From positions 1 to 43,925 of the forward strand of contig JACFNV010000010.1 in NCBI GenBank assembly GCA_019454675.1: a stretch of 43,925 nt of DNA, in the 5' to 3' direction. The notes below the pieces were generated by a model. That model made no database searches and had not been told where the DNA came from. It was given only the letters and a program-made list of their open reading frames with translations. Below are positions 1 through 43,925 of the stretch, one piece after another. The DNA is from Gammaproteobacteria bacterium. GTDB taxonomy: Bacteria > Pseudomonadota > Gammaproteobacteria > Steroidobacterales > GCA-2729495. The position numbers and the translations under genes were made by a program. Position 1 is the first letter of the stretch. Every line of letters begins with the position of its first letter.

Positions 1-26
1 AAGAAAAACTGAATACTGTCCGCAAC

Positions 27-275
27 TTATGTCAAAACACTCATCTCGATGAACTCGATTGATTCCAGATGCACAGGAAGAAACCCGCCGGCGACCCAGG
101 CCGCCTCAGCGACGCGAGCACCCACGACACCGACAAAACTCGTGTTGTCTTCCGGGCCCAAAAGACAGGTGTCTGAAGCCAAGGTGATATCGCAACCAGG
201 GAGGGCTTCATGAACTTGTCCCCGGCGCTGAAACCAGAGTGGGTCAGGGCGACTCGACCGATATTGACGGCTGTT
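27..275 (-). pseudogene. Remnant of an unidentified coding sequence (3' part only)
   Basis: On the minus strand an 83-codon open frame ends in TAA at 27-29. It has no ATG or GTG at a plausible N-terminal position and is closed upstream by a stop at 276-278. The C-terminal part reads like real protein: segments such as FVGVVGARVAEAAWVAGG and ESIEFIEMSVLT have balanced composition and good codon usage. The overlapping ORF in another frame (41-325) has a low-complexity, Ser/Arg/Trp-rich translation and looks like its shadow. I do not recognise the family. The missing start suggests a decayed 3' fragment, in keeping with the broken genes that follow. It could be chance open frame. Confidence 0.3.
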
Positions 276-348
276 TTACCACTGGCCTGCCGGGACGGGC
301 GCATATCGCAGAACGGCAGCCACAACCCGCATCAGCCCCACCCTCGGC

Positions 349-354
349 TATAAT
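349..354 (+). promoter_or_regulatory. Consensus -10 element (TATAAT), possibly for a leaderless mRNA
   Basis: A perfect TATAAT lies 7 bases before the ATG at 362, so transcription from it would start at or next to the start codon and give a leaderless message. No convincing -35 hexamer is visible at the usual spacing. Confidence 0.35.
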
Positions 355-361
355 TTGCCGC

Positions 362-550
362 ATGCAAAAGAAGTCCCTGGCGAGCAGCAACCGGCACTTG
401 AGCAGCGTGGCTGCCTACCGCAGTGCCCTGCTGGCGAACGTTGCCAGTTCGACCGCCATCGAAACCGGGCAACGCATCGAAGATATTGCCCGGTCTCTTG
501 CCAGCGACCTGGCGCACGGCACCCTCAAGCCGGCTGCGCCGCAGAAATAA
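362..550 (+). CDS. Small protein, candidate Fic inhibitor (antitoxin)
   Basis: The 62-codon ORF has normal codon use for this genome. The ATG at 362 is preferred over the upstream in-frame start at 239 because the extra N-terminus is low in protein character and the TATAAT sits at 349-354. The middle reads YRSALLANVASSTAIETG and then a basic/hydrophobic helix ending in LAHGTLKP. The stretch S-T-A-I-E-T-G resembles the inhibitory helix of Fic antitoxins such as VbhA ([S/T]xxxE[G/N]), although T occupies the G/N position. The gene converges on the fic gene and overlaps its 3' end by 26 bases, whereas known Fic antitoxin genes usually lie upstream on the same strand. The function is inferred; only the ORF and the motif resemblance are seen. 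Confidence 0.5.
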   Translation: MQKKSLASSNRHLSSVAAYRSALLANVASSTAIETGQRIEDIARSLASDLAHGTLKPAAPQK

Positions 551-1163
551 CCTCGGTGAACAGGGCCGTCATCGGCCGGTAATTGCGATCCAGCCCGGCC
601 TGTACCGCCGCAAGGTACCCATCCCGTGCTGGCCCGGTGAGCCGGCTGAATTCCAGCAGTGGCAATCCCGCCTGCAATGCCATCAGCGTTGCGAGGAGAC
701 GGGAAATCCGGCCATTGCCTTCACGGAACGGATGGGCAAGTATCAGTTCGTCATGTACCTCCGCCAGCGCCGCCGCCACCGCTTCCGTGCCGCCCGGCCT
801 GCAAGGGGTGCATCGCGCCAGAACCCGGGTCTCCAGATCGGCCATCAACCCTTCGATCCGGTACGCCGCCGCGAATGGAAAACCATCCTTTCCCACGTTG
901 ACGCTGCGATACCGCCCTGCCCAGGCATAGACGCCACCGAGCCATCGCGCGTGCATCGCGCGGATATCCGCGGCCGTGAATCGATGGTCCGAGCCTATCT
1001 CGTGGATGAGTTCATCCAGCACCCTCGCCAGTTCCGCGGCTTCGAGGCGCTCCATTTCCACCGGATCAACAATGCCCCGCAGATTGCACAGGACCCGATC
1101 ACCCGAGCCGGGCTCGAAGCGCCCCTCTGCGGCATCAGATGCATCGTATCGATCGCTTATCAT
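525..1163 (-). CDS. fic: Fic/DOC family protein (probable AMP-transferase toxin)
   Basis: The 212-aa protein carries the Fic motif HPFREGNGR at residues 144-152, with the catalytic His first and the Glu-Gly-Asn-Gly-Arg anion-binding loop intact. The upstream Fic-core segment AWAGRYRSVNVGKDGFPFA lies at about 81-99 and forms the target-docking flap in this family. Fic enzymes usually transfer AMP from ATP to a hydroxyl side chain of a target protein. No [S/T]xxxE[G/N] helix is evident inside the protein, so an inhibitor in trans is expected. The ATG overlaps the stop of a short upstream frame (ATGA). The gene lies among toxin-antitoxin modules. Confidence 0.88.
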   Translation of the reverse strand: MISDRYDASDAAEGRFEPGSGDRVLCNLRGIVDPVEMERLEAAELARVLDELIHEIGSDHRFTAADIRAMHARWLGGVYAWAGRYRSVNVGKDGFPFAAAYRIEGLMADLETRVLARCTPCRPGGTEAVAAALAEVHDELILAHPFREGNGRISRLLATLMALQAGLPLLEFSRLTGPARDGYLAAVQAGLDRNYRPMTALFTEVISAAQPA

Positions 1164-1309
1164 CGGGCAACTGCGTCCAGCCGACTCGCCTGCCTATCCA
1201 GATAGTCAACGAATATCCGGATCACAAAGCCCACGTCCACGGTGATCATGGCTTTGGATTTGCCGGGGAACGGAGCACCAACTTTGCCACGGACCTGCCC
1301 GCCCGTCAC
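1160..1309 (-). other. Possible short ORF translationally coupled to fic
   Basis: A GTG-initiated frame of 49 codons (inner ATG at 1222) ends in TGA overlapping the fic ATG as ATGA. Its C-terminal half, beginning MITVDVGFVIRIFVDYL, is amphipathic and plausible as protein. No strong ribosome binding site is seen and I recognise no family. It could be a leader peptide, a same-strand fic partner, or chance open frame. Confidence 0.25.
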
Positions 1310-1348
1310 AGGTCGAAACCACGGACTATCACTGGAAAGATGCAACTC

Positions 1349-1606
1349 ATGGCCCGCCCACCCACCCATCCCGGCGAGATCCTTGCCGACGAACTGCAGG
1401 AGATCGGTGTCACGCCCACCGAACTCGCCCGCCAGATCGAGGTACCGGCCAACCGGGTGACGCAGATCATCCATGGCCGGCGCGGCATCACCGGCGACAC
1501 CGCCCTGCGCCTCGGCCACTGGTTCAACAACACCGTGCGGAGACCTACGGCTCAACGTCACCGAAATAGGCCGGTGTATCCATCTGCTTGTGCGGCACAC
1601 CGATGA
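1349..1606 (+). pseudogene. higA: Truncated HigA-type antitoxin (HTH XRE), frame disrupted
   Basis: The frame begins MARPPTHPGEILADELQEIG and continues through PANRVTQIIHGRRGITGDTA and LRLGHWFNN, the conserved N-terminal two thirds of the HigA/VapI antidote family. After about residue 62 the expected EFWLNLQ-type segment is missing. A different frame at 1542-1565 reads DLRLNVTE, like the end of that segment, so a small internal deletion with frameshift is likely. The C-terminus is out-of-frame sequence that runs into the 3' end of parE. No higB toxin gene is seen upstream. GGAAAG at 1334-1339 supports the ATG at 1349 over 1340. Confidence 0.7.
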
Positions 1607-1853
1607 TGTCGATAACGCCGGTGCCGATGAGATAGAAGATCACGTGCGACCCTTCCGGAAAACTGTAATAGCCCTCGGCAATGTCGGGCCGATGTCTACC
1701 GGAATGCGGATGTTCGGTGAGCCAGTGGAATCGGGCATCGAGCGCACGCATGTATGTTTCGCGCTGCGCCTCGCCCCACCGCTGGCGCGTGTACCGCGCA
1801 ATGTTCTTGAGGTCGGCAGAAGCCCGTGGCGTGAGCCGAAACGCCGGCTTCAC
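1545..1853 (-). CDS. parE: ParE/RelE-family toxin
   Basis: The 102-aa protein has the ParE fold signature: an N-terminal RLTPRASADLKNIARYT helix, the RWGEAQRETYMRAL helix, and the strand pattern SFPEGSHVIFYLI followed by DIIGVPH. ParE toxins generally poison DNA gyrase, while RelE relatives cut ribosome-bound mRNA; which activity applies cannot be read here. The GTG start overlaps the parD stop as GTGA, so the two are translated together. The 3' end overlaps the broken higA on the other strand. Confidence 0.88.
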   Translation of the reverse strand: MKPAFRLTPRASADLKNIARYTRQRWGEAQRETYMRALDARFHWLTEHPHSGRHRPDIAEGYYSFPEGSHVIFYLIGTGVIDIIGVPHKQMDTPAYFGDVEP

Positions 1854-2098
1854 TCGTCCGCGTCCGCTTCGGCAATCAGCTTGTCGATGGAATAGTCCTG
1901 CACGAACTCGCCGCGCGCGGCCTGTGCTGCGCCCTCGGCCAGATGCGCCCGCAGTGCCTCCAGCTTCGTCTTGCGCTCCTCCAGGATACGCAGTGCGGAA
2001 CGAACCACTTCACTGGCCGAACCGTAACGCCCGCTGGCGACCTCGTTGCGAATAAAGACTTCCCAGTGCTCACCCAGGCTCAGGCTGGTCGTGGCCAT
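1850..2098 (-). CDS. parD: ParD-family ribbon-helix-helix antitoxin
   Basis: The 82-aa protein starts at MATTSLSLGEHWEVFIRNEV and contains the RHH core with SGRYGSASEVVRSALRILEER, typical of ParD antitoxins (CC2985/CopG-like) that neutralise ParE and repress their own operon. The start at 2098 is supported by a G-rich SD-like stretch just upstream and by the promoter at 2130-2158, which lies inside the longer alternative ORF and excludes it. The C-terminus, which binds the toxin, is acidic (EADADE). Confidence 0.9.
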   Translation of the reverse strand: MATTSLSLGEHWEVFIRNEVASGRYGSASEVVRSALRILEERKTKLEALRAHLAEGAAQAARGEFVQDYSIDKLIAEADADE

Positions 2099-2129
2099 GC
2101 GACATCCCCCGAAGTACTCACATTTATTA

Positions 2130-2158
2130 TTTATGAATATTTCGATAAAAGCTGTCAA
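2130..2158 (-). promoter_or_regulatory. parDE promoter
   Basis: On the minus strand a perfect TTGACA (2158-2153) is followed after 17 bases by CATAAA (2135-2130, 4 of 6 matches). The parD ATG lies 32 bases further on. The surrounding AT-rich stretch (2110-2150) stands out from the GC-rich flanks and is a likely ParD operator. Confidence 0.55.
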
Positions 2159-2275
2159 GGATTGATGGGTGCCGGTGCGTATGGATGCCGTGGGTTGAGT
2201 CCATCAACCGAATCGATCGTTTTTAGAGCCGAAAGCGAGCTCGAAAACGGTACTGCATAATGGTACTAACATTTT

Positions 2276-2530
2276 GTGAAAAGACGGCACAGAGCCACGC
2301 TGGAATTGATCTTCGCCCGCCCGGTCAAGGGATCGATCCGCTGGGCCGACATCGAGGCACTCTTTGCAGCCCTCGGGGCGGAGATCAGCGAACGGGAAGG
2401 CTCGCGAATCGGCGTGTTCCTGTTCGGCGAGGTGCGCGTCTTCCACCGCCCGCATCCTTCACCGGATACGGACAAAGCCGCGGTTGCCAGCATCCGCAAA
2501 TGGCTGGAAGAACATGGAGTAAGACCATGA
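2276..2530 (+). CDS. hicA: HicA-family toxin (mRNA interferase-like)
   Basis: The 84-aa protein starts at GTG and has the HicA double-stranded-RNA-binding-like fold pattern: KRRHRATLELIF, SIRWADIEALFAALGAEI, and FHRPHPSPDTDKAAVASIRKWLEE. In classical HicA the catalytic His follows a Gly-Ser pair; here the corresponding text is EGSRIGVFL, so Arg occupies that place, as in a common HicA subgroup. Possible catalytic His residues remain in FHRPHP. The stop overlaps the hicB ATG as ATGA. A CATAAT (2256-2261) upstream may be the -10. Confidence 0.85.
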   Translation: MKRRHRATLELIFARPVKGSIRWADIEALFAALGAEISEREGSRIGVFLFGEVRVFHRPHPSPDTDKAAVASIRKWLEEHGVRP

Positions 2531-2859
2531 ACAATGTCGTTGAAGTCGATGGCGAGAAAGCGGTTGTCGCCTTTGATCCCGAGATCCGGATGCTGCGCGG
2601 CGAGTTTGTCGGCCTGAACGGCGGGGCCGACTTCTATGCCGAAAGCGTCCACGAACTGGTCGAGGAAGGACGCAAGTCGCTGGCCGTCTATCTGGAAATG
2701 TGCCGGGAAAAGGGTATCGAGCCGCGCCGGAAGTTCTCCGGCAAATTCAATGTTCGCCTCACTCCCGATGACCACGCCGCAGCGGTCATTGCTGCCGCAG
2801 CAGCAGGCAAGAGCCTCAACGAATGGATCGTCGGCACGATCCGGGAGGCTGTCGAATAG
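2527..2859 (+). CDS. hicB: HicB-family antitoxin
   Basis: The 110-aa protein has an N-terminal HicB fold (KAVVAFDPEIRMLRGEFVGL, then the SVHELVEEGRKSLAVYLEMC helix) and a C-terminal DNA-binding region with KFNVRLTPDDHAAAVIAAAA and SLNEWIVGTIREAV, which reads like a ribbon-helix-helix domain. Such proteins bind and silence HicA and repress the operon. It is the last gene before the tRNA-Ser repeats, 37 bases away. Confidence 0.88.
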   Translation: MNNVVEVDGEKAVVAFDPEIRMLRGEFVGLNGGADFYAESVHELVEEGRKSLAVYLEMCREKGIEPRRKFSGKFNVRLTPDDHAAAVIAAAAAGKSLNEWIVGTIREAVE

Positions 2860-3021
2860 CGGCGGTGCTGCGGGGCGGCCGTGCCAGGAGCGGAACGTGG
2901 GATTGACTCGCCCACAGGTACATGGGCTCGCCCCTGCGGGGCGCCGTCGCTTTGCTCCGGCGTCCCGGCCTGCCCTGCAGGCCGGTCGAACCAGTGGGTT
3001 CGTCCACGCACCCCCTTCCGG

Positions 3022-3060
3022 TGAATGAAAAAGGCCCCGCGAAGGGGCCTTTTTCATTCA
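3022..3060 (-). terminator. Intrinsic terminator, distal repeat unit
   Basis: A perfect 17-bp inverted repeat (3022-3038 with 3044-3060) with a 5-base loop has a GGGGCC core flanked by A5 and T5, so it can terminate in both directions. On the minus strand it begins one base after the CCA of the tRNA-tail copy. It is identical to the hairpin at 3198-3236. Confidence 0.85.
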
Positions 3061-3080
3061 CTGGCGGAGAGGGTGGGATT

Positions 3081-3237
3081 GACTCGCCCGCGGGTACGCG
3101 GGCTCGCCCCTGCGGGGCGCCGTCGCTTTGCTCCGGCGTCCCGGCCTGCCCTGCAGGCCGGTCGAACCAGTGGGTTCGTCCACGCACCCCCTTCCGGTGA
3201 ATGAAAAAGGCCCCGCGAAGGGGCCTTTTTCATTCAC
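3081..3237 (-). ncRNA. Candidate rtT-like RNA trailing tRNA-Ser
   Basis: If transcription from tRNA-Ser reads past the first hairpin, tRNA-type 3' processing at the CCA copies would release an RNA of about one repeat unit, as for rtT RNA of the E. coli tyrT operon. The unit contains the terminator hairpin, a GC-rich hairpin at 3143-3163 (CCGGCCTG with CAGGCCGG), and the variable hairpin at 3086-3103. Expression is unproven. Confidence 0.35.
3198..3236 (-). terminator. Intrinsic terminator directly after tRNA-Ser
   Basis: The hairpin is the same perfect 17-bp stem as at 3022-3060, with a GGGGCC core and T5 tail, and begins one base after the tRNA CCA end. It should end most tRNA-Ser transcripts. 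Confidence 0.9.
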
Positions 3238-3328
3238 TGGCGGAGAGGGTGGGATTCGAACCCACGTTACGGGGTTACCGTAAACACGCTTTCCAAGCGT
3301 GCGCCTTCAGCCACTCGGCCACCTCTCC
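3238..3328 (-). tRNA. tRNA-Ser(GGA)
   Basis: The sequence folds as a class II tRNA of 91 bases including an encoded CCA (3238-3240 on the plus strand as TGG). The acceptor stem GGAGAGG pairs with CCTCTCC, the discriminator is G, the T-arm contains GGTTCGAATCC, and a long variable arm follows the anticodon stem. The anticodon GGA is at 3292-3294 and reads UCC and UCU serine codons. Its 3' 19 bases are duplicated downstream in tandem repeats. Confidence 0.97.
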
Positions 3329-3400
3329 TGATTGTGCGTGGGCCGCCGCGGCGCGCAGGTTAACCGAGCGGCGCGGCGAGGGCAAATATTCTGTTTCCCT

Positions 3401-3700
3401 TTATTTATCGGTCTCTTGCAGAGGCTTGTCGAAGTACGGTGGAGGTTGCTGCAGGCAGCCGGCAACCCCGGCGAGGGGTTCCGCGGGCACCGGGCCGGCG
3501 GGGACGTAAAGCCGGGTGGTGGAGTCGAGCGCATCCATGCCCGCCGGGACGCTGACCTCGGGTGCCTCGCGGGCCTGCTGGTATTCGCTGGCCAGGGCGC
3601 AAGGGTCGCTGCCGCTGCGCCAGAGTGAGCAGCCGGATGCCAGCAGCACGGTGGCGGCAAGCGGCAGCATGCGGATGACCAGGTGCTTGCCCGGCTTCAT
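3401..3700 (-). CDS. Small lipoprotein, likely BamC reduced to its N-terminal segment
   Basis: The 99-aa protein has a signal peptide with lipobox LLASGC (Cys24), so it should be an acylated lipoprotein. The rest is proline-rich and without predicted globular structure: EYQQAREAPEVSVPAGMD, then STTRLYVPAGPVP. This resembles the unstructured N-terminal part of BamC (tyrosine-alanine, then L-x-x-P-A-G-M, then Y-x-I/V-P), the part that binds BamD in E. coli. The gene directly follows dapA with an ATGA overlap, the same place as bamC (nlpB/dapX) in E. coli, where BamC is about 344 aa with two helix-grip domains. Both domains are absent; tRNA-Ser follows 72 bases later. Confidence 0.6.
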   Translation of the reverse strand: MKPGKHLVIRMLPLAATVLLASGCSLWRSGSDPCALASEYQQAREAPEVSVPAGMDALDSTTRLYVPAGPVPAEPLAGVAGCLQQPPPYFDKPLQETDK

Positions 3701-4572
3701 GCGATGCCTGCCTGGCGCAGCGCGGCCTCGACCTGTGGTCGGGCTGCTTCCGAGAGCGGGGTGAGCGGCAGGCGGATGCCGGCAGGGATGCGGCCCATGC
3801 GCTGCAGCGCCCACTTCACCGGGATGGGGTTGGATTCCGCGAACAGCTCGTGGTGCAGGGTGGTGAGCGGCTCGTCGAGCGCGGCGGCCTCGGCGGCGCG
3901 GCCGGCCAGCGCCACCTCGCACATGCGCGCCATGGCGGCGGGTGCCACGTTGGCGGTCACCGAGACCACGCCCTGCCCGCCCAGCAGCAGGAAGCCGCGC
4001 GCGGTGGCGTCGTCGCCGCTGTACAGGGCGAAGCCCTCCCCCACCAGCCCGCGCAGCTGCGCGACGCGGCCAAGGTCGCCGGTGGCATCCTTGATGCCCA
4101 TGATCCGCGGGTGCGCGGCCAGCCGCGCCACCGTGGCCGGCTTGAGGTCCGCCGCGGTACGGCCGGGCACGTTGTAGAGCATGAGCGGGTGCTCCACGGC
4201 ATCGGCCACGGCGCAGAAATGCTGGTACATGCCCTCCTGGGTGGGCTTGTTGTAGTAGGGCACCACCACCAGGTAGGCGGCGATCGGCAGCTTGCCGACG
4301 GCGCAGGAGAGGTCGATGGTCTGCGCGGTGGAGTTGGAGCCGGTGCCGGCGATGACCGGGATCCGGCCCGCGGCACGGGCGGCGGCCACGCGGATCACCT
4401 CGATGTGCTCGTCCCTGGAAAGCGTGGCCGACTCGCCGGTGGTGCCGGCGATGACCAGCGCCCCGGTGCCTTCGGCGACGTGCCAGTCGACCAGGCGCTC
4501 GAGGCAGCCGAAATCGACCGCCCCGTCCGGGCCCATGGGCGTGACCAGCGCGACAAGGCTGCCTTTGAACAT
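3697..4572 (-). CDS. dapA: 4-hydroxy-tetrahydrodipicolinate synthase
   Basis: DapA condenses pyruvate with aspartate semialdehyde in the first committed step of lysine and diaminopimelate synthesis. The 291-aa protein shows the Schiff-base lysine in GIKDATG at K161, the proton-relay tyrosine in MLYNVPGR at Y133, and TTGES at 44-48, at the same numbering as the E. coli enzyme. The ATG at 4572 is chosen because homology begins MFKGSLVALVTP; the longer open frame upstream covers gcvR on the other strand and is spurious. It is translationally coupled to the lipoprotein gene downstream. Confidence 0.97.
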   Translation of the reverse strand: MFKGSLVALVTPMGPDGAVDFGCLERLVDWHVAEGTGALVIAGTTGESATLSRDEHIEVIRVAAARAAGRIPVIAGTGSNSTAQTIDLSCAVGKLPIAAYLVVVPYYNKPTQEGMYQHFCAVADAVEHPLMLYNVPGRTAADLKPATVARLAAHPRIMGIKDATGDLGRVAQLRGLVGEGFALYSGDDATARGFLLLGGQGVVSVTANVAPAAMARMCEVALAGRAAEAAALDEPLTTLHHELFAESNPIPVKWALQRMGRIPAGIRLPLTPLSEAARPQVEAALRQAGIA

Positions 4573-4606
4573 CGGGAATCGACCGGGGGAAGCGTGCGGG
4601 CCTGTG

Positions 4607-4635
4607 ATGGTACTTTCGCCCCAGCACCCCCGCAA
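4607..4635 (-). promoter_or_regulatory. Possible dapA promoter
   Basis: On the minus strand TTGCGG (4635-4630) and TACCAT (4612-4607) are separated by 17 bases, 35 bases before the dapA ATG. The matches to consensus are moderate (3 of 6 and 4 of 6). Confidence 0.3.
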
Positions 4636-4642
4636 GGCCGGC

Positions 4643-4670
4643 TTGATGGCCCGGGCTTTCCCGGTACACT
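4643..4670 (+). promoter_or_regulatory. Possible gcvR-bcp promoter
   Basis: TTGATG (4643-4648) and TACACT (4665-4670) are separated by 16 bases, 34 bases before the gcvR ATG. The -35 partly overlaps the region of the divergent dapA promoter. Confidence 0.4.
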
Positions 4671-4704
4671 GCCGAGCTTTCCGGGCATCGCACAGAACAA
4701 CTGC

Positions 4705-5232
4705 ATGGACAAGCTGCTGGCCATTACGGCAATCGGTCGTGACCGTACCGGCCTGATCCGCGACCTCAGCCAGGCGATATCCGGCTCCGGGGGCAGCATC
4801 CGCGAAAGCCGCATGATGGCGCTCGGCTCGGAATTCGCCATCCTCATGCTGATCGCGGGCAACTGGCACTCGGTCAACAAGGTCCGCGGCCGGCTGGCCC
4901 AGCTCGAGCGCGGCGGCGAGCTTGCCATCATCGTGCGCGATGCCGAGGAGCCGGCCGCCGAGGCCTCGGCCCCCTACCACATCGACGTGGTGGCCATCGA
5001 CCAGGAGGGCATCGTGCTGCGGCTGGCCAGCTTCTTCGCCAACCGCGAGCTGGAGATCGCCGAGCTCGGCACGCGCCGATACAATGCACCATACACCGGT
5101 GCCGCCATGTTTTCGGTGCAGATGACGGTCAGCCTCCCGGCCAGCACCCACATCGCCACGCTGCGCGAGGACTTCCTCGACTTCTGCGACGAACACAACC
5201 TCGACGCCATCATGGAACCGGCGCAACGCTGA
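4705..5232 (+). CDS. gcvR: GcvR-like tandem ACT-domain protein
   Basis: The 175-aa protein consists of two ACT domains: the first begins LLAITAIGRDRTGLIRDLSQAI (about 4-80), and the second begins YHIDVVAIDQEGIVLRLASFF (about 97-172). In E. coli GcvR binds glycine and antagonises GcvA at the gcvTHP promoter. The position between dapA and bcp is the usual one for this family in gammaproteobacteria. No gcv genes are in the window, so the regulatory target is assumed from the family. Confidence 0.85.
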   Translation: MDKLLAITAIGRDRTGLIRDLSQAISGSGGSIRESRMMALGSEFAILMLIAGNWHSVNKVRGRLAQLERGGELAIIVRDAEEPAAEASAPYHIDVVAIDQEGIVLRLASFFANRELEIAELGTRRYNAPYTGAAMFSVQMTVSLPASTHIATLREDFLDFCDEHNLDAIMEPAQR

Positions 5233-5288
5233 GCCGTCGAAGCCGTACCGGCCCGGGCACGGGCAGGCAGACACAAAGGTCCGCGAAC

Positions 5289-5756
5289 ATGAGCACCATC
5301 GCCACAGGCAGGAAGGTCCCCGACTTCACCCTCGGTGCAACCGGCGGCAAGGAAATCAGCCTGGCCGGGCTGCGCGGGCACCCGGTGGTGCTCTACTTCT
5401 ACCCGCGCGACAACACGCCGGGCTGCACCACCGAGGGCTGCGACTTCCGCGACCACCATGCCGCCTTCAGGAAGCTCGGCGCGGTGGTGCTTGGCGTCTC
5501 GCGCGACTCGCTGGCCTCGCACGAGAAGTTCAAGGCGCAGCACGAGTTTCCCTTCGACCTGCTGGCCGACGGCGACGAGGATCTCTGCCGCCTGTTCGAC
5601 GTCATCCGCGAAAAGAACATGTACGGCAAGAAGGTGATGGGCGTCGAGCGCAGCACCTTCCTCATCGATGCCGATGGCGTGCTGCGCAAGGAGTGGCGCA
5701 AGGTCAAGGTGGGGGGTCACGTGGAGGCCGTGCTGGCGGCGCTCAAGGCCCTCTAG
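5289..5756 (+). CDS. bcp: Thioredoxin-dependent peroxiredoxin Bcp (PrxQ)
   Basis: Bcp reduces hydrogen peroxide and organic hydroperoxides in the cytoplasm using thioredoxin. The 155-aa protein has the PrxQ motif with peroxidatic Cys46 and resolving Cys51 in DNTPGCTTEGCDF, which marks the atypical two-cysteine type. The length matches the family. It follows gcvR by 56 bases and an AAAGGT ribosome binding site precedes the ATG. Confidence 0.95.
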   Translation: MSTIATGRKVPDFTLGATGGKEISLAGLRGHPVVLYFYPRDNTPGCTTEGCDFRDHHAAFRKLGAVVLGVSRDSLASHEKFKAQHEFPFDLLADGDEDLCRLFDVIREKNMYGKKVMGVERSTFLIDADGVLRKEWRKVKVGGHVEAVLAALKAL

Positions 5757-5774
5757 GCCACGGAGAAACAGCCC

Positions 5775-7265
5775 TTGTTCCGCCGCCTGGTCGTCCTCGC
5801 CTGCAGCCTTGCCCTCGGCCTGGCGCCGCTGCTGGTGGCGGGCAACGACCTGCCCGACATCGGCAACCCCTCCGACACGGTGCTGTCGCGCGACATGGAG
5901 CAGCAGATCGGGCGCTCCATCTACAAAAGCCTGCGCGACACCGGCAAGGTGGTCACCGACCCTGAGCTGCAGGAATACATCCAGGACATCGGGCAGAAGA
6001 TCGCCGCCAACGCCACCGACAACGGCCAGCGCTTCCGCTTCTTCATCGTCGATGACGCGGCGATCAACGCCTTCGCCCTGCCCGGCGGCTACGTCGGCGT
6101 GCACTCGGGGCTGCTGCTGGCCACCGCCAACGAAAGCGAGCTAGCCGGCGTGCTGGCGCACGAGATATCGCACGTCACCCAGCGCCACATCTCGCGCGCC
6201 ATCCACGCCAACTCCCGCGCCAGCATCCTCACCATGGCGGCGCTGCTGGGCGCGATCCTGCTGGGTGCGGCAACCGGCTCGGGCGATGCCATCCAGGGCG
6301 CGCTGGCGGCGGCCCAGGGCGCGGCCGCCCAGCAGCAGATCAACTTCACGCGCAGCAACGAATACGAGGCGGACCGGGTGGGCATCGGCCTGATGGCAAG
6401 CGCCGGCTTCGACCCCGATGCCATGGCCAGCTTCTTCAACACCCTGGCCCGGCAAAGCGGCCCGCTGGCGAGCGCCGCGCCCGAGTTCCTGCGCACCCAC
6501 CCGGTGACCGTCAATCGCGTCGCCGAGGCACGCGAGCGCGCCGCGCAGTTCCCGCGCACGGGGGAAGAGGCCCGCAGCACCACCGGCTACGGGCTGGCGC
6601 GCGCCAGGCTCCGCCTGCTGGCAAGCCCCACCCCGGAGTCGGCCCTGGCCTACTTCACCAGCCAGCAGAAGGACCCGGCGCATGCCGGCACGCTCGGCAC
6701 CGAATACGGCCTGGCGCTGGCGGAGCTGCGCGCCGGCCAGGCAAAACAGGCGGCGGAAGCCTTCGCCGGCCTCGTCGCCGGCAATCCCGGCGTGATCCCC
6801 TTCCACAGCGGGCTGGCCGCGGCGCAGATGGCCAGCGGCGACGAGCAGGCTGCCTTTGCCAGCTACGAGCATGCAGTGAGCCTGTTCCCGCGCAACGTGC
6901 CGCTGACCATCCACTACGCGGAAGCGCTCATGCAGCGCGGGCGCGCCAAGGAAGCCCACAAGATCCTGCTCGACCTGCTGAACATCGTGCCGCCCACCCC
7001 GGAACAGGTGCGGCTGATCGCCCTTGCGGCAAGTGCGGCTGGCGATACGGCGGACGCCCATTACTATATGGCCGAATACCACCTGATGGCAGGCGACCTG
7101 GGTCTGGCTGCCGACGAGCTGCGCATCGCGCTCGGCATGCCCGGGCTGGACTCGGTGCAGAAGGCACGCTTCGGCTCGCGGCTGTCCGAAATCCAGGAGG
7201 TCCTGACGCGACTGCAAGCGGAGAAACGCATGTCACAACCCCGCAATCCGGAATCCGGTTCATGA
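5775..7265 (+). CDS. bepA: BepA-like M48 periplasmic metalloprotease with TPR domain
   Basis: BepA acts in the periplasm as protease and chaperone for outer-membrane proteins, notably LptD. The 496-aa protein has an N-terminal signal peptide (about 1-23), zinc motif HEISH at 129-133, the third-ligand segment NEYEADR at 195-201, and a C-terminal half of helical TPR-type repeats (about 280-480). The start is TTG with GGAG nine bases upstream; no better start precedes it. The stop overlaps the mlaA ATG as ATGA, tying two outer-membrane homeostasis genes together. Confidence 0.93.
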   Translation: MFRRLVVLACSLALGLAPLLVAGNDLPDIGNPSDTVLSRDMEQQIGRSIYKSLRDTGKVVTDPELQEYIQDIGQKIAANATDNGQRFRFFIVDDAAINAFALPGGYVGVHSGLLLATANESELAGVLAHEISHVTQRHISRAIHANSRASILTMAALLGAILLGAATGSGDAIQGALAAAQGAAAQQQINFTRSNEYEADRVGIGLMASAGFDPDAMASFFNTLARQSGPLASAAPEFLRTHPVTVNRVAEARERAAQFPRTGEEARSTTGYGLARARLRLLASPTPESALAYFTSQQKDPAHAGTLGTEYGLALAELRAGQAKQAAEAFAGLVAGNPGVIPFHSGLAAAQMASGDEQAAFASYEHAVSLFPRNVPLTIHYAEALMQRGRAKEAHKILLDLLNIVPPTPEQVRLIALAASAAGDTADAHYYMAEYHLMAGDLGLAADELRIALGMPGLDSVQKARFGSRLSEIQEVLTRLQAEKRMSQPRNPESGS

Positions 7266-8011
7266 GCAGCAGATTTCCCGGGCTGTTGCTGGCCCTGTTC
7301 ATTGCCCTTGGCGCAGCGGGCTGCGCCAGCCAGGCGGCCACCGCCAAGGCACCGCCCGACCCCGACCCGCTCGAACCGGTCAACCGGGCCATCTACTCCG
7401 CCAACGAGGTGCTCGACTACTTCGTCGCCAGACCGGTGGCACGCGGCTACGAGAAGCTGACCCCGCAGTTCTTTCGCACCGGCGCCGGCAACTTCTTCAG
7501 GAACCTGGGTTATCCGGTCACCATCCTCAACGACTTCCTGCAGGGCAAGTTCCGCCAGGGCGGCGCGGACACGCTGCGTTTCGCAATGAACACCACGGTG
7601 GGGCTGGCCGGCCTCCTCGACCCCGCCACCGAGATGGGGCTCGAAGTCCACGACGAGGACTTCGGCCAGACGCTGGCGGTCTGGGGCCTGCCCGAGGGAC
7701 CCTACCTGGTGATGCCGGTGTTCGGCCCCACCACGCTGCTGGCCGGGGCGGGCGACCTCGCCGACACCCAGGCCTCGCTGCTCTACCAGTGGCCGGGCAG
7801 CAATGGCTCGCGCAACGCGCTGGTGGCCTGGGAGCTCACCCACCGGCGCTACACCCTGCTGCCCTATGATGAACAGGTGGAGCAGGCATTCGACCGCTAC
7901 GCCTTCGTGCGTGATGCCTACCTGCAGAACAGGCGCTACAAGATCCACGACGGTCAGCTGCCCGTCGACGACCTCTTCCCCGACGATTTCGAGGATGACT
8001 ACGAGGACTGA
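7262..8011 (+). CDS. mlaA: MlaA outer-membrane lipoprotein
   Basis: MlaA removes mislocalised phospholipids from the outer leaflet of the outer membrane and hands them to MlaC. The 249-aa protein has a signal peptide with lipobox GAAGC (Cys21), followed by the VacJ-family signature DPLEPVNRAIYSANEVLDYF and later RFAMNTTVGLAGLLDPATE and VWGLPEGPYLVMPVFGP. The C-terminal tail is acidic. The gene is separate from and convergent to mlaFEDCB and is coupled to bepA. Confidence 0.96.
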   Translation: MSSRFPGLLLALFIALGAAGCASQAATAKAPPDPDPLEPVNRAIYSANEVLDYFVARPVARGYEKLTPQFFRTGAGNFFRNLGYPVTILNDFLQGKFRQGGADTLRFAMNTTVGLAGLLDPATEMGLEVHDEDFGQTLAVWGLPEGPYLVMPVFGPTTLLAGAGDLADTQASLLYQWPGSNGSRNALVAWELTHRRYTLLPYDEQVEQAFDRYAFVRDAYLQNRRYKIHDGQLPVDDLFPDDFEDDYED

Positions 8012-8078
8012 GCGGCCAGGGCGGAACGCCACCGGCACGCGCCACGGCGGCCGCCAGCAGGCCGGGTGGGTCGGCTGA

Positions 8079-8381
8079 TCAGGCCTGCTGCAGCAGGCCC
8101 TCGGTCTCGCTGATCCGCGCCAGCGCCAGCAGCTTGTCGGGCATGCACTCGATGCGCAGCGCACGCCCGGCCAGGCTCGCCTGCCCCACCCACTCCAGCA
8201 CCAGCGCCAGTCCGGCGCTGTCCACCTGGCTGACCCCGGCAAGGTCGATGCAGGTACCGGCGGGCGCCTCGCGCAGCAGCGGCAGGCTTGCCTCCCACAC
8301 GCCGGGGACGCTGTTGAAGTCGAGCGGTCCGCTGACGCGGAACAGCCCCTCACCCGCCACCTCGAAGCGCGCCGCGGCCAT
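8079..8381 (-). CDS. mlaB: MlaB STAS-domain protein
   Basis: MlaB is the small cytoplasmic STAS subunit that stabilises and stimulates the MlaF ATPase. The 100-aa protein is a single STAS domain: FRVSGPLDFNSVPGVWE, then CIDLAGVSQVDSAGLALVLEW with the conserved DSAG at the helix start. The ATG overlaps the mlaC stop by one base (TGATG). It is the last gene of the operon. Confidence 0.92.
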   Translation of the reverse strand: MAAARFEVAGEGLFRVSGPLDFNSVPGVWEASLPLLREAPAGTCIDLAGVSQVDSAGLALVLEWVGQASLAGRALRIECMPDKLLALARISETEGLLQQA

Positions 8382-9028
8382 CAGCCGCCGGCCTTCGGGG
8401 CGTCGGCCTCGCGCTTGCCGGCATCGATGTCGGCGGTCTCGCGCTCGAGCCGGTCGATCAGCGCATCCAGCCCCCTGGCCGAGACCTCGGCATTGAACTG
8501 GTTGCGGTAGTTCTGCACGTAGGAGATGCCCTCGATGCGCACGTCGTAGACCTTCCAGCCGGCAGGGGTCTCGCGCATGATGTAGCTCACCGGCACCGTG
8601 CTGCCCTCGGGCAGGCGCATCTGCGTATCGATCACCGTGCGGCCATCCGTGGGCGGGCTGCGCTGGGGCAGGATGCGGAAGTCCTTCTGGTCGAACTTGA
8701 GCACCGCGGTGGCATAGCTGCGCAGCAGGAAGTTGTAGAACACGTCCACGAAGCGCTTGCGCTGCTCGGCGCTGGCGCTGCGCCAGGCCTTGCCCAGCAC
8801 CAGCCGGCCGGCGTAGTCGCTGTCGAAGTCGGGCAGCAGCTCGCGATCGATCATCGCATAGAGCGCCTTGCGGTCGGCAGCCAGATCCGCGCCATGCTCC
8901 TCGAGCTGCTGGCTGATGCGCGTCACCGCGGACTCGATCACCTGCTGCGGTGCCGGTGATGGCTCCGCCATCGCGGGGGCAGCAGCCAGCAGCAGGACCG
9001 CTGCGAGGCTAGTCAGCATGCTGCGCAT
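8381..9028 (-). CDS. mlaC: MlaC periplasmic phospholipid carrier
   Basis: MlaC shuttles phospholipid between MlaA and the inner-membrane complex. The 215-aa protein has a signal peptide MRSMLTSLAAVLLLAAAPAMA and the Tol-Tol/Ttg2 family body, including FVDVFYNFLLRSYATAVL and DTQMRLPEGSTVPVSYIMR. The ATG at 9028 is preferred because GGGGATGG stands 7-14 bases upstream; 9019 is an alternative. The gene overlaps the mlaD 3' end by 20 bases. Confidence 0.93.
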   Translation of the reverse strand: MRSMLTSLAAVLLLAAAPAMAEPSPAPQQVIESAVTRISQQLEEHGADLAADRKALYAMIDRELLPDFDSDYAGRLVLGKAWRSASAEQRKRFVDVFYNFLLRSYATAVLKFDQKDFRILPQRSPPTDGRTVIDTQMRLPEGSTVPVSYIMRETPAGWKVYDVRIEGISYVQNYRNQFNAEVSARGLDALIDRLERETADIDAGKREADAPKAGG

Positions 9029-9491
9029 TTTTTTCCATCCCCAGGCTGAACAGAAGCTTGCCAATGATGTTCTCCAAGACGATTGCCGACTGCGTCAGCT
9101 CGATTCGACTGCTGTCGTGCAGAAAGGTTTCCGAGCCGCCGGCGCCGATGCCCACATACTTGCTGCCGAGCAGGCCGGCGGTGAGGATGCTGGCATCGGA
9201 GTCGTCGGGAATCTGGTCGAACTCGGGCGCAATGCGCATGGTCACCACCGCATCGAGGCCCTGCGGGTCGAAGCTGATCTGCTCGACGCGCCCGATGGTG
9301 ACCCCCGACATGGTGACCGGTGCGCGCTCCTTGAGCCCGGCGATGTCGTCGAAGCGCGCGGTGACCGTGTAGCCCTTGTCGCCGGCATAGCTGCCGACGC
9401 TGGTGGTCTGCGTTGCCAGGAAGAACAACGCCGCAAAACCCAGCAGGATGAACATGCCTGCTCCCAGTTCCCTGGCCGGTGAACTTTCCAT
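9009..9491 (-). CDS. mlaD: MlaD membrane-anchored MCE protein
   Basis: MlaD forms the hexameric lipid-binding ring of the MlaFEDB complex. The 160-aa protein has one N-terminal membrane segment (about 11-28, GAGMFILLGFAALFFLA) and an MCE domain with YTVTARFDDIAGLKERAPV, MSGVTIGRV and DASILTAGLLGSKYVGI. The length fits the family. Confidence 0.95.
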   Translation of the reverse strand: MESSPARELGAGMFILLGFAALFFLATQTTSVGSYAGDKGYTVTARFDDIAGLKERAPVTMSGVTIGRVEQISFDPQGLDAVVTMRIAPEFDQIPDDSDASILTAGLLGSKYVGIGAGGSETFLHDSSRIELTQSAIVLENIIGKLLFSLGMEKNAQHAD

Positions 9492-9503
9492 GGCCCGTCG
9501 CCC

Positions 9504-10271
9504 TCAGAGAAGAAAAGATGTGATCATGTAGTCGAGCACCAGCACCAGCACCGAGGTAATGACCACGGTGCGCGTCGTTGCCAGGCCGACACCCTCGGCG
9601 GTGCGATCCGCCGTATAGCCCTCGAAGACCGCCACCAGGCTGGCGGCCACGCCGAAGACCATGCTCTTGATGATGCCCTCGCGGATGTCCTCGGAGCTGA
9701 CGTATTCCTGCATCTGCGACCAGAAGGCGCCATTGTCGACGCCCATCATCTGCACGCCGACGAAGTAGGCACCGAGGATGCCCACGCAATTGAAGATGGC
9801 GGTGAGGAAGGGCACCGCGATCAGGCCGCCGAGGAAGCGCGGCGCCACGATGCGCCCGATCGGGTCGATGGCCATCACCTCCATGGCGGAGAGCTGGTCG
9901 GTGGCGCGCATCAGGCCGATCTCGGCAGTCAGCGCCGTGCCGGCGCGCCCGGCGAACAGCAGCGCGGTGACCACCGGCCCCAGCTCCTTGATGAGCGAGA
10001 GCGCGGCCGCTGCGCCGAGCAGGTCCTCCTGGCGCAGCCGCGAGAAGGCGTCATAGCCCTGCAGGCCGACCACCATGCCGACGAAGAAACCCGAGGTCAT
10101 GATGATGACCAGCGACAGCACGCCGGCGTTCTGCACCTGGGCGGAAATCAGCCGCGGCCGGCGCAGCGCATAGGGCGCCGACTGCAGGATGGTCAGCAGG
10201 AACAGGGCAACCGCACCGAGCTTGCGGATGGCGCGCAGCGGCGCCGAGCTGAGCGAGCGGGCGGCAGCCAT
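9504..10271 (-). CDS. mlaE: MlaE ABC transporter permease
   Basis: MlaE is the integral membrane permease of the phospholipid transporter. The 255-aa protein has several hydrophobic segments and the conserved text SFFVG-like MTSGFFVGMVVGLQGY, ELGPVVTALLFAGRAGTALTAEIG and DYMITSFLL at the C-terminus. The ATG at 10271, one base after the mlaF stop, is chosen; the longer frame would run inside mlaF. Confidence 0.95.
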   Translation of the reverse strand: MAAARSLSSAPLRAIRKLGAVALFLLTILQSAPYALRRPRLISAQVQNAGVLSLVIIMTSGFFVGMVVGLQGYDAFSRLRQEDLLGAAAALSLIKELGPVVTALLFAGRAGTALTAEIGLMRATDQLSAMEVMAIDPIGRIVAPRFLGGLIAVPFLTAIFNCVGILGAYFVGVQMMGVDNGAFWSQMQEYVSSEDIREGIIKSMVFGVAASLVAVFEGYTADRTAEGVGLATTRTVVITSVLVLVLDYMITSFLL

Positions 10272-10272
10272 C

Positions 10273-11091
10273 TCAGCGCCCCCCGCCCAGCAGGTCGTCG
10301 CGGTAGGGCGCCGCCGGGTAGTGGAAGGGCACCGGGCCATCGGCGCTGCCGCTCATGAACTGGCGGATCAGCGGCGAGTCCATTGCCTGCAGCTCGGCGG
10401 GGGTGCCCTCGCCGATCACCTTGCCGCCCGACATCACGAAGCAGTAGTCGGCGATCTGGCTGACCTCCTCGACATCGTGCGACACCAGGATGCTGGTGAC
10501 GCCGAGGATGTCGTTGTTCCTCCTGATGAGCCGCATGATCATGCCCATGGAGATCGGGTCCAGCCCCGAGAAGGGCTCATCGTAGAGCAGCAGCTCGGGG
10601 TCGAGCACCATGGCGCGCGCCAGCGCCACCCGGCGCGCCATGCCGCCCGAGAGTTCCGAGGGCATGAGCCGCGCAGCGCCGCGCAGGCCGACCGTCTGCA
10701 GCTTGCTGAGCACGATGGTCCTGATCAGCCGCTCGGGCAGGCGGGTATGCTCGCGCAGCGGGAAGGCCACGTTGTCGAACACCGAGTCGCCGGTCAGCAG
10801 CGCGGAATTCTGGAACAGCATGCCCATGTGGCGGCGCAGTTCGAAGAGCTCGGCGCGGTCCAGCTTCGCCACCTCGCGCCCGTCCACCTTCAGGCTGCCG
10901 CTCTCGGGGCGGATCTGGCCGGTGATGAGGCGCAGCAGCGTGGTCTTGCCGGTGCCGCTCGGCCCCATGATGGCGGTGACCGTGCCGCGCGCCACGCGCA
11001 GGCTCAGCCCGTCGAAGATGCGCCGGCCGCCGACCGAAAAGCGCAGGTCGTCGGTCTCGATCAGGAATGGTCCGGGTTCTGTAGCTGGCAT
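10273..11091 (-). CDS. mlaF: MlaF ABC transporter ATPase
   Basis: MlaF powers phospholipid transport across the inner membrane. The 272-aa protein has Walker A GPSGTGKT (43-50), a Q-loop in MLFQNSALL, signature ELSGGMARR, Walker B LLLYDEPF and the switch His in ILVSHDVEE. The C-terminal extension after the ABC core contacts the neighbouring subunit in this family. It is the first gene of the operon mlaFEDCB and is divergent from the SUF operon with 150 bases between the starts. Confidence 0.96.
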   Translation of the reverse strand: MPATEPGPFLIETDDLRFSVGGRRIFDGLSLRVARGTVTAIMGPSGTGKTTLLRLITGQIRPESGSLKVDGREVAKLDRAELFELRRHMGMLFQNSALLTGDSVFDNVAFPLREHTRLPERLIRTIVLSKLQTVGLRGAARLMPSELSGGMARRVALARAMVLDPELLLYDEPFSGLDPISMGMIMRLIRRNNDILGVTSILVSHDVEEVSQIADYCFVMSGGKVIGEGTPAELQAMDSPLIRQFMSGSADGPVPFHYPAAPYRDDLLGGGR

Positions 11092-11183
11092 GCGTGTTGT
11101 ACCGCCACCGGCCGGGGCGTGGCTTCTTGTCGGCGGCGAAGCATAGCAGATCCGCCCGCCGGGCCACGAAAACCACGCCGATC

Positions 11184-11232
11184 TTGCCTGCTCCATGCAA
11201 TCAGGACTAATATAGTCCCATATGAAAGGGAC
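11184..11232 (+). promoter_or_regulatory. SUF operon promoter with IscR-type operator
   Basis: TTGCCT (11184-11189) and TAATAT (11208-11213) are separated by 18 bases. A perfect inverted repeat, GGACTA-ATA-TAGTCC at 11204-11218, covers the -10. Its core GACT-n5-AGTC, followed by CCATAT, matches the core of IscR type 1 sites as I know it. A second arm pair GTCCC/GGGAC (11215-11219 and 11228-11232) overlaps it. Autoregulation by the downstream Rrf2 protein is the natural inference. Confidence 0.6.
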
Positions 11233-11241
11233 ACCCCCGCC

Positions 11242-11709
11242 GTGCTCCGCATCAGCCGCCTGACAGACTATGGAACCATGATCCTCGTGCACCTCGCCCG
11301 GCAGGAAGGCAGGCTCTGCACCGCCGGCGACGTCGCCGGCGGCACCCATGTCGCGCTGCCCACGGTGCAGAAGATCCTCAAGCTGCTGACCCGCGCCGGG
11401 CTGGTCAGCTCGACGCGCGGCGCCGAGGGTGGCTATTGCCTGGGGCGCCCGCCGGAGGCGATCAGCGCTGCCGAGGTCCTCGACGTGCTCGACGGCCCGC
11501 TGGCCATCACCGAGTGCAGCACCGCGGAGGGCCAGTGCGAGCTCGAACCACTGTGCCAGGTCAGCGATGCCTGGCAGAAGATCAACCGGGCGATCCGCGC
11601 CGCGCTGGACGACATCAGCCTCGCCGACCTCGCGGGCCCGGCACGCAAACTGTCCGTGAGCGGACTCACCCAGGGGATCACCCGGACCATCAGCCGGCAG
11701 CAGCAATGA
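11242..11709 (+). CDS. SUF system Rrf2-family transcriptional regulator
   Basis: This 155-aa IscR-like repressor has an N-terminal winged helix ([18 protein letters not shown], then [19 protein letters not shown] and [10 protein letters not shown]) and three cysteines C92, C99 and C105 in [15 protein letters not shown], close to the cluster ligands of IscR (92, 98, 104). It should sense cellular Fe-S status and control the suf genes. The GTG at 11242 is used because no in-frame ATG exists upstream and GGGA lies 10 bases before it. Its stop overlaps the sufB ATG as ATGA. Confidence 0.93.
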
Positions 11710-13151
11710 ACAGTCCTGAAACCATCGAAGAGCTGGTCGACAAGAAATACCAGCACGGCTTCATCACCGACATCGAGTCCGACACCATCCCGCCGGGCCT
11801 CGACGAGGATGTCATCCGCTTCATCTCGAAGAAGAAGCGCGAGCCGGCCTTCCTGCTCGACTTCCGTCTGAAGGCCTTCCGCTACTGGCTCACCCAGCGC
11901 GAGCCCGAGTGGCCCAAGCTCCACTACCCGCCCATCGATTACCAGGACGTGTCCTACTACTCGGCGCCGAAGTCCGGCAAGGCAGGGCCGAAGAGCCTCG
12001 ACGAGGTCGATCCCAAGCTGCTGGAGACCTACGACAAGCTCGGCATCCCGCTGCACGAGCGGGCCAGGCTGGCCGGGGTGGCGGTGGATGCGGTATTCGA
12101 CAGCGTCTCGGTGGCCACCACCTTCCAGGACAAGCTGGCCAAGGCCGGCGTCATCTTCTGTTCCTTCTCGCACGGCGTGCAGAGCCACCCCGAGCTGGTC
12201 GAGCAGTACCTCGGCAGCGTGGTGCCCTACCGCGACAACTACTTCGCGGCGCTGAACTCGGCGGTGTTCTCCGACGGCTCCTTCGTGTTCATCCCCAGGG
12301 GGGTGCGCTGCCCGATGGAGCTGTCCTCCTACTTCCGCATCAACGCGGCCAAGACCGGGCAGTTCGAGCGCACGCTGATCATCGCCGAGGAAGGCTCGCA
12401 CGTGAGCTACCTGGAGGGCTGCACCGCGCCCCAGCGCGACGAAAACCAGCTGCACGCGGCGGTGGTCGAGCTGGTGGCGCTCGAGGGCGCCGAGATCAAG
12501 TACTCCACCGTGCAGAACTGGTACCCGGGCGACGAGAACGGCGTCGGCGGCATCTACAACTTCGTCACCAAGCGCGGCGACTGCCGCGGCGCCAACTCGA
12601 AGATCTCCTGGACCCAGGTGGAGGCCGGCTCCGCCATCACCTGGAAGTACCCGAGCTGCATCCTGCGCGGCGACAACTCGGTGGGCGAGTTCTACTCGGT
12701 GGCGGTGACCAACCACCTGCAGCAGGCGGATACCGGCACCAAGATGATCCACATCGGCAGGAACACCCGCAGCACGATCATCTCCAAGGGCATCTCCGCC
12801 GGGCGCGCGCAGCAGTCCTACCGCGGCCTGGTGAAGATCTTCCCCAGTGCCGAGGGCGCCCGCAACTACACCCAGTGCGACTCGCTGCTGATCGGCAAGG
12901 AATGCGGCGCGCACACCTTCCCGTACATGGAGATCAGGAACCCCGGCGCCATCGTCGAGCACGAGGCGACCACCTCGAAGATCTCCGACGACCAGCTCTT
13001 CTACTGCCGGCAGCGCGGGCTGGCGGAGGAAGACGCGGTCAATCTCATCGTCAACGGCTTCTGCAAGCAGGTCTTCCGCGAGCTGCCCATGGAGTTTGCC
13101 GTCGAGGCACAGAACCTGCTGAACGTCAGCCTGGAGGGCGCCGTGGGCTGA
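11706..13151 (+). CDS. sufB: Fe-S cluster assembly scaffold SufB
   Basis: SufB is the core of the SufBC2D scaffold on which Fe-S clusters are built. The 481-aa protein shows family text throughout, such as [56 protein letters not shown] and the C-terminal [15 protein letters not shown] with the conserved cysteine that receives sulfur or ligates the cluster. It begins the structural part of the operon. Confidence 0.97.
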
Positions 13152-13179
13152 AAGGCCCGGCACTGAACAAGAAAACATC

Positions 13180-13932
<753 letters not shown>

Positions 13933-13938
13933 GCTGCC

Positions 13939-15267
13939 ATGGATGCGGGAACACCGATGAGCGGCGATTTCGCCGAGGCGCTGGCCGCCATCATCCGCGC
14001 GCAGCCGGCACTGGACTGGATGACCCCGCTGCGTACCGCGGCCATGCAGCGCTTCGACCGTGCAGGGTTTCCCTCGCCGAGGCTCGAAGACTGGCGCCAC
14101 ACCAACCTGAAGGAATACGCCAGCCGCAGCCGGCAGCTTGCCCTCCCCTCCGCCACCGGGACAGCCGCAGACGGCGCCGCCCTCTCCGCGCTCGCCAGGC
14201 GCCTGCTGCCCACCGGCATGGGCTTCGTCGCCGTCTTCCACGCCGGGCGCCTGCTCGACGGGCTCTCGCAGCTGGTGCCCCCCGCGGGAGCAAGCTGCAG
14301 CCGGCCAGGCGATGCCGAGCGCCCATCGGCCTGGGCCGACAGCCTGGCAGCCGATGCCGGCGAGGATGCCCCGGCGCTGGCCGCCCTCAATGCCGCGCTG
14401 CTCGGCGACGGCATTGCCATCGAGGTGGCGGCGGGGGCGGTCATCAGCCAGCCGCTGTACGTCGTCCACGCCTCCGCGGACGGGTGCAGCGCGCAGAACC
14501 GCGTGGTACTGCGCCTCGGGGCCGGCAGCCGCTGCACGCTCATCGAGCACCACCTCGGCGAGGGTGCCGGCATCGCCAACTCGGTGACCGACATCAGCTG
14601 CGGGCGCGATGCGCATCTCGGCTACATCAGGCTCCAGGAGGAGCCCGAAGAGACGCTGCACCTCAGCCTGCAGCGCCTGCGCCTGGCGGGCGGTGCCGAG
14701 GCCGGGCTGCTTGCCATCGACCTCGGTGGCGGGCTGGTGCGCAACACCCTGCAGCTCAGCCTCGACGGCGCCGGTGCCGGCACCGACATCCGCGGGCTGT
14801 TCTTCGTCGATGGCAAGCGCCACGTGGACAACCTGACCCGGGTCGACCACCGTGCGCTCTCCACGCGCTGCTACGAACGCTACCGCGGCATCGTCGAGGA
14901 TGCCGGCCACGGCGTGTTCAACGGCAAGATCATCGTCCACGAGGGCGCGGACCGCACCGCCGCCGAGCTGCGCAACGAAAACCTGCTGCTCTCCCCGCGC
15001 GCGGAGGTGGACACCAAGCCGGAGCTGGAGATCTACACCGACGACGTCAAGTGCGCGCATGGCGCGACGACCGGCCAGCTCGACGAGACCGCAGTGTTCT
15101 ACCTGCGCTCGCGCGGCATCGGCGAGGACGAGGCCAGGCGCATGCTGATGGCGGCCTTTGCCCACGAGATCATCGCGCAGATCCCGGTCGCCGAGGTCAA
15201 GGAACACGTCATCGCGCTGCTCGACCAGCGCCTGCCCGACCTCGCCCAGGTGGGCACCGGGCAGTGA
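13939..15267 (+). CDS. sufD: Fe-S cluster assembly protein SufD
   Basis: SufD pairs with SufB in the scaffold and helps iron entry. The 442-aa protein has the beta-helix core and the conserved C-terminal part VHEGADRTAAELRNENLLLS, then YTDDVKCAHGATTGQLDE with the His-Gly-Ala-Thr motif. The N-terminal part (about 40-150) is weakly conserved, as is usual. An in-frame ATG at 13957 is an alternative start. The stop overlaps the sufS GTG as GTGA. Confidence 0.95.
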   Translation: MDAGTPMSGDFAEALAAIIRAQPALDWMTPLRTAAMQRFDRAGFPSPRLEDWRHTNLKEYASRSRQLALPSATGTAADGAALSALARRLLPTGMGFVAVFHAGRLLDGLSQLVPPAGASCSRPGDAERPSAWADSLAADAGEDAPALAALNAALLGDGIAIEVAAGAVISQPLYVVHASADGCSAQNRVVLRLGAGSRCTLIEHHLGEGAGIANSVTDISCGRDAHLGYIRLQEEPEETLHLSLQRLRLAGGAEAGLLAIDLGGGLVRNTLQLSLDGAGAGTDIRGLFFVDGKRHVDNLTRVDHRALSTRCYERYRGIVEDAGHGVFNGKIIVHEGADRTAAELRNENLLLSPRAEVDTKPELEIYTDDVKCAHGATTGQLDETAVFYLRSRGIGEDEARRMLMAAFAHEIIAQIPVAEVKEHVIALLDQRLPDLAQVGTGQ

Positions 15268-16520
15268 GCGCGCAGCAGGCATCGGCCAGTGCGGCGGGCA
15301 CCGCACCGCTGGACGTCGCCGCCATCCGCGGCGACTTTCCCATCCTGCACCAGCAGGTCAACGGCTACCCGCTGGCCTACCTCGACAATGCCGCCTCCTA
15401 CCAGCGCCCGCGGCAGGTGATCGAGGCGATCACGCATTACTACACCCACGACCACGCCAACGTGCACCGCGGCGTGCACGTGCTCAGCCAGCGCGCCACC
15501 GATGCCCAGGAGGCCGGGCGCGAGGCCGCGCGGCGGCTGCTCAACGCCGCCGAGCGCGCCGAGATCGTCTTCACCCGCGGCACCACCGAGGCCATCAACC
15601 TGGTCGCCTATGCGCTGCGCGAAAGCCTGCGGCCCGGCGACGAGATCCTCATCTCGCAGATGGAGCACCACTCGAACATCGTGCCCTGGCAGCTGGCCTG
15701 CCAGCGCACGGGCGCGCGCCTCAACGTGGTGCCGATCAACGCACGCGGCGAGCTCGAGCTCGACGAGTTCCACCGCCGCCTCAACGCGCGCACGCGGCTG
15801 GTGGCGATGGCGCATGTCTCCAACGCGCTCGGCACCGTGAACCCGGTGGCCGAGATCACCGCCGCGGCCCATGCCCGCGGCATCCCGGTGTTGCTCGACG
15901 GCGCCCAGGCCATCGCGCACCGCAAGGTGGACGTGCAGGCGCTCGGCTGCGACTTCTACGCCTTTTCGGGGCACAAGATGTGCGGCCCCACCGGCATCGG
16001 CGTGCTCTACGGGCGGCGCGAGTGGCTCGAGCGGCTGCCGCCCTTCCAGGGTGGTGGCGACATGATCCTCTCGGTCAGCTTCGACCACACCGAGTACAAC
16101 GAGCTGCCCTACAAGTTCGAAGCCGGCACCCCCGATGTCGCGGGCGCGGTGGGGCTCGGCGCGGCCATCGGCTACCTGGAGGGCATCGGCCTCGATGCCA
16201 TCGCCGCCCACGAGGACGCGCTCCTCGAGCACGCCACCCGGGCGGTCTCCGCGCTGCCGGGGGTGCGCATCATCGGCGAAGCCGCGGAAAAGGCCGGCGT
16301 GCTTTCCTTCGACATCGAGGGCATCCATCCGCACGACCTCGGCACCGTGCTGGACCACCAGGGGGTGGCCATCCGTGCCGGGCACCACTGCGCCATGCCG
16401 GTCATGGACTTCTTCCACGTCGCCGGCACCGCAAGGGCTTCCTTCGCGTTCTACAACACGCACGAGGAAATCGAGCAGCTGGTGGCGGCACTGGGCGTGG
16501 CGCGGCGGATGCTCGCCTGA
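15264..16520 (+). CDS. sufS: Cysteine desulfurase SufS
   Basis: SufS removes sulfur from cysteine as a persulfide with PLP. The 418-aa protein has the PLP lysine in FSGHKMCGPTGIG, the substrate pocket text ARQMEHHSNIVPWQ-like ISQMEHHSNIVPWQ, and the persulfide cysteine in RAGHHCAMP near the C-terminus (type II desulfurase pattern). The GTG start overlaps sufD by four bases, and homology begins at DVAAIRGDFPILHQ. Confidence 0.96.
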   Translation: MSAQQASASAAGTAPLDVAAIRGDFPILHQQVNGYPLAYLDNAASYQRPRQVIEAITHYYTHDHANVHRGVHVLSQRATDAQEAGREAARRLLNAAERAEIVFTRGTTEAINLVAYALRESLRPGDEILISQMEHHSNIVPWQLACQRTGARLNVVPINARGELELDEFHRRLNARTRLVAMAHVSNALGTVNPVAEITAAAHARGIPVLLDGAQAIAHRKVDVQALGCDFYAFSGHKMCGPTGIGVLYGRREWLERLPPFQGGGDMILSVSFDHTEYNELPYKFEAGTPDVAGAVGLGAAIGYLEGIGLDAIAAHEDALLEHATRAVSALPGVRIIGEAAEKAGVLSFDIEGIHPHDLGTVLDHQGVAIRAGHHCAMPVMDFFHVAGTARASFAFYNTHEEIEQLVAALGVARRMLA

Positions 16521-16969
16521 TGCCCGCCGAGACGCCATCGCTGGCGAGCCTGTACCGGCAGACGGTCCTCGAGCACGGCCGCCAGCCCCACAACCTGCGC
16601 CCGATGAGCCATCCCGACCACCTTGCCAGCGCCGACAACCCGCTGTGCGGAGACCGCATCACGCTCTACCTGCAGGAGCGGGAGGGCATCCTCAGCGACG
16701 TCAGCTTCGAGGGCCGCGGCTGCGCCATCTCGCTGGCCTCCGCCTCGATGCTGACCGACATCGTGTGCGGCCTGTCGCCCGGCGAGGCCAGGCGGCTGGC
16801 CGCCAGCGTCGTCGAGACGCTCGGCAGCGGCAAGGGCGGGCTGCCCGGCGAGCTGGCGGCGCTAGGGGAAGTCCACGCTTATCCGGCGCGCATCCGCTGT
16901 GCAACACTCGCCTGGAAAACGCTGGATGCCGCGCTGGATGGCGCCGGCAGGCCGGCAGGCACCGCATAA
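16520..16969 (+). CDS. sufU: SufU/IscU-like sulfur acceptor
   Basis: This 149-aa IscU-fold protein has Cys43 and Asp45 in NPLCGDRI, Cys68 in GRGCAIS and Cys127 in IRCATLAW, the ligand set of SufU, which takes sulfur from SufS through a zinc site. The GSGKGGLPGEL insertion between the second and third cysteine is as in SufU and not as in IscU. The ATG overlaps the sufS stop by one base (TGATG). Confidence 0.93.
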   Translation: MPAETPSLASLYRQTVLEHGRQPHNLRPMSHPDHLASADNPLCGDRITLYLQEREGILSDVSFEGRGCAISLASASMLTDIVCGLSPGEARRLAASVVETLGSGKGGLPGELAALGEVHAYPARIRCATLAWKTLDAALDGAGRPAGTA

Positions 16970-16981
16970 GGACCCACACGC

Positions 16982-17536
16982 ATGTTCCGCATCGACCAGC
17001 AACCCGTGGCACTGACGCGCGATCTGGAGGCCCTGACGGTTCCCGCCGGGATCCCGCAGGTGCTGCCCAAGGGCTCCATCGTCCAGATCACCCAGGCCAT
17101 GGGCGGCAGCTTCACCGTCTACTTCGAGGGCAACCTGTACCGGGTGGCGGGCCGCGATGCCGATGCGCTTGGCCAGGAGGAGGTCGGCCTGCCCGAACTG
17201 CCGCCCGATGCCACCGATGCCAACGTGGAAGACCTCATCTGGGACCAGATGCGCACCGTCTACGACCCCGAGATCCCGATCAACATCGTCGACCTCGGGC
17301 TGGTCTACGAGTGCCGCATCGAGAGGGTGCCGGGCACCGACCTGCGCTCGGTCTACATCCAGATGACGGTGACGGCACCGGGCTGCGGCATGGGCCAGGT
17401 GCTGGTCGAGGATGTGCGCCAGAAGGTCAAGCTCATCCCCACGGTGCAGAACGTCGAGGTCGACCTGGTCTTCGACCCGCCCTGGAACCAGAGCATGATG
17501 TCAGAGGCTGCCCTGCTGCAGGCCGGCCTGCTCTAG
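16982..17536 (+). CDS. sufT: SufT, MIP18/DUF59 Fe-S maturation protein
   Basis: The 184-aa protein belongs to the SufT type that helps mature Fe-S proteins. An N-terminal domain of about 75 residues precedes the DUF59 core with VYDPEIPINIVDLGLVYE (94-110) and the conserved Cys135 in TAPGCGMG. The C-terminal text VFDPPWNQSMMSEAA is typical of the family. It closes the operon structurally 12 bases after sufU. Confidence 0.93.
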   Translation: MFRIDQQPVALTRDLEALTVPAGIPQVLPKGSIVQITQAMGGSFTVYFEGNLYRVAGRDADALGQEEVGLPELPPDATDANVEDLIWDQMRTVYDPEIPINIVDLGLVYECRIERVPGTDLRSVYIQMTVTAPGCGMGQVLVEDVRQKVKLIPTVQNVEVDLVFDPPWNQSMMSEAALLQAGLL

Positions 17537-17542
17537 ACCGCG

Positions 17543-18046
17543 ATGCCCTCCCCCAGGCGGCTCACCCTGCTGCGCCACGCCAGGGCACACCCCGCCGATG
17601 CCGGCACCGCCGATCATGCGCGCAACCTCGATCCGGCCGGGGAGCGGGAGGCCGAGCATGTGGCCCGCCAGCTGCTCGCCACCGGCATCCGGCCTTCGCT
17701 GATCCTCTGCAGCCCCGCGGCACGTGCCATGCAGACCGCGGGCATCGTCGCCCGCCGGCTCGGCTATCCGCGTGAATTCCTGCAGCGCGAGGCGGGGCTC
17801 TACCTGGCCTCGGCCGACGACCTGCTGCAGGTCATCGCCGGGCAGGATGATGCCTTCCGCGATGTCCTGCTCTGCGGCCACAACCCGGGCCTCAGCGAGC
17901 TGGCGGAGCGGCTGACGGCAAGCGGAACCGGAAGCCTGCCCACCGGCGCCGCGGTGGTCATCGAGACCCGCGCCGCGGGCTGGTCGAGCCTGCAGCGTGG
18001 CGGGTTGCGCCACCGCTGCCTTCCCTCCGACAGCACAACGGACTGA
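17543..18046 (+). CDS. sixA: SixA-like phosphohistidine phosphatase
   Basis: The 167-aa protein is a small histidine phosphatase: LLRHARAH (9-16) with the nucleophile His12, the SPAARAMQTA segment, and CGHNPG with the second His. SixA removes phosphate from histidine phosphotransfer domains in E. coli. It starts six bases after sufT and is probably cotranscribed, although no functional link with SUF is known to me. It converges on sppA with only 12 bases between the stops. Confidence 0.85.
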   Translation: MPSPRRLTLLRHARAHPADAGTADHARNLDPAGEREAEHVARQLLATGIRPSLILCSPAARAMQTAGIVARRLGYPREFLQREAGLYLASADDLLQVIAGQDDAFRDVLLCGHNPGLSELAERLTASGTGSLPTGAAVVIETRAAGWSSLQRGGLRHRCLPSDSTTD

Positions 18047-18058
18047 TCCCGGCCGCGC

Positions 18059-19924
18059 TCAGTCGATGGTGCAGGAACACAGCATGTAGATGCCGAGCGG
18101 GTCGTTCATGCGGGAGAGCGCCTGCAGCTGGCGCTCGAAGCGTGCACGCAGCAGGCTCATCGCGCTGTCATCCCGGGAAGCCACCCGCAGGCCCAGCCGC
18201 TGCAGCGTGCCCAGCACGCGCACCGCATACTGCTCCAGCAAGCGTGCCGGCCAGCCAAGCTCCGGCTCGATGTAGCGCAGCGTGTAGTCGCCCTCCGCGA
18301 GGCCCGCCAGGCTGGCGGCGGAGGCAACCGCCGCATCCAGGCCACCCAGCGAGTCCACCAGGCCCAGGTCCCTGGCATCGGCGCCGATCCACACCCGCCC
18401 GCGGGCGATCTCGTCGGTTTGCTTGAAGGGCATCTCGCGCGCCTCGGCCACGCTGCCGACGAAGATCCGGTAGGCATCCTGCACGGTCTGCTGCAGCACC
18501 TGGCGCGCCTCCTCGCCCAGCGGGCGGTCGAGGCGCAGCTGCCCCGACAACCGCGTGGTGCCGAAGCCATCCACATGGACGCCCAGGGCATCGAGGCCGC
18601 GGTCGACGGTGGGCACCAGTGCCCCCACGCCGATGGAGCCGGTGATGGTGGTCTCGTCGGCCCAGATCTCGTCGGCCGCCATCGAGATGTAATAGCCACC
18701 CGAGGCCGCCACCCCGCCCATGGAGACCACCAGCGGCTTGCCGCTTGCCTTCAGCGCGCGCAGCCCGTCCAGCGCCACCTCGGAGGCGAACATGCTGCCG
18801 CCGGGGCTGTCCACCCGCAGCACCACCGCCTTGATCGAGTCGTCCTCACTGGCCTGGCGCGCGAGTTCCGCCAGCGTATCGCCACCGATCTCCCCGGGTG
18901 ATGCCTCGCCATCGACGATCTGCCCCGCGGCAACGATGATGCCGACCTGCTCGCCGGCCTGCCCGAGGCCCGCCGGCACCCGGCGCAGCAGCCGCAGGTA
19001 CTGGCGGTAATCGATGCTGTTGTAGGCAGCGGCGCTCTGTTCACCGGCCTCGCCCACCAGCCCGATCATGTACTCATCGAACTGCTGGCGACCCATCAGC
19101 CCGTCGACCAGCTTCTGCCCGAGGGCCACCGCGGAAGCGGAACCGCCATCCGCTTCCAGCAATGCGGAGAAGCCGTTGGCGTAATCATCGAGCGCCCCGG
19201 GCTGCAGCCCGCGCGCGGCCACCACGTCGCGCTGGAAGGCCGACCACATCGACTGCAGCCACTGCCGGCTGGCCTGCCGGTCCTCCGCCGACATGTCGTC
19301 GCGGATGAAGGGCTCGACGAAGGACTTGTATTCGCCGACGCGGAACACGTTGAGGTCGACCTGCAGCTTCTCCAGCGCGCTCTTGAAGAAGGTGCGGTAG
19401 TAGCCGAAGCCGTCGATGAACACCATGCCGAGCTTGTTGAGGTAGATCTCGTCGGCATGGGCGGCAAGGTAATACTGGTGCTGCTCGAAGGAATCTCCCA
19501 CCGCAATCACCCGCTTGCCGGCGGCGCGCAGCCCGTCGAGCGTCGTGGCCACGGCGCGCAGGCTGGGCAGGCTGCCGCCCTCGAAGCGCTCCAGGCGCAG
19601 CACCACGGTGGTGATGCGCTCGTCATCCACCGCCGCCTGCAGGCTGTCGAGCAGGTCGCGCAGCAGCACCTGGCGGATGCCGTCGCCCTGCAGCTCGCCA
19701 AGGGCGCGGTCGAGCGCATCGCCGCTGAGCTGCTCCACCAGCTCGCCCACCGGGTCCACCAGCAGCGCGGCGTCGTGCGGCTTGTACAACTGCGGGCCGG
19801 AAAGCCCGGCCAGCAGGATGCCGAAGATGAACAGCAGGAGGATCAGGTGCAGCACGCGGCGCAGGGCGTTGAGCCCGGACCAGATGCCACTGAAGAGACG
19901 GCGGATGGGGTTGCTTGCAGCCAT
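18059..19924 (-). CDS. sppA: Signal peptide peptidase SppA, 67K type
   Basis: SppA degrades cleaved signal peptides in the inner membrane with a Ser/Lys dyad. The 621-aa protein has one N-terminal membrane segment (about 24-44, LHLILLLFIFGILLAGL), the tandem Clp-like domains, the lysine segment GEYKSFVEPFIRDDM and the serine segment VSMGGVAASGGYYISMAAD, plus VDSPGGSMFASE. The length agrees with the two-domain E. coli form. The ATG at 19924 follows the dehydrogenase gene by 19 bases. Confidence 0.95.
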   Translation of the reverse strand: MAASNPIRRLFSGIWSGLNALRRVLHLILLLFIFGILLAGLSGPQLYKPHDAALLVDPVGELVEQLSGDALDRALGELQGDGIRQVLLRDLLDSLQAAVDDERITTVVLRLERFEGGSLPSLRAVATTLDGLRAAGKRVIAVGDSFEQHQYYLAAHADEIYLNKLGMVFIDGFGYYRTFFKSALEKLQVDLNVFRVGEYKSFVEPFIRDDMSAEDRQASRQWLQSMWSAFQRDVVAARGLQPGALDDYANGFSALLEADGGSASAVALGQKLVDGLMGRQQFDEYMIGLVGEAGEQSAAAYNSIDYRQYLRLLRRVPAGLGQAGEQVGIIVAAGQIVDGEASPGEIGGDTLAELARQASEDDSIKAVVLRVDSPGGSMFASEVALDGLRALKASGKPLVVSMGGVAASGGYYISMAADEIWADETTITGSIGVGALVPTVDRGLDALGVHVDGFGTTRLSGQLRLDRPLGEEARQVLQQTVQDAYRIFVGSVAEAREMPFKQTDEIARGRVWIGADARDLGLVDSLGGLDAAVASAASLAGLAEGDYTLRYIEPELGWPARLLEQYAVRVLGTLQRLGLRVASRDDSAMSLLRARFERQLQALSRMNDPLGIYMLCSCTID

Positions 19925-19943
19925 GGTCACTCCCGGGGATCGC

Positions 19944-21047
19944 TCAGTTCTGTCCCTTGTAGCTGACGCGGTAGATGGCGCCGGCCTTGTCATCGCTCAC
20001 CAGCAGGGCGCCATCGGGCGCCACCAGCAGGTCCACCGGCCGGCCCAGCACCTCGTCGCCATCGAGGAAGCCGCCCATGAAGGTCTCGTAGCTGGTGGCA
20101 CGGTTCCCCTCGAGACGGACCAGCGTGATCCGGTAGCCGGTCTTGCCGGCCTCCTTGCTGCGGTTCCAGGAGCCGTGCTCGGCAATGAACACCTGCCCGC
20201 GGTAGGCGGCGGGGAACATGGTGCCGGTATAGAAGCGCAGGCCCAGCGGAGCCACGTGGGGGCCGAGCTGCCGCACCGGCGGCACGGCATCCGCGCAGCG
20301 CCCGAGCTTGCCGAATTCCGGGTCCTCGATGGTGCCCGCATGGCAGAAGGGGAAGCCAAAGTCGAGCCCTGCGCGCGGCGCGCGGTTGAGCTCGCAGGGG
20401 GGCAGCTCGTCGCCGAGCATGTCGCGCCCGTTGTCGGTGAACCACATCTCGCCGCTTTGCGGGTGCCAGGTGAAGCCCACCGTGTTACGCACGCCGCGGG
20501 CGAAATATTCGCGCCCCGAGCCATCGGCATTCATGCGCAGGATGGCGGCGAAGTCCGGCTCGTCGCAGATGTTGCAGGGCGCGCCCAGCGACACGTAGAG
20601 CTTGCCGTCGGGGCCGAAGGCCATGTACTTCCAGGCATGCATCGCGCCCTTGTAGGGCAGGTCATCCACCACGACCACCGCGGCCGGCGGCTGCTCGAGC
20701 CGCGACTCGATGCCGTCGTAGCGCAGGATGCGCCGCGCCTCGGCCACGTAGAGGGCGCCATCGCGGAAGGCGATGCCATTGGGCATCTGCAGGCCGCTCG
20801 CCACCTCCAGCACCTCGGGCTTCGCACCCAGGGCATCGCGCACCGCGTAGACCTTGCCGCCGCGCTGGGTGCCGACGAACAGCGTGCCCCGCTCGCCCAG
20901 CGCCATCGAGCGTGCGCCGGGGACGGATGCCAGCAGCTCGGCGCTGAAGCCGGGTGGCGGCGAGAGATGTGCCGGCAGGGAGGGGCCGGCCATGCCCGCC
21001 AGCGGCAGGAACAGGAGCAGGGCCGTCACGAGGCTTGGTAACTGCAT
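19944..21047 (-). CDS. Periplasmic PQQ-type sugar (sorbosone) dehydrogenase family protein
   Basis: The 367-aa protein has a signal peptide (about 1-21, cleavage near AGMAG) and a six-bladed beta-propeller of the soluble glucose/L-sorbosone dehydrogenase type. Characteristic pieces are LQMPNGIAFRDGALYVAE, YMAFGPDGKLYVSLGAPCNIC, ARGVRNTVGFTWHPQSGEMWFTDNGRD and FIAEHGSWNRS. The substrate cannot be told from sequence, and no PQQ synthesis gene is in the window. It sits between the TRAP permease and sppA, 25 bases after dctM. Confidence 0.88.
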   Translation of the reverse strand: MQLPSLVTALLLFLPLAGMAGPSLPAHLSPPPGFSAELLASVPGARSMALGERGTLFVGTQRGGKVYAVRDALGAKPEVLEVASGLQMPNGIAFRDGALYVAEARRILRYDGIESRLEQPPAAVVVVDDLPYKGAMHAWKYMAFGPDGKLYVSLGAPCNICDEPDFAAILRMNADGSGREYFARGVRNTVGFTWHPQSGEMWFTDNGRDMLGDELPPCELNRAPRAGLDFGFPFCHAGTIEDPEFGKLGRCADAVPPVRQLGPHVAPLGLRFYTGTMFPAAYRGQVFIAEHGSWNRSKEAGKTGYRITLVRLEGNRATSYETFMGGFLDGDEVLGRPVDLLVAPDGALLVSDDKAGAIYRVSYKGQN

Positions 21048-21072
21048 GGGATGTCCTCCGCCCCGCCCGGGC

Positions 21073-22326
21073 CTAGCGCTGGAGCAGCGCCAGTGAAAGC
21101 TGCGGCAGGAAGGTGATGATCAGCACGGTGACCAGTAATACCAGAAGAAAAGGCAGCGTGGCGCGATACACCCGCAGGATCGGGCGCTCGAAGCGGAAAC
21201 CCGCCACCACCAGGTTGCGGCCCATCGGCGGCGCCAGGTAGCCGAGTTCCATGTTGGCGATGAACAGGATGCCGAGGTGGATGGGGTCGATGCCGTAGCG
21301 CATCGCCACCGGCTGGATCAGCGGCACCACCAGCACCAGCGCGGCGAACATGTCCAGCACCGCGCCCAGCACCAGCAGGAAGGCAAACAGCAGCAGCAGG
21401 AAGCTCAGCTCGCCGCCGACATGCCCGGTGACCATGCCCACCAGCCGCTCGGGGATCTCGGCATCGATCATGACGTTGGTGGAGGCGAGCGACACGCCGA
21501 GGATCAGCAGGATCGCGCCGACCAGGATCATCGATTGGCGTGCCACCTGTGGCAGACGCGCCAGCGCGATGTCGCGGCGGATGACCACCTCGGTGAGGAC
21601 CACGTAGACCGCGGTCACCGCGGCGGCCTCGGAAACCGCGAAGAAACCGCTGTAGATGCCGCCGAGGACGATGAAGGGCAAGGGGATGTCGAGCCAGCAC
21701 TCGCGCAGCGCGGCACCGACATCGCGCCACGAGAACTGGCTGAGCGGCACGCGGATGTGGCGGTTCACCCACAGGCAGTAGGCGCCAAGCCCGATGATCA
21801 TGACCAGCCCGGGCAGGACGCCGGCAATGAACAGGTCGTCGATCGAGGTCTCGGTGATGACGCCGAACAGGATCAGCGGCAGCGAGGGCGCGAACAGCAG
21901 CCCCAGGCAGCCGGCCGAAGTGATCAGGCCGAGGCTGAAGTCCTCGCTGTAGCCGGCCTGGGTGAGCGCAGGGAACAGCGCCGCGCCCAGCGCGATGATG
22001 GTGACCCCGGAACCGCCGGTGAAGGCGGTGAACAGGGCGCAGGCGGCGATGGAAACGATGGCCACGCCACCGGGGATCCAGCCCATCAGCGCCGTCGTGA
22101 TGCGCACCAGCCGCGCCGGTGCCCTGCTCTCCGCCAGCACGTAGCCGGCGAAGGTGAACAGCGGGATGGCCAGCAGGATGGGCGTCTCGGCGATGCCGAA
22201 CACCTCGATGCCGATCGCCGACAGCGGGATCTCCGCGTTGTGGAAGCCGGCGATGGCACCGGCGGCAATGACGGCGAACAGCGGTGCGCCGAGCAGCGTC
22301 AGCAGGACCAGCAGCACGGCCAGCAT
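21073..22326 (-). CDS. dctM: TRAP transporter large permease (DctM)
   Basis: DctM is the ion-coupled transport subunit of TRAP uptake systems. The 417-aa protein is mostly hydrophobic, with about 12 membrane segments and DctM marks such as AIPLFTFAGYVLAES, FTAFTGGSGVTIIALG and NMELGYLAPPMGRNL. The ATG at 22326 has GGACG upstream and gives the typical length; the longer open frame overlaps dctQ in another frame. Confidence 0.94.
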   Translation of the reverse strand: MLAVLLVLLTLLGAPLFAVIAAGAIAGFHNAEIPLSAIGIEVFGIAETPILLAIPLFTFAGYVLAESRAPARLVRITTALMGWIPGGVAIVSIAACALFTAFTGGSGVTIIALGAALFPALTQAGYSEDFSLGLITSAGCLGLLFAPSLPLILFGVITETSIDDLFIAGVLPGLVMIIGLGAYCLWVNRHIRVPLSQFSWRDVGAALRECWLDIPLPFIVLGGIYSGFFAVSEAAAVTAVYVVLTEVVIRRDIALARLPQVARQSMILVGAILLILGVSLASTNVMIDAEIPERLVGMVTGHVGGELSFLLLLFAFLLVLGAVLDMFAALVLVVPLIQPVAMRYGIDPIHLGILFIANMELGYLAPPMGRNLVVAGFRFERPILRVYRATLPFLLVLLVTVLIITFLPQLSLALLQR

Positions 22327-22376
22327 CAGCGTCCGTCCGCCGCTGCCGTGGCCTGCCAGCGCCGGCCGGCCACGGG

Positions 22377-22838
22377 CTAGGGGGAGCCGAGCAGGCCGGA
22401 GGCCAGCGGCAGGATAAGCTGCACCGACCAGGCCGGCACCTGGCCGGCGAACAGGCGGTCGCCCATGGCCACCGATTCCCTCAGGAACTGCCAGGAAGCC
22501 CAGGCCAGCAGCGCGGAGGTCCCGGCGGCAAAGGCATTGCCCACCCGCCGTATCCACGGTTGCCAGGCATGCGGCAGGTAGCGCGAGAGCGCATCGATGC
22601 TGACATGGCGCTGCTCGCGACAGGCTGCCACCGCGCCGATCATGGTCACCCACAGCACCATGATGCGCAGCGCCTCGTCCGCCCAGGCGAGACCCGAGCC
22701 GCCCAGGTTGCGCATGAGGATCTGCCAGCCCGCAAGCCCGACCATGGCCATCACCAGCAGGGCCAGCAGCGCGGTTTCCACCCGGCTGCTCCAGCGACCC
22801 GCGCGCTCAGCCCAGGAGGCCGTCGCCGGGGCTGCCAT
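22377..22838 (-). CDS. dctQ: TRAP transporter small permease (DctQ)
   Basis: The 153-aa protein has four membrane segments and the DctQ signature GWQILMRNLGGSGLAWADEALRIMVLW. It scaffolds DctM and DctP docking. The frame ends in TAG directly after the last hydrophobic segment (WSVQLILPLASGLLGSP), shorter than many DctQ proteins, leaving 50 bases before dctM. A late nonsense or frameshift change is possible but not needed. The start overlaps the dctP stop by one base. Confidence 0.9.
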   Translation of the reverse strand: MAAPATASWAERAGRWSSRVETALLALLVMAMVGLAGWQILMRNLGGSGLAWADEALRIMVLWVTMIGAVAACREQRHVSIDALSRYLPHAWQPWIRRVGNAFAAGTSALLAWASWQFLRESVAMGDRLFAGQVPAWSVQLILPLASGLLGSP

Positions 22839-23875
22839 CAGCGTGCCCCGGCGGTATCCGCGGCGGCCCGGGCCGACTGCTGGCGGAATTCGTGCAGGTA
22901 GCCTTCGAGCTGCTGGCGCAGGGCCGGGTCGTAGACCCCCTGCTGGCCGAGATCGCGATTGGCACCGGCCGCCGCACCGCGCCAGCTGCGCAGGTCCTCG
23001 GCCGAGGCCTCGACGATCTGCACGCCGCTGGCCGCAAGCGCATCCACCGCCGCCGCATCATCGACCACGGTCTTGCGGTCCATCTCGCGGTAGACCTCGC
23101 CCATCACCTTGCGGAAGACCGCCTGGTCGGCGGGATCGAGCTTGGCAAAGGCGCGGGCATCGACCGCCATGAGTCCCATGGTGTACATCAGCGGCACCAG
23201 GGTCATGTACTTCACCCGCGTATGCCACTGCAGCGCGATGACGCCCACCGGCGGCGCGGCCACGATGTCGAGCAGGCCGGTCTGCAGCCCGGTCAGCACG
23301 TCGGTGACCGGCAGCGCCACCGGCGACAGCCGCAATGCCTGCATGGCCGCGGTGCTCACCCGGTCGCCCTCCGGCACCCAGATCTTCTGCCCGCGCATGT
23401 CGGCGGTGGTGCTGACCGGGCGGTTGGCGAAGATGCGGGCAAAGCCGCCGCCGGCCATGCCGAAGGAAACGAAGCCGGCGTCCTCGAGCCCCTTGAGCAG
23501 CTGTGCATCCATGCGCTGGCGGACATAGTCCACCTCGGCCTGCGACTCGAAGGTCAGCGGCAGGCCATAGAGCACGATGTTGGCATAGCGCTCGGCCAGG
23601 CCATTGGCGGTGAAGGCCCCGCCCTGCAGCTGGCCGATGCGGATCTTGCGCAGCACCTGGCGCTCGTTGCCCATGACGCCGCCGCCATAGATCTTCACCA
23701 CCACCCGGCCATCGGTCTGCCGACGGATGTCGGTCGCCGCGGCACGGATGGACTGCATCCACTCCGAGCCTTCGGGGGCAATGGTGGCAATCTTGAAGTC
23801 CACGGCCGCCGCGATACCCGACCACAGCAGGGCGGCCAGCATCGCCCCGCCCCAAGCCCGCATGATCCGCCTCAT
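22838..23875 (-). CDS. dctP: TRAP transporter substrate-binding protein (DctP)
   Basis: The 345-aa periplasmic protein has a signal peptide (to about SGIAAA) and the DctP fold with FKIATIAPEGSEWMQSI, KIYGGGVMGNE, MRGQKIWVPEGDRV and VTDVLTGLQTGLLDIVAAPP. The form MRGQKIW is that of the P proteins that partner with TatT lipoproteins. The ligand is unknown. The gene follows tatT by 34 bases. Confidence 0.93.
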   Translation of the reverse strand: MRRIMRAWGGAMLAALLWSGIAAAVDFKIATIAPEGSEWMQSIRAAATDIRRQTDGRVVVKIYGGGVMGNERQVLRKIRIGQLQGGAFTANGLAERYANIVLYGLPLTFESQAEVDYVRQRMDAQLLKGLEDAGFVSFGMAGGGFARIFANRPVSTTADMRGQKIWVPEGDRVSTAAMQALRLSPVALPVTDVLTGLQTGLLDIVAAPPVGVIALQWHTRVKYMTLVPLMYTMGLMAVDARAFAKLDPADQAVFRKVMGEVYREMDRKTVVDDAAAVDALAASGVQIVEASAEDLRSWRGAAAGANRDLGQQGVYDPALRQQLEGYLHEFRQQSARAAADTAGAR

Positions 23876-23909
23876 CGCTCCATTCCTCCGGCCCGGCTGT
23901 GGCCCGTCA

Positions 23910-24806
23910 TCAGAAATAATCGTCGGCCGAAGCCAGCAATTCGCGTGCTTCGGCCTTGGCCAGCACGTTGAACAGGGTACGGCCGTCCTCGCGCGCGGGT
24001 GCCGCGAGCACCTCCTGCAACAGGCGGTCGTGCAGCTCGCGGTCGTAGGTCAGCCGCGCGTAGCTGCGTGCGTATTCCACCTTGACGGCAAGGTCCTGCT
24101 CCCCGCCCAGCGCCATGGCTTCCTCGAAATAGCGGCGGCCGACCTCGGGACGCCCGCCCAGCGCCTCGGGGCGCAGGGTGTTGAGGATGCCGAGGTACAT
24201 GTTGATGGCCGCCCGGTCGGGCACCGACGGCATGTCGAGCAGGCGCTGCAGCGCACTTTCGACCTTGGGCAGGCCGGCAATGGCCGTCCAGTCACCGCTG
24301 TGGGCGCGGATGAAGGCCAGCGAGGCCACGCTGTAGCCGTACAAGGCCTCCGCATCGCCCGCGCCAAGGTGGCCGAGCACCGCCCCGTGGGCCTCGTAGT
24401 CCAGCTCGTCGATGCCGCAGGCACGGCGCTCGGCGGCACACAGCGCACGCAGGCCGTAATCGCGGGCACGCGTCGTGAGCAGGGCGGCACGTGCGGGCTC
24501 GTCGACGAAGCTGCTGCCGTAGAGCGCGTAGAGCTGCGCGGCCGCAGCCAGGTAGCGCGGGTTGGCGGGCTCGCCATCCACCAGTGCATCGAGCAGGATC
24601 AGGTAGGCGGGCAGGCCATCGCGGACCAGCCCGGGATCCTCCTGGTTGAGGATGGCCTGCGAGAGGCCATCGGCAAACCCCGCGGTGGCAGCGCCCCGGA
24701 TGGCCGAACAGCCACCCAGGCCAAGCAGGGCAAGGCCTGCCGCCAGCGGCAGCAGGCTTCCCTGCCACCGGCGGCTGCGCCAGGGGCCGGTTGCGAGCCG
24801 GGTCAC
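23910..24806 (-). CDS. TRAP-associated TPR lipoprotein TatT
   Basis: The 298-aa protein has lipobox LLGLGGC after a hydrophobic N-terminus, then a helical repeat body (ADGLSQAILNQEDPGLVRDGLPAYLILLDALV and onward) as in the TatT (T-component) lipoproteins that form trimers and load the DctP partner. The GTG at 24806 is chosen because earlier codons of the open frame lie inside rplS. The start is only 16 bases after the rplS stop, so the gene is probably read from the ribosomal operon. Confidence 0.87.
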   Translation of the reverse strand: MTRLATGPWRSRRWQGSLLPLAAGLALLGLGGCSAIRGAATAGFADGLSQAILNQEDPGLVRDGLPAYLILLDALVDGEPANPRYLAAAAQLYALYGSSFVDEPARAALLTTRARDYGLRALCAAERRACGIDELDYEAHGAVLGHLGAGDAEALYGYSVASLAFIRAHSGDWTAIAGLPKVESALQRLLDMPSVPDRAAINMYLGILNTLRPEALGGRPEVGRRYFEEAMALGGEQDLAVKVEYARSYARLTYDRELHDRLLQEVLAAPAREDGRTLFNVLAKAEARELLASADDYF

Positions 24807-24822
24807 CCCGCGGGTGCCCGTG

Positions 24823-25167
24823 TCAGACCCGCTCTTTGATGCGGGCCGACTTGCCGCTGCGCTCGCGCAGGTAGTAGAGCTTGCCGCGACGCACGGCGCC
24901 ACGGCGCTTGACCTGGATGTCGGCCACCGCCGGGCTGTAGGTCGGGAATACGCGCTCGACGCCCTCGCCATGCGAGATCTTGCGCACGGTGAACGAGGAG
25001 TTCGCGCCACGGTTGCGCTTGGCGATCACCACGCCCTCGTAGGCCTGCAAGCGCTCGCGGTTGCCTTCCTTCACCCGCACCTGCACCACGACGGTATCGC
25101 CCGGCGCAAACTCGGGGACTTCGCGCTGCGTGAGTTCGGCCTCAAGCTCCTGGATTATCTTGCTCAT
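24823..25167 (-). CDS. rplS: 50S ribosomal protein L19
   Basis: The 114-aa protein is L19, which lies at the 30S-50S interface. It shows [54 protein letters not shown] and [18 protein letters not shown]. It is the fourth gene of rpsP-rimM-trmD-rplS. Confidence 0.98.
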
Positions 25168-25224
25168 AGTCGTTCACCTGCTCCTGGCGCGCGGCCGCTG
25201 CCGGCAGCGCGTCGTTTGAAATCC

Positions 25225-25980
25225 CTACTCCGTCTCCACAGGCCCGGCGAGATACTCGTCGAGCAGCTGTTGTTCCTCTGCCGTCAGCACCCGCCCCTGC
25301 AGCAGCTCCGGGCGGCGCCGGCTGGTGCGCCCCAGCGCCTGCTGCAGGCGCCAGCGGCGGATCGCCTCGTGGTTGCCACCGAGCAGCACCGCGGGCACGC
25401 CGCGGCCATCCTCCAGCACCTCGGGCCGCGTGTAATGCGGATGGTCCAGCAGCTCGCCGCTGAACGAATCCGCCTGCGCCGACTCCTCGTCGCCCAGCAC
25501 GCCGGGCAGCAACCTGGTCACCGCATCGATCACGGCCAGCGCGGCCACCTCGCCGCCGCTCAGCACGAAATCACCCAGCGAAAGCTCGCAGTCCGCCTCG
25601 GCCTCCAGCAATCGCTCGTCGAAACCCTCATAACGCCCGCACACCAGCACCATGCCGCCCCAGCCGGCCATCTCGCGGGCCAGGGCCTGATCGAAGCGCC
25701 TGCCCTGCGGCCCGAGGAACACCACCCTGGCACCTGCCGGCAGCTGCTCCCGCGCGGCGCGGATCGCCTTTTGCACCGGTGCCACCTTCAGCACCATGCC
25801 CGGACCGCCACCATAGGGACGGTCATCGACGCTGCGATGCGGATCCTCGGCAAAGTCGCGCGGATTGACCGCCGCCACCCCTGCCAGCCCGCGCTCCAGC
25901 GCGCGGCCGCAGACGCCGTGGCCCACCGCCGCCGCCACCATCTCCGGGAACAGCGTCACCACCCGGAATTGCATCATCAC
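25225..25980 (-). CDS. trmD: tRNA (guanine-37-N1)-methyltransferase
   Basis: TrmD methylates G37 next to the anticodon to prevent frameshifting. The 251-aa protein has the deep trefoil knot text VFLGPQGRRFDQALA, VLVCGRYEGFDERLL and ELSLGDFVLSGGE, and the early DDRPYGGGPGMV loop. Three consecutive ATG codons at the start leave the exact N-terminus open. It starts 12 bases after rimM. Confidence 0.97.
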   Translation of the reverse strand: MMMQFRVVTLFPEMVAAAVGHGVCGRALERGLAGVAAVNPRDFAEDPHRSVDDRPYGGGPGMVLKVAPVQKAIRAAREQLPAGARVVFLGPQGRRFDQALAREMAGWGGMVLVCGRYEGFDERLLEAEADCELSLGDFVLSGGEVAALAVIDAVTRLLPGVLGDEESAQADSFSGELLDHPHYTRPEVLEDGRGVPAVLLGGNHEAIRRWRLQQALGRTSRRRPELLQGRVLTAEEQQLLDEYLAGPVETE

Positions 25981-25992
25981 CCAGCCGCAGCC

Positions 25993-26538
25993 TCAGAAAT
26001 CGGCGTCCCAGTCGACATCCATCGTGCCCGCCCCGAGGTCCACCGACCGGATGACATCCGGTACCAGAAAGGGCACCAGCCGGCGCCGCTCGCCCTGGAT
26101 CACCAGGACATCATTGGCACCGGTCTCCATGACATCCAGCACCTCGCCGAAGGCCACGCCATCATGGTTGCGCACCTGCAGCCCGATGAGGTCCGAGCAG
26201 TAGTATTCGCCTGCCCCGGCCTGCGCAAAGCGCTTGCGCGGCACGCGGATCGTGGCGCCGACCAGGCCACGGGCCAAGTCGCGGTCATCGACGCCGGCAA
26301 GCCGCGCGATGATGCCCTTGCCGTGCACGCTGCCGTCGAGCACCTCGTGCGACACCGGCGCTCCATCACCCACCAGCCACGGACCGTAGGAGAGGATGTT
26401 CTCCGGAGGATCGGTGTAGGAGTAGACCCGAAGCCACCCCTTGACGCCGTAGACGCCGGAAAGCGTGCCGACCTCGACCAGGTTCTCGCCGACTGCCATC
26501 GGCGGATCCGCCGGCCGGGCCCGTGGCACGGACTGCAC
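25993..26538 (-). CDS. rimM: Ribosome maturation factor RimM
   Basis: RimM assists 16S rRNA processing and 30S head assembly through S19. The protein has VEVGTLSGVYGVKGWLRVYSYTD, the RimM domain, and a C-terminal PRC barrel with YYCSDLIGLQVRNHDG and LVPFLVPDVIRSVDL. The GTG at 26538 (181 aa) follows an SD-like GAGGCGG that includes the rpsP stop; an ATG at 26499 (168 aa) is possible. Confidence 0.95.
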   Translation of the reverse strand: MQSVPRARPADPPMAVGENLVEVGTLSGVYGVKGWLRVYSYTDPPENILSYGPWLVGDGAPVSHEVLDGSVHGKGIIARLAGVDDRDLARGLVGATIRVPRKRFAQAGAGEYYCSDLIGLQVRNHDGVAFGEVLDVMETGANDVLVIQGERRRLVPFLVPDVIRSVDLGAGTMDVDWDADF

Positions 26539-26549
26539 CCCGCCCCGCC

Positions 26550-26825
26550 TCAGGCCGCGACGGCCCCTGGCGCAGCCTGTTGCGCAACCCGGTAGGAAGC
26601 GACCAGGTCCGCGACGCGATCGGACATCTGTGCACCCTGACCGACCCAGTGCTCGACCCGCGCGAGGTCGATCTTGAGCGCGACGTCATGCCCGGAAGCG
26701 ATGGGGTTGAAGTACCCCAGGCGCTCGAGATAGCGCCCGTCGCGGCGGTTGCGGCGGTCGGTTGCCACGATGTGGTAGAAGGGCCGCTTGGTGGCACCAC
26801 CACGGCTCAGTCGAATGATCACCAT
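26550..26825 (-). CDS. rpsP: 30S ribosomal protein S16
   Basis: The 91-aa S16 protein begins [19 protein letters not shown] and contains [19 protein letters not shown]. The ATG at 26825 is preceded by a strong GGAGG ribosome binding site; the longer frame upstream is dismissed. It heads the trmD operon. Confidence 0.98.
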
Positions 26826-26900
26826 GCCAGTTCGTTTCCTCCGGAAATAAGCGCATCGGCCGGGCACCACCAACAGGCGCCGCCGCCGCGCAAACAGTGG

Positions 26901-26929
26901 ATTTTACGGGAATCGCCGGCGCCATGCAC
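26901..26929 (-). promoter_or_regulatory. rpsP operon promoter
   Basis: On the minus strand GTGCAT (26929-26924), a 17-base spacer ending in TTCCCG, and TAAAAT (26906-26901) precede the rpsP ATG by about 75 bases. The same arrangement is found before rpsF. Confidence 0.5.
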
Positions 26930-26991
26930 AGCTTTTTGGCGCCCACTCCACCAGGCTCCTGCCGGTAGCACCTCTTCCCGCCCGGGCGGCT

Positions 26992-28356
26992 TCAGCCGCC
27001 GGGAAAACGCCCCCCCATGCCACCCGGCAGGTTGCGCAGCGCCTTGCGCAGCCCGCCCTTGGAGAAGCGCTTCATCATCTTCTGCATCTGCTCGTGCTGC
27101 TTGAGCAGGCGGTTGATCTCGGGCACCGGCACACCCGCGCCGCGGGCGATGCGCTGGCGCCGCGAACCGTTGATGGTCTTCGGGAAGCGCCGCTCGGCAA
27201 GCGTCATGGAATTGATGATGGCGATCTGGCGGCGGATGGCGCGCGGATCCACCTGCCCCGCCAGCTTGTCGGCGGACATGCCGCCTGGCAGCGGCAGCTT
27301 GGCCAGCATGCCCTCGATCCCCCCCATGTTCAGCATCTGCTCGAGCTGCTCGCGCAGATCCGTCAGGTCGAAGCCCTTGCCCTTGCCGACCTTGCGCGCC
27401 AGCCGCTCGGCCTGCTCGCGATCGACCTGGCGGCCGATGTCCTCCACCAGTCCGAGCACATCGCCCATGCCGAGGATGCGCGTGGCCATCCGCCCGGGGA
27501 CGAAGGACTCGAAGGCGGGCAGCTTCTCGCCAGTACCGACGAACTTGATCGGCTGGCCGGTGACCGCACGTGCGGAAAGCGCCGCGCCGCCACGGGCATC
27601 GCCATCGACCTTGGTGAGAATGATGCCGGTGACCGGCAGCGTCTCGGCAAAGGCACGGGCGGCATTGACCGCATCCTGGCCGGCCATGCTGTCGAGGACG
27701 AACAGCGTCTCGGCCGGCGTGGTCGCCGCGTGCAGCTCGCGCAGCTCGGCCAGCAGCTCGTCGTCGAGCCGGGTGCGCCCGGCGGTGTCGAGGATGAGCA
27801 CATCGGCCTGCTCGCGCCGCGCCTGCTCGAGCGCACGCCTGGCGATGTCCAGCGGCCTTTCCGCGGGACTGGCCAGAGCACAGCTGACCCCCACCTGGGC
27901 GGCGAGGCGCTCGAGCTGCAGCATGGCGGCGGGACGGCGGGTATCGAGGCTGACCAGCATCGGCCGGCGCCCCATGCGCTCCTTGAGGTGGAGCGCGAGC
28001 TTGGCGGAGCTGGTGGTCTTGCCGCCGCCCTGCAGGCCGACCATCAGGATCGGCACCGGCGGCTGCTGGCGCAGGTTGATCTCCACCGCCTCGTTGCCCA
28101 GCTGGACGGTGATCTCCTTCTGCAGGATGGCGATGAAGGCCTGCCCCGGGTTGAGGCTGCGGTTGATCTCGGTGCCGACGGCCTGCTGCTGGACGCGCTC
28201 GACCAGGTCGCGCACCACCGGCAGGGCAACGTCCGCCTCGATGAGGGCGCGCCGCACCTCCCTGACCGCATCCTGGATGTTCTCGTCGGTCAGGCGGCCA
28301 CGACCGCGCACCTGGTCGACAACCTGGCGCAGCCTGTCAGTCAGATTGGCAAACAA
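26992..28356 (-). CDS. ffh: Signal recognition particle protein Ffh
   Basis: Ffh binds signal sequences and 4.5S RNA and targets proteins to the membrane. The 454-aa GTPase has the N domain, G1 GLQGGGKTTS, DTAGR, TKVDGDARGG and a methionine-rich M domain with the RNA-binding segment INGSRRQRIARGAG. The start is TTG at 28356, because the family N-terminus F-x-N-L-T-x-R-L follows it directly and AGGGGAGAA lies just upstream. Confidence 0.97.
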   Translation of the reverse strand: MFANLTDRLRQVVDQVRGRGRLTDENIQDAVREVRRALIEADVALPVVRDLVERVQQQAVGTEINRSLNPGQAFIAILQKEITVQLGNEAVEINLRQQPPVPILMVGLQGGGKTTSSAKLALHLKERMGRRPMLVSLDTRRPAAMLQLERLAAQVGVSCALASPAERPLDIARRALEQARREQADVLILDTAGRTRLDDELLAELRELHAATTPAETLFVLDSMAGQDAVNAARAFAETLPVTGIILTKVDGDARGGAALSARAVTGQPIKFVGTGEKLPAFESFVPGRMATRILGMGDVLGLVEDIGRQVDREQAERLARKVGKGKGFDLTDLREQLEQMLNMGGIEGMLAKLPLPGGMSADKLAGQVDPRAIRRQIAIINSMTLAERRFPKTINGSRRQRIARGAGVPVPEINRLLKQHEQMQKMMKRFSKGGLRKALRNLPGGMGGRFPGG

Positions 28357-28530
28357 GCGGATTCTCCCCTGCGGAACCGGGAAAACCGCTCCCGGCACGA
28401 GCTCGCATCTTAACGGCAAACCCCGCCCGGATGCGCGGGCGCCCGGTGACCCGGCGGGGCTTTGTCCTTGACACCGGCGCCAGCCTTTCGCAACGATGGC
28501 CCTCTTTGCGACGCAGGAGATCCTTTCAAC

Positions 28531-29835
28531 TTGGGCATCGACATCCCGCCGGGTGCGTTACTGGGATTTCTGGCTTTCCTGCTGCTCTGCTCCGCGTTCT
28601 TCTCCGGCACGGAAACCGCGTTGATGTCGGTCAACCGGTACCGGCTGCGCCATCTCGCCGGCACCGGCCACCGTGGCGCCCGCTTTGCCGAGGCGCTGCT
28701 GAAGCGCCCCGACCGCCTGATCGGCGTCATCCTGTTCTGCAACAACCTCGTCAACAACGCCTTTGCCGGGTTGGTGGCCGTCATCGCCCTCGAGCTCGGC
28801 GGACCCGCGGGAGCCGCCGTCGGCACCGTGGTGGCGACCGTCCTGCTGCTGATCTTCGGCGAGGTCACACCCAAGACCTACGCCGCCGTGCGCCCGGAGG
28901 GACTCGCCTTCACCGGCGCCCACTTCTACCACTTCACGCTGCGCTTCCTGCGCCCGATCACCTGGTCGGTGACGCTGATCACGCTGTTTTCCAACGGCAT
29001 CCTGCACCTGCTCGGCATGCGTCCGGAGGAACAGGAAGGCCACAACCTGACGATGGAAGAGCTGCGCACGATCCTGCTGGAATCCGGCACGCTGCTGCCG
29101 CACAAGCGCCACGAGATCATGATGCGGGTGCTGGAACTCGGCGAGATCAGCGTCGAGGACATCATGATCCCGCAGGGCGAGGTGGTGGGCATCGACCTCA
29201 GCGATGACTGGGAGAAGATCATCGACACCATCCGCCACAGCGGCTACACCCGCCTGCCGGTCTATCGCGAGGCGATCGACAACGTCGTCGGCCTGCTCCA
29301 CGTCAAGCGGCTCATCGCCCAGACCGACCTCGCCACGCTGTCGCCGGCCACACTCGAGGCGCTGCTCGACGAGCCCTACTTCGTGCCCGAGGCAACCCCG
29401 CTCAACAAGCAACTGGTGCAGTTCCAGCGCAGCCGCCAGCGCACCGCCTTCGTGGTCGACGAGTACGGCGACATCCAGGGCATCGCCACGCTCGAGGACC
29501 TGCTGGAGGAGATCGTCGGCGACTTCACCAGCGAGCCGACCAGCAGCGGCGCCGAGGCGCCGCGCCGGGACGAGGTGGCGGGTGGCTACCTCGTGGATGC
29601 CGGCACCAACGTGCGGGTGCTCAACCGCACCATGCACTGGGCACTGCCGACCGATGGCCCCAAGACCCTCAACGGGCTGATCCTCGACAAGCTGGGCGCC
29701 ATCCCGCGCAAGGGCACCCGCCTCAGCCTCAACGGCTATGCAGTGGAAATCCTCCAGGTGCGGGGGAACGTCGTCGAGACCGTGCGCATCCGCCTGCCGG
29801 GCGACGCACCGCGGGGCCCGGCCGCCGCGGTCTAG
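28531..29835 (+). CDS. CNNM/CorC-family membrane protein (HlyC/CorC type)
   Basis: The 434-aa protein has an N-terminal DUF21 (CNNM) transmembrane domain (about 10-170, FLLLCSAFFSGTETALMSVN as hallmark), a CBS pair (about 190-320) and a C-terminal CorC_HlyC domain starting near EYGDIQGIATLEDLLEEIVGD. Family members take part in magnesium and cobalt handling. The TTG at 28531 follows AGGAG by 11 bases; a TTG at 28462 would add 23 residues of poor quality. Its stop overlaps that of radA. Confidence 0.9.
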   Translation: MGIDIPPGALLGFLAFLLLCSAFFSGTETALMSVNRYRLRHLAGTGHRGARFAEALLKRPDRLIGVILFCNNLVNNAFAGLVAVIALELGGPAGAAVGTVVATVLLLIFGEVTPKTYAAVRPEGLAFTGAHFYHFTLRFLRPITWSVTLITLFSNGILHLLGMRPEEQEGHNLTMEELRTILLESGTLLPHKRHEIMMRVLELGEISVEDIMIPQGEVVGIDLSDDWEKIIDTIRHSGYTRLPVYREAIDNVVGLLHVKRLIAQTDLATLSPATLEALLDEPYFVPEATPLNKQLVQFQRSRQRTAFVVDEYGDIQGIATLEDLLEEIVGDFTSEPTSSGAEAPRRDEVAGGYLVDAGTNVRVLNRTMHWALPTDGPKTLNGLILDKLGAIPRKGTRLSLNGYAVEILQVRGNVVETVRIRLPGDAPRGPAAAV

Positions 29836-31190
29836 GCGCCACCCCCGGGGAGCAGGCGCAGGGCCTCGGCGAGGCGGCTGACACCCAGCACCTCGATGCC
29901 GGCCGGCGGGCGGCGCGGCCGGTTGCCCTGCGGCACGATCGCGCGCCCGAAGCCGAGCTTGGCAGCCTCGCGGATGCGCTCCTCGCCAAAGGCCACCGGC
30001 CTGATCTCGCCGCCAAGCCCCACCTCGCCGAACACCACGACATCGGCCGGCAAGGCCTCGCCGTGGTGGCTGGAGGCCACCGCCGCCAGCAATGCCAGGT
30101 CCGCCGCGGTCTCGGCGATGCGCACGCCGCCGACCACGTTGACGAAGACATCATCCTCATGGGTGCGCAAGCCGCCGTGGCGATGCAGGACCGCCAGCAA
30201 CAGCGCCAGGCGGTTGGGGTCCACGCCCACCGCCAGGCGCCGCGAAGGACCGCCGCCACCGCGATCGGTCAGCGCCTGCACCTCCACCAGCAGCGGCCGG
30301 GTGCCCTGGTGCAGCACGGTCACCGCGGCGCCCGCCACGCGCTCCGCCGGCGCGGAAAGGAAGATCGCCGAGGGGTTGCGCACCTCGCGCAGGCCGGTCT
30401 CGCCCATGGCAAAGATGCCCAGCTCGTTGGCGGCACCGAAGCGGTTCTTGACCGAGCGCAGGAGGCGGAAGCGGCTGCTTGCCTCGTCCTCGAAATAAAG
30501 CACGGCATCGACCATGTGCTCGAGCATCCGCGGCCCCGCGATCACCCCCTCCTTGGTGACGTGGCCGATCAGCACGATGGCCATGCCGCGGGTCTTGGCG
30601 AGCTGGATCAGCCGCGCGGTGGACTCGCGCAGCTGGCTGGGCGTACCGGGCGCCGAGGGAATGTCGGCCACCGACAAGGTCTGGATGGAATCGATGATCA
30701 GGCAGGCGCTGCCGAGCTCGCCTGCGGCGGCGATGACATCATCCGCATCGGTGGTGGCCAGCACGGTGACCGCGGCCGGGTCGAGGCCCAGGCGCCTGGC
30801 ACGCAGCGCCACCTGCTCCGCCGATTCCTCGCCGCTCACGTACAGCACCGGCCAGTCGTCGCGGGCACGCCCCGCCACCTGCAGCAGCAGCGTGGACTTG
30901 CCGATGCCGGGCGCACCGCCCACGAGGATGATGGAGCCGGGCACCAGCCCGCCGCCCAGCACCCGGTCCAGTTCGCCGATGCCCGTGGGATGGCGTTCGA
31001 CCGCCACCGGCGGCAACTCGGACAGCCGCCTCGGCAGGGCGGCGGCGCGTCGCCGGGGGGTGCGTGCCGGCGCGGCGCCCGCCTCGGCCTGCAGGCTGTT
31101 CCAGGCCCCGCAGCCAGGGCACTGCCCCTGCCACTTCAGGCTGGTGGTGCCGCACTCGATGCAGCGGTAGGCGGTCTGCGTCCTGCTCAT
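29832..31190 (-). CDS. radA: DNA repair protein RadA
   Basis: RadA is a RecA-like branch migration factor. The 452-aa protein has a C4 zinc finger (CIECG and CPGCG, about 10-32), Walker A GGAPGIGKST, the KNRFG motif in SVKNRFGAANE, and a C-terminal Lon-like domain with VVFGEVGLGGEIRP. The palindrome CTAG at 29832-29835 supplies the TAG stop of this gene and, on the other strand, of the CNNM gene. Confidence 0.97.
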   Translation of the reverse strand: MSRTQTAYRCIECGTTSLKWQGQCPGCGAWNSLQAEAGAAPARTPRRRAAALPRRLSELPPVAVERHPTGIGELDRVLGGGLVPGSIILVGGAPGIGKSTLLLQVAGRARDDWPVLYVSGEESAEQVALRARRLGLDPAAVTVLATTDADDVIAAAGELGSACLIIDSIQTLSVADIPSAPGTPSQLRESTARLIQLAKTRGMAIVLIGHVTKEGVIAGPRMLEHMVDAVLYFEDEASSRFRLLRSVKNRFGAANELGIFAMGETGLREVRNPSAIFLSAPAERVAGAAVTVLHQGTRPLLVEVQALTDRGGGGPSRRLAVGVDPNRLALLLAVLHRHGGLRTHEDDVFVNVVGGVRIAETAADLALLAAVASSHHGEALPADVVVFGEVGLGGEIRPVAFGEERIREAAKLGFGRAIVPQGNRPRRPPAGIEVLGVSRLAEALRLLPGGGA

Positions 31191-31309
31191 GGGTGAAGTG
31201 TGATCCTGGTCACGGAGCCGGAAAGCGTCCGGCGGGCGAAGTTGCCGCCGGCCGGAGAATTCCAACGCGGTTCTCAGTTGGTTGCTGGCGGCCTCGATAC
31301 TATGTCCAA

Positions 31310-33886
31310 ATGCGTGCGTGGGACAGTCTCATCAGGGGCGGATCACTGCGGTTGGCACCGGCTGCCCTCGGCATCCTGCTGACCGGCCTGCTGCTGCTGT
31401 TGCCCCCCCTGTCGGCGCCCATCGAGAGGAGCGTCTATGACGGCATGCTCGGCTTCCTCGGCGGAACGGGCAGCCCGCAGATCGTCCTCGTCGATACCCG
31501 CAGCATCGATCAGGAGGTCGCCAGCCTCTGGGACGCTCCCGCCTTTCCACAACTGCTGAAGACCCTGGGCGAGGCCGGCGCACGCCTGGTGCTGCCGCTC
31601 GACCCGCCGCCGACAAGCGGCGCCTTCCCCGACTCGACGCAGATCGCCGCACTGGCGGAAATCGCCAGACGGGATGCCGGCGCACCGCGCAGCGTCGCGG
31701 CCGCCGAGGCCTTCGAGAAGCGTCTGGGCGACATGCGCCGACACGCCGAGCTGCAGGCCGCCACCCTCTCTGCCATCGGCAACCTGCGCAACACCCTGGT
31801 GACGGTGCCGATCTTCGAGGGCGCACGCCTGGGCAGCCTGGCTGCCGGCGGCAGCTGCACCCGGCACCTGCTGAAAACCGATGCCACGGAAGCTGCCGGG
31901 GGCATGCGGCAGGCGCGCGCCATCGCCGCCCCCCCCGATGCACTGTGCCGCGAACTGCTGGGCGCCGGGCATGCCGAATTCTGGGCCGACGCCGATGGCG
32001 TGGTCCGCCACCATGAGCTGCTGGTCGGCGTTCCCGGTGGGCAACTGCCCTCGCTGGCCCTGCGTGCAGCACTCAGCCTGAGCTTCCCCAGCGGCAAGCC
32101 GCCGCTGCTCGATGCCCGCTCGCTCAGCTGGGACAACACCCGGCTGCGCACCTCGGCCGGAGCCGGGCTCCTGATGCGCTTTTACCCGGCTGCCGATGCA
32201 CAGGCCGGCCCCTTCGAGACCATCGACGCGCGGGAGCTGCTGGACTCGCCCGCAGCCAAGCAACGGCTGGGCGGGCGCATCGTGCTGCTCGGGCATGCCG
32301 ACCTCTCAGCAAGCGATGCCGGCTACGCAACACCCACGGGGCAGCACGCATCGGCCGCCGTGCTGCTGGCAACCGCACTCTCCAACATCCTGCAGGATGA
32401 TTACATCGTGCAGCCGGCCTGGGGCATCTGGCTGCAACTTGGCCTGATGGCGCTGGTCGGCATCCTCGCATTGCTCTACATGCGCAGGATGCCCATGACG
32501 CTGGCACTGGCGATCAGCCTGTGCATCGCTGCGGCGGCACTCGCCAGCGAAGCCTATCTACTGCTGGGCCCGGGCCTGTGGCTCAGCCTCGGCGGCACCG
32601 CCCTCTTTGCGGTGCTGGCAAACCTCACGGCCCGCATCAGCCTGGCGAAGGCACCGACCGCCGAGCGCACGGGCGCAAAGCAGGTAGATGCGCCCGGCGC
32701 CAGCCAGCACGCCGCGGATCCGGCTCCCAGCGCAGAGGAAGAACTCGACCTGGCCTTTTCCGTCCTGCGCCAGCAGGTGCCCAGCCAGCAGGTCAAGGAG
32801 CGCCTCTACGAGATCGCGCTCGAGCATGCGCGCCGGCGCGACCTGGCCAAGGCCGAGCGCGTGCTCAAGCACCTGGCAGGCATCGACCCCGGCTATCGCC
32901 GTGCCGGCGAAAAGCTGCAGAAGCTGGCCGGCATGCGCAGCAACCTCGCGCCGGCTGCCAGCAGCGGGGCTGCGGCGGGAACACCGGGCATGAGGCCGGT
33001 CCTGCAACCGATGATGGAGCCGCCGGTACTCCAGGGCCAGACCATCGGTCGCTACCGGATCGAGGAGGCGATCGGCCGCGGCGCCATGGCCACCGTGTAC
33101 CTCGGCCTCGACCCGAAGATCAACCGGCGGGTGGCCATCAAGACCATCGCGCTGGCCGACGAATTCGATGATTCCGACCTCGACAACGCACGGGCGCAGT
33201 TCCTGCGCGAGGCCGAGTCGGCCGGGCGCCTCAACCATCCACACATCATCAACATCTACGATGCCGGCGAGGACGGCCAGGTGGCCTACCTGGCGATGGA
33301 ATACTTCCCCGGCAAGCCGCTCAGCCACTACGTGCAGCAGGGCCAGCTGCTGCCGGTGCACCGGGTGCTGGAACTGATGGCCCGCGCCGCCGAGGCGCTG
33401 CATTACGCGCATGGCCAGCACGTCGTGCATCGCGACGTGAAGCCTGCCAACATCATGTACGATCGCGACACGGACACGCTGAAAATCACCGATTTCGGCA
33501 TCGCGCGACTGACCGACAGCAGCCGCACCAAGACCGGCATCATCCTGGGAACGCCCTCCTACATGTCACCCGAACAACTGGCAGGCACCAACGTGACCGG
33601 GCAATCGGACCTGTTCTCGCTGGGCATCACGCTCTACCAGCTGCTGACGGGGTCCCCGCCGTTCCGTGCCGATTCCATCCCGCGCCTGATGCAGAAGATC
33701 AGCCACGAACAGCATGCACCGGTGACCCAGGTGCGCGAGGACCTGCCCGCCTGCCTCGACGAGATCATCGACACCGTGCTCGCCAAGGACCCATCGAACA
33801 GGTATCCCAGCGGACGGGCCATGGCGGTTGCCCTGCGCAATTGCTGCGCGAAGCTCAACGCCCTCCCCGCCGTCCGCTCTGCATGA
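31310..33886 (+). CDS. CHASE2-domain serine/threonine protein kinase
   Basis: The 858-aa receptor-like kinase has an N-terminal membrane segment (about 14-34), a periplasmic CHASE2 sensor (about 35-365), three further membrane segments (about 371-445), a linker with a TPR-like helical stretch (QQVKERLYEIALEHARRRDLAKAERVLKHL), and a C-terminal Hanks kinase beginning GRYRIEEAIGRG at about 580. Lys611 in VAIKT, HRDVKPAN at 707, DFG at 728 and GTPSYMSPEQ are intact, so it should be active. The stop overlaps the PP2C ATG as ATGA. The ligand is unknown. Confidence 0.93.
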   Translation: MRAWDSLIRGGSLRLAPAALGILLTGLLLLLPPLSAPIERSVYDGMLGFLGGTGSPQIVLVDTRSIDQEVASLWDAPAFPQLLKTLGEAGARLVLPLDPPPTSGAFPDSTQIAALAEIARRDAGAPRSVAAAEAFEKRLGDMRRHAELQAATLSAIGNLRNTLVTVPIFEGARLGSLAAGGSCTRHLLKTDATEAAGGMRQARAIAAPPDALCRELLGAGHAEFWADADGVVRHHELLVGVPGGQLPSLALRAALSLSFPSGKPPLLDARSLSWDNTRLRTSAGAGLLMRFYPAADAQAGPFETIDARELLDSPAAKQRLGGRIVLLGHADLSASDAGYATPTGQHASAAVLLATALSNILQDDYIVQPAWGIWLQLGLMALVGILALLYMRRMPMTLALAISLCIAAAALASEAYLLLGPGLWLSLGGTALFAVLANLTARISLAKAPTAERTGAKQVDAPGASQHAADPAPSAEEELDLAFSVLRQQVPSQQVKERLYEIALEHARRRDLAKAERVLKHLAGIDPGYRRAGEKLQKLAGMRSNLAPAASSGAAAGTPGMRPVLQPMMEPPVLQGQTIGRYRIEEAIGRGAMATVYLGLDPKINRRVAIKTIALADEFDDSDLDNARAQFLREAESAGRLNHPHIINIYDAGEDGQVAYLAMEYFPGKPLSHYVQQGQLLPVHRVLELMARAAEALHYAHGQHVVHRDVKPANIMYDRDTDTLKITDFGIARLTDSSRTKTGIILGTPSYMSPEQLAGTNVTGQSDLFSLGITLYQLLTGSPPFRADSIPRLMQKISHEQHAPVTQVREDLPACLDEIIDTVLAKDPSNRYPSGRAMAVALRNCCAKLNALPAVRSA

Positions 33887-34707
33887 GCCTGCGCGACAAA
33901 ATCCGCACGGTGCAGCTCAGCGACGTGGGCCGCGTCCGCGAGCACAACGAGGACGCCATCGGCAGCAATCCCGAGCTCGGCCTGCTGGTGCTGGCGGACG
34001 GCATGGGCGGCTACAACGCCGGCGAAGTCGCCAGCGGCATCGCGGTGAGGACCACGCTCGACCTGGTTGCCAGCGCCTGCCTGCATGCCGAGCGCACCGC
34101 CCCCGATCCGCACACGCAGCTGATGCACCAGAGCATCATCCTGCGCGATGCCATCGCCCGCGCCAACAAGATCATCCACCAGACCGCCCACAGCCAGCGC
34201 CGCTGCGAGGGCATGGGCACCACCATCGTCGCCCTGCTGTTCCACGACAACCGGGTATCGGTTGCGCACGTCGGCGACTCGCGCATCTACCGCATGCGGG
34301 GCGGCCGCCTCGAACAGATCACGCTGGACCATTCGCTGCTCCAGGAACTGGTCGATCGCGGCTATTATTCGCCGAGCGAGGCGGCCCGCTCGACCAACCG
34401 CAACTACGTCACCCGGGCGCTGGGCGTCGAGGCCACGGTGGAGGTCGATGTCCGGGAGGAGGAGGTACGGCCCGGCGACGTCTACCTGATGTGCTCCGAC
34501 GGCCTCTCGGACATGGTGGACAATGAGGACATCCAGTTAACGATCAGCACTTTTAATGCTAATCTTGACGTGGCGGGTCAGCAGCTGATCAAGCTCAGCA
34601 ATGACCATGGGGGCAAGGACAACGTCTCGGTGATCCTGGCACAGGTATTGGAAGCCTTTCCGGCCCGATCGGGGTTGTTCACCAGGGTCAAGGGCATTTT
34701 CAGGTAG
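33883..34707 (+). CDS. PP2C-family serine/threonine phosphatase
   Basis: The 274-aa metal-dependent phosphatase has the motifs SDVGRVREHNEDAIG, VLADGMGGYNAGEVAS, VAHVGDSRIYRMR, MCSDGLSDMVDNEDI and KDNVSVIL with the metal-binding aspartates present. It is a Stp/PrpC-like soluble enzyme and most likely reverses phosphorylation by the coupled kinase. The ATG at 33883 is inside the kinase stop. Confidence 0.95.
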   Translation: MSLRDKIRTVQLSDVGRVREHNEDAIGSNPELGLLVLADGMGGYNAGEVASGIAVRTTLDLVASACLHAERTAPDPHTQLMHQSIILRDAIARANKIIHQTAHSQRRCEGMGTTIVALLFHDNRVSVAHVGDSRIYRMRGGRLEQITLDHSLLQELVDRGYYSPSEAARSTNRNYVTRALGVEATVEVDVREEEVRPGDVYLMCSDGLSDMVDNEDIQLTISTFNANLDVAGQQLIKLSNDHGGKDNVSVILAQVLEAFPARSGLFTRVKGIFR

Positions 34708-34715
34708 CCTCAACT

Positions 34716-35402
34716 ATGGCACGGCTCATCCTCAGTCTCGACGGCCAGGTGCTGGCCGAATACAACATGATGAAAGAGCGGTACACCATTGGCCGGCTCC
34801 AGGACAATGACGTCCGCATCGACAACCCCACGGTCAGCGGCCACCACTCGCTGATCATCAACATCCTCAACGATTCCTTCCTCGAGGACCTGAACAGCAC
34901 CAATGGCACCTACGTCAACGGCAAGCTGATCAAGAAGCACGCGCTCCAGAACGGCGATGTCATCACCGTCGGGCGCCACCAGCTGCGCTTCGTCGACACC
35001 GCGACCGACAGCGAGGAAAACGACGAATTCGCGCAGACCATGGTGCTGTCGAAGTCCGATGTCACCAGCAGCGGCGTGCATGTCGCCCCGGTCGTCGTGC
35101 GCAATGGCAGCGACCGCAGCGCCCCGGTTGCGGTGCAGGCCAAGATCCAGGTTCTCAACGGCAGCTTTGCCGGGCGCGAGCTGAGCCTGAACAAGGCGCT
35201 GACCACCATGGGGCAGCCGGGCGTGCAGGTGATCGCCATCACCCGCCGCGGCGATGGCTATCACCTCGTCCAGGTGGAGAATGCACCCAACCGCGAGGCG
35301 CCCAAGGTCAACGGGCAACCGGTCGGTGCCAAGGCCCACAAGCTGGCCGACAACGATGTCATCGAGCTGGTGGGCATCAAGATGGGCTTCTTCCTCGACT
35401 GA
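34716..35402 (+). CDS. FHA-domain protein with a second, degenerate FHA-like domain
   Basis: The 228-aa protein has an N-terminal FHA domain (about 1-95) with the phosphothreonine-binding residues in TIGR, SGHHS and NSTNGTYVNG. The C-terminal part (about 140-228) follows the FHA pattern more loosely (LTTMGQPGVQVIAI, PKVNGQPV, LADNDVIEL) and lacks the Arg and Ser. Between them TMVLS could be a kinase target threonine. It is the third gene of the kinase-phosphatase unit. Confidence 0.88.
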   Translation: MARLILSLDGQVLAEYNMMKERYTIGRLQDNDVRIDNPTVSGHHSLIINILNDSFLEDLNSTNGTYVNGKLIKKHALQNGDVITVGRHQLRFVDTATDSEENDEFAQTMVLSKSDVTSSGVHVAPVVVRNGSDRSAPVAVQAKIQVLNGSFAGRELSLNKALTTMGQPGVQVIAITRRGDGYHLVQVENAPNREAPKVNGQPVGAKAHKLADNDVIELVGIKMGFFLD

Positions 35403-35424
35403 GCCGGGGCTCCCCGTCGCGGCT

Positions 35425-36525
35425 TCAGGGGACGAAACGGCGCGTCACGCGGGCGCCGATGCCGGTCAGCAGCTGCCAGGCGATGGTGTCCGCATGCTGC
35501 GCCACCTCTTCCACCGGCAAGCCCTCGCCCCACAGCAGCACCGGGTCGCCCGGGGCAGCTGTTGCGACATCGGTCAGGTCGATGCTGATCATGTCCATCG
35601 AAACGCGGCCGATGACCGGTACCCGGCAGCCGTTGACCAGCACCGGGGTGTCCCGCGATGAATGCCAGGGGTAGCCATCGCCATAGCCGACGGCAGCCAC
35701 GCCGACCACGCTGTCGCGTTCCGCCCGCCAGTCCCCCCCGTAGCCCACGCGGTGGCCGCGCGGCAGGCGCTTGACCGCGATCAGCCGCGACTCGAAGGAC
35801 ATGGCGGGCTGCAGGCCGAGCGCCGCTGCCGGGCACTCCGCCAGCGGCGAGGCCCCGTAGAGCATCAGCCCCGGGCGCACCCAGTTGGCGCCGGCCGGGA
35901 AGCGGCCGGGAAGCGCGGGTGCGATGCGCCGGCGCAGGATGGCCGCCGAGTTGGCAATGCTGAACTCGCCCTGCCAGCCCGCCAGCGCGCCGGCAAAGGT
36001 GGCCAGCTGGGAAGCGGTCGGTGCAGGATCGGCAACATCGGCGGCCGCCATGTGGGTCATCAGGCGCAGCGTCCCGCCACCGGGGCGCGACTGCAGGCGG
36101 GGCAGCAGTTGCGGCAGCGCCTCCGGCTCGATGCCGAGCCGGCCCATCCCGCTGTCGAGCTTGAGCCAGACATCGCAGCGGCCCTCGCTGCGCTCGAGCA
36201 GCGCCACCTGTTCCGGGCTGTGCACGACCACGTCGAGGCCATGCCGAACGGCTTCCGCGAGCTCCTCGGGCGTACCGCAGCCACCCAGCACGACGAGGCG
36301 CCCGGCAATGCCCGCCTCCCGCAGCTGCAGCGCCTCATCGAGGCGGGCAATGGCCAGGCCATCGGCAACCCCCGCCAGCCACTCCGCCACCGTCACCAAC
36401 CCATGGCCATAGGCATTGGCCTTGACCACCGCCAGCACGCGGGCGCCCGGTGCCGCCTCACGGACCTTCTGCAGATTGTGGTGCAGCGCCGCAGCCCGGA
36501 TGGTGGCTGCCGCGGCCGGCCTCAC
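35425..36525 (-). CDS. alr: Alanine racemase
   Basis: Alr makes D-alanine for peptidoglycan with PLP. The 366-aa protein has the PLP lysine in AVVKANAYGHG, LKLDSGMGRLG, the catalytic tyrosine segment RVGYGG and GRVSMDMISIDL. The GTG at 36525 overlaps the dnaB stop as GTGA. The long upstream open frame is antisense or out-of-frame to dnaB. Confidence 0.96.
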   Translation of the reverse strand: MRPAAAATIRAAALHHNLQKVREAAPGARVLAVVKANAYGHGLVTVAEWLAGVADGLAIARLDEALQLREAGIAGRLVVLGGCGTPEELAEAVRHGLDVVVHSPEQVALLERSEGRCDVWLKLDSGMGRLGIEPEALPQLLPRLQSRPGGGTLRLMTHMAAADVADPAPTASQLATFAGALAGWQGEFSIANSAAILRRRIAPALPGRFPAGANWVRPGLMLYGASPLAECPAAALGLQPAMSFESRLIAVKRLPRGHRVGYGGDWRAERDSVVGVAAVGYGDGYPWHSSRDTPVLVNGCRVPVIGRVSMDMISIDLTDVATAAPGDPVLLWGEGLPVEEVAQHADTIAWQLLTGIGARVTRRFVP

Positions 36526-37910
36526 GGAAAGCCCTCGATCTCGGGGGAGTAGTTCTCGAAGCGGGTGTACTTGCCGAGGAAGGTCAGCGGGAACTCGCCG
36601 GTCGGCCCGTTGCGCTGCTTGGCGATGGTGATGTCGGCGATGCCCTTGCGGCTCGAGTTCTGGTTGTAGACCTCGTCGCGGTAGATGAAGGCGATGAGGT
36701 CGGCGTCCTGCTCGATGGCACCGGATTCGCGCAGGTCCGACATCACCGGCTTCTTGTCCTGGCGCTGCTCGACGCTGCGGTTGAGCTGCGAGAGCGCGAT
36801 CACCGGCACCGCAAGCTCTCGGGCCAGCGCCTTCAGCGAGCGCGAGATCTCCGAGATCTCGGTGGCGCGGTTCTCCGCATTGCCGGCGACACGCATCAGC
36901 TGCAGGTAGTCGACGATGATGAGTCCCAGGCCATGCTCCTTCTGCAGGCGGCGCGCGCGCGAGCGCAGCTCGGTGGGGGTCATCGCCGGCGTATCGTCGA
37001 TGAAGATGCGCGCCTCGGCCATCTGGCGCACGGCACCGTGGATGCGCGGCCAGTCCTCGTCGGCAAAGCGGCCATTGCGCAGGTGCGACTGGTCGATGCG
37101 CCCCAGCGAGGAAATCATGCGGAAGGCCAGCTGGTCGACCGACATCTCCATGCTGAACACCGCCACCGGCAGCCCGCCGCCGAAGGCAGCGTTCTCGCCG
37201 ATGTTCAGCGCCAGCGTGGTCTTGCCCATCGATGGCCTGCCGGCCACGATGATCAGGTCGCCCCGCTGCAGCCCCGAGGTGTATTCGTCGAACAGGGTGA
37301 AGCCCGTCGACACGCCGGTGATGGCACCACCGGCCTGGTGCAGCGCATCGAGGCGCTCGACGGTCGGCCCCAACACATCGCGCAGGTGGACGAATCCCGA
37401 GCCGCGGCGCTGGCCGCGCTGGGCGATCTCGAGGATGCGGCGCTCGGCCTCGTCCACCAGCTCGGCGGCCGGACGCCCCTCGGTGTGGAAGGCGCTGCCG
37501 ACGATGCTGTTGCCGGTCTGCACCAGCTCGCGCAGCAGCGCGCGGTCGCGGATGATGCGCGCGTAATCGGCAACATTGGCGGCGCTCGGGGTGTCGCGCA
37601 CCAGCGTGCCGAGGTAGCCGAGCCCGCCGGCATCCTCGAGCTCGGCACGGCTCTCGAGGTAGTCGGAGATGGTGATGGCATCGAAGGGCTGGCGGCGCTC
37701 GGCCAGCACCTCGATCGCGGCGAAGATCAGCCGGTGGTCGGGGCGGTAGAAATCCGCCCCGGTGACCAAGTCGGCCACCTTGTCCCACACCGAATTGTCG
37801 AGCATGAGCCCGCCGAGCAGCGCCTGCTCGGCCTGCACCGAGCTCGGCGGGAGGTTCAGCCGGTCCATGCCGGCGACGGCGGGCTCGGTGGCTGGGAAAG
37901 CGCTTGCCAC
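36522..37910 (-). CDS. dnaB: Replicative DNA helicase DnaB
   Basis: DnaB unwinds DNA at the fork. The 462-aa protein has the N-terminal primase-interaction domain (QAEQALLGGLMLDN), the RecA-like core with Walker A GRPSMGKTT, and the late motifs LSQLNRSVEQRQDKKPVMSDLRESGAIEQDAD. The first start is GTG at 37910; ATG at 37868 (MDRLNLPP) is an alternative. No intein is present. Confidence 0.97.
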   Translation of the reverse strand: MASAFPATEPAVAGMDRLNLPPSSVQAEQALLGGLMLDNSVWDKVADLVTGADFYRPDHRLIFAAIEVLAERRQPFDAITISDYLESRAELEDAGGLGYLGTLVRDTPSAANVADYARIIRDRALLRELVQTGNSIVGSAFHTEGRPAAELVDEAERRILEIAQRGQRRGSGFVHLRDVLGPTVERLDALHQAGGAITGVSTGFTLFDEYTSGLQRGDLIIVAGRPSMGKTTLALNIGENAAFGGGLPVAVFSMEMSVDQLAFRMISSLGRIDQSHLRNGRFADEDWPRIHGAVRQMAEARIFIDDTPAMTPTELRSRARRLQKEHGLGLIIVDYLQLMRVAGNAENRATEISEISRSLKALARELAVPVIALSQLNRSVEQRQDKKPVMSDLRESGAIEQDADLIAFIYRDEVYNQNSSRKGIADITIAKQRNGPTGEFPLTFLGKYTRFENYSPEIEGFP

Positions 37911-37926
37911 GGCGGCGCCAGCCCCG

Positions 37927-38388
37927 TCAGGCGGACGCGGCGTCCTCTGCCACGACCGTCACCGTCAGCGACACCGTGACATCGGTATGCAGGTGCACAT
38001 CGACCTGGTGCTCGCCAGTGCTGCGGATGGGGCCTTCGGGCATGCGCACCTCGCTGCGCTCGATGGCGCAGCCGGCGGCGGTGCAGGCCTCGGCGATATC
38101 CACCGTACCGAGCGAGCCGAAGAGCTTGCCCTCGCTGCCGGCCCTGGCCGGGATGCGCAGCTCGAGCTTGGCCAGCTGGTCGGCACGTACCTGGACGGCG
38201 GCGAGTTCCTCGGCCTGCAGCCGCTCGAGTTCGGCGCGCCGGGCCTCGAACCTGGCGATGTTCTCCGCGGTGGCGGGGGCAGCCTTGCCCTTGGGCAACA
38301 GGAAGTTGCGCCCGAAACCGGGACGGACCTTCACGCGGTCGCCCATGTTGCCGAGGTTGGTGACTTTTTCCAGCAGTATGACTTCCAT
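37927..38388 (-). CDS. rplI: 50S ribosomal protein L9
   Basis: The 153-aa L9 begins [17 protein letters not shown], has the long linker helix and a C-terminal domain with [14 protein letters not shown]. Two ATG codons are adjacent (38391 and 38388); AAGG spacing favours the second. Confidence 0.97.
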
Positions 38389-38452
38389 CATGGCCTTCTC
38401 ATCTTGGTCCGGCGCCAGCCCGGGGGCAGCGCGCTTCAGGTTACACCAGTTC

Positions 38453-39334
38453 TCACGCCAGGTCGCGGCCCTTGCGCCGCAAGCTGAACACATTGTCGAG
38501 CAGCCCGAGGACTGCCAGCCCCATCAGTTCCAGCACCGCCGCGATCGGCAACAGCGCCATCGGCAGGTACAGCGCCAGCGGCCAGATGCGCGGCCACTCG
38601 CGTGCATGGCCGTGCCAGTGCACCAGCGCCAGCCCCTGCAGCACGAAACCCGCCGCAAGCACCAGCAGCAGGTCATCGGCAAGCGAGCCGAGGCCGGTGA
38701 GCAGCAGCACCATCAGCAGCGCGGCCAGCAGCGTCAGGACGCGGCCCATGCGCAGGTTGCGGAACTCGCTGCCAAAGTCCCTGCCGCGTGCCGGGTCGCC
38801 CCAGGCGCTGCCCAGCAGGAGCGCCACCACCGAGCTCATCACCGCACTGGCCGACATCATGCCGGTCATCAGCTGTGCGGCTCCCGGCACGAAGTCCGCG
38901 GGCTCCATCGCCAGCCCGGCGCTGCTGGCACGCTCGGCCAGGTCCATCAGCACCCGCTCCCAGAAAGCCTGCGTGTCGCGCACCCAGAGCGTGAAGCCGA
39001 TGGCGGCCACCACGCCGATGAGCACCGCCACCTGCACCGCCAGCGCCAGCGACAGCGCGTTGCGCAGGGCACCGAGCAGCACGGCCAGCAACCAGGTCAG
39101 CGCGGCACCCAGGCCGATCTCGACCCAGCCGCCACCCGAGATTGCGGTCAGTGCCACCAGCACTGCCAGCGCCATGGCGCAATCTTCCAGTGCCTGGCGC
39201 CAGCCCTTCACGCAGGTCGTCAGCACGACGACCGCGGCGCTGACCACCAGCGTCAGCGGCAGCGGGAACAGCACGACCATCAGCGCCACCCGGATCGCCC
39301 GGCGCTGCATGAGCCATGCCGACAAACCTGTCAC
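38453..39334 (-). CDS. DUF2232/YybS-like integral membrane protein
   Basis: The 293-aa protein has seven or eight hydrophobic segments and lies between rpsR and rplI, where a DUF2232 membrane protein is found in many gammaproteobacteria. The C-terminal text [26 protein letters not shown] is typical (one last membrane helix, then a basic tail). The function is unknown. The start is GTG at 39334 or ATG at 39310. Confidence 0.85.
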
Positions 39335-39398
39335 GGCCGTTCAGCCCGCACGCCGCCCACATGCCGCCGCCCGTGCGGCGCGCATGCGGGGCTGCATC

Positions 39399-39623
39399 TC
39401 AATGCTTGTCTGTATACGGCAACAGCGCCAGGAAGCGCGCACGCTTGACCGCCAGCGCCAGCTGGCGCTGGTAGTTGGCGCGCGTGCCGGTGATGCGGCT
39501 CGGGACGATCTTGCCCGTCTCGGTGATGTACTGGCGCAGGGTCTCGAGATCCTTGTAGTCGATCTCCTTGATCCCGTCGGCGGTAAAGCGGCAAAACTTG
39601 CGGCGCCTGAAAAATCTGCTCAC
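39399..39623 (-). CDS. rpsR: 30S ribosomal protein S18
   Basis: The 74-aa S18 has [22 protein letters not shown] and [30 protein letters not shown]. The start codon is GTG with GGAG upstream. S18 binds S6, encoded by the preceding gene. Confidence 0.97.
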
Positions 39624-39658
39624 GTCGGTGCTCCGGAAAATGCTGTGACGCGCCCGCC

Positions 39659-40114
39659 TCAGGCAGCGCTGGGTTCATCCGTGGTGGGCGCTTCCTGCCC
39701 TGCAGCCTCGCCCTGCTCCTCGCCGTCCTCTTCGCTGGACTGGCCGTCATCGGCGGCATCCGCCTCGCTGCGGGCAGCCTCGCGGTTGTCCTCGTCGGGC
39801 GACCTGGCGAGGAAGGAAGGCTCGGTGATCGCCTCTTCCCGGCGGATCACCAGGTGGCGCAGGATGGCATCACTGAAACGGAAGGCATCGATCAGCTCAT
39901 CGAGCACCGGCTTGGTGCACTCGATGTTCATCATCACGTAGTGGGCCTTGTGGACCTTGCTGATGATGTGGGTGAGCTGGCGCCGGCCCCAGTCTTCCAG
40001 GCGGTGGATATGGCCTTCGCCACCGGTGACGATGCTCCGGTAACGCTCGACCATGGCGGGGACCTGTTCGCTCTGGTCCGGATGGACCAGGAACACGATT
40101 TCGTAGTGTCGCAT
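39659..40114 (-). CDS. rpsF: 30S ribosomal protein S6 with long acidic tail
   Basis: The 151-aa S6 begins [21 protein letters not shown] and has the full S6 fold to about residue 105. The remaining about 45 residues form an Asp/Glu/Ser/Ala-rich tail ([20 protein letters not shown]). In E. coli, S6 receives glutamates post-translationally from RimK; here an acidic tail is encoded directly. AGGGAAA precedes the ATG. Confidence 0.97.
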
Positions 40115-40202
40115 TGTGTTTCCCTGTGGGTTGCAGCCACCCGCATGCGGTGTGGCAAGGAAATGCGCGCCCGGGAGTGCCCCAAGCCGCGCAGAACGGC
40201 GA

Positions 40203-40231
40203 ATTTTACGGAAGCGCCACGCCTCATGCAA
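40203..40231 (-). promoter_or_regulatory. rpsF operon promoter
   Basis: On the minus strand TTGCAT (40231-40226), a 17-base spacer ending in CTTCCG, and TAAAAT (40208-40203) lie about 89 bases before rpsF. The -35 falls in the end of rlmB. The same layout precedes rpsP. Confidence 0.5.
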
Positions 40232-40961
40232 GGCGCTGGCGGCGCACCTCGTACAGGCAGATCCCGGCCGCCACGGAGACGTTGAGGCTCTCCACCACCC
40301 CGTGCATCGGCAGGCTGACGAGCAGGTCGCAGCGCTCGCGGGTGAGGCGGCGCATGCCCTCGCCCTCGGCCCCCATCACCAGCGCCAGCGGGCCGCGCAG
40401 ATCGGCCTCGAACAGGCTGGAGCCGGCCGCATCATCCGTGCCGACGATGCGCACGCCGGCATCGGCCAGCTCGGCCAGGAAGCGTGCGAGGTTGCCGACC
40501 TCGGCGCGGACCAGCGCCTCGGCCGCCCCCGCCGCCACCTTGCTGGCAACCGGCGTCATGCTGACATTGCGGTTGCGCGCGCTCACCACCAGGTCCACCC
40601 CGGCGCCATCGGCGGTGCGCAGCAGCGCCCCGAAGTTGCGCGGGTCCGTGATGCCATCGAGCACCAGCAGCAGCGGCTCGTCGAGGCTGGCGATGAAGTC
40701 GAGTGCCTCGCGCTCGCCCAGCACCGGCGCCCCGCTCACCCGCGCGGCAACGCCCTGGTGCTTGGCGCTGCCGGTCAGCCGCTCGAGTTCCTGCGCCGGG
40801 CAGCGCTCGACGGGCACCCGGCTGCGCGCCAGGTCGTCGGCCAGCCGCCCCAGCCGCCTGGGGCCGAGGTCCGCCTGCAGGTAGACGCGCAGGGCATGCC
40901 CGCCGGCAAGCGCCTTGCGCACCGCCTGGATGCCATAGGCCAGACGTTCCCCTTCGCTCAT
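40224..40961 (-). CDS. rlmB: 23S rRNA (guanosine-2'-O-)-methyltransferase RlmB
   Basis: RlmB methylates G2251 of 23S rRNA. The 245-aa SpoU enzyme has [41 protein letters not shown] and [25 protein letters not shown]. The ATG at 40961 overlaps the rnr stop as ATGA. Confidence 0.97.
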
Positions 40962-43246
40962 GGGCGCTTGCGCTCCCGCGATGATCCGCCGCCACCCGGG
41001 CGCCGACGCGCGCGCGGGGATGGCTCCCCGGCCTCCTCGTCGGGCACCAGGTCGATGCGTGCCTCGTCCACGTCCACGCGCAGGATGCGCACCCGCAGCG
41101 GCTGGCCGAGGCCGTAGGTCTTGTGCGAACGCTCGCCGACCAGGCACAGCCCGCCCTGCCCGAGGTGGTAGTAATCGTTGTGCAGCGCGCTGACATGGAC
41201 CAGGCCGTCGATGTTCATCTCGACCAGGGTGACGAACAGTCCGAAGTGCGTGACGGCGGAGACGACCCCGTCCATCACCTCGCCGACGTGCTCGCTGGCC
41301 CAGGCGCACTTGTAGCGGGCCTCGACATAGCGCGAAGCCTCCTCGGCACGCCGCTCGCGCTCCGAGCACAGCCTGCCGAGCTGCTCCATGCCGGCGGTGT
41401 CGTAACGGAAGGCCGCCGGCTTGCCCTCGTCGAGCAGGTGGCCGATGCCGCGATGGACCAGCAGGTCCGGATAGCGGCGGATCGGCGAGGTGAAGTGCGC
41501 ATAGGCATCGAGCGCGAGCCCGAAGTGGCCGATGTTGGCCGGCTGGTAAAGCGCCTGCGAGAGCGTGCGCAGCACCGCGGTGGCAAGCACCGGGTAGTCG
41601 GGCCGCTCCTGCAGGCCGAGGAGGATGGCGTTGAGCTCCTGCGGCCGGCTGCGCGCCTGGGTGGTCACCTTCATGCCCAGCGCCTGCAGCATCAGGCGCA
41701 GCCCCTCGAACTTCTCCTCGTCAGGGCCGGCATGCACGCGGTAGAGCGTGGCCAGGCGATGGCGACGCAGGAACTTCGCCGCCTGCACGTTGGCCGCCAC
41801 CATGCACTCCTCGATCAGCCGGTGCGCATCATGGCGCTGGCGCCGCCCCAGCCGCTCGATGCGGCCATTGCCGCCGAGCTCGATCTGCGTCTCGGGGAGC
41901 TCGAGCTCCAGCGCCCCGCGCCGCTGGCGTGCCCGCGCCAGGCTGCGGTATGCCCCGTAGAGGTGCTCGATCTGCTCCAGCACCCCGCGCAGCCGGTGGC
42001 GCTGCCCCGGGTCGCCTTCATGCGCCGCCTGCACCTCGTCGTAGAGCAGGCGCTGGCGCGAACGCATGACCGCGCGGTAGAAACGCGATTCGCGCACGGC
42101 ACCGGTGGCCGAGACCTGCATCTCGCAGACCAGGCACAGGCGCTCGACGCCGGGGTTGAGCGAGCACAGGCCGTTGGAGAGCGCCTCCGGCAGCATCGGC
42201 ACCACGCGGTCGGGGAAATAAGCCGAGGTGCCACGCTTGAGCGCCTCCTGGTCGAGCGGGCTGCCGGGGAGCACGTAATGCGCAACATCGGCAATGGCCA
42301 CCAGCAGCCGCCAGCCCTTGCCCGAGGGCTCGGCGTACACCGCGTCATCGAAGTCGCGCGCATCGGCGCCGTCGATGGTCACCAGCGGCAGCTGGCGCAG
42401 GTCCACGCGGCCGGCCTTGTCGCGCCGGCCCACCACGCTGCCCAGCGCGGCCGCCGCCTCCTGCACCTCGGGCGGGAAGGCGGTCGGCAGGCCGTACATC
42501 TCCAGCGCGGTATCGGTGGCCACCGAGGGCGTTTCCTCGGGGCTGCCAAGCAGCTTGACGACCCGGCCCTGCGGCTCGCGGTTGGCGGTGGGGTAGCTGA
42601 TGATCTCGAGCTTGACGAAGTGCCCCGGCTGCGCGCCGCCACGGCCGGCATCGGGCACCAGGAAGTGGCGCGAGCCATGCCCGGCCTCGACCACGTAGCC
42701 CACGCCGCGCTCGCGCACATAGCGGCCGACGATGGTCTGCCTGCCGCGCGCCAGGATCTCCATCACCACGCCCGCGCGCCGCCCGCGCACCCCGGTGCCC
42801 CCCGAGAGGCGCACGGCCACGCGGTCGCCATCGAGCAGCTGGCGCATCTCGTGCGGCGGCAGGAAGACATCCCCGCTGCCATCGGTCACCAGCAGGAAGC
42901 CATAGCCGTCGCGGTGCGCCGAGACGAGGCCGGTCAGCAGGTCCAGCTTCTCGATGAGGCAGTACTCGCCCTGGCGGTTCTGCAGCAGGCGGCCGGAGGC
43001 CACCATCTCGGCAAGGCGCTTGCGCAGCGCCTCGCGGTGGCGCGCATCGGCGATGCCGAGGGCAGCCGCCACCGCATCGAGCAGCAGCGGCACCCCGCGG
43101 GCCTGCAGCACGTCGAGGATGTCATTGGCAGAAGGGACCGGATGGCGGTAAGCGGCCCCGCTGCGCCCCCCCGCCTGCGCCGGCGAGCCCTGTTTGCGGC
43201 GTCTGGACAAGATCTTTCTACGTGAACCGGCACATTGCGTTGACAA
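40958..43246 (-). CDS. rnr: Ribonuclease R
   Basis: RNase R is a 3'-5' exoribonuclease able to pass structured RNA. The 762-aa protein has an N-terminal helix-turn-helix (about 38-95), cold-shock domains, the RNB catalytic domain with DGADARDFDDAVYAE, and an S1 domain starting near GEVMDGVVSAVTHFGLFV, then a basic C-terminus (PRARRRPGG, RERKRP). The first start is TTG at 43246; a TTG at 43210 (next to a basic N-terminus SRRRKQG) is equally possible. It precedes rlmB as in E. coli. Confidence 0.96.
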   Translation of the reverse strand: MSTQCAGSRRKILSRRRKQGSPAQAGGRSGAAYRHPVPSANDILDVLQARGVPLLLDAVAAALGIADARHREALRKRLAEMVASGRLLQNRQGEYCLIEKLDLLTGLVSAHRDGYGFLLVTDGSGDVFLPPHEMRQLLDGDRVAVRLSGGTGVRGRRAGVVMEILARGRQTIVGRYVRERGVGYVVEAGHGSRHFLVPDAGRGGAQPGHFVKLEIISYPTANREPQGRVVKLLGSPEETPSVATDTALEMYGLPTAFPPEVQEAAAALGSVVGRRDKAGRVDLRQLPLVTIDGADARDFDDAVYAEPSGKGWRLLVAIADVAHYVLPGSPLDQEALKRGTSAYFPDRVVPMLPEALSNGLCSLNPGVERLCLVCEMQVSATGAVRESRFYRAVMRSRQRLLYDEVQAAHEGDPGQRHRLRGVLEQIEHLYGAYRSLARARQRRGALELELPETQIELGGNGRIERLGRRQRHDAHRLIEECMVAANVQAAKFLRRHRLATLYRVHAGPDEEKFEGLRLMLQALGMKVTTQARSRPQELNAILLGLQERPDYPVLATAVLRTLSQALYQPANIGHFGLALDAYAHFTSPIRRYPDLLVHRGIGHLLDEGKPAAFRYDTAGMEQLGRLCSERERRAEEASRYVEARYKCAWASEHVGEVMDGVVSAVTHFGLFVTLVEMNIDGLVHVSALHNDYYHLGQGGLCLVGERSHKTYGLGQPLRVRILRVDVDEARIDLVPDEEAGEPSPRARRRPGGGGSSRERKRP

Positions 43247-43268
43247 GCATACAGGCTGCCCTTAAATT
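43240..43268 (+). promoter_or_regulatory. tRNA-Leu promoter
   Basis: A perfect TTGACA (43240-43245) and TAAATT (43263-43268) stand 17 bases apart, followed by a GC-rich stretch before the tRNA 5' end at 43290. The promoter overlaps the 5' end of rnr on the opposite strand. Confidence 0.65.
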
Positions 43269-43289
43269 GCCGCCACTCTCACGCCCCGT

Positions 43290-43374
43290 GCCCAGGTGGC
43301 GGAATTGGTAGACGCGCTGGTTTCAGGTACCAGTGGAGCGATCCGTGGAGGTTCGAGTCCTCTCCTGGGCACCA
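43290..43374 (+). tRNA. tRNA-Leu(CAG)
   Basis: The class II tRNA of 85 bases includes an encoded CCA (43372-43374). The acceptor stem GCCCAGG pairs with CCTGGGC, the discriminator is A, the T-arm contains GGTTCGAGTCC, and a long variable arm follows the anticodon stem. The anticodon CAG is at 43324-43326 in a 7-base loop and reads CUG. Confidence 0.97.
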
Positions 43375-43394
43375 CCCCCCTCTTCCAAGTCGTT

Positions 43395-43412
43395 CGCCCG
43401 CACCTGCGGGCG
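43395..43412 (+). terminator. Hairpin after tRNA-Leu
   Basis: A perfect 8-bp stem CGCCCGCA/TGCGGGCG with a two-base loop lies 20 bases after the tRNA. No clear T-run follows (TTCGCGTT), so its strength as a terminator is uncertain. Confidence 0.45.
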
Positions 43413-43925
43413 TTCGCGTTGTGCCGCTCCCGGCACCGCTTGAGTACCCGTTGGCGTCCATCAGGATCAGTGCCGCCCCCCGAGTTTCCCCAGAATGGCC
43501 TGCCGGCCTGCCCTCGCACTGACCAGCAAGGCGCATACCTCAGCCTGGCTGAGCATACAGGCAAGCGCTGCAGTCGAGTGGCCGCACCAAGTTCCTGCAA
43601 TCCACCGCAGGCAGACCAAGAATTAATCGGCTTCAGGATCACCGGGATAACATCACTGATGGACCAGCGAATCCACTACAGATAAACCCGTTCGGCATGG
43701 TGGCCATGTGGTACTTCTCGAGCATGATGTCGCAGAGGTGTGGCCTCGCGACGACATTACTTTATTTTCTCTGGTATTTCGGCTATCCATTATCTGATAG
43801 CGGCAATTAAACAAATCTAAAGAGCCACGACTGGCTCCAGCATCATATTCGGCACAATCGGCTTCTCTAAGGAACCTCTGAACTACCGGTCATGATCACG
43901 GCGCCGTCAACGCGAATACGCTACC
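43413..43925 (+). other. Region without a supportable gene
   Basis: I see no convincing gene. Base composition falls from GC-rich to AT-rich after about 43690, unlike the core genes before it, which suggests the start of another accessory segment beyond tRNA-Leu. Confidence 0.5.

Follow-up and report, generated by a model that had tools for sequence, protein, structure and literature searches.

Since 1991 the rtT RNA has stood as an oddity of the Escherichia coli tyrT operon, and the Rfam model covers just a narrow part of it. In E. coli K-12 the tyrT locus holds three units of 178 nt; they terminate in AATCCTTCCCCCACCACCA and have left flank GGGGAAGGATGAGAAG, GGTTCGAC and GAGTAATCC, and the rttR annotation (1287066–1287236) ends at the CCA of its unit. 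PMC4986893 and PMC2965389 credit the RtT RNA of tyrT to Bosl and Kersten (1991), and PMC4986893 refers to that 1991 work for a role in amino acid limitation. Two RtT homologues of Actinobacillus pleuropneumoniae, Arrc20 and Arrc21, reported upstream of tRNA-Asn and tRNA-Lys, were detected by northern blot as stable transcripts (PMC4986893), and rtT-similar enterobacterial repeats have been assigned to BIMEs (PMC2965389). A literature search for a prior description of a wide family yielded nothing beyond RtT from E. coli and Pasteurellaceae, relatives that resemble BIMEs, and the use of RtT to illustrate covariation (PMC8250186, PMC7657543). Here we analyse an array of this type in the window, that is, the whole 43,925-nt stretch of DNA studied (contig JACFNV010000010.1 of the gammaproteobacterial assembly GCA_019454675.1).

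A tyrT/rtT-type array behind tRNA-Ser(GGA)

The array lies on the 3' side of a tRNA-Ser(GGA) gene located by ARAGORN on the minus strand (Table 1). Read in direct register, it consists, as a preliminary description of the locus had stated, of two 176-nt repeats (2897–3072 and 3073–3248), which are 98% identical; read as functional units on the minus strand, it comprises unit 1 (3237–3062, 176 nt) and unit 2 (3061–2897, 165 nt), which differ at four positions, all within the fourth hairpin (H4) and with pairing kept at each. The same description had both units repeat the last 19 bp of the tRNA, which is true for unit 1 only, since unit 2 ends in an 8-nt remnant; the tail AATCCCACCCTCTCCGCCA has two complete occurrences in the window, the tRNA itself and the end of unit 1 (19/19). 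The remnant, AATCCCAC at 2904–2897, does close the array as had been noted, and the likeness drawn to tyrT, where 178-nt units carry the last 19 nt of tRNA-Tyr, stands.

Each unit runs from a terminator-like hairpin through a left flank and GGTTCGA to a core of four hairpins, GAGTC and the tail. When unit 1 is folded, the left flank pairs with the tail (P1), with a z-score of −9.5 against shuffles; as unit 2 lacks most of the tail, a full P1 helix is impossible there. In a covariance search of the whole genome the two window units were the sole sites at E ≤ 0.01 (E-values in Table 1). This result, together with the 176-nt repeat itself, excludes a chance origin of the array.

Judged from its sequence, the hairpin directly after the tRNA is a putative terminator, and a promoter and terminator consensus scan reported nothing, this hairpin included. 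As each core is separated from the tRNA by a strong hairpin of this kind, read-through may be low. A cluster of genes of toxin-antitoxin type, identified with Pfam, reaches up to the array, namely Fic/DOC (525–1163, minus strand), ParE/ParD (1545–2158, minus strand) and HicA/HicB (2276–2859, plus strand).

Table 1. Parts of the tRNA-Ser(GGA) array, in window positions
Feature	Position	Strand	Basis
tRNA-Ser(GGA) gene, CCA encoded	3238–3328	minus	ARAGORN; Rfam tRNA 61.4 bits
Last 19 nt of the tRNA (AATCCCACCCTCTCCGCCA), T-loop to CCA	3238–3256	minus	sequence
Unit 1, long terminator-like hairpin GGCCCC TTCGC GGGGCC TTTTT, directly after tRNA	3197–3237	minus	inverted repeat 3194–3214/3220–3240, fold
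Unit 1, left flank: degenerate inverted copy of T-arm and acceptor 3' strand, predicted P1 with tail, GGTTCGA at end	3162–3196	minus	fold
Unit 1, core C[H1]GGAC[H2][H3]CGA[H4]GAGTC	3081–3161	minus	R1 match 3076–3167, 68.1 bits, E 9.5e-16
Unit 1, complete 19-nt copy of tRNA tail	3062–3080	minus	sequence
Unit 2, terminator-like hairpin, identical to that of unit 1	3021–3061	minus	repeat/sequence comparison
Unit 2, left flank	2986–3020	minus	sequence comparison
Unit 2, four-hairpin core	2905–2985	minus	R1 match 2900–2991, 74.2 bits, E 1.8e-17
Unit 2, shortened 8-nt tail (AATCCCAC)	2897–2904	minus	sequence

A covarying four-hairpin core homologous to E. coli rtT

The conserved core of each unit reads GTTCGA-C[H1]GGAC[H2][H3]CGA[H4]GAGTC-AATC. 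Inspection of pattern matches gave the plan C[H1]G-GA-C[H2]G-CCC[H3]GGG-CGA-[H4]-GAGTC, with stem sequences that differ. The four hairpins covary very strongly: among 41 cores, 96.4% of cells are paired, changes on both sides occur at 18 of the 21 pairs, double-change cells number 170 vs. 45.5 ± 4.9 in shuffles, and the signal is lost when the pairing partners are slid. A further 54 sequences, in an alignment fitted to the model (A3), show double changes at 20/20 pairs.

From the 41 cores, which include one window unit as a seed and no E. coli sequence, we built a covariance model, R1. Applied to 2.5 kb of the E. coli tyrT locus, R1 recovered all three rtT units, with scores of 32.0, 30.9 and 27.8 bits, as well as a further site in the tyrT-tyrV spacer at 20.1 bits, the next best score being 7.0. 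The four sites are precisely those that Rfam RtT marks. In another genome (G803), a Val-Val-Val-Lys tRNA operon is followed by two units that score well with both models, at 62–65 bits with Rfam RtT, which passes its threshold, and at 63–65 bits with R1. The comparison with the RtT family proposed in the preliminary description has a split outcome: R1 matches the E. coli rtT units, and the Rfam model (RF00391, gathering threshold 45 bits) finds no match in the window even at E ≤ 10, so that we file the array as a remote relative of RF00391 and not as a member of that family as curated. Window-type cores and rtT have the motifs GTTCGAC, CCCGNAGGGCGA and GAGT(C)AATC in common, and the window also displays the same-strand position 3' of a tRNA, the shared core and the pairing of left flank with tail; a unit end formed by the last 19 nt of the tRNA including CCA is found in unit 1 (19/19), with 8 nt in unit 2. 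On these sequence comparisons, the window array is a distant relative of the E. coli rtT repeat RNA and shares its covarying core. As a separate observation, the fourth RtT unit in the E. coli K-12 spacer (L295:1864–1995), which scores 132.9 bits with Rfam RtT, is absent from the feature table of the record.

Several asymmetries bear on whether selection acts on RNA or on DNA. The H4 differences between the window units comprise one compensatory change from G-C to A-U and two G-U pairs on the tRNA-sense strand. G-U outnumbers A-C in the hairpins by 11 vs. 3 (p = 0.06) and 19 vs. 5 (p = 0.007), and in the P1 helix by 26 vs. 8 (p = 0.003), keeping in mind that these counts are not fully independent of one another. 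Together with the preference of left flanks for their own tail described below, this points to an RNA on the tRNA-sense strand. G-U makes up only about 2% of stem pairs, which is low for a fast-evolving RNA helix and would also be compatible with selection acting on palindromic DNA.

Recurrence behind many tRNAs with the local tail

Copy numbers at tRNA-Ser(GGA) in relatives, a comparison that the preliminary description had called for, revealed comparable units in three genomes of the window's genus: two in G024, two in G019, the second of which runs off the contig, and one in G020. Five others (G021, G022, G023, G025 and G027) carry other sequence and no comparable units after this tRNA. Since several draft contigs end inside arrays, copy numbers are lower bounds. 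In G025 an apparent P4-type integrase gene, judged by eye, follows tRNA-Ser(GGA) directly (L012), which makes this tRNA a possible integration site, too, in a congener.

The pattern GTTCGAC N(45–75) GAGTCAATC occurred in 44 of 296 genomes of the order vs. 3 with a reversed control pattern, and in 27 of 369 genomes of the class vs. 7 with the control. R1 detected the core in 24 of the 40 genomes of the window's family and, at E ≤ 1e-6, in 65 of 397 genomes of the phylum, some of them outside the window's class. The usual arrangement puts the core about 70 nt 3' of a Ser, Arg, Gln or Glu tRNA, whose own tail it carries. Among 73 sampled R1 matches, 47 follow a same-strand tRNA at a distance of no more than 300 nt on its 3' side, mostly at a spacing of 66–92 nt; these tRNAs are led by Ser (27) and Arg (10), followed by Gln, Glu, Lys, Pro, Gly, Asp and Trp. 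The core stands away from tRNAs in 24 of the 73, in some other genomes, so the tRNA tail is not essential everywhere.

Matches of the core pattern in viral contigs were mostly due to chance, and real cores were seen only in L222 and L272. Both of these contigs, classed as viral, have cores with a tail of tRNA-Ser type, AATCCCCCTCTCACCGCCA, in L272 as two copies 175 bp apart, and may represent host sequence from the border of a prophage. Nearly identical tRNA-Ser(TGA) units with their flanks were found in two different families (L083/L085 in G017:C6 and L115 in G150:C64), which reflects either recent transfer or a misbinned contig.

The tail follows the local tRNA. In 26 units the 19-nt tail agrees fully (19/19) with the tRNA just upstream, whether this is a Ser, an Arg or a Gln tRNA, and left flanks pair better in P1 with their own tail than with the tails of other isotypes in 32/39 units (p = 2.5e-6). 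For a window unit (L001) the values are −18.3 kcal/mol with its own tail vs. a mean of −14.4 kcal/mol with those of other isotypes, none of the 12 being better. A tree of 60 cores required 11 changes of family vs. 24.4 in shuffles, and at least 17 changes of isotype vs. 24.9. Within the limits of a tree built from about 75 columns, the core thus tracks lineage closely and the identity of the tRNA only in part, and it has often switched between tRNAs. The notion that isotype has no effect, taken from mean identities alone, was rejected because the tree shows some isotype effect.

In relatives, though not in the window, cores also interrupt tRNA loops with precise junctions. At eight loci (L007, L064, L082, L109, L145, L159, L165 and L168) the core breaks the T-loop of a tRNA without a 3' end, and an intact copy of the interrupted tRNA lies 27–101 nt further on. 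At L378:600–755 a tRNA-Ser fragment has the core in its D-arm (GGCAGA-core-ATGGTTGAATGC), and an intact tRNA-Ser follows shortly downstream. The tRNA-Arg(CCG) locus reads tRNA-GGTTCGA-core-AATC..CCA in G020 and G019 and is an empty site in G024, and its junction has CAGGTTCG in the T-arm and again after CCA. Outside the window's class, G667 (L354–L363) contains near-identical cores of the same plan in dispersed repeats away from tRNAs, with repeat ends that resemble inverted TATAGTCGC. Cumulatively, the loop interruptions, the filled and empty tRNA-Arg(CCG) sites and the G667 repeats suggest that the core moves between tRNA loci. The idea that copies away from tRNAs always lie within a palindrome was abandoned because the results for it were mixed. 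In L394 (G020, tRNA-Arg CCG) and L396 (G026) only the 5' part of a tRNA, cut in the D-loop, precedes an intact tRNA-Arg; this 5' stretch mirrors the 3' arrays, with hairpins of different sequence, and in G020 it is part of a repeat.

Interpretation and comparison with known systems

We interpret the array, with a probability of about 60%, as a remote rtT-family element present in two tandem copies, a structured RNA of the sense strand that would bear a tRNA-like CCA end if transcribed and that spreads among tRNA loci. The core sits at the T-loop-equivalent point of a tRNA 3' end, between TTCGA and AATC; on its 3' side stands a copy of the last 19 nt of the local tRNA, and its 5' side is able to pair with that copy. 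With this layout the RNA would fold into a helix resembling the acceptor and T stems of a tRNA, ending in CCA and enclosing the four hairpins. The units would be transcribed when polymerase starting at the tRNA promoter reads through the hairpin behind the tRNA, tail and left flank of the precursor would pair as a tRNA-like acceptor/T helix, and the RNA would be excised and its CCA end trimmed by tRNA-processing enzymes, as annotated for E. coli rttR; in the window, the hairpin between tRNA and core would limit expression. Release by tRNA-type processing is plausible by analogy, since the E. coli rttR annotation ends at CCA and the Actinobacillus RtT homologues are seen on northern blots (PMC4986893). 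The product would probably act as a tRNA-mimic by-product modulating tRNA processing or starvation responses. For its spread, the core may enter a tRNA loop, after which recombination with an intact copy would leave tRNA, core and tail, a route suggested by the tRNA-Arg(CCG) junction.

A bolder extension, which we put forward as tentative and short of an even chance, is that rtT is the E. coli relic of a family of tiny, mobile, noncoding elements found throughout the phylum, which insert into the T-loops and D-arms of tRNAs and, through recombination with an intact copy, leave tRNA, core and local tail, their product being a tRNA-mimic RNA with an acceptor/T helix and CCA. If true, this would be a bacterial, tRNA-riding counterpart of SINEs. 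Through the covarying core, rtT is connected with elements that follow Ser, Arg, Gln, Glu, Lys, Pro and Trp tRNAs in many families, some of them beyond the window's class. This core tracks bacterial lineage more than tRNA, while the tail copies the local tRNA. The function of rtT, the reason for a tail identical to the tRNA, and the spread of noncoding DNA among tRNA genes without destroying them thereby become testable.

The most serious rival, which deserves weight although we consider it unlikely, holds that the core is a non-autonomous mobile DNA element, a REP- or MITE-like palindrome cluster that targets tRNA loops, its hairpins recognised as single-strand or cruciform DNA by a putative transposase or recombinase and its RNA a by-product. 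Cores within T-loops and a D-arm of tRNA fragments fit this view, as do the patchy occurrence among congeners with an empty tRNA-Arg(CCG) site in G024, the near-identical cores in G667 dispersed repeats with ends like inverted TATAGTCGC, and hairpins that are near-perfect Watson-Crick palindromes. DNA palindromes, however, would not favour G-U over A-C on the tRNA-sense strand, nor does the view sit easily with 3' tails that stay identical to the tRNA, with the tight spacing from the tRNA end or with RtT-family RNAs that occur as stable transcripts (PMC4986893), and its mobilising enzyme is only putative.

Far less probable is that the tail repeats are attL/attR scars left by integrative elements using the 3' end of tRNA-Ser. 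Integrases classically target the segment from T-loop to CCA, toxin-antitoxin genes are present beyond the array, and the apparent P4-type integrase gene follows the same tRNA in G025; but the stretch of 157 nt that separates the tails is a conserved noncoding element with four covarying hairpins, found behind many different tRNAs, the unit holds no gene, and no integrase was noticed among the ORFs of window positions 1–9000. Slightly less credible still is the reading of the preliminary description, in which rtT-like layouts with unrelated unit sequence arise repeatedly. The absence of an Rfam RtT match in the window agrees with such convergence, but R1, built without E. coli, detects all three rtT units at 28–32 bits, some units elsewhere exceed the Rfam RtT threshold and are also recognised by R1, and motifs are held in common, so that common descent is better supported. 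As for a chance 176-bp tandem duplication without wider meaning, the one-off event that the same description had also considered, two copies that are 98% identical with nothing similar elsewhere in the window's genome might suggest it, but it has practically nothing left in its favour given comparable units behind tRNA-Ser and other tRNAs in relatives and an element present in 24/40 family genomes and 65/397 genomes of the phylum sample.

Returning to the reading of the array as remote rtT-family copies, the described systems resemble it to different degrees. REP/BIME and palindrome-associated mobile elements are likewise small, noncoding, hairpin-rich and multi-copy, but the window type differs in its fixed four-hairpin unit, its local tRNA tails and its location mostly 66–92 nt behind tRNAs. 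The sX4 model (RF02223) consists of tRNA-Ser and a 3' flank with GGGGGGUGAGA, which resembles the left flank of the units, and unlike them ends before the four-hairpin core; it scores 29.9 bits against window 3182–3340, a weak match far below its gathering threshold of 70, and 77.4 bits, above that threshold, against L333:1599–1753. It appears to represent tRNA-Ser with the left flank of a window-type element, and may be a partial annotation of such a locus. Arrc20 and Arrc21 are, like the array, RtT-family RNAs at tRNA loci, likened here by description, and differ in being reported upstream of their tRNAs (Asn and Lys). The closest system is E. coli RtT/rttR (RF00391), with which the window array shares the position 3' of a tRNA gene, a unit of about 176–178 nt, the 19-nt CCA tail, tandem copies, a left flank that pairs with the tail and a hairpin core ending in GAGT(C)AATC. 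It departs from E. coli rtT in standing behind tRNA-Ser(GGA) instead of tRNA-Tyr, in the shortened tail of its second unit, in the terminator-like hairpin between tRNA and core, in an H1 that is a perfect 9-bp stem where that of E. coli has tandem G.A mismatches, and in having GAGTCAATC where E. coli rtT has GAGTAATC.
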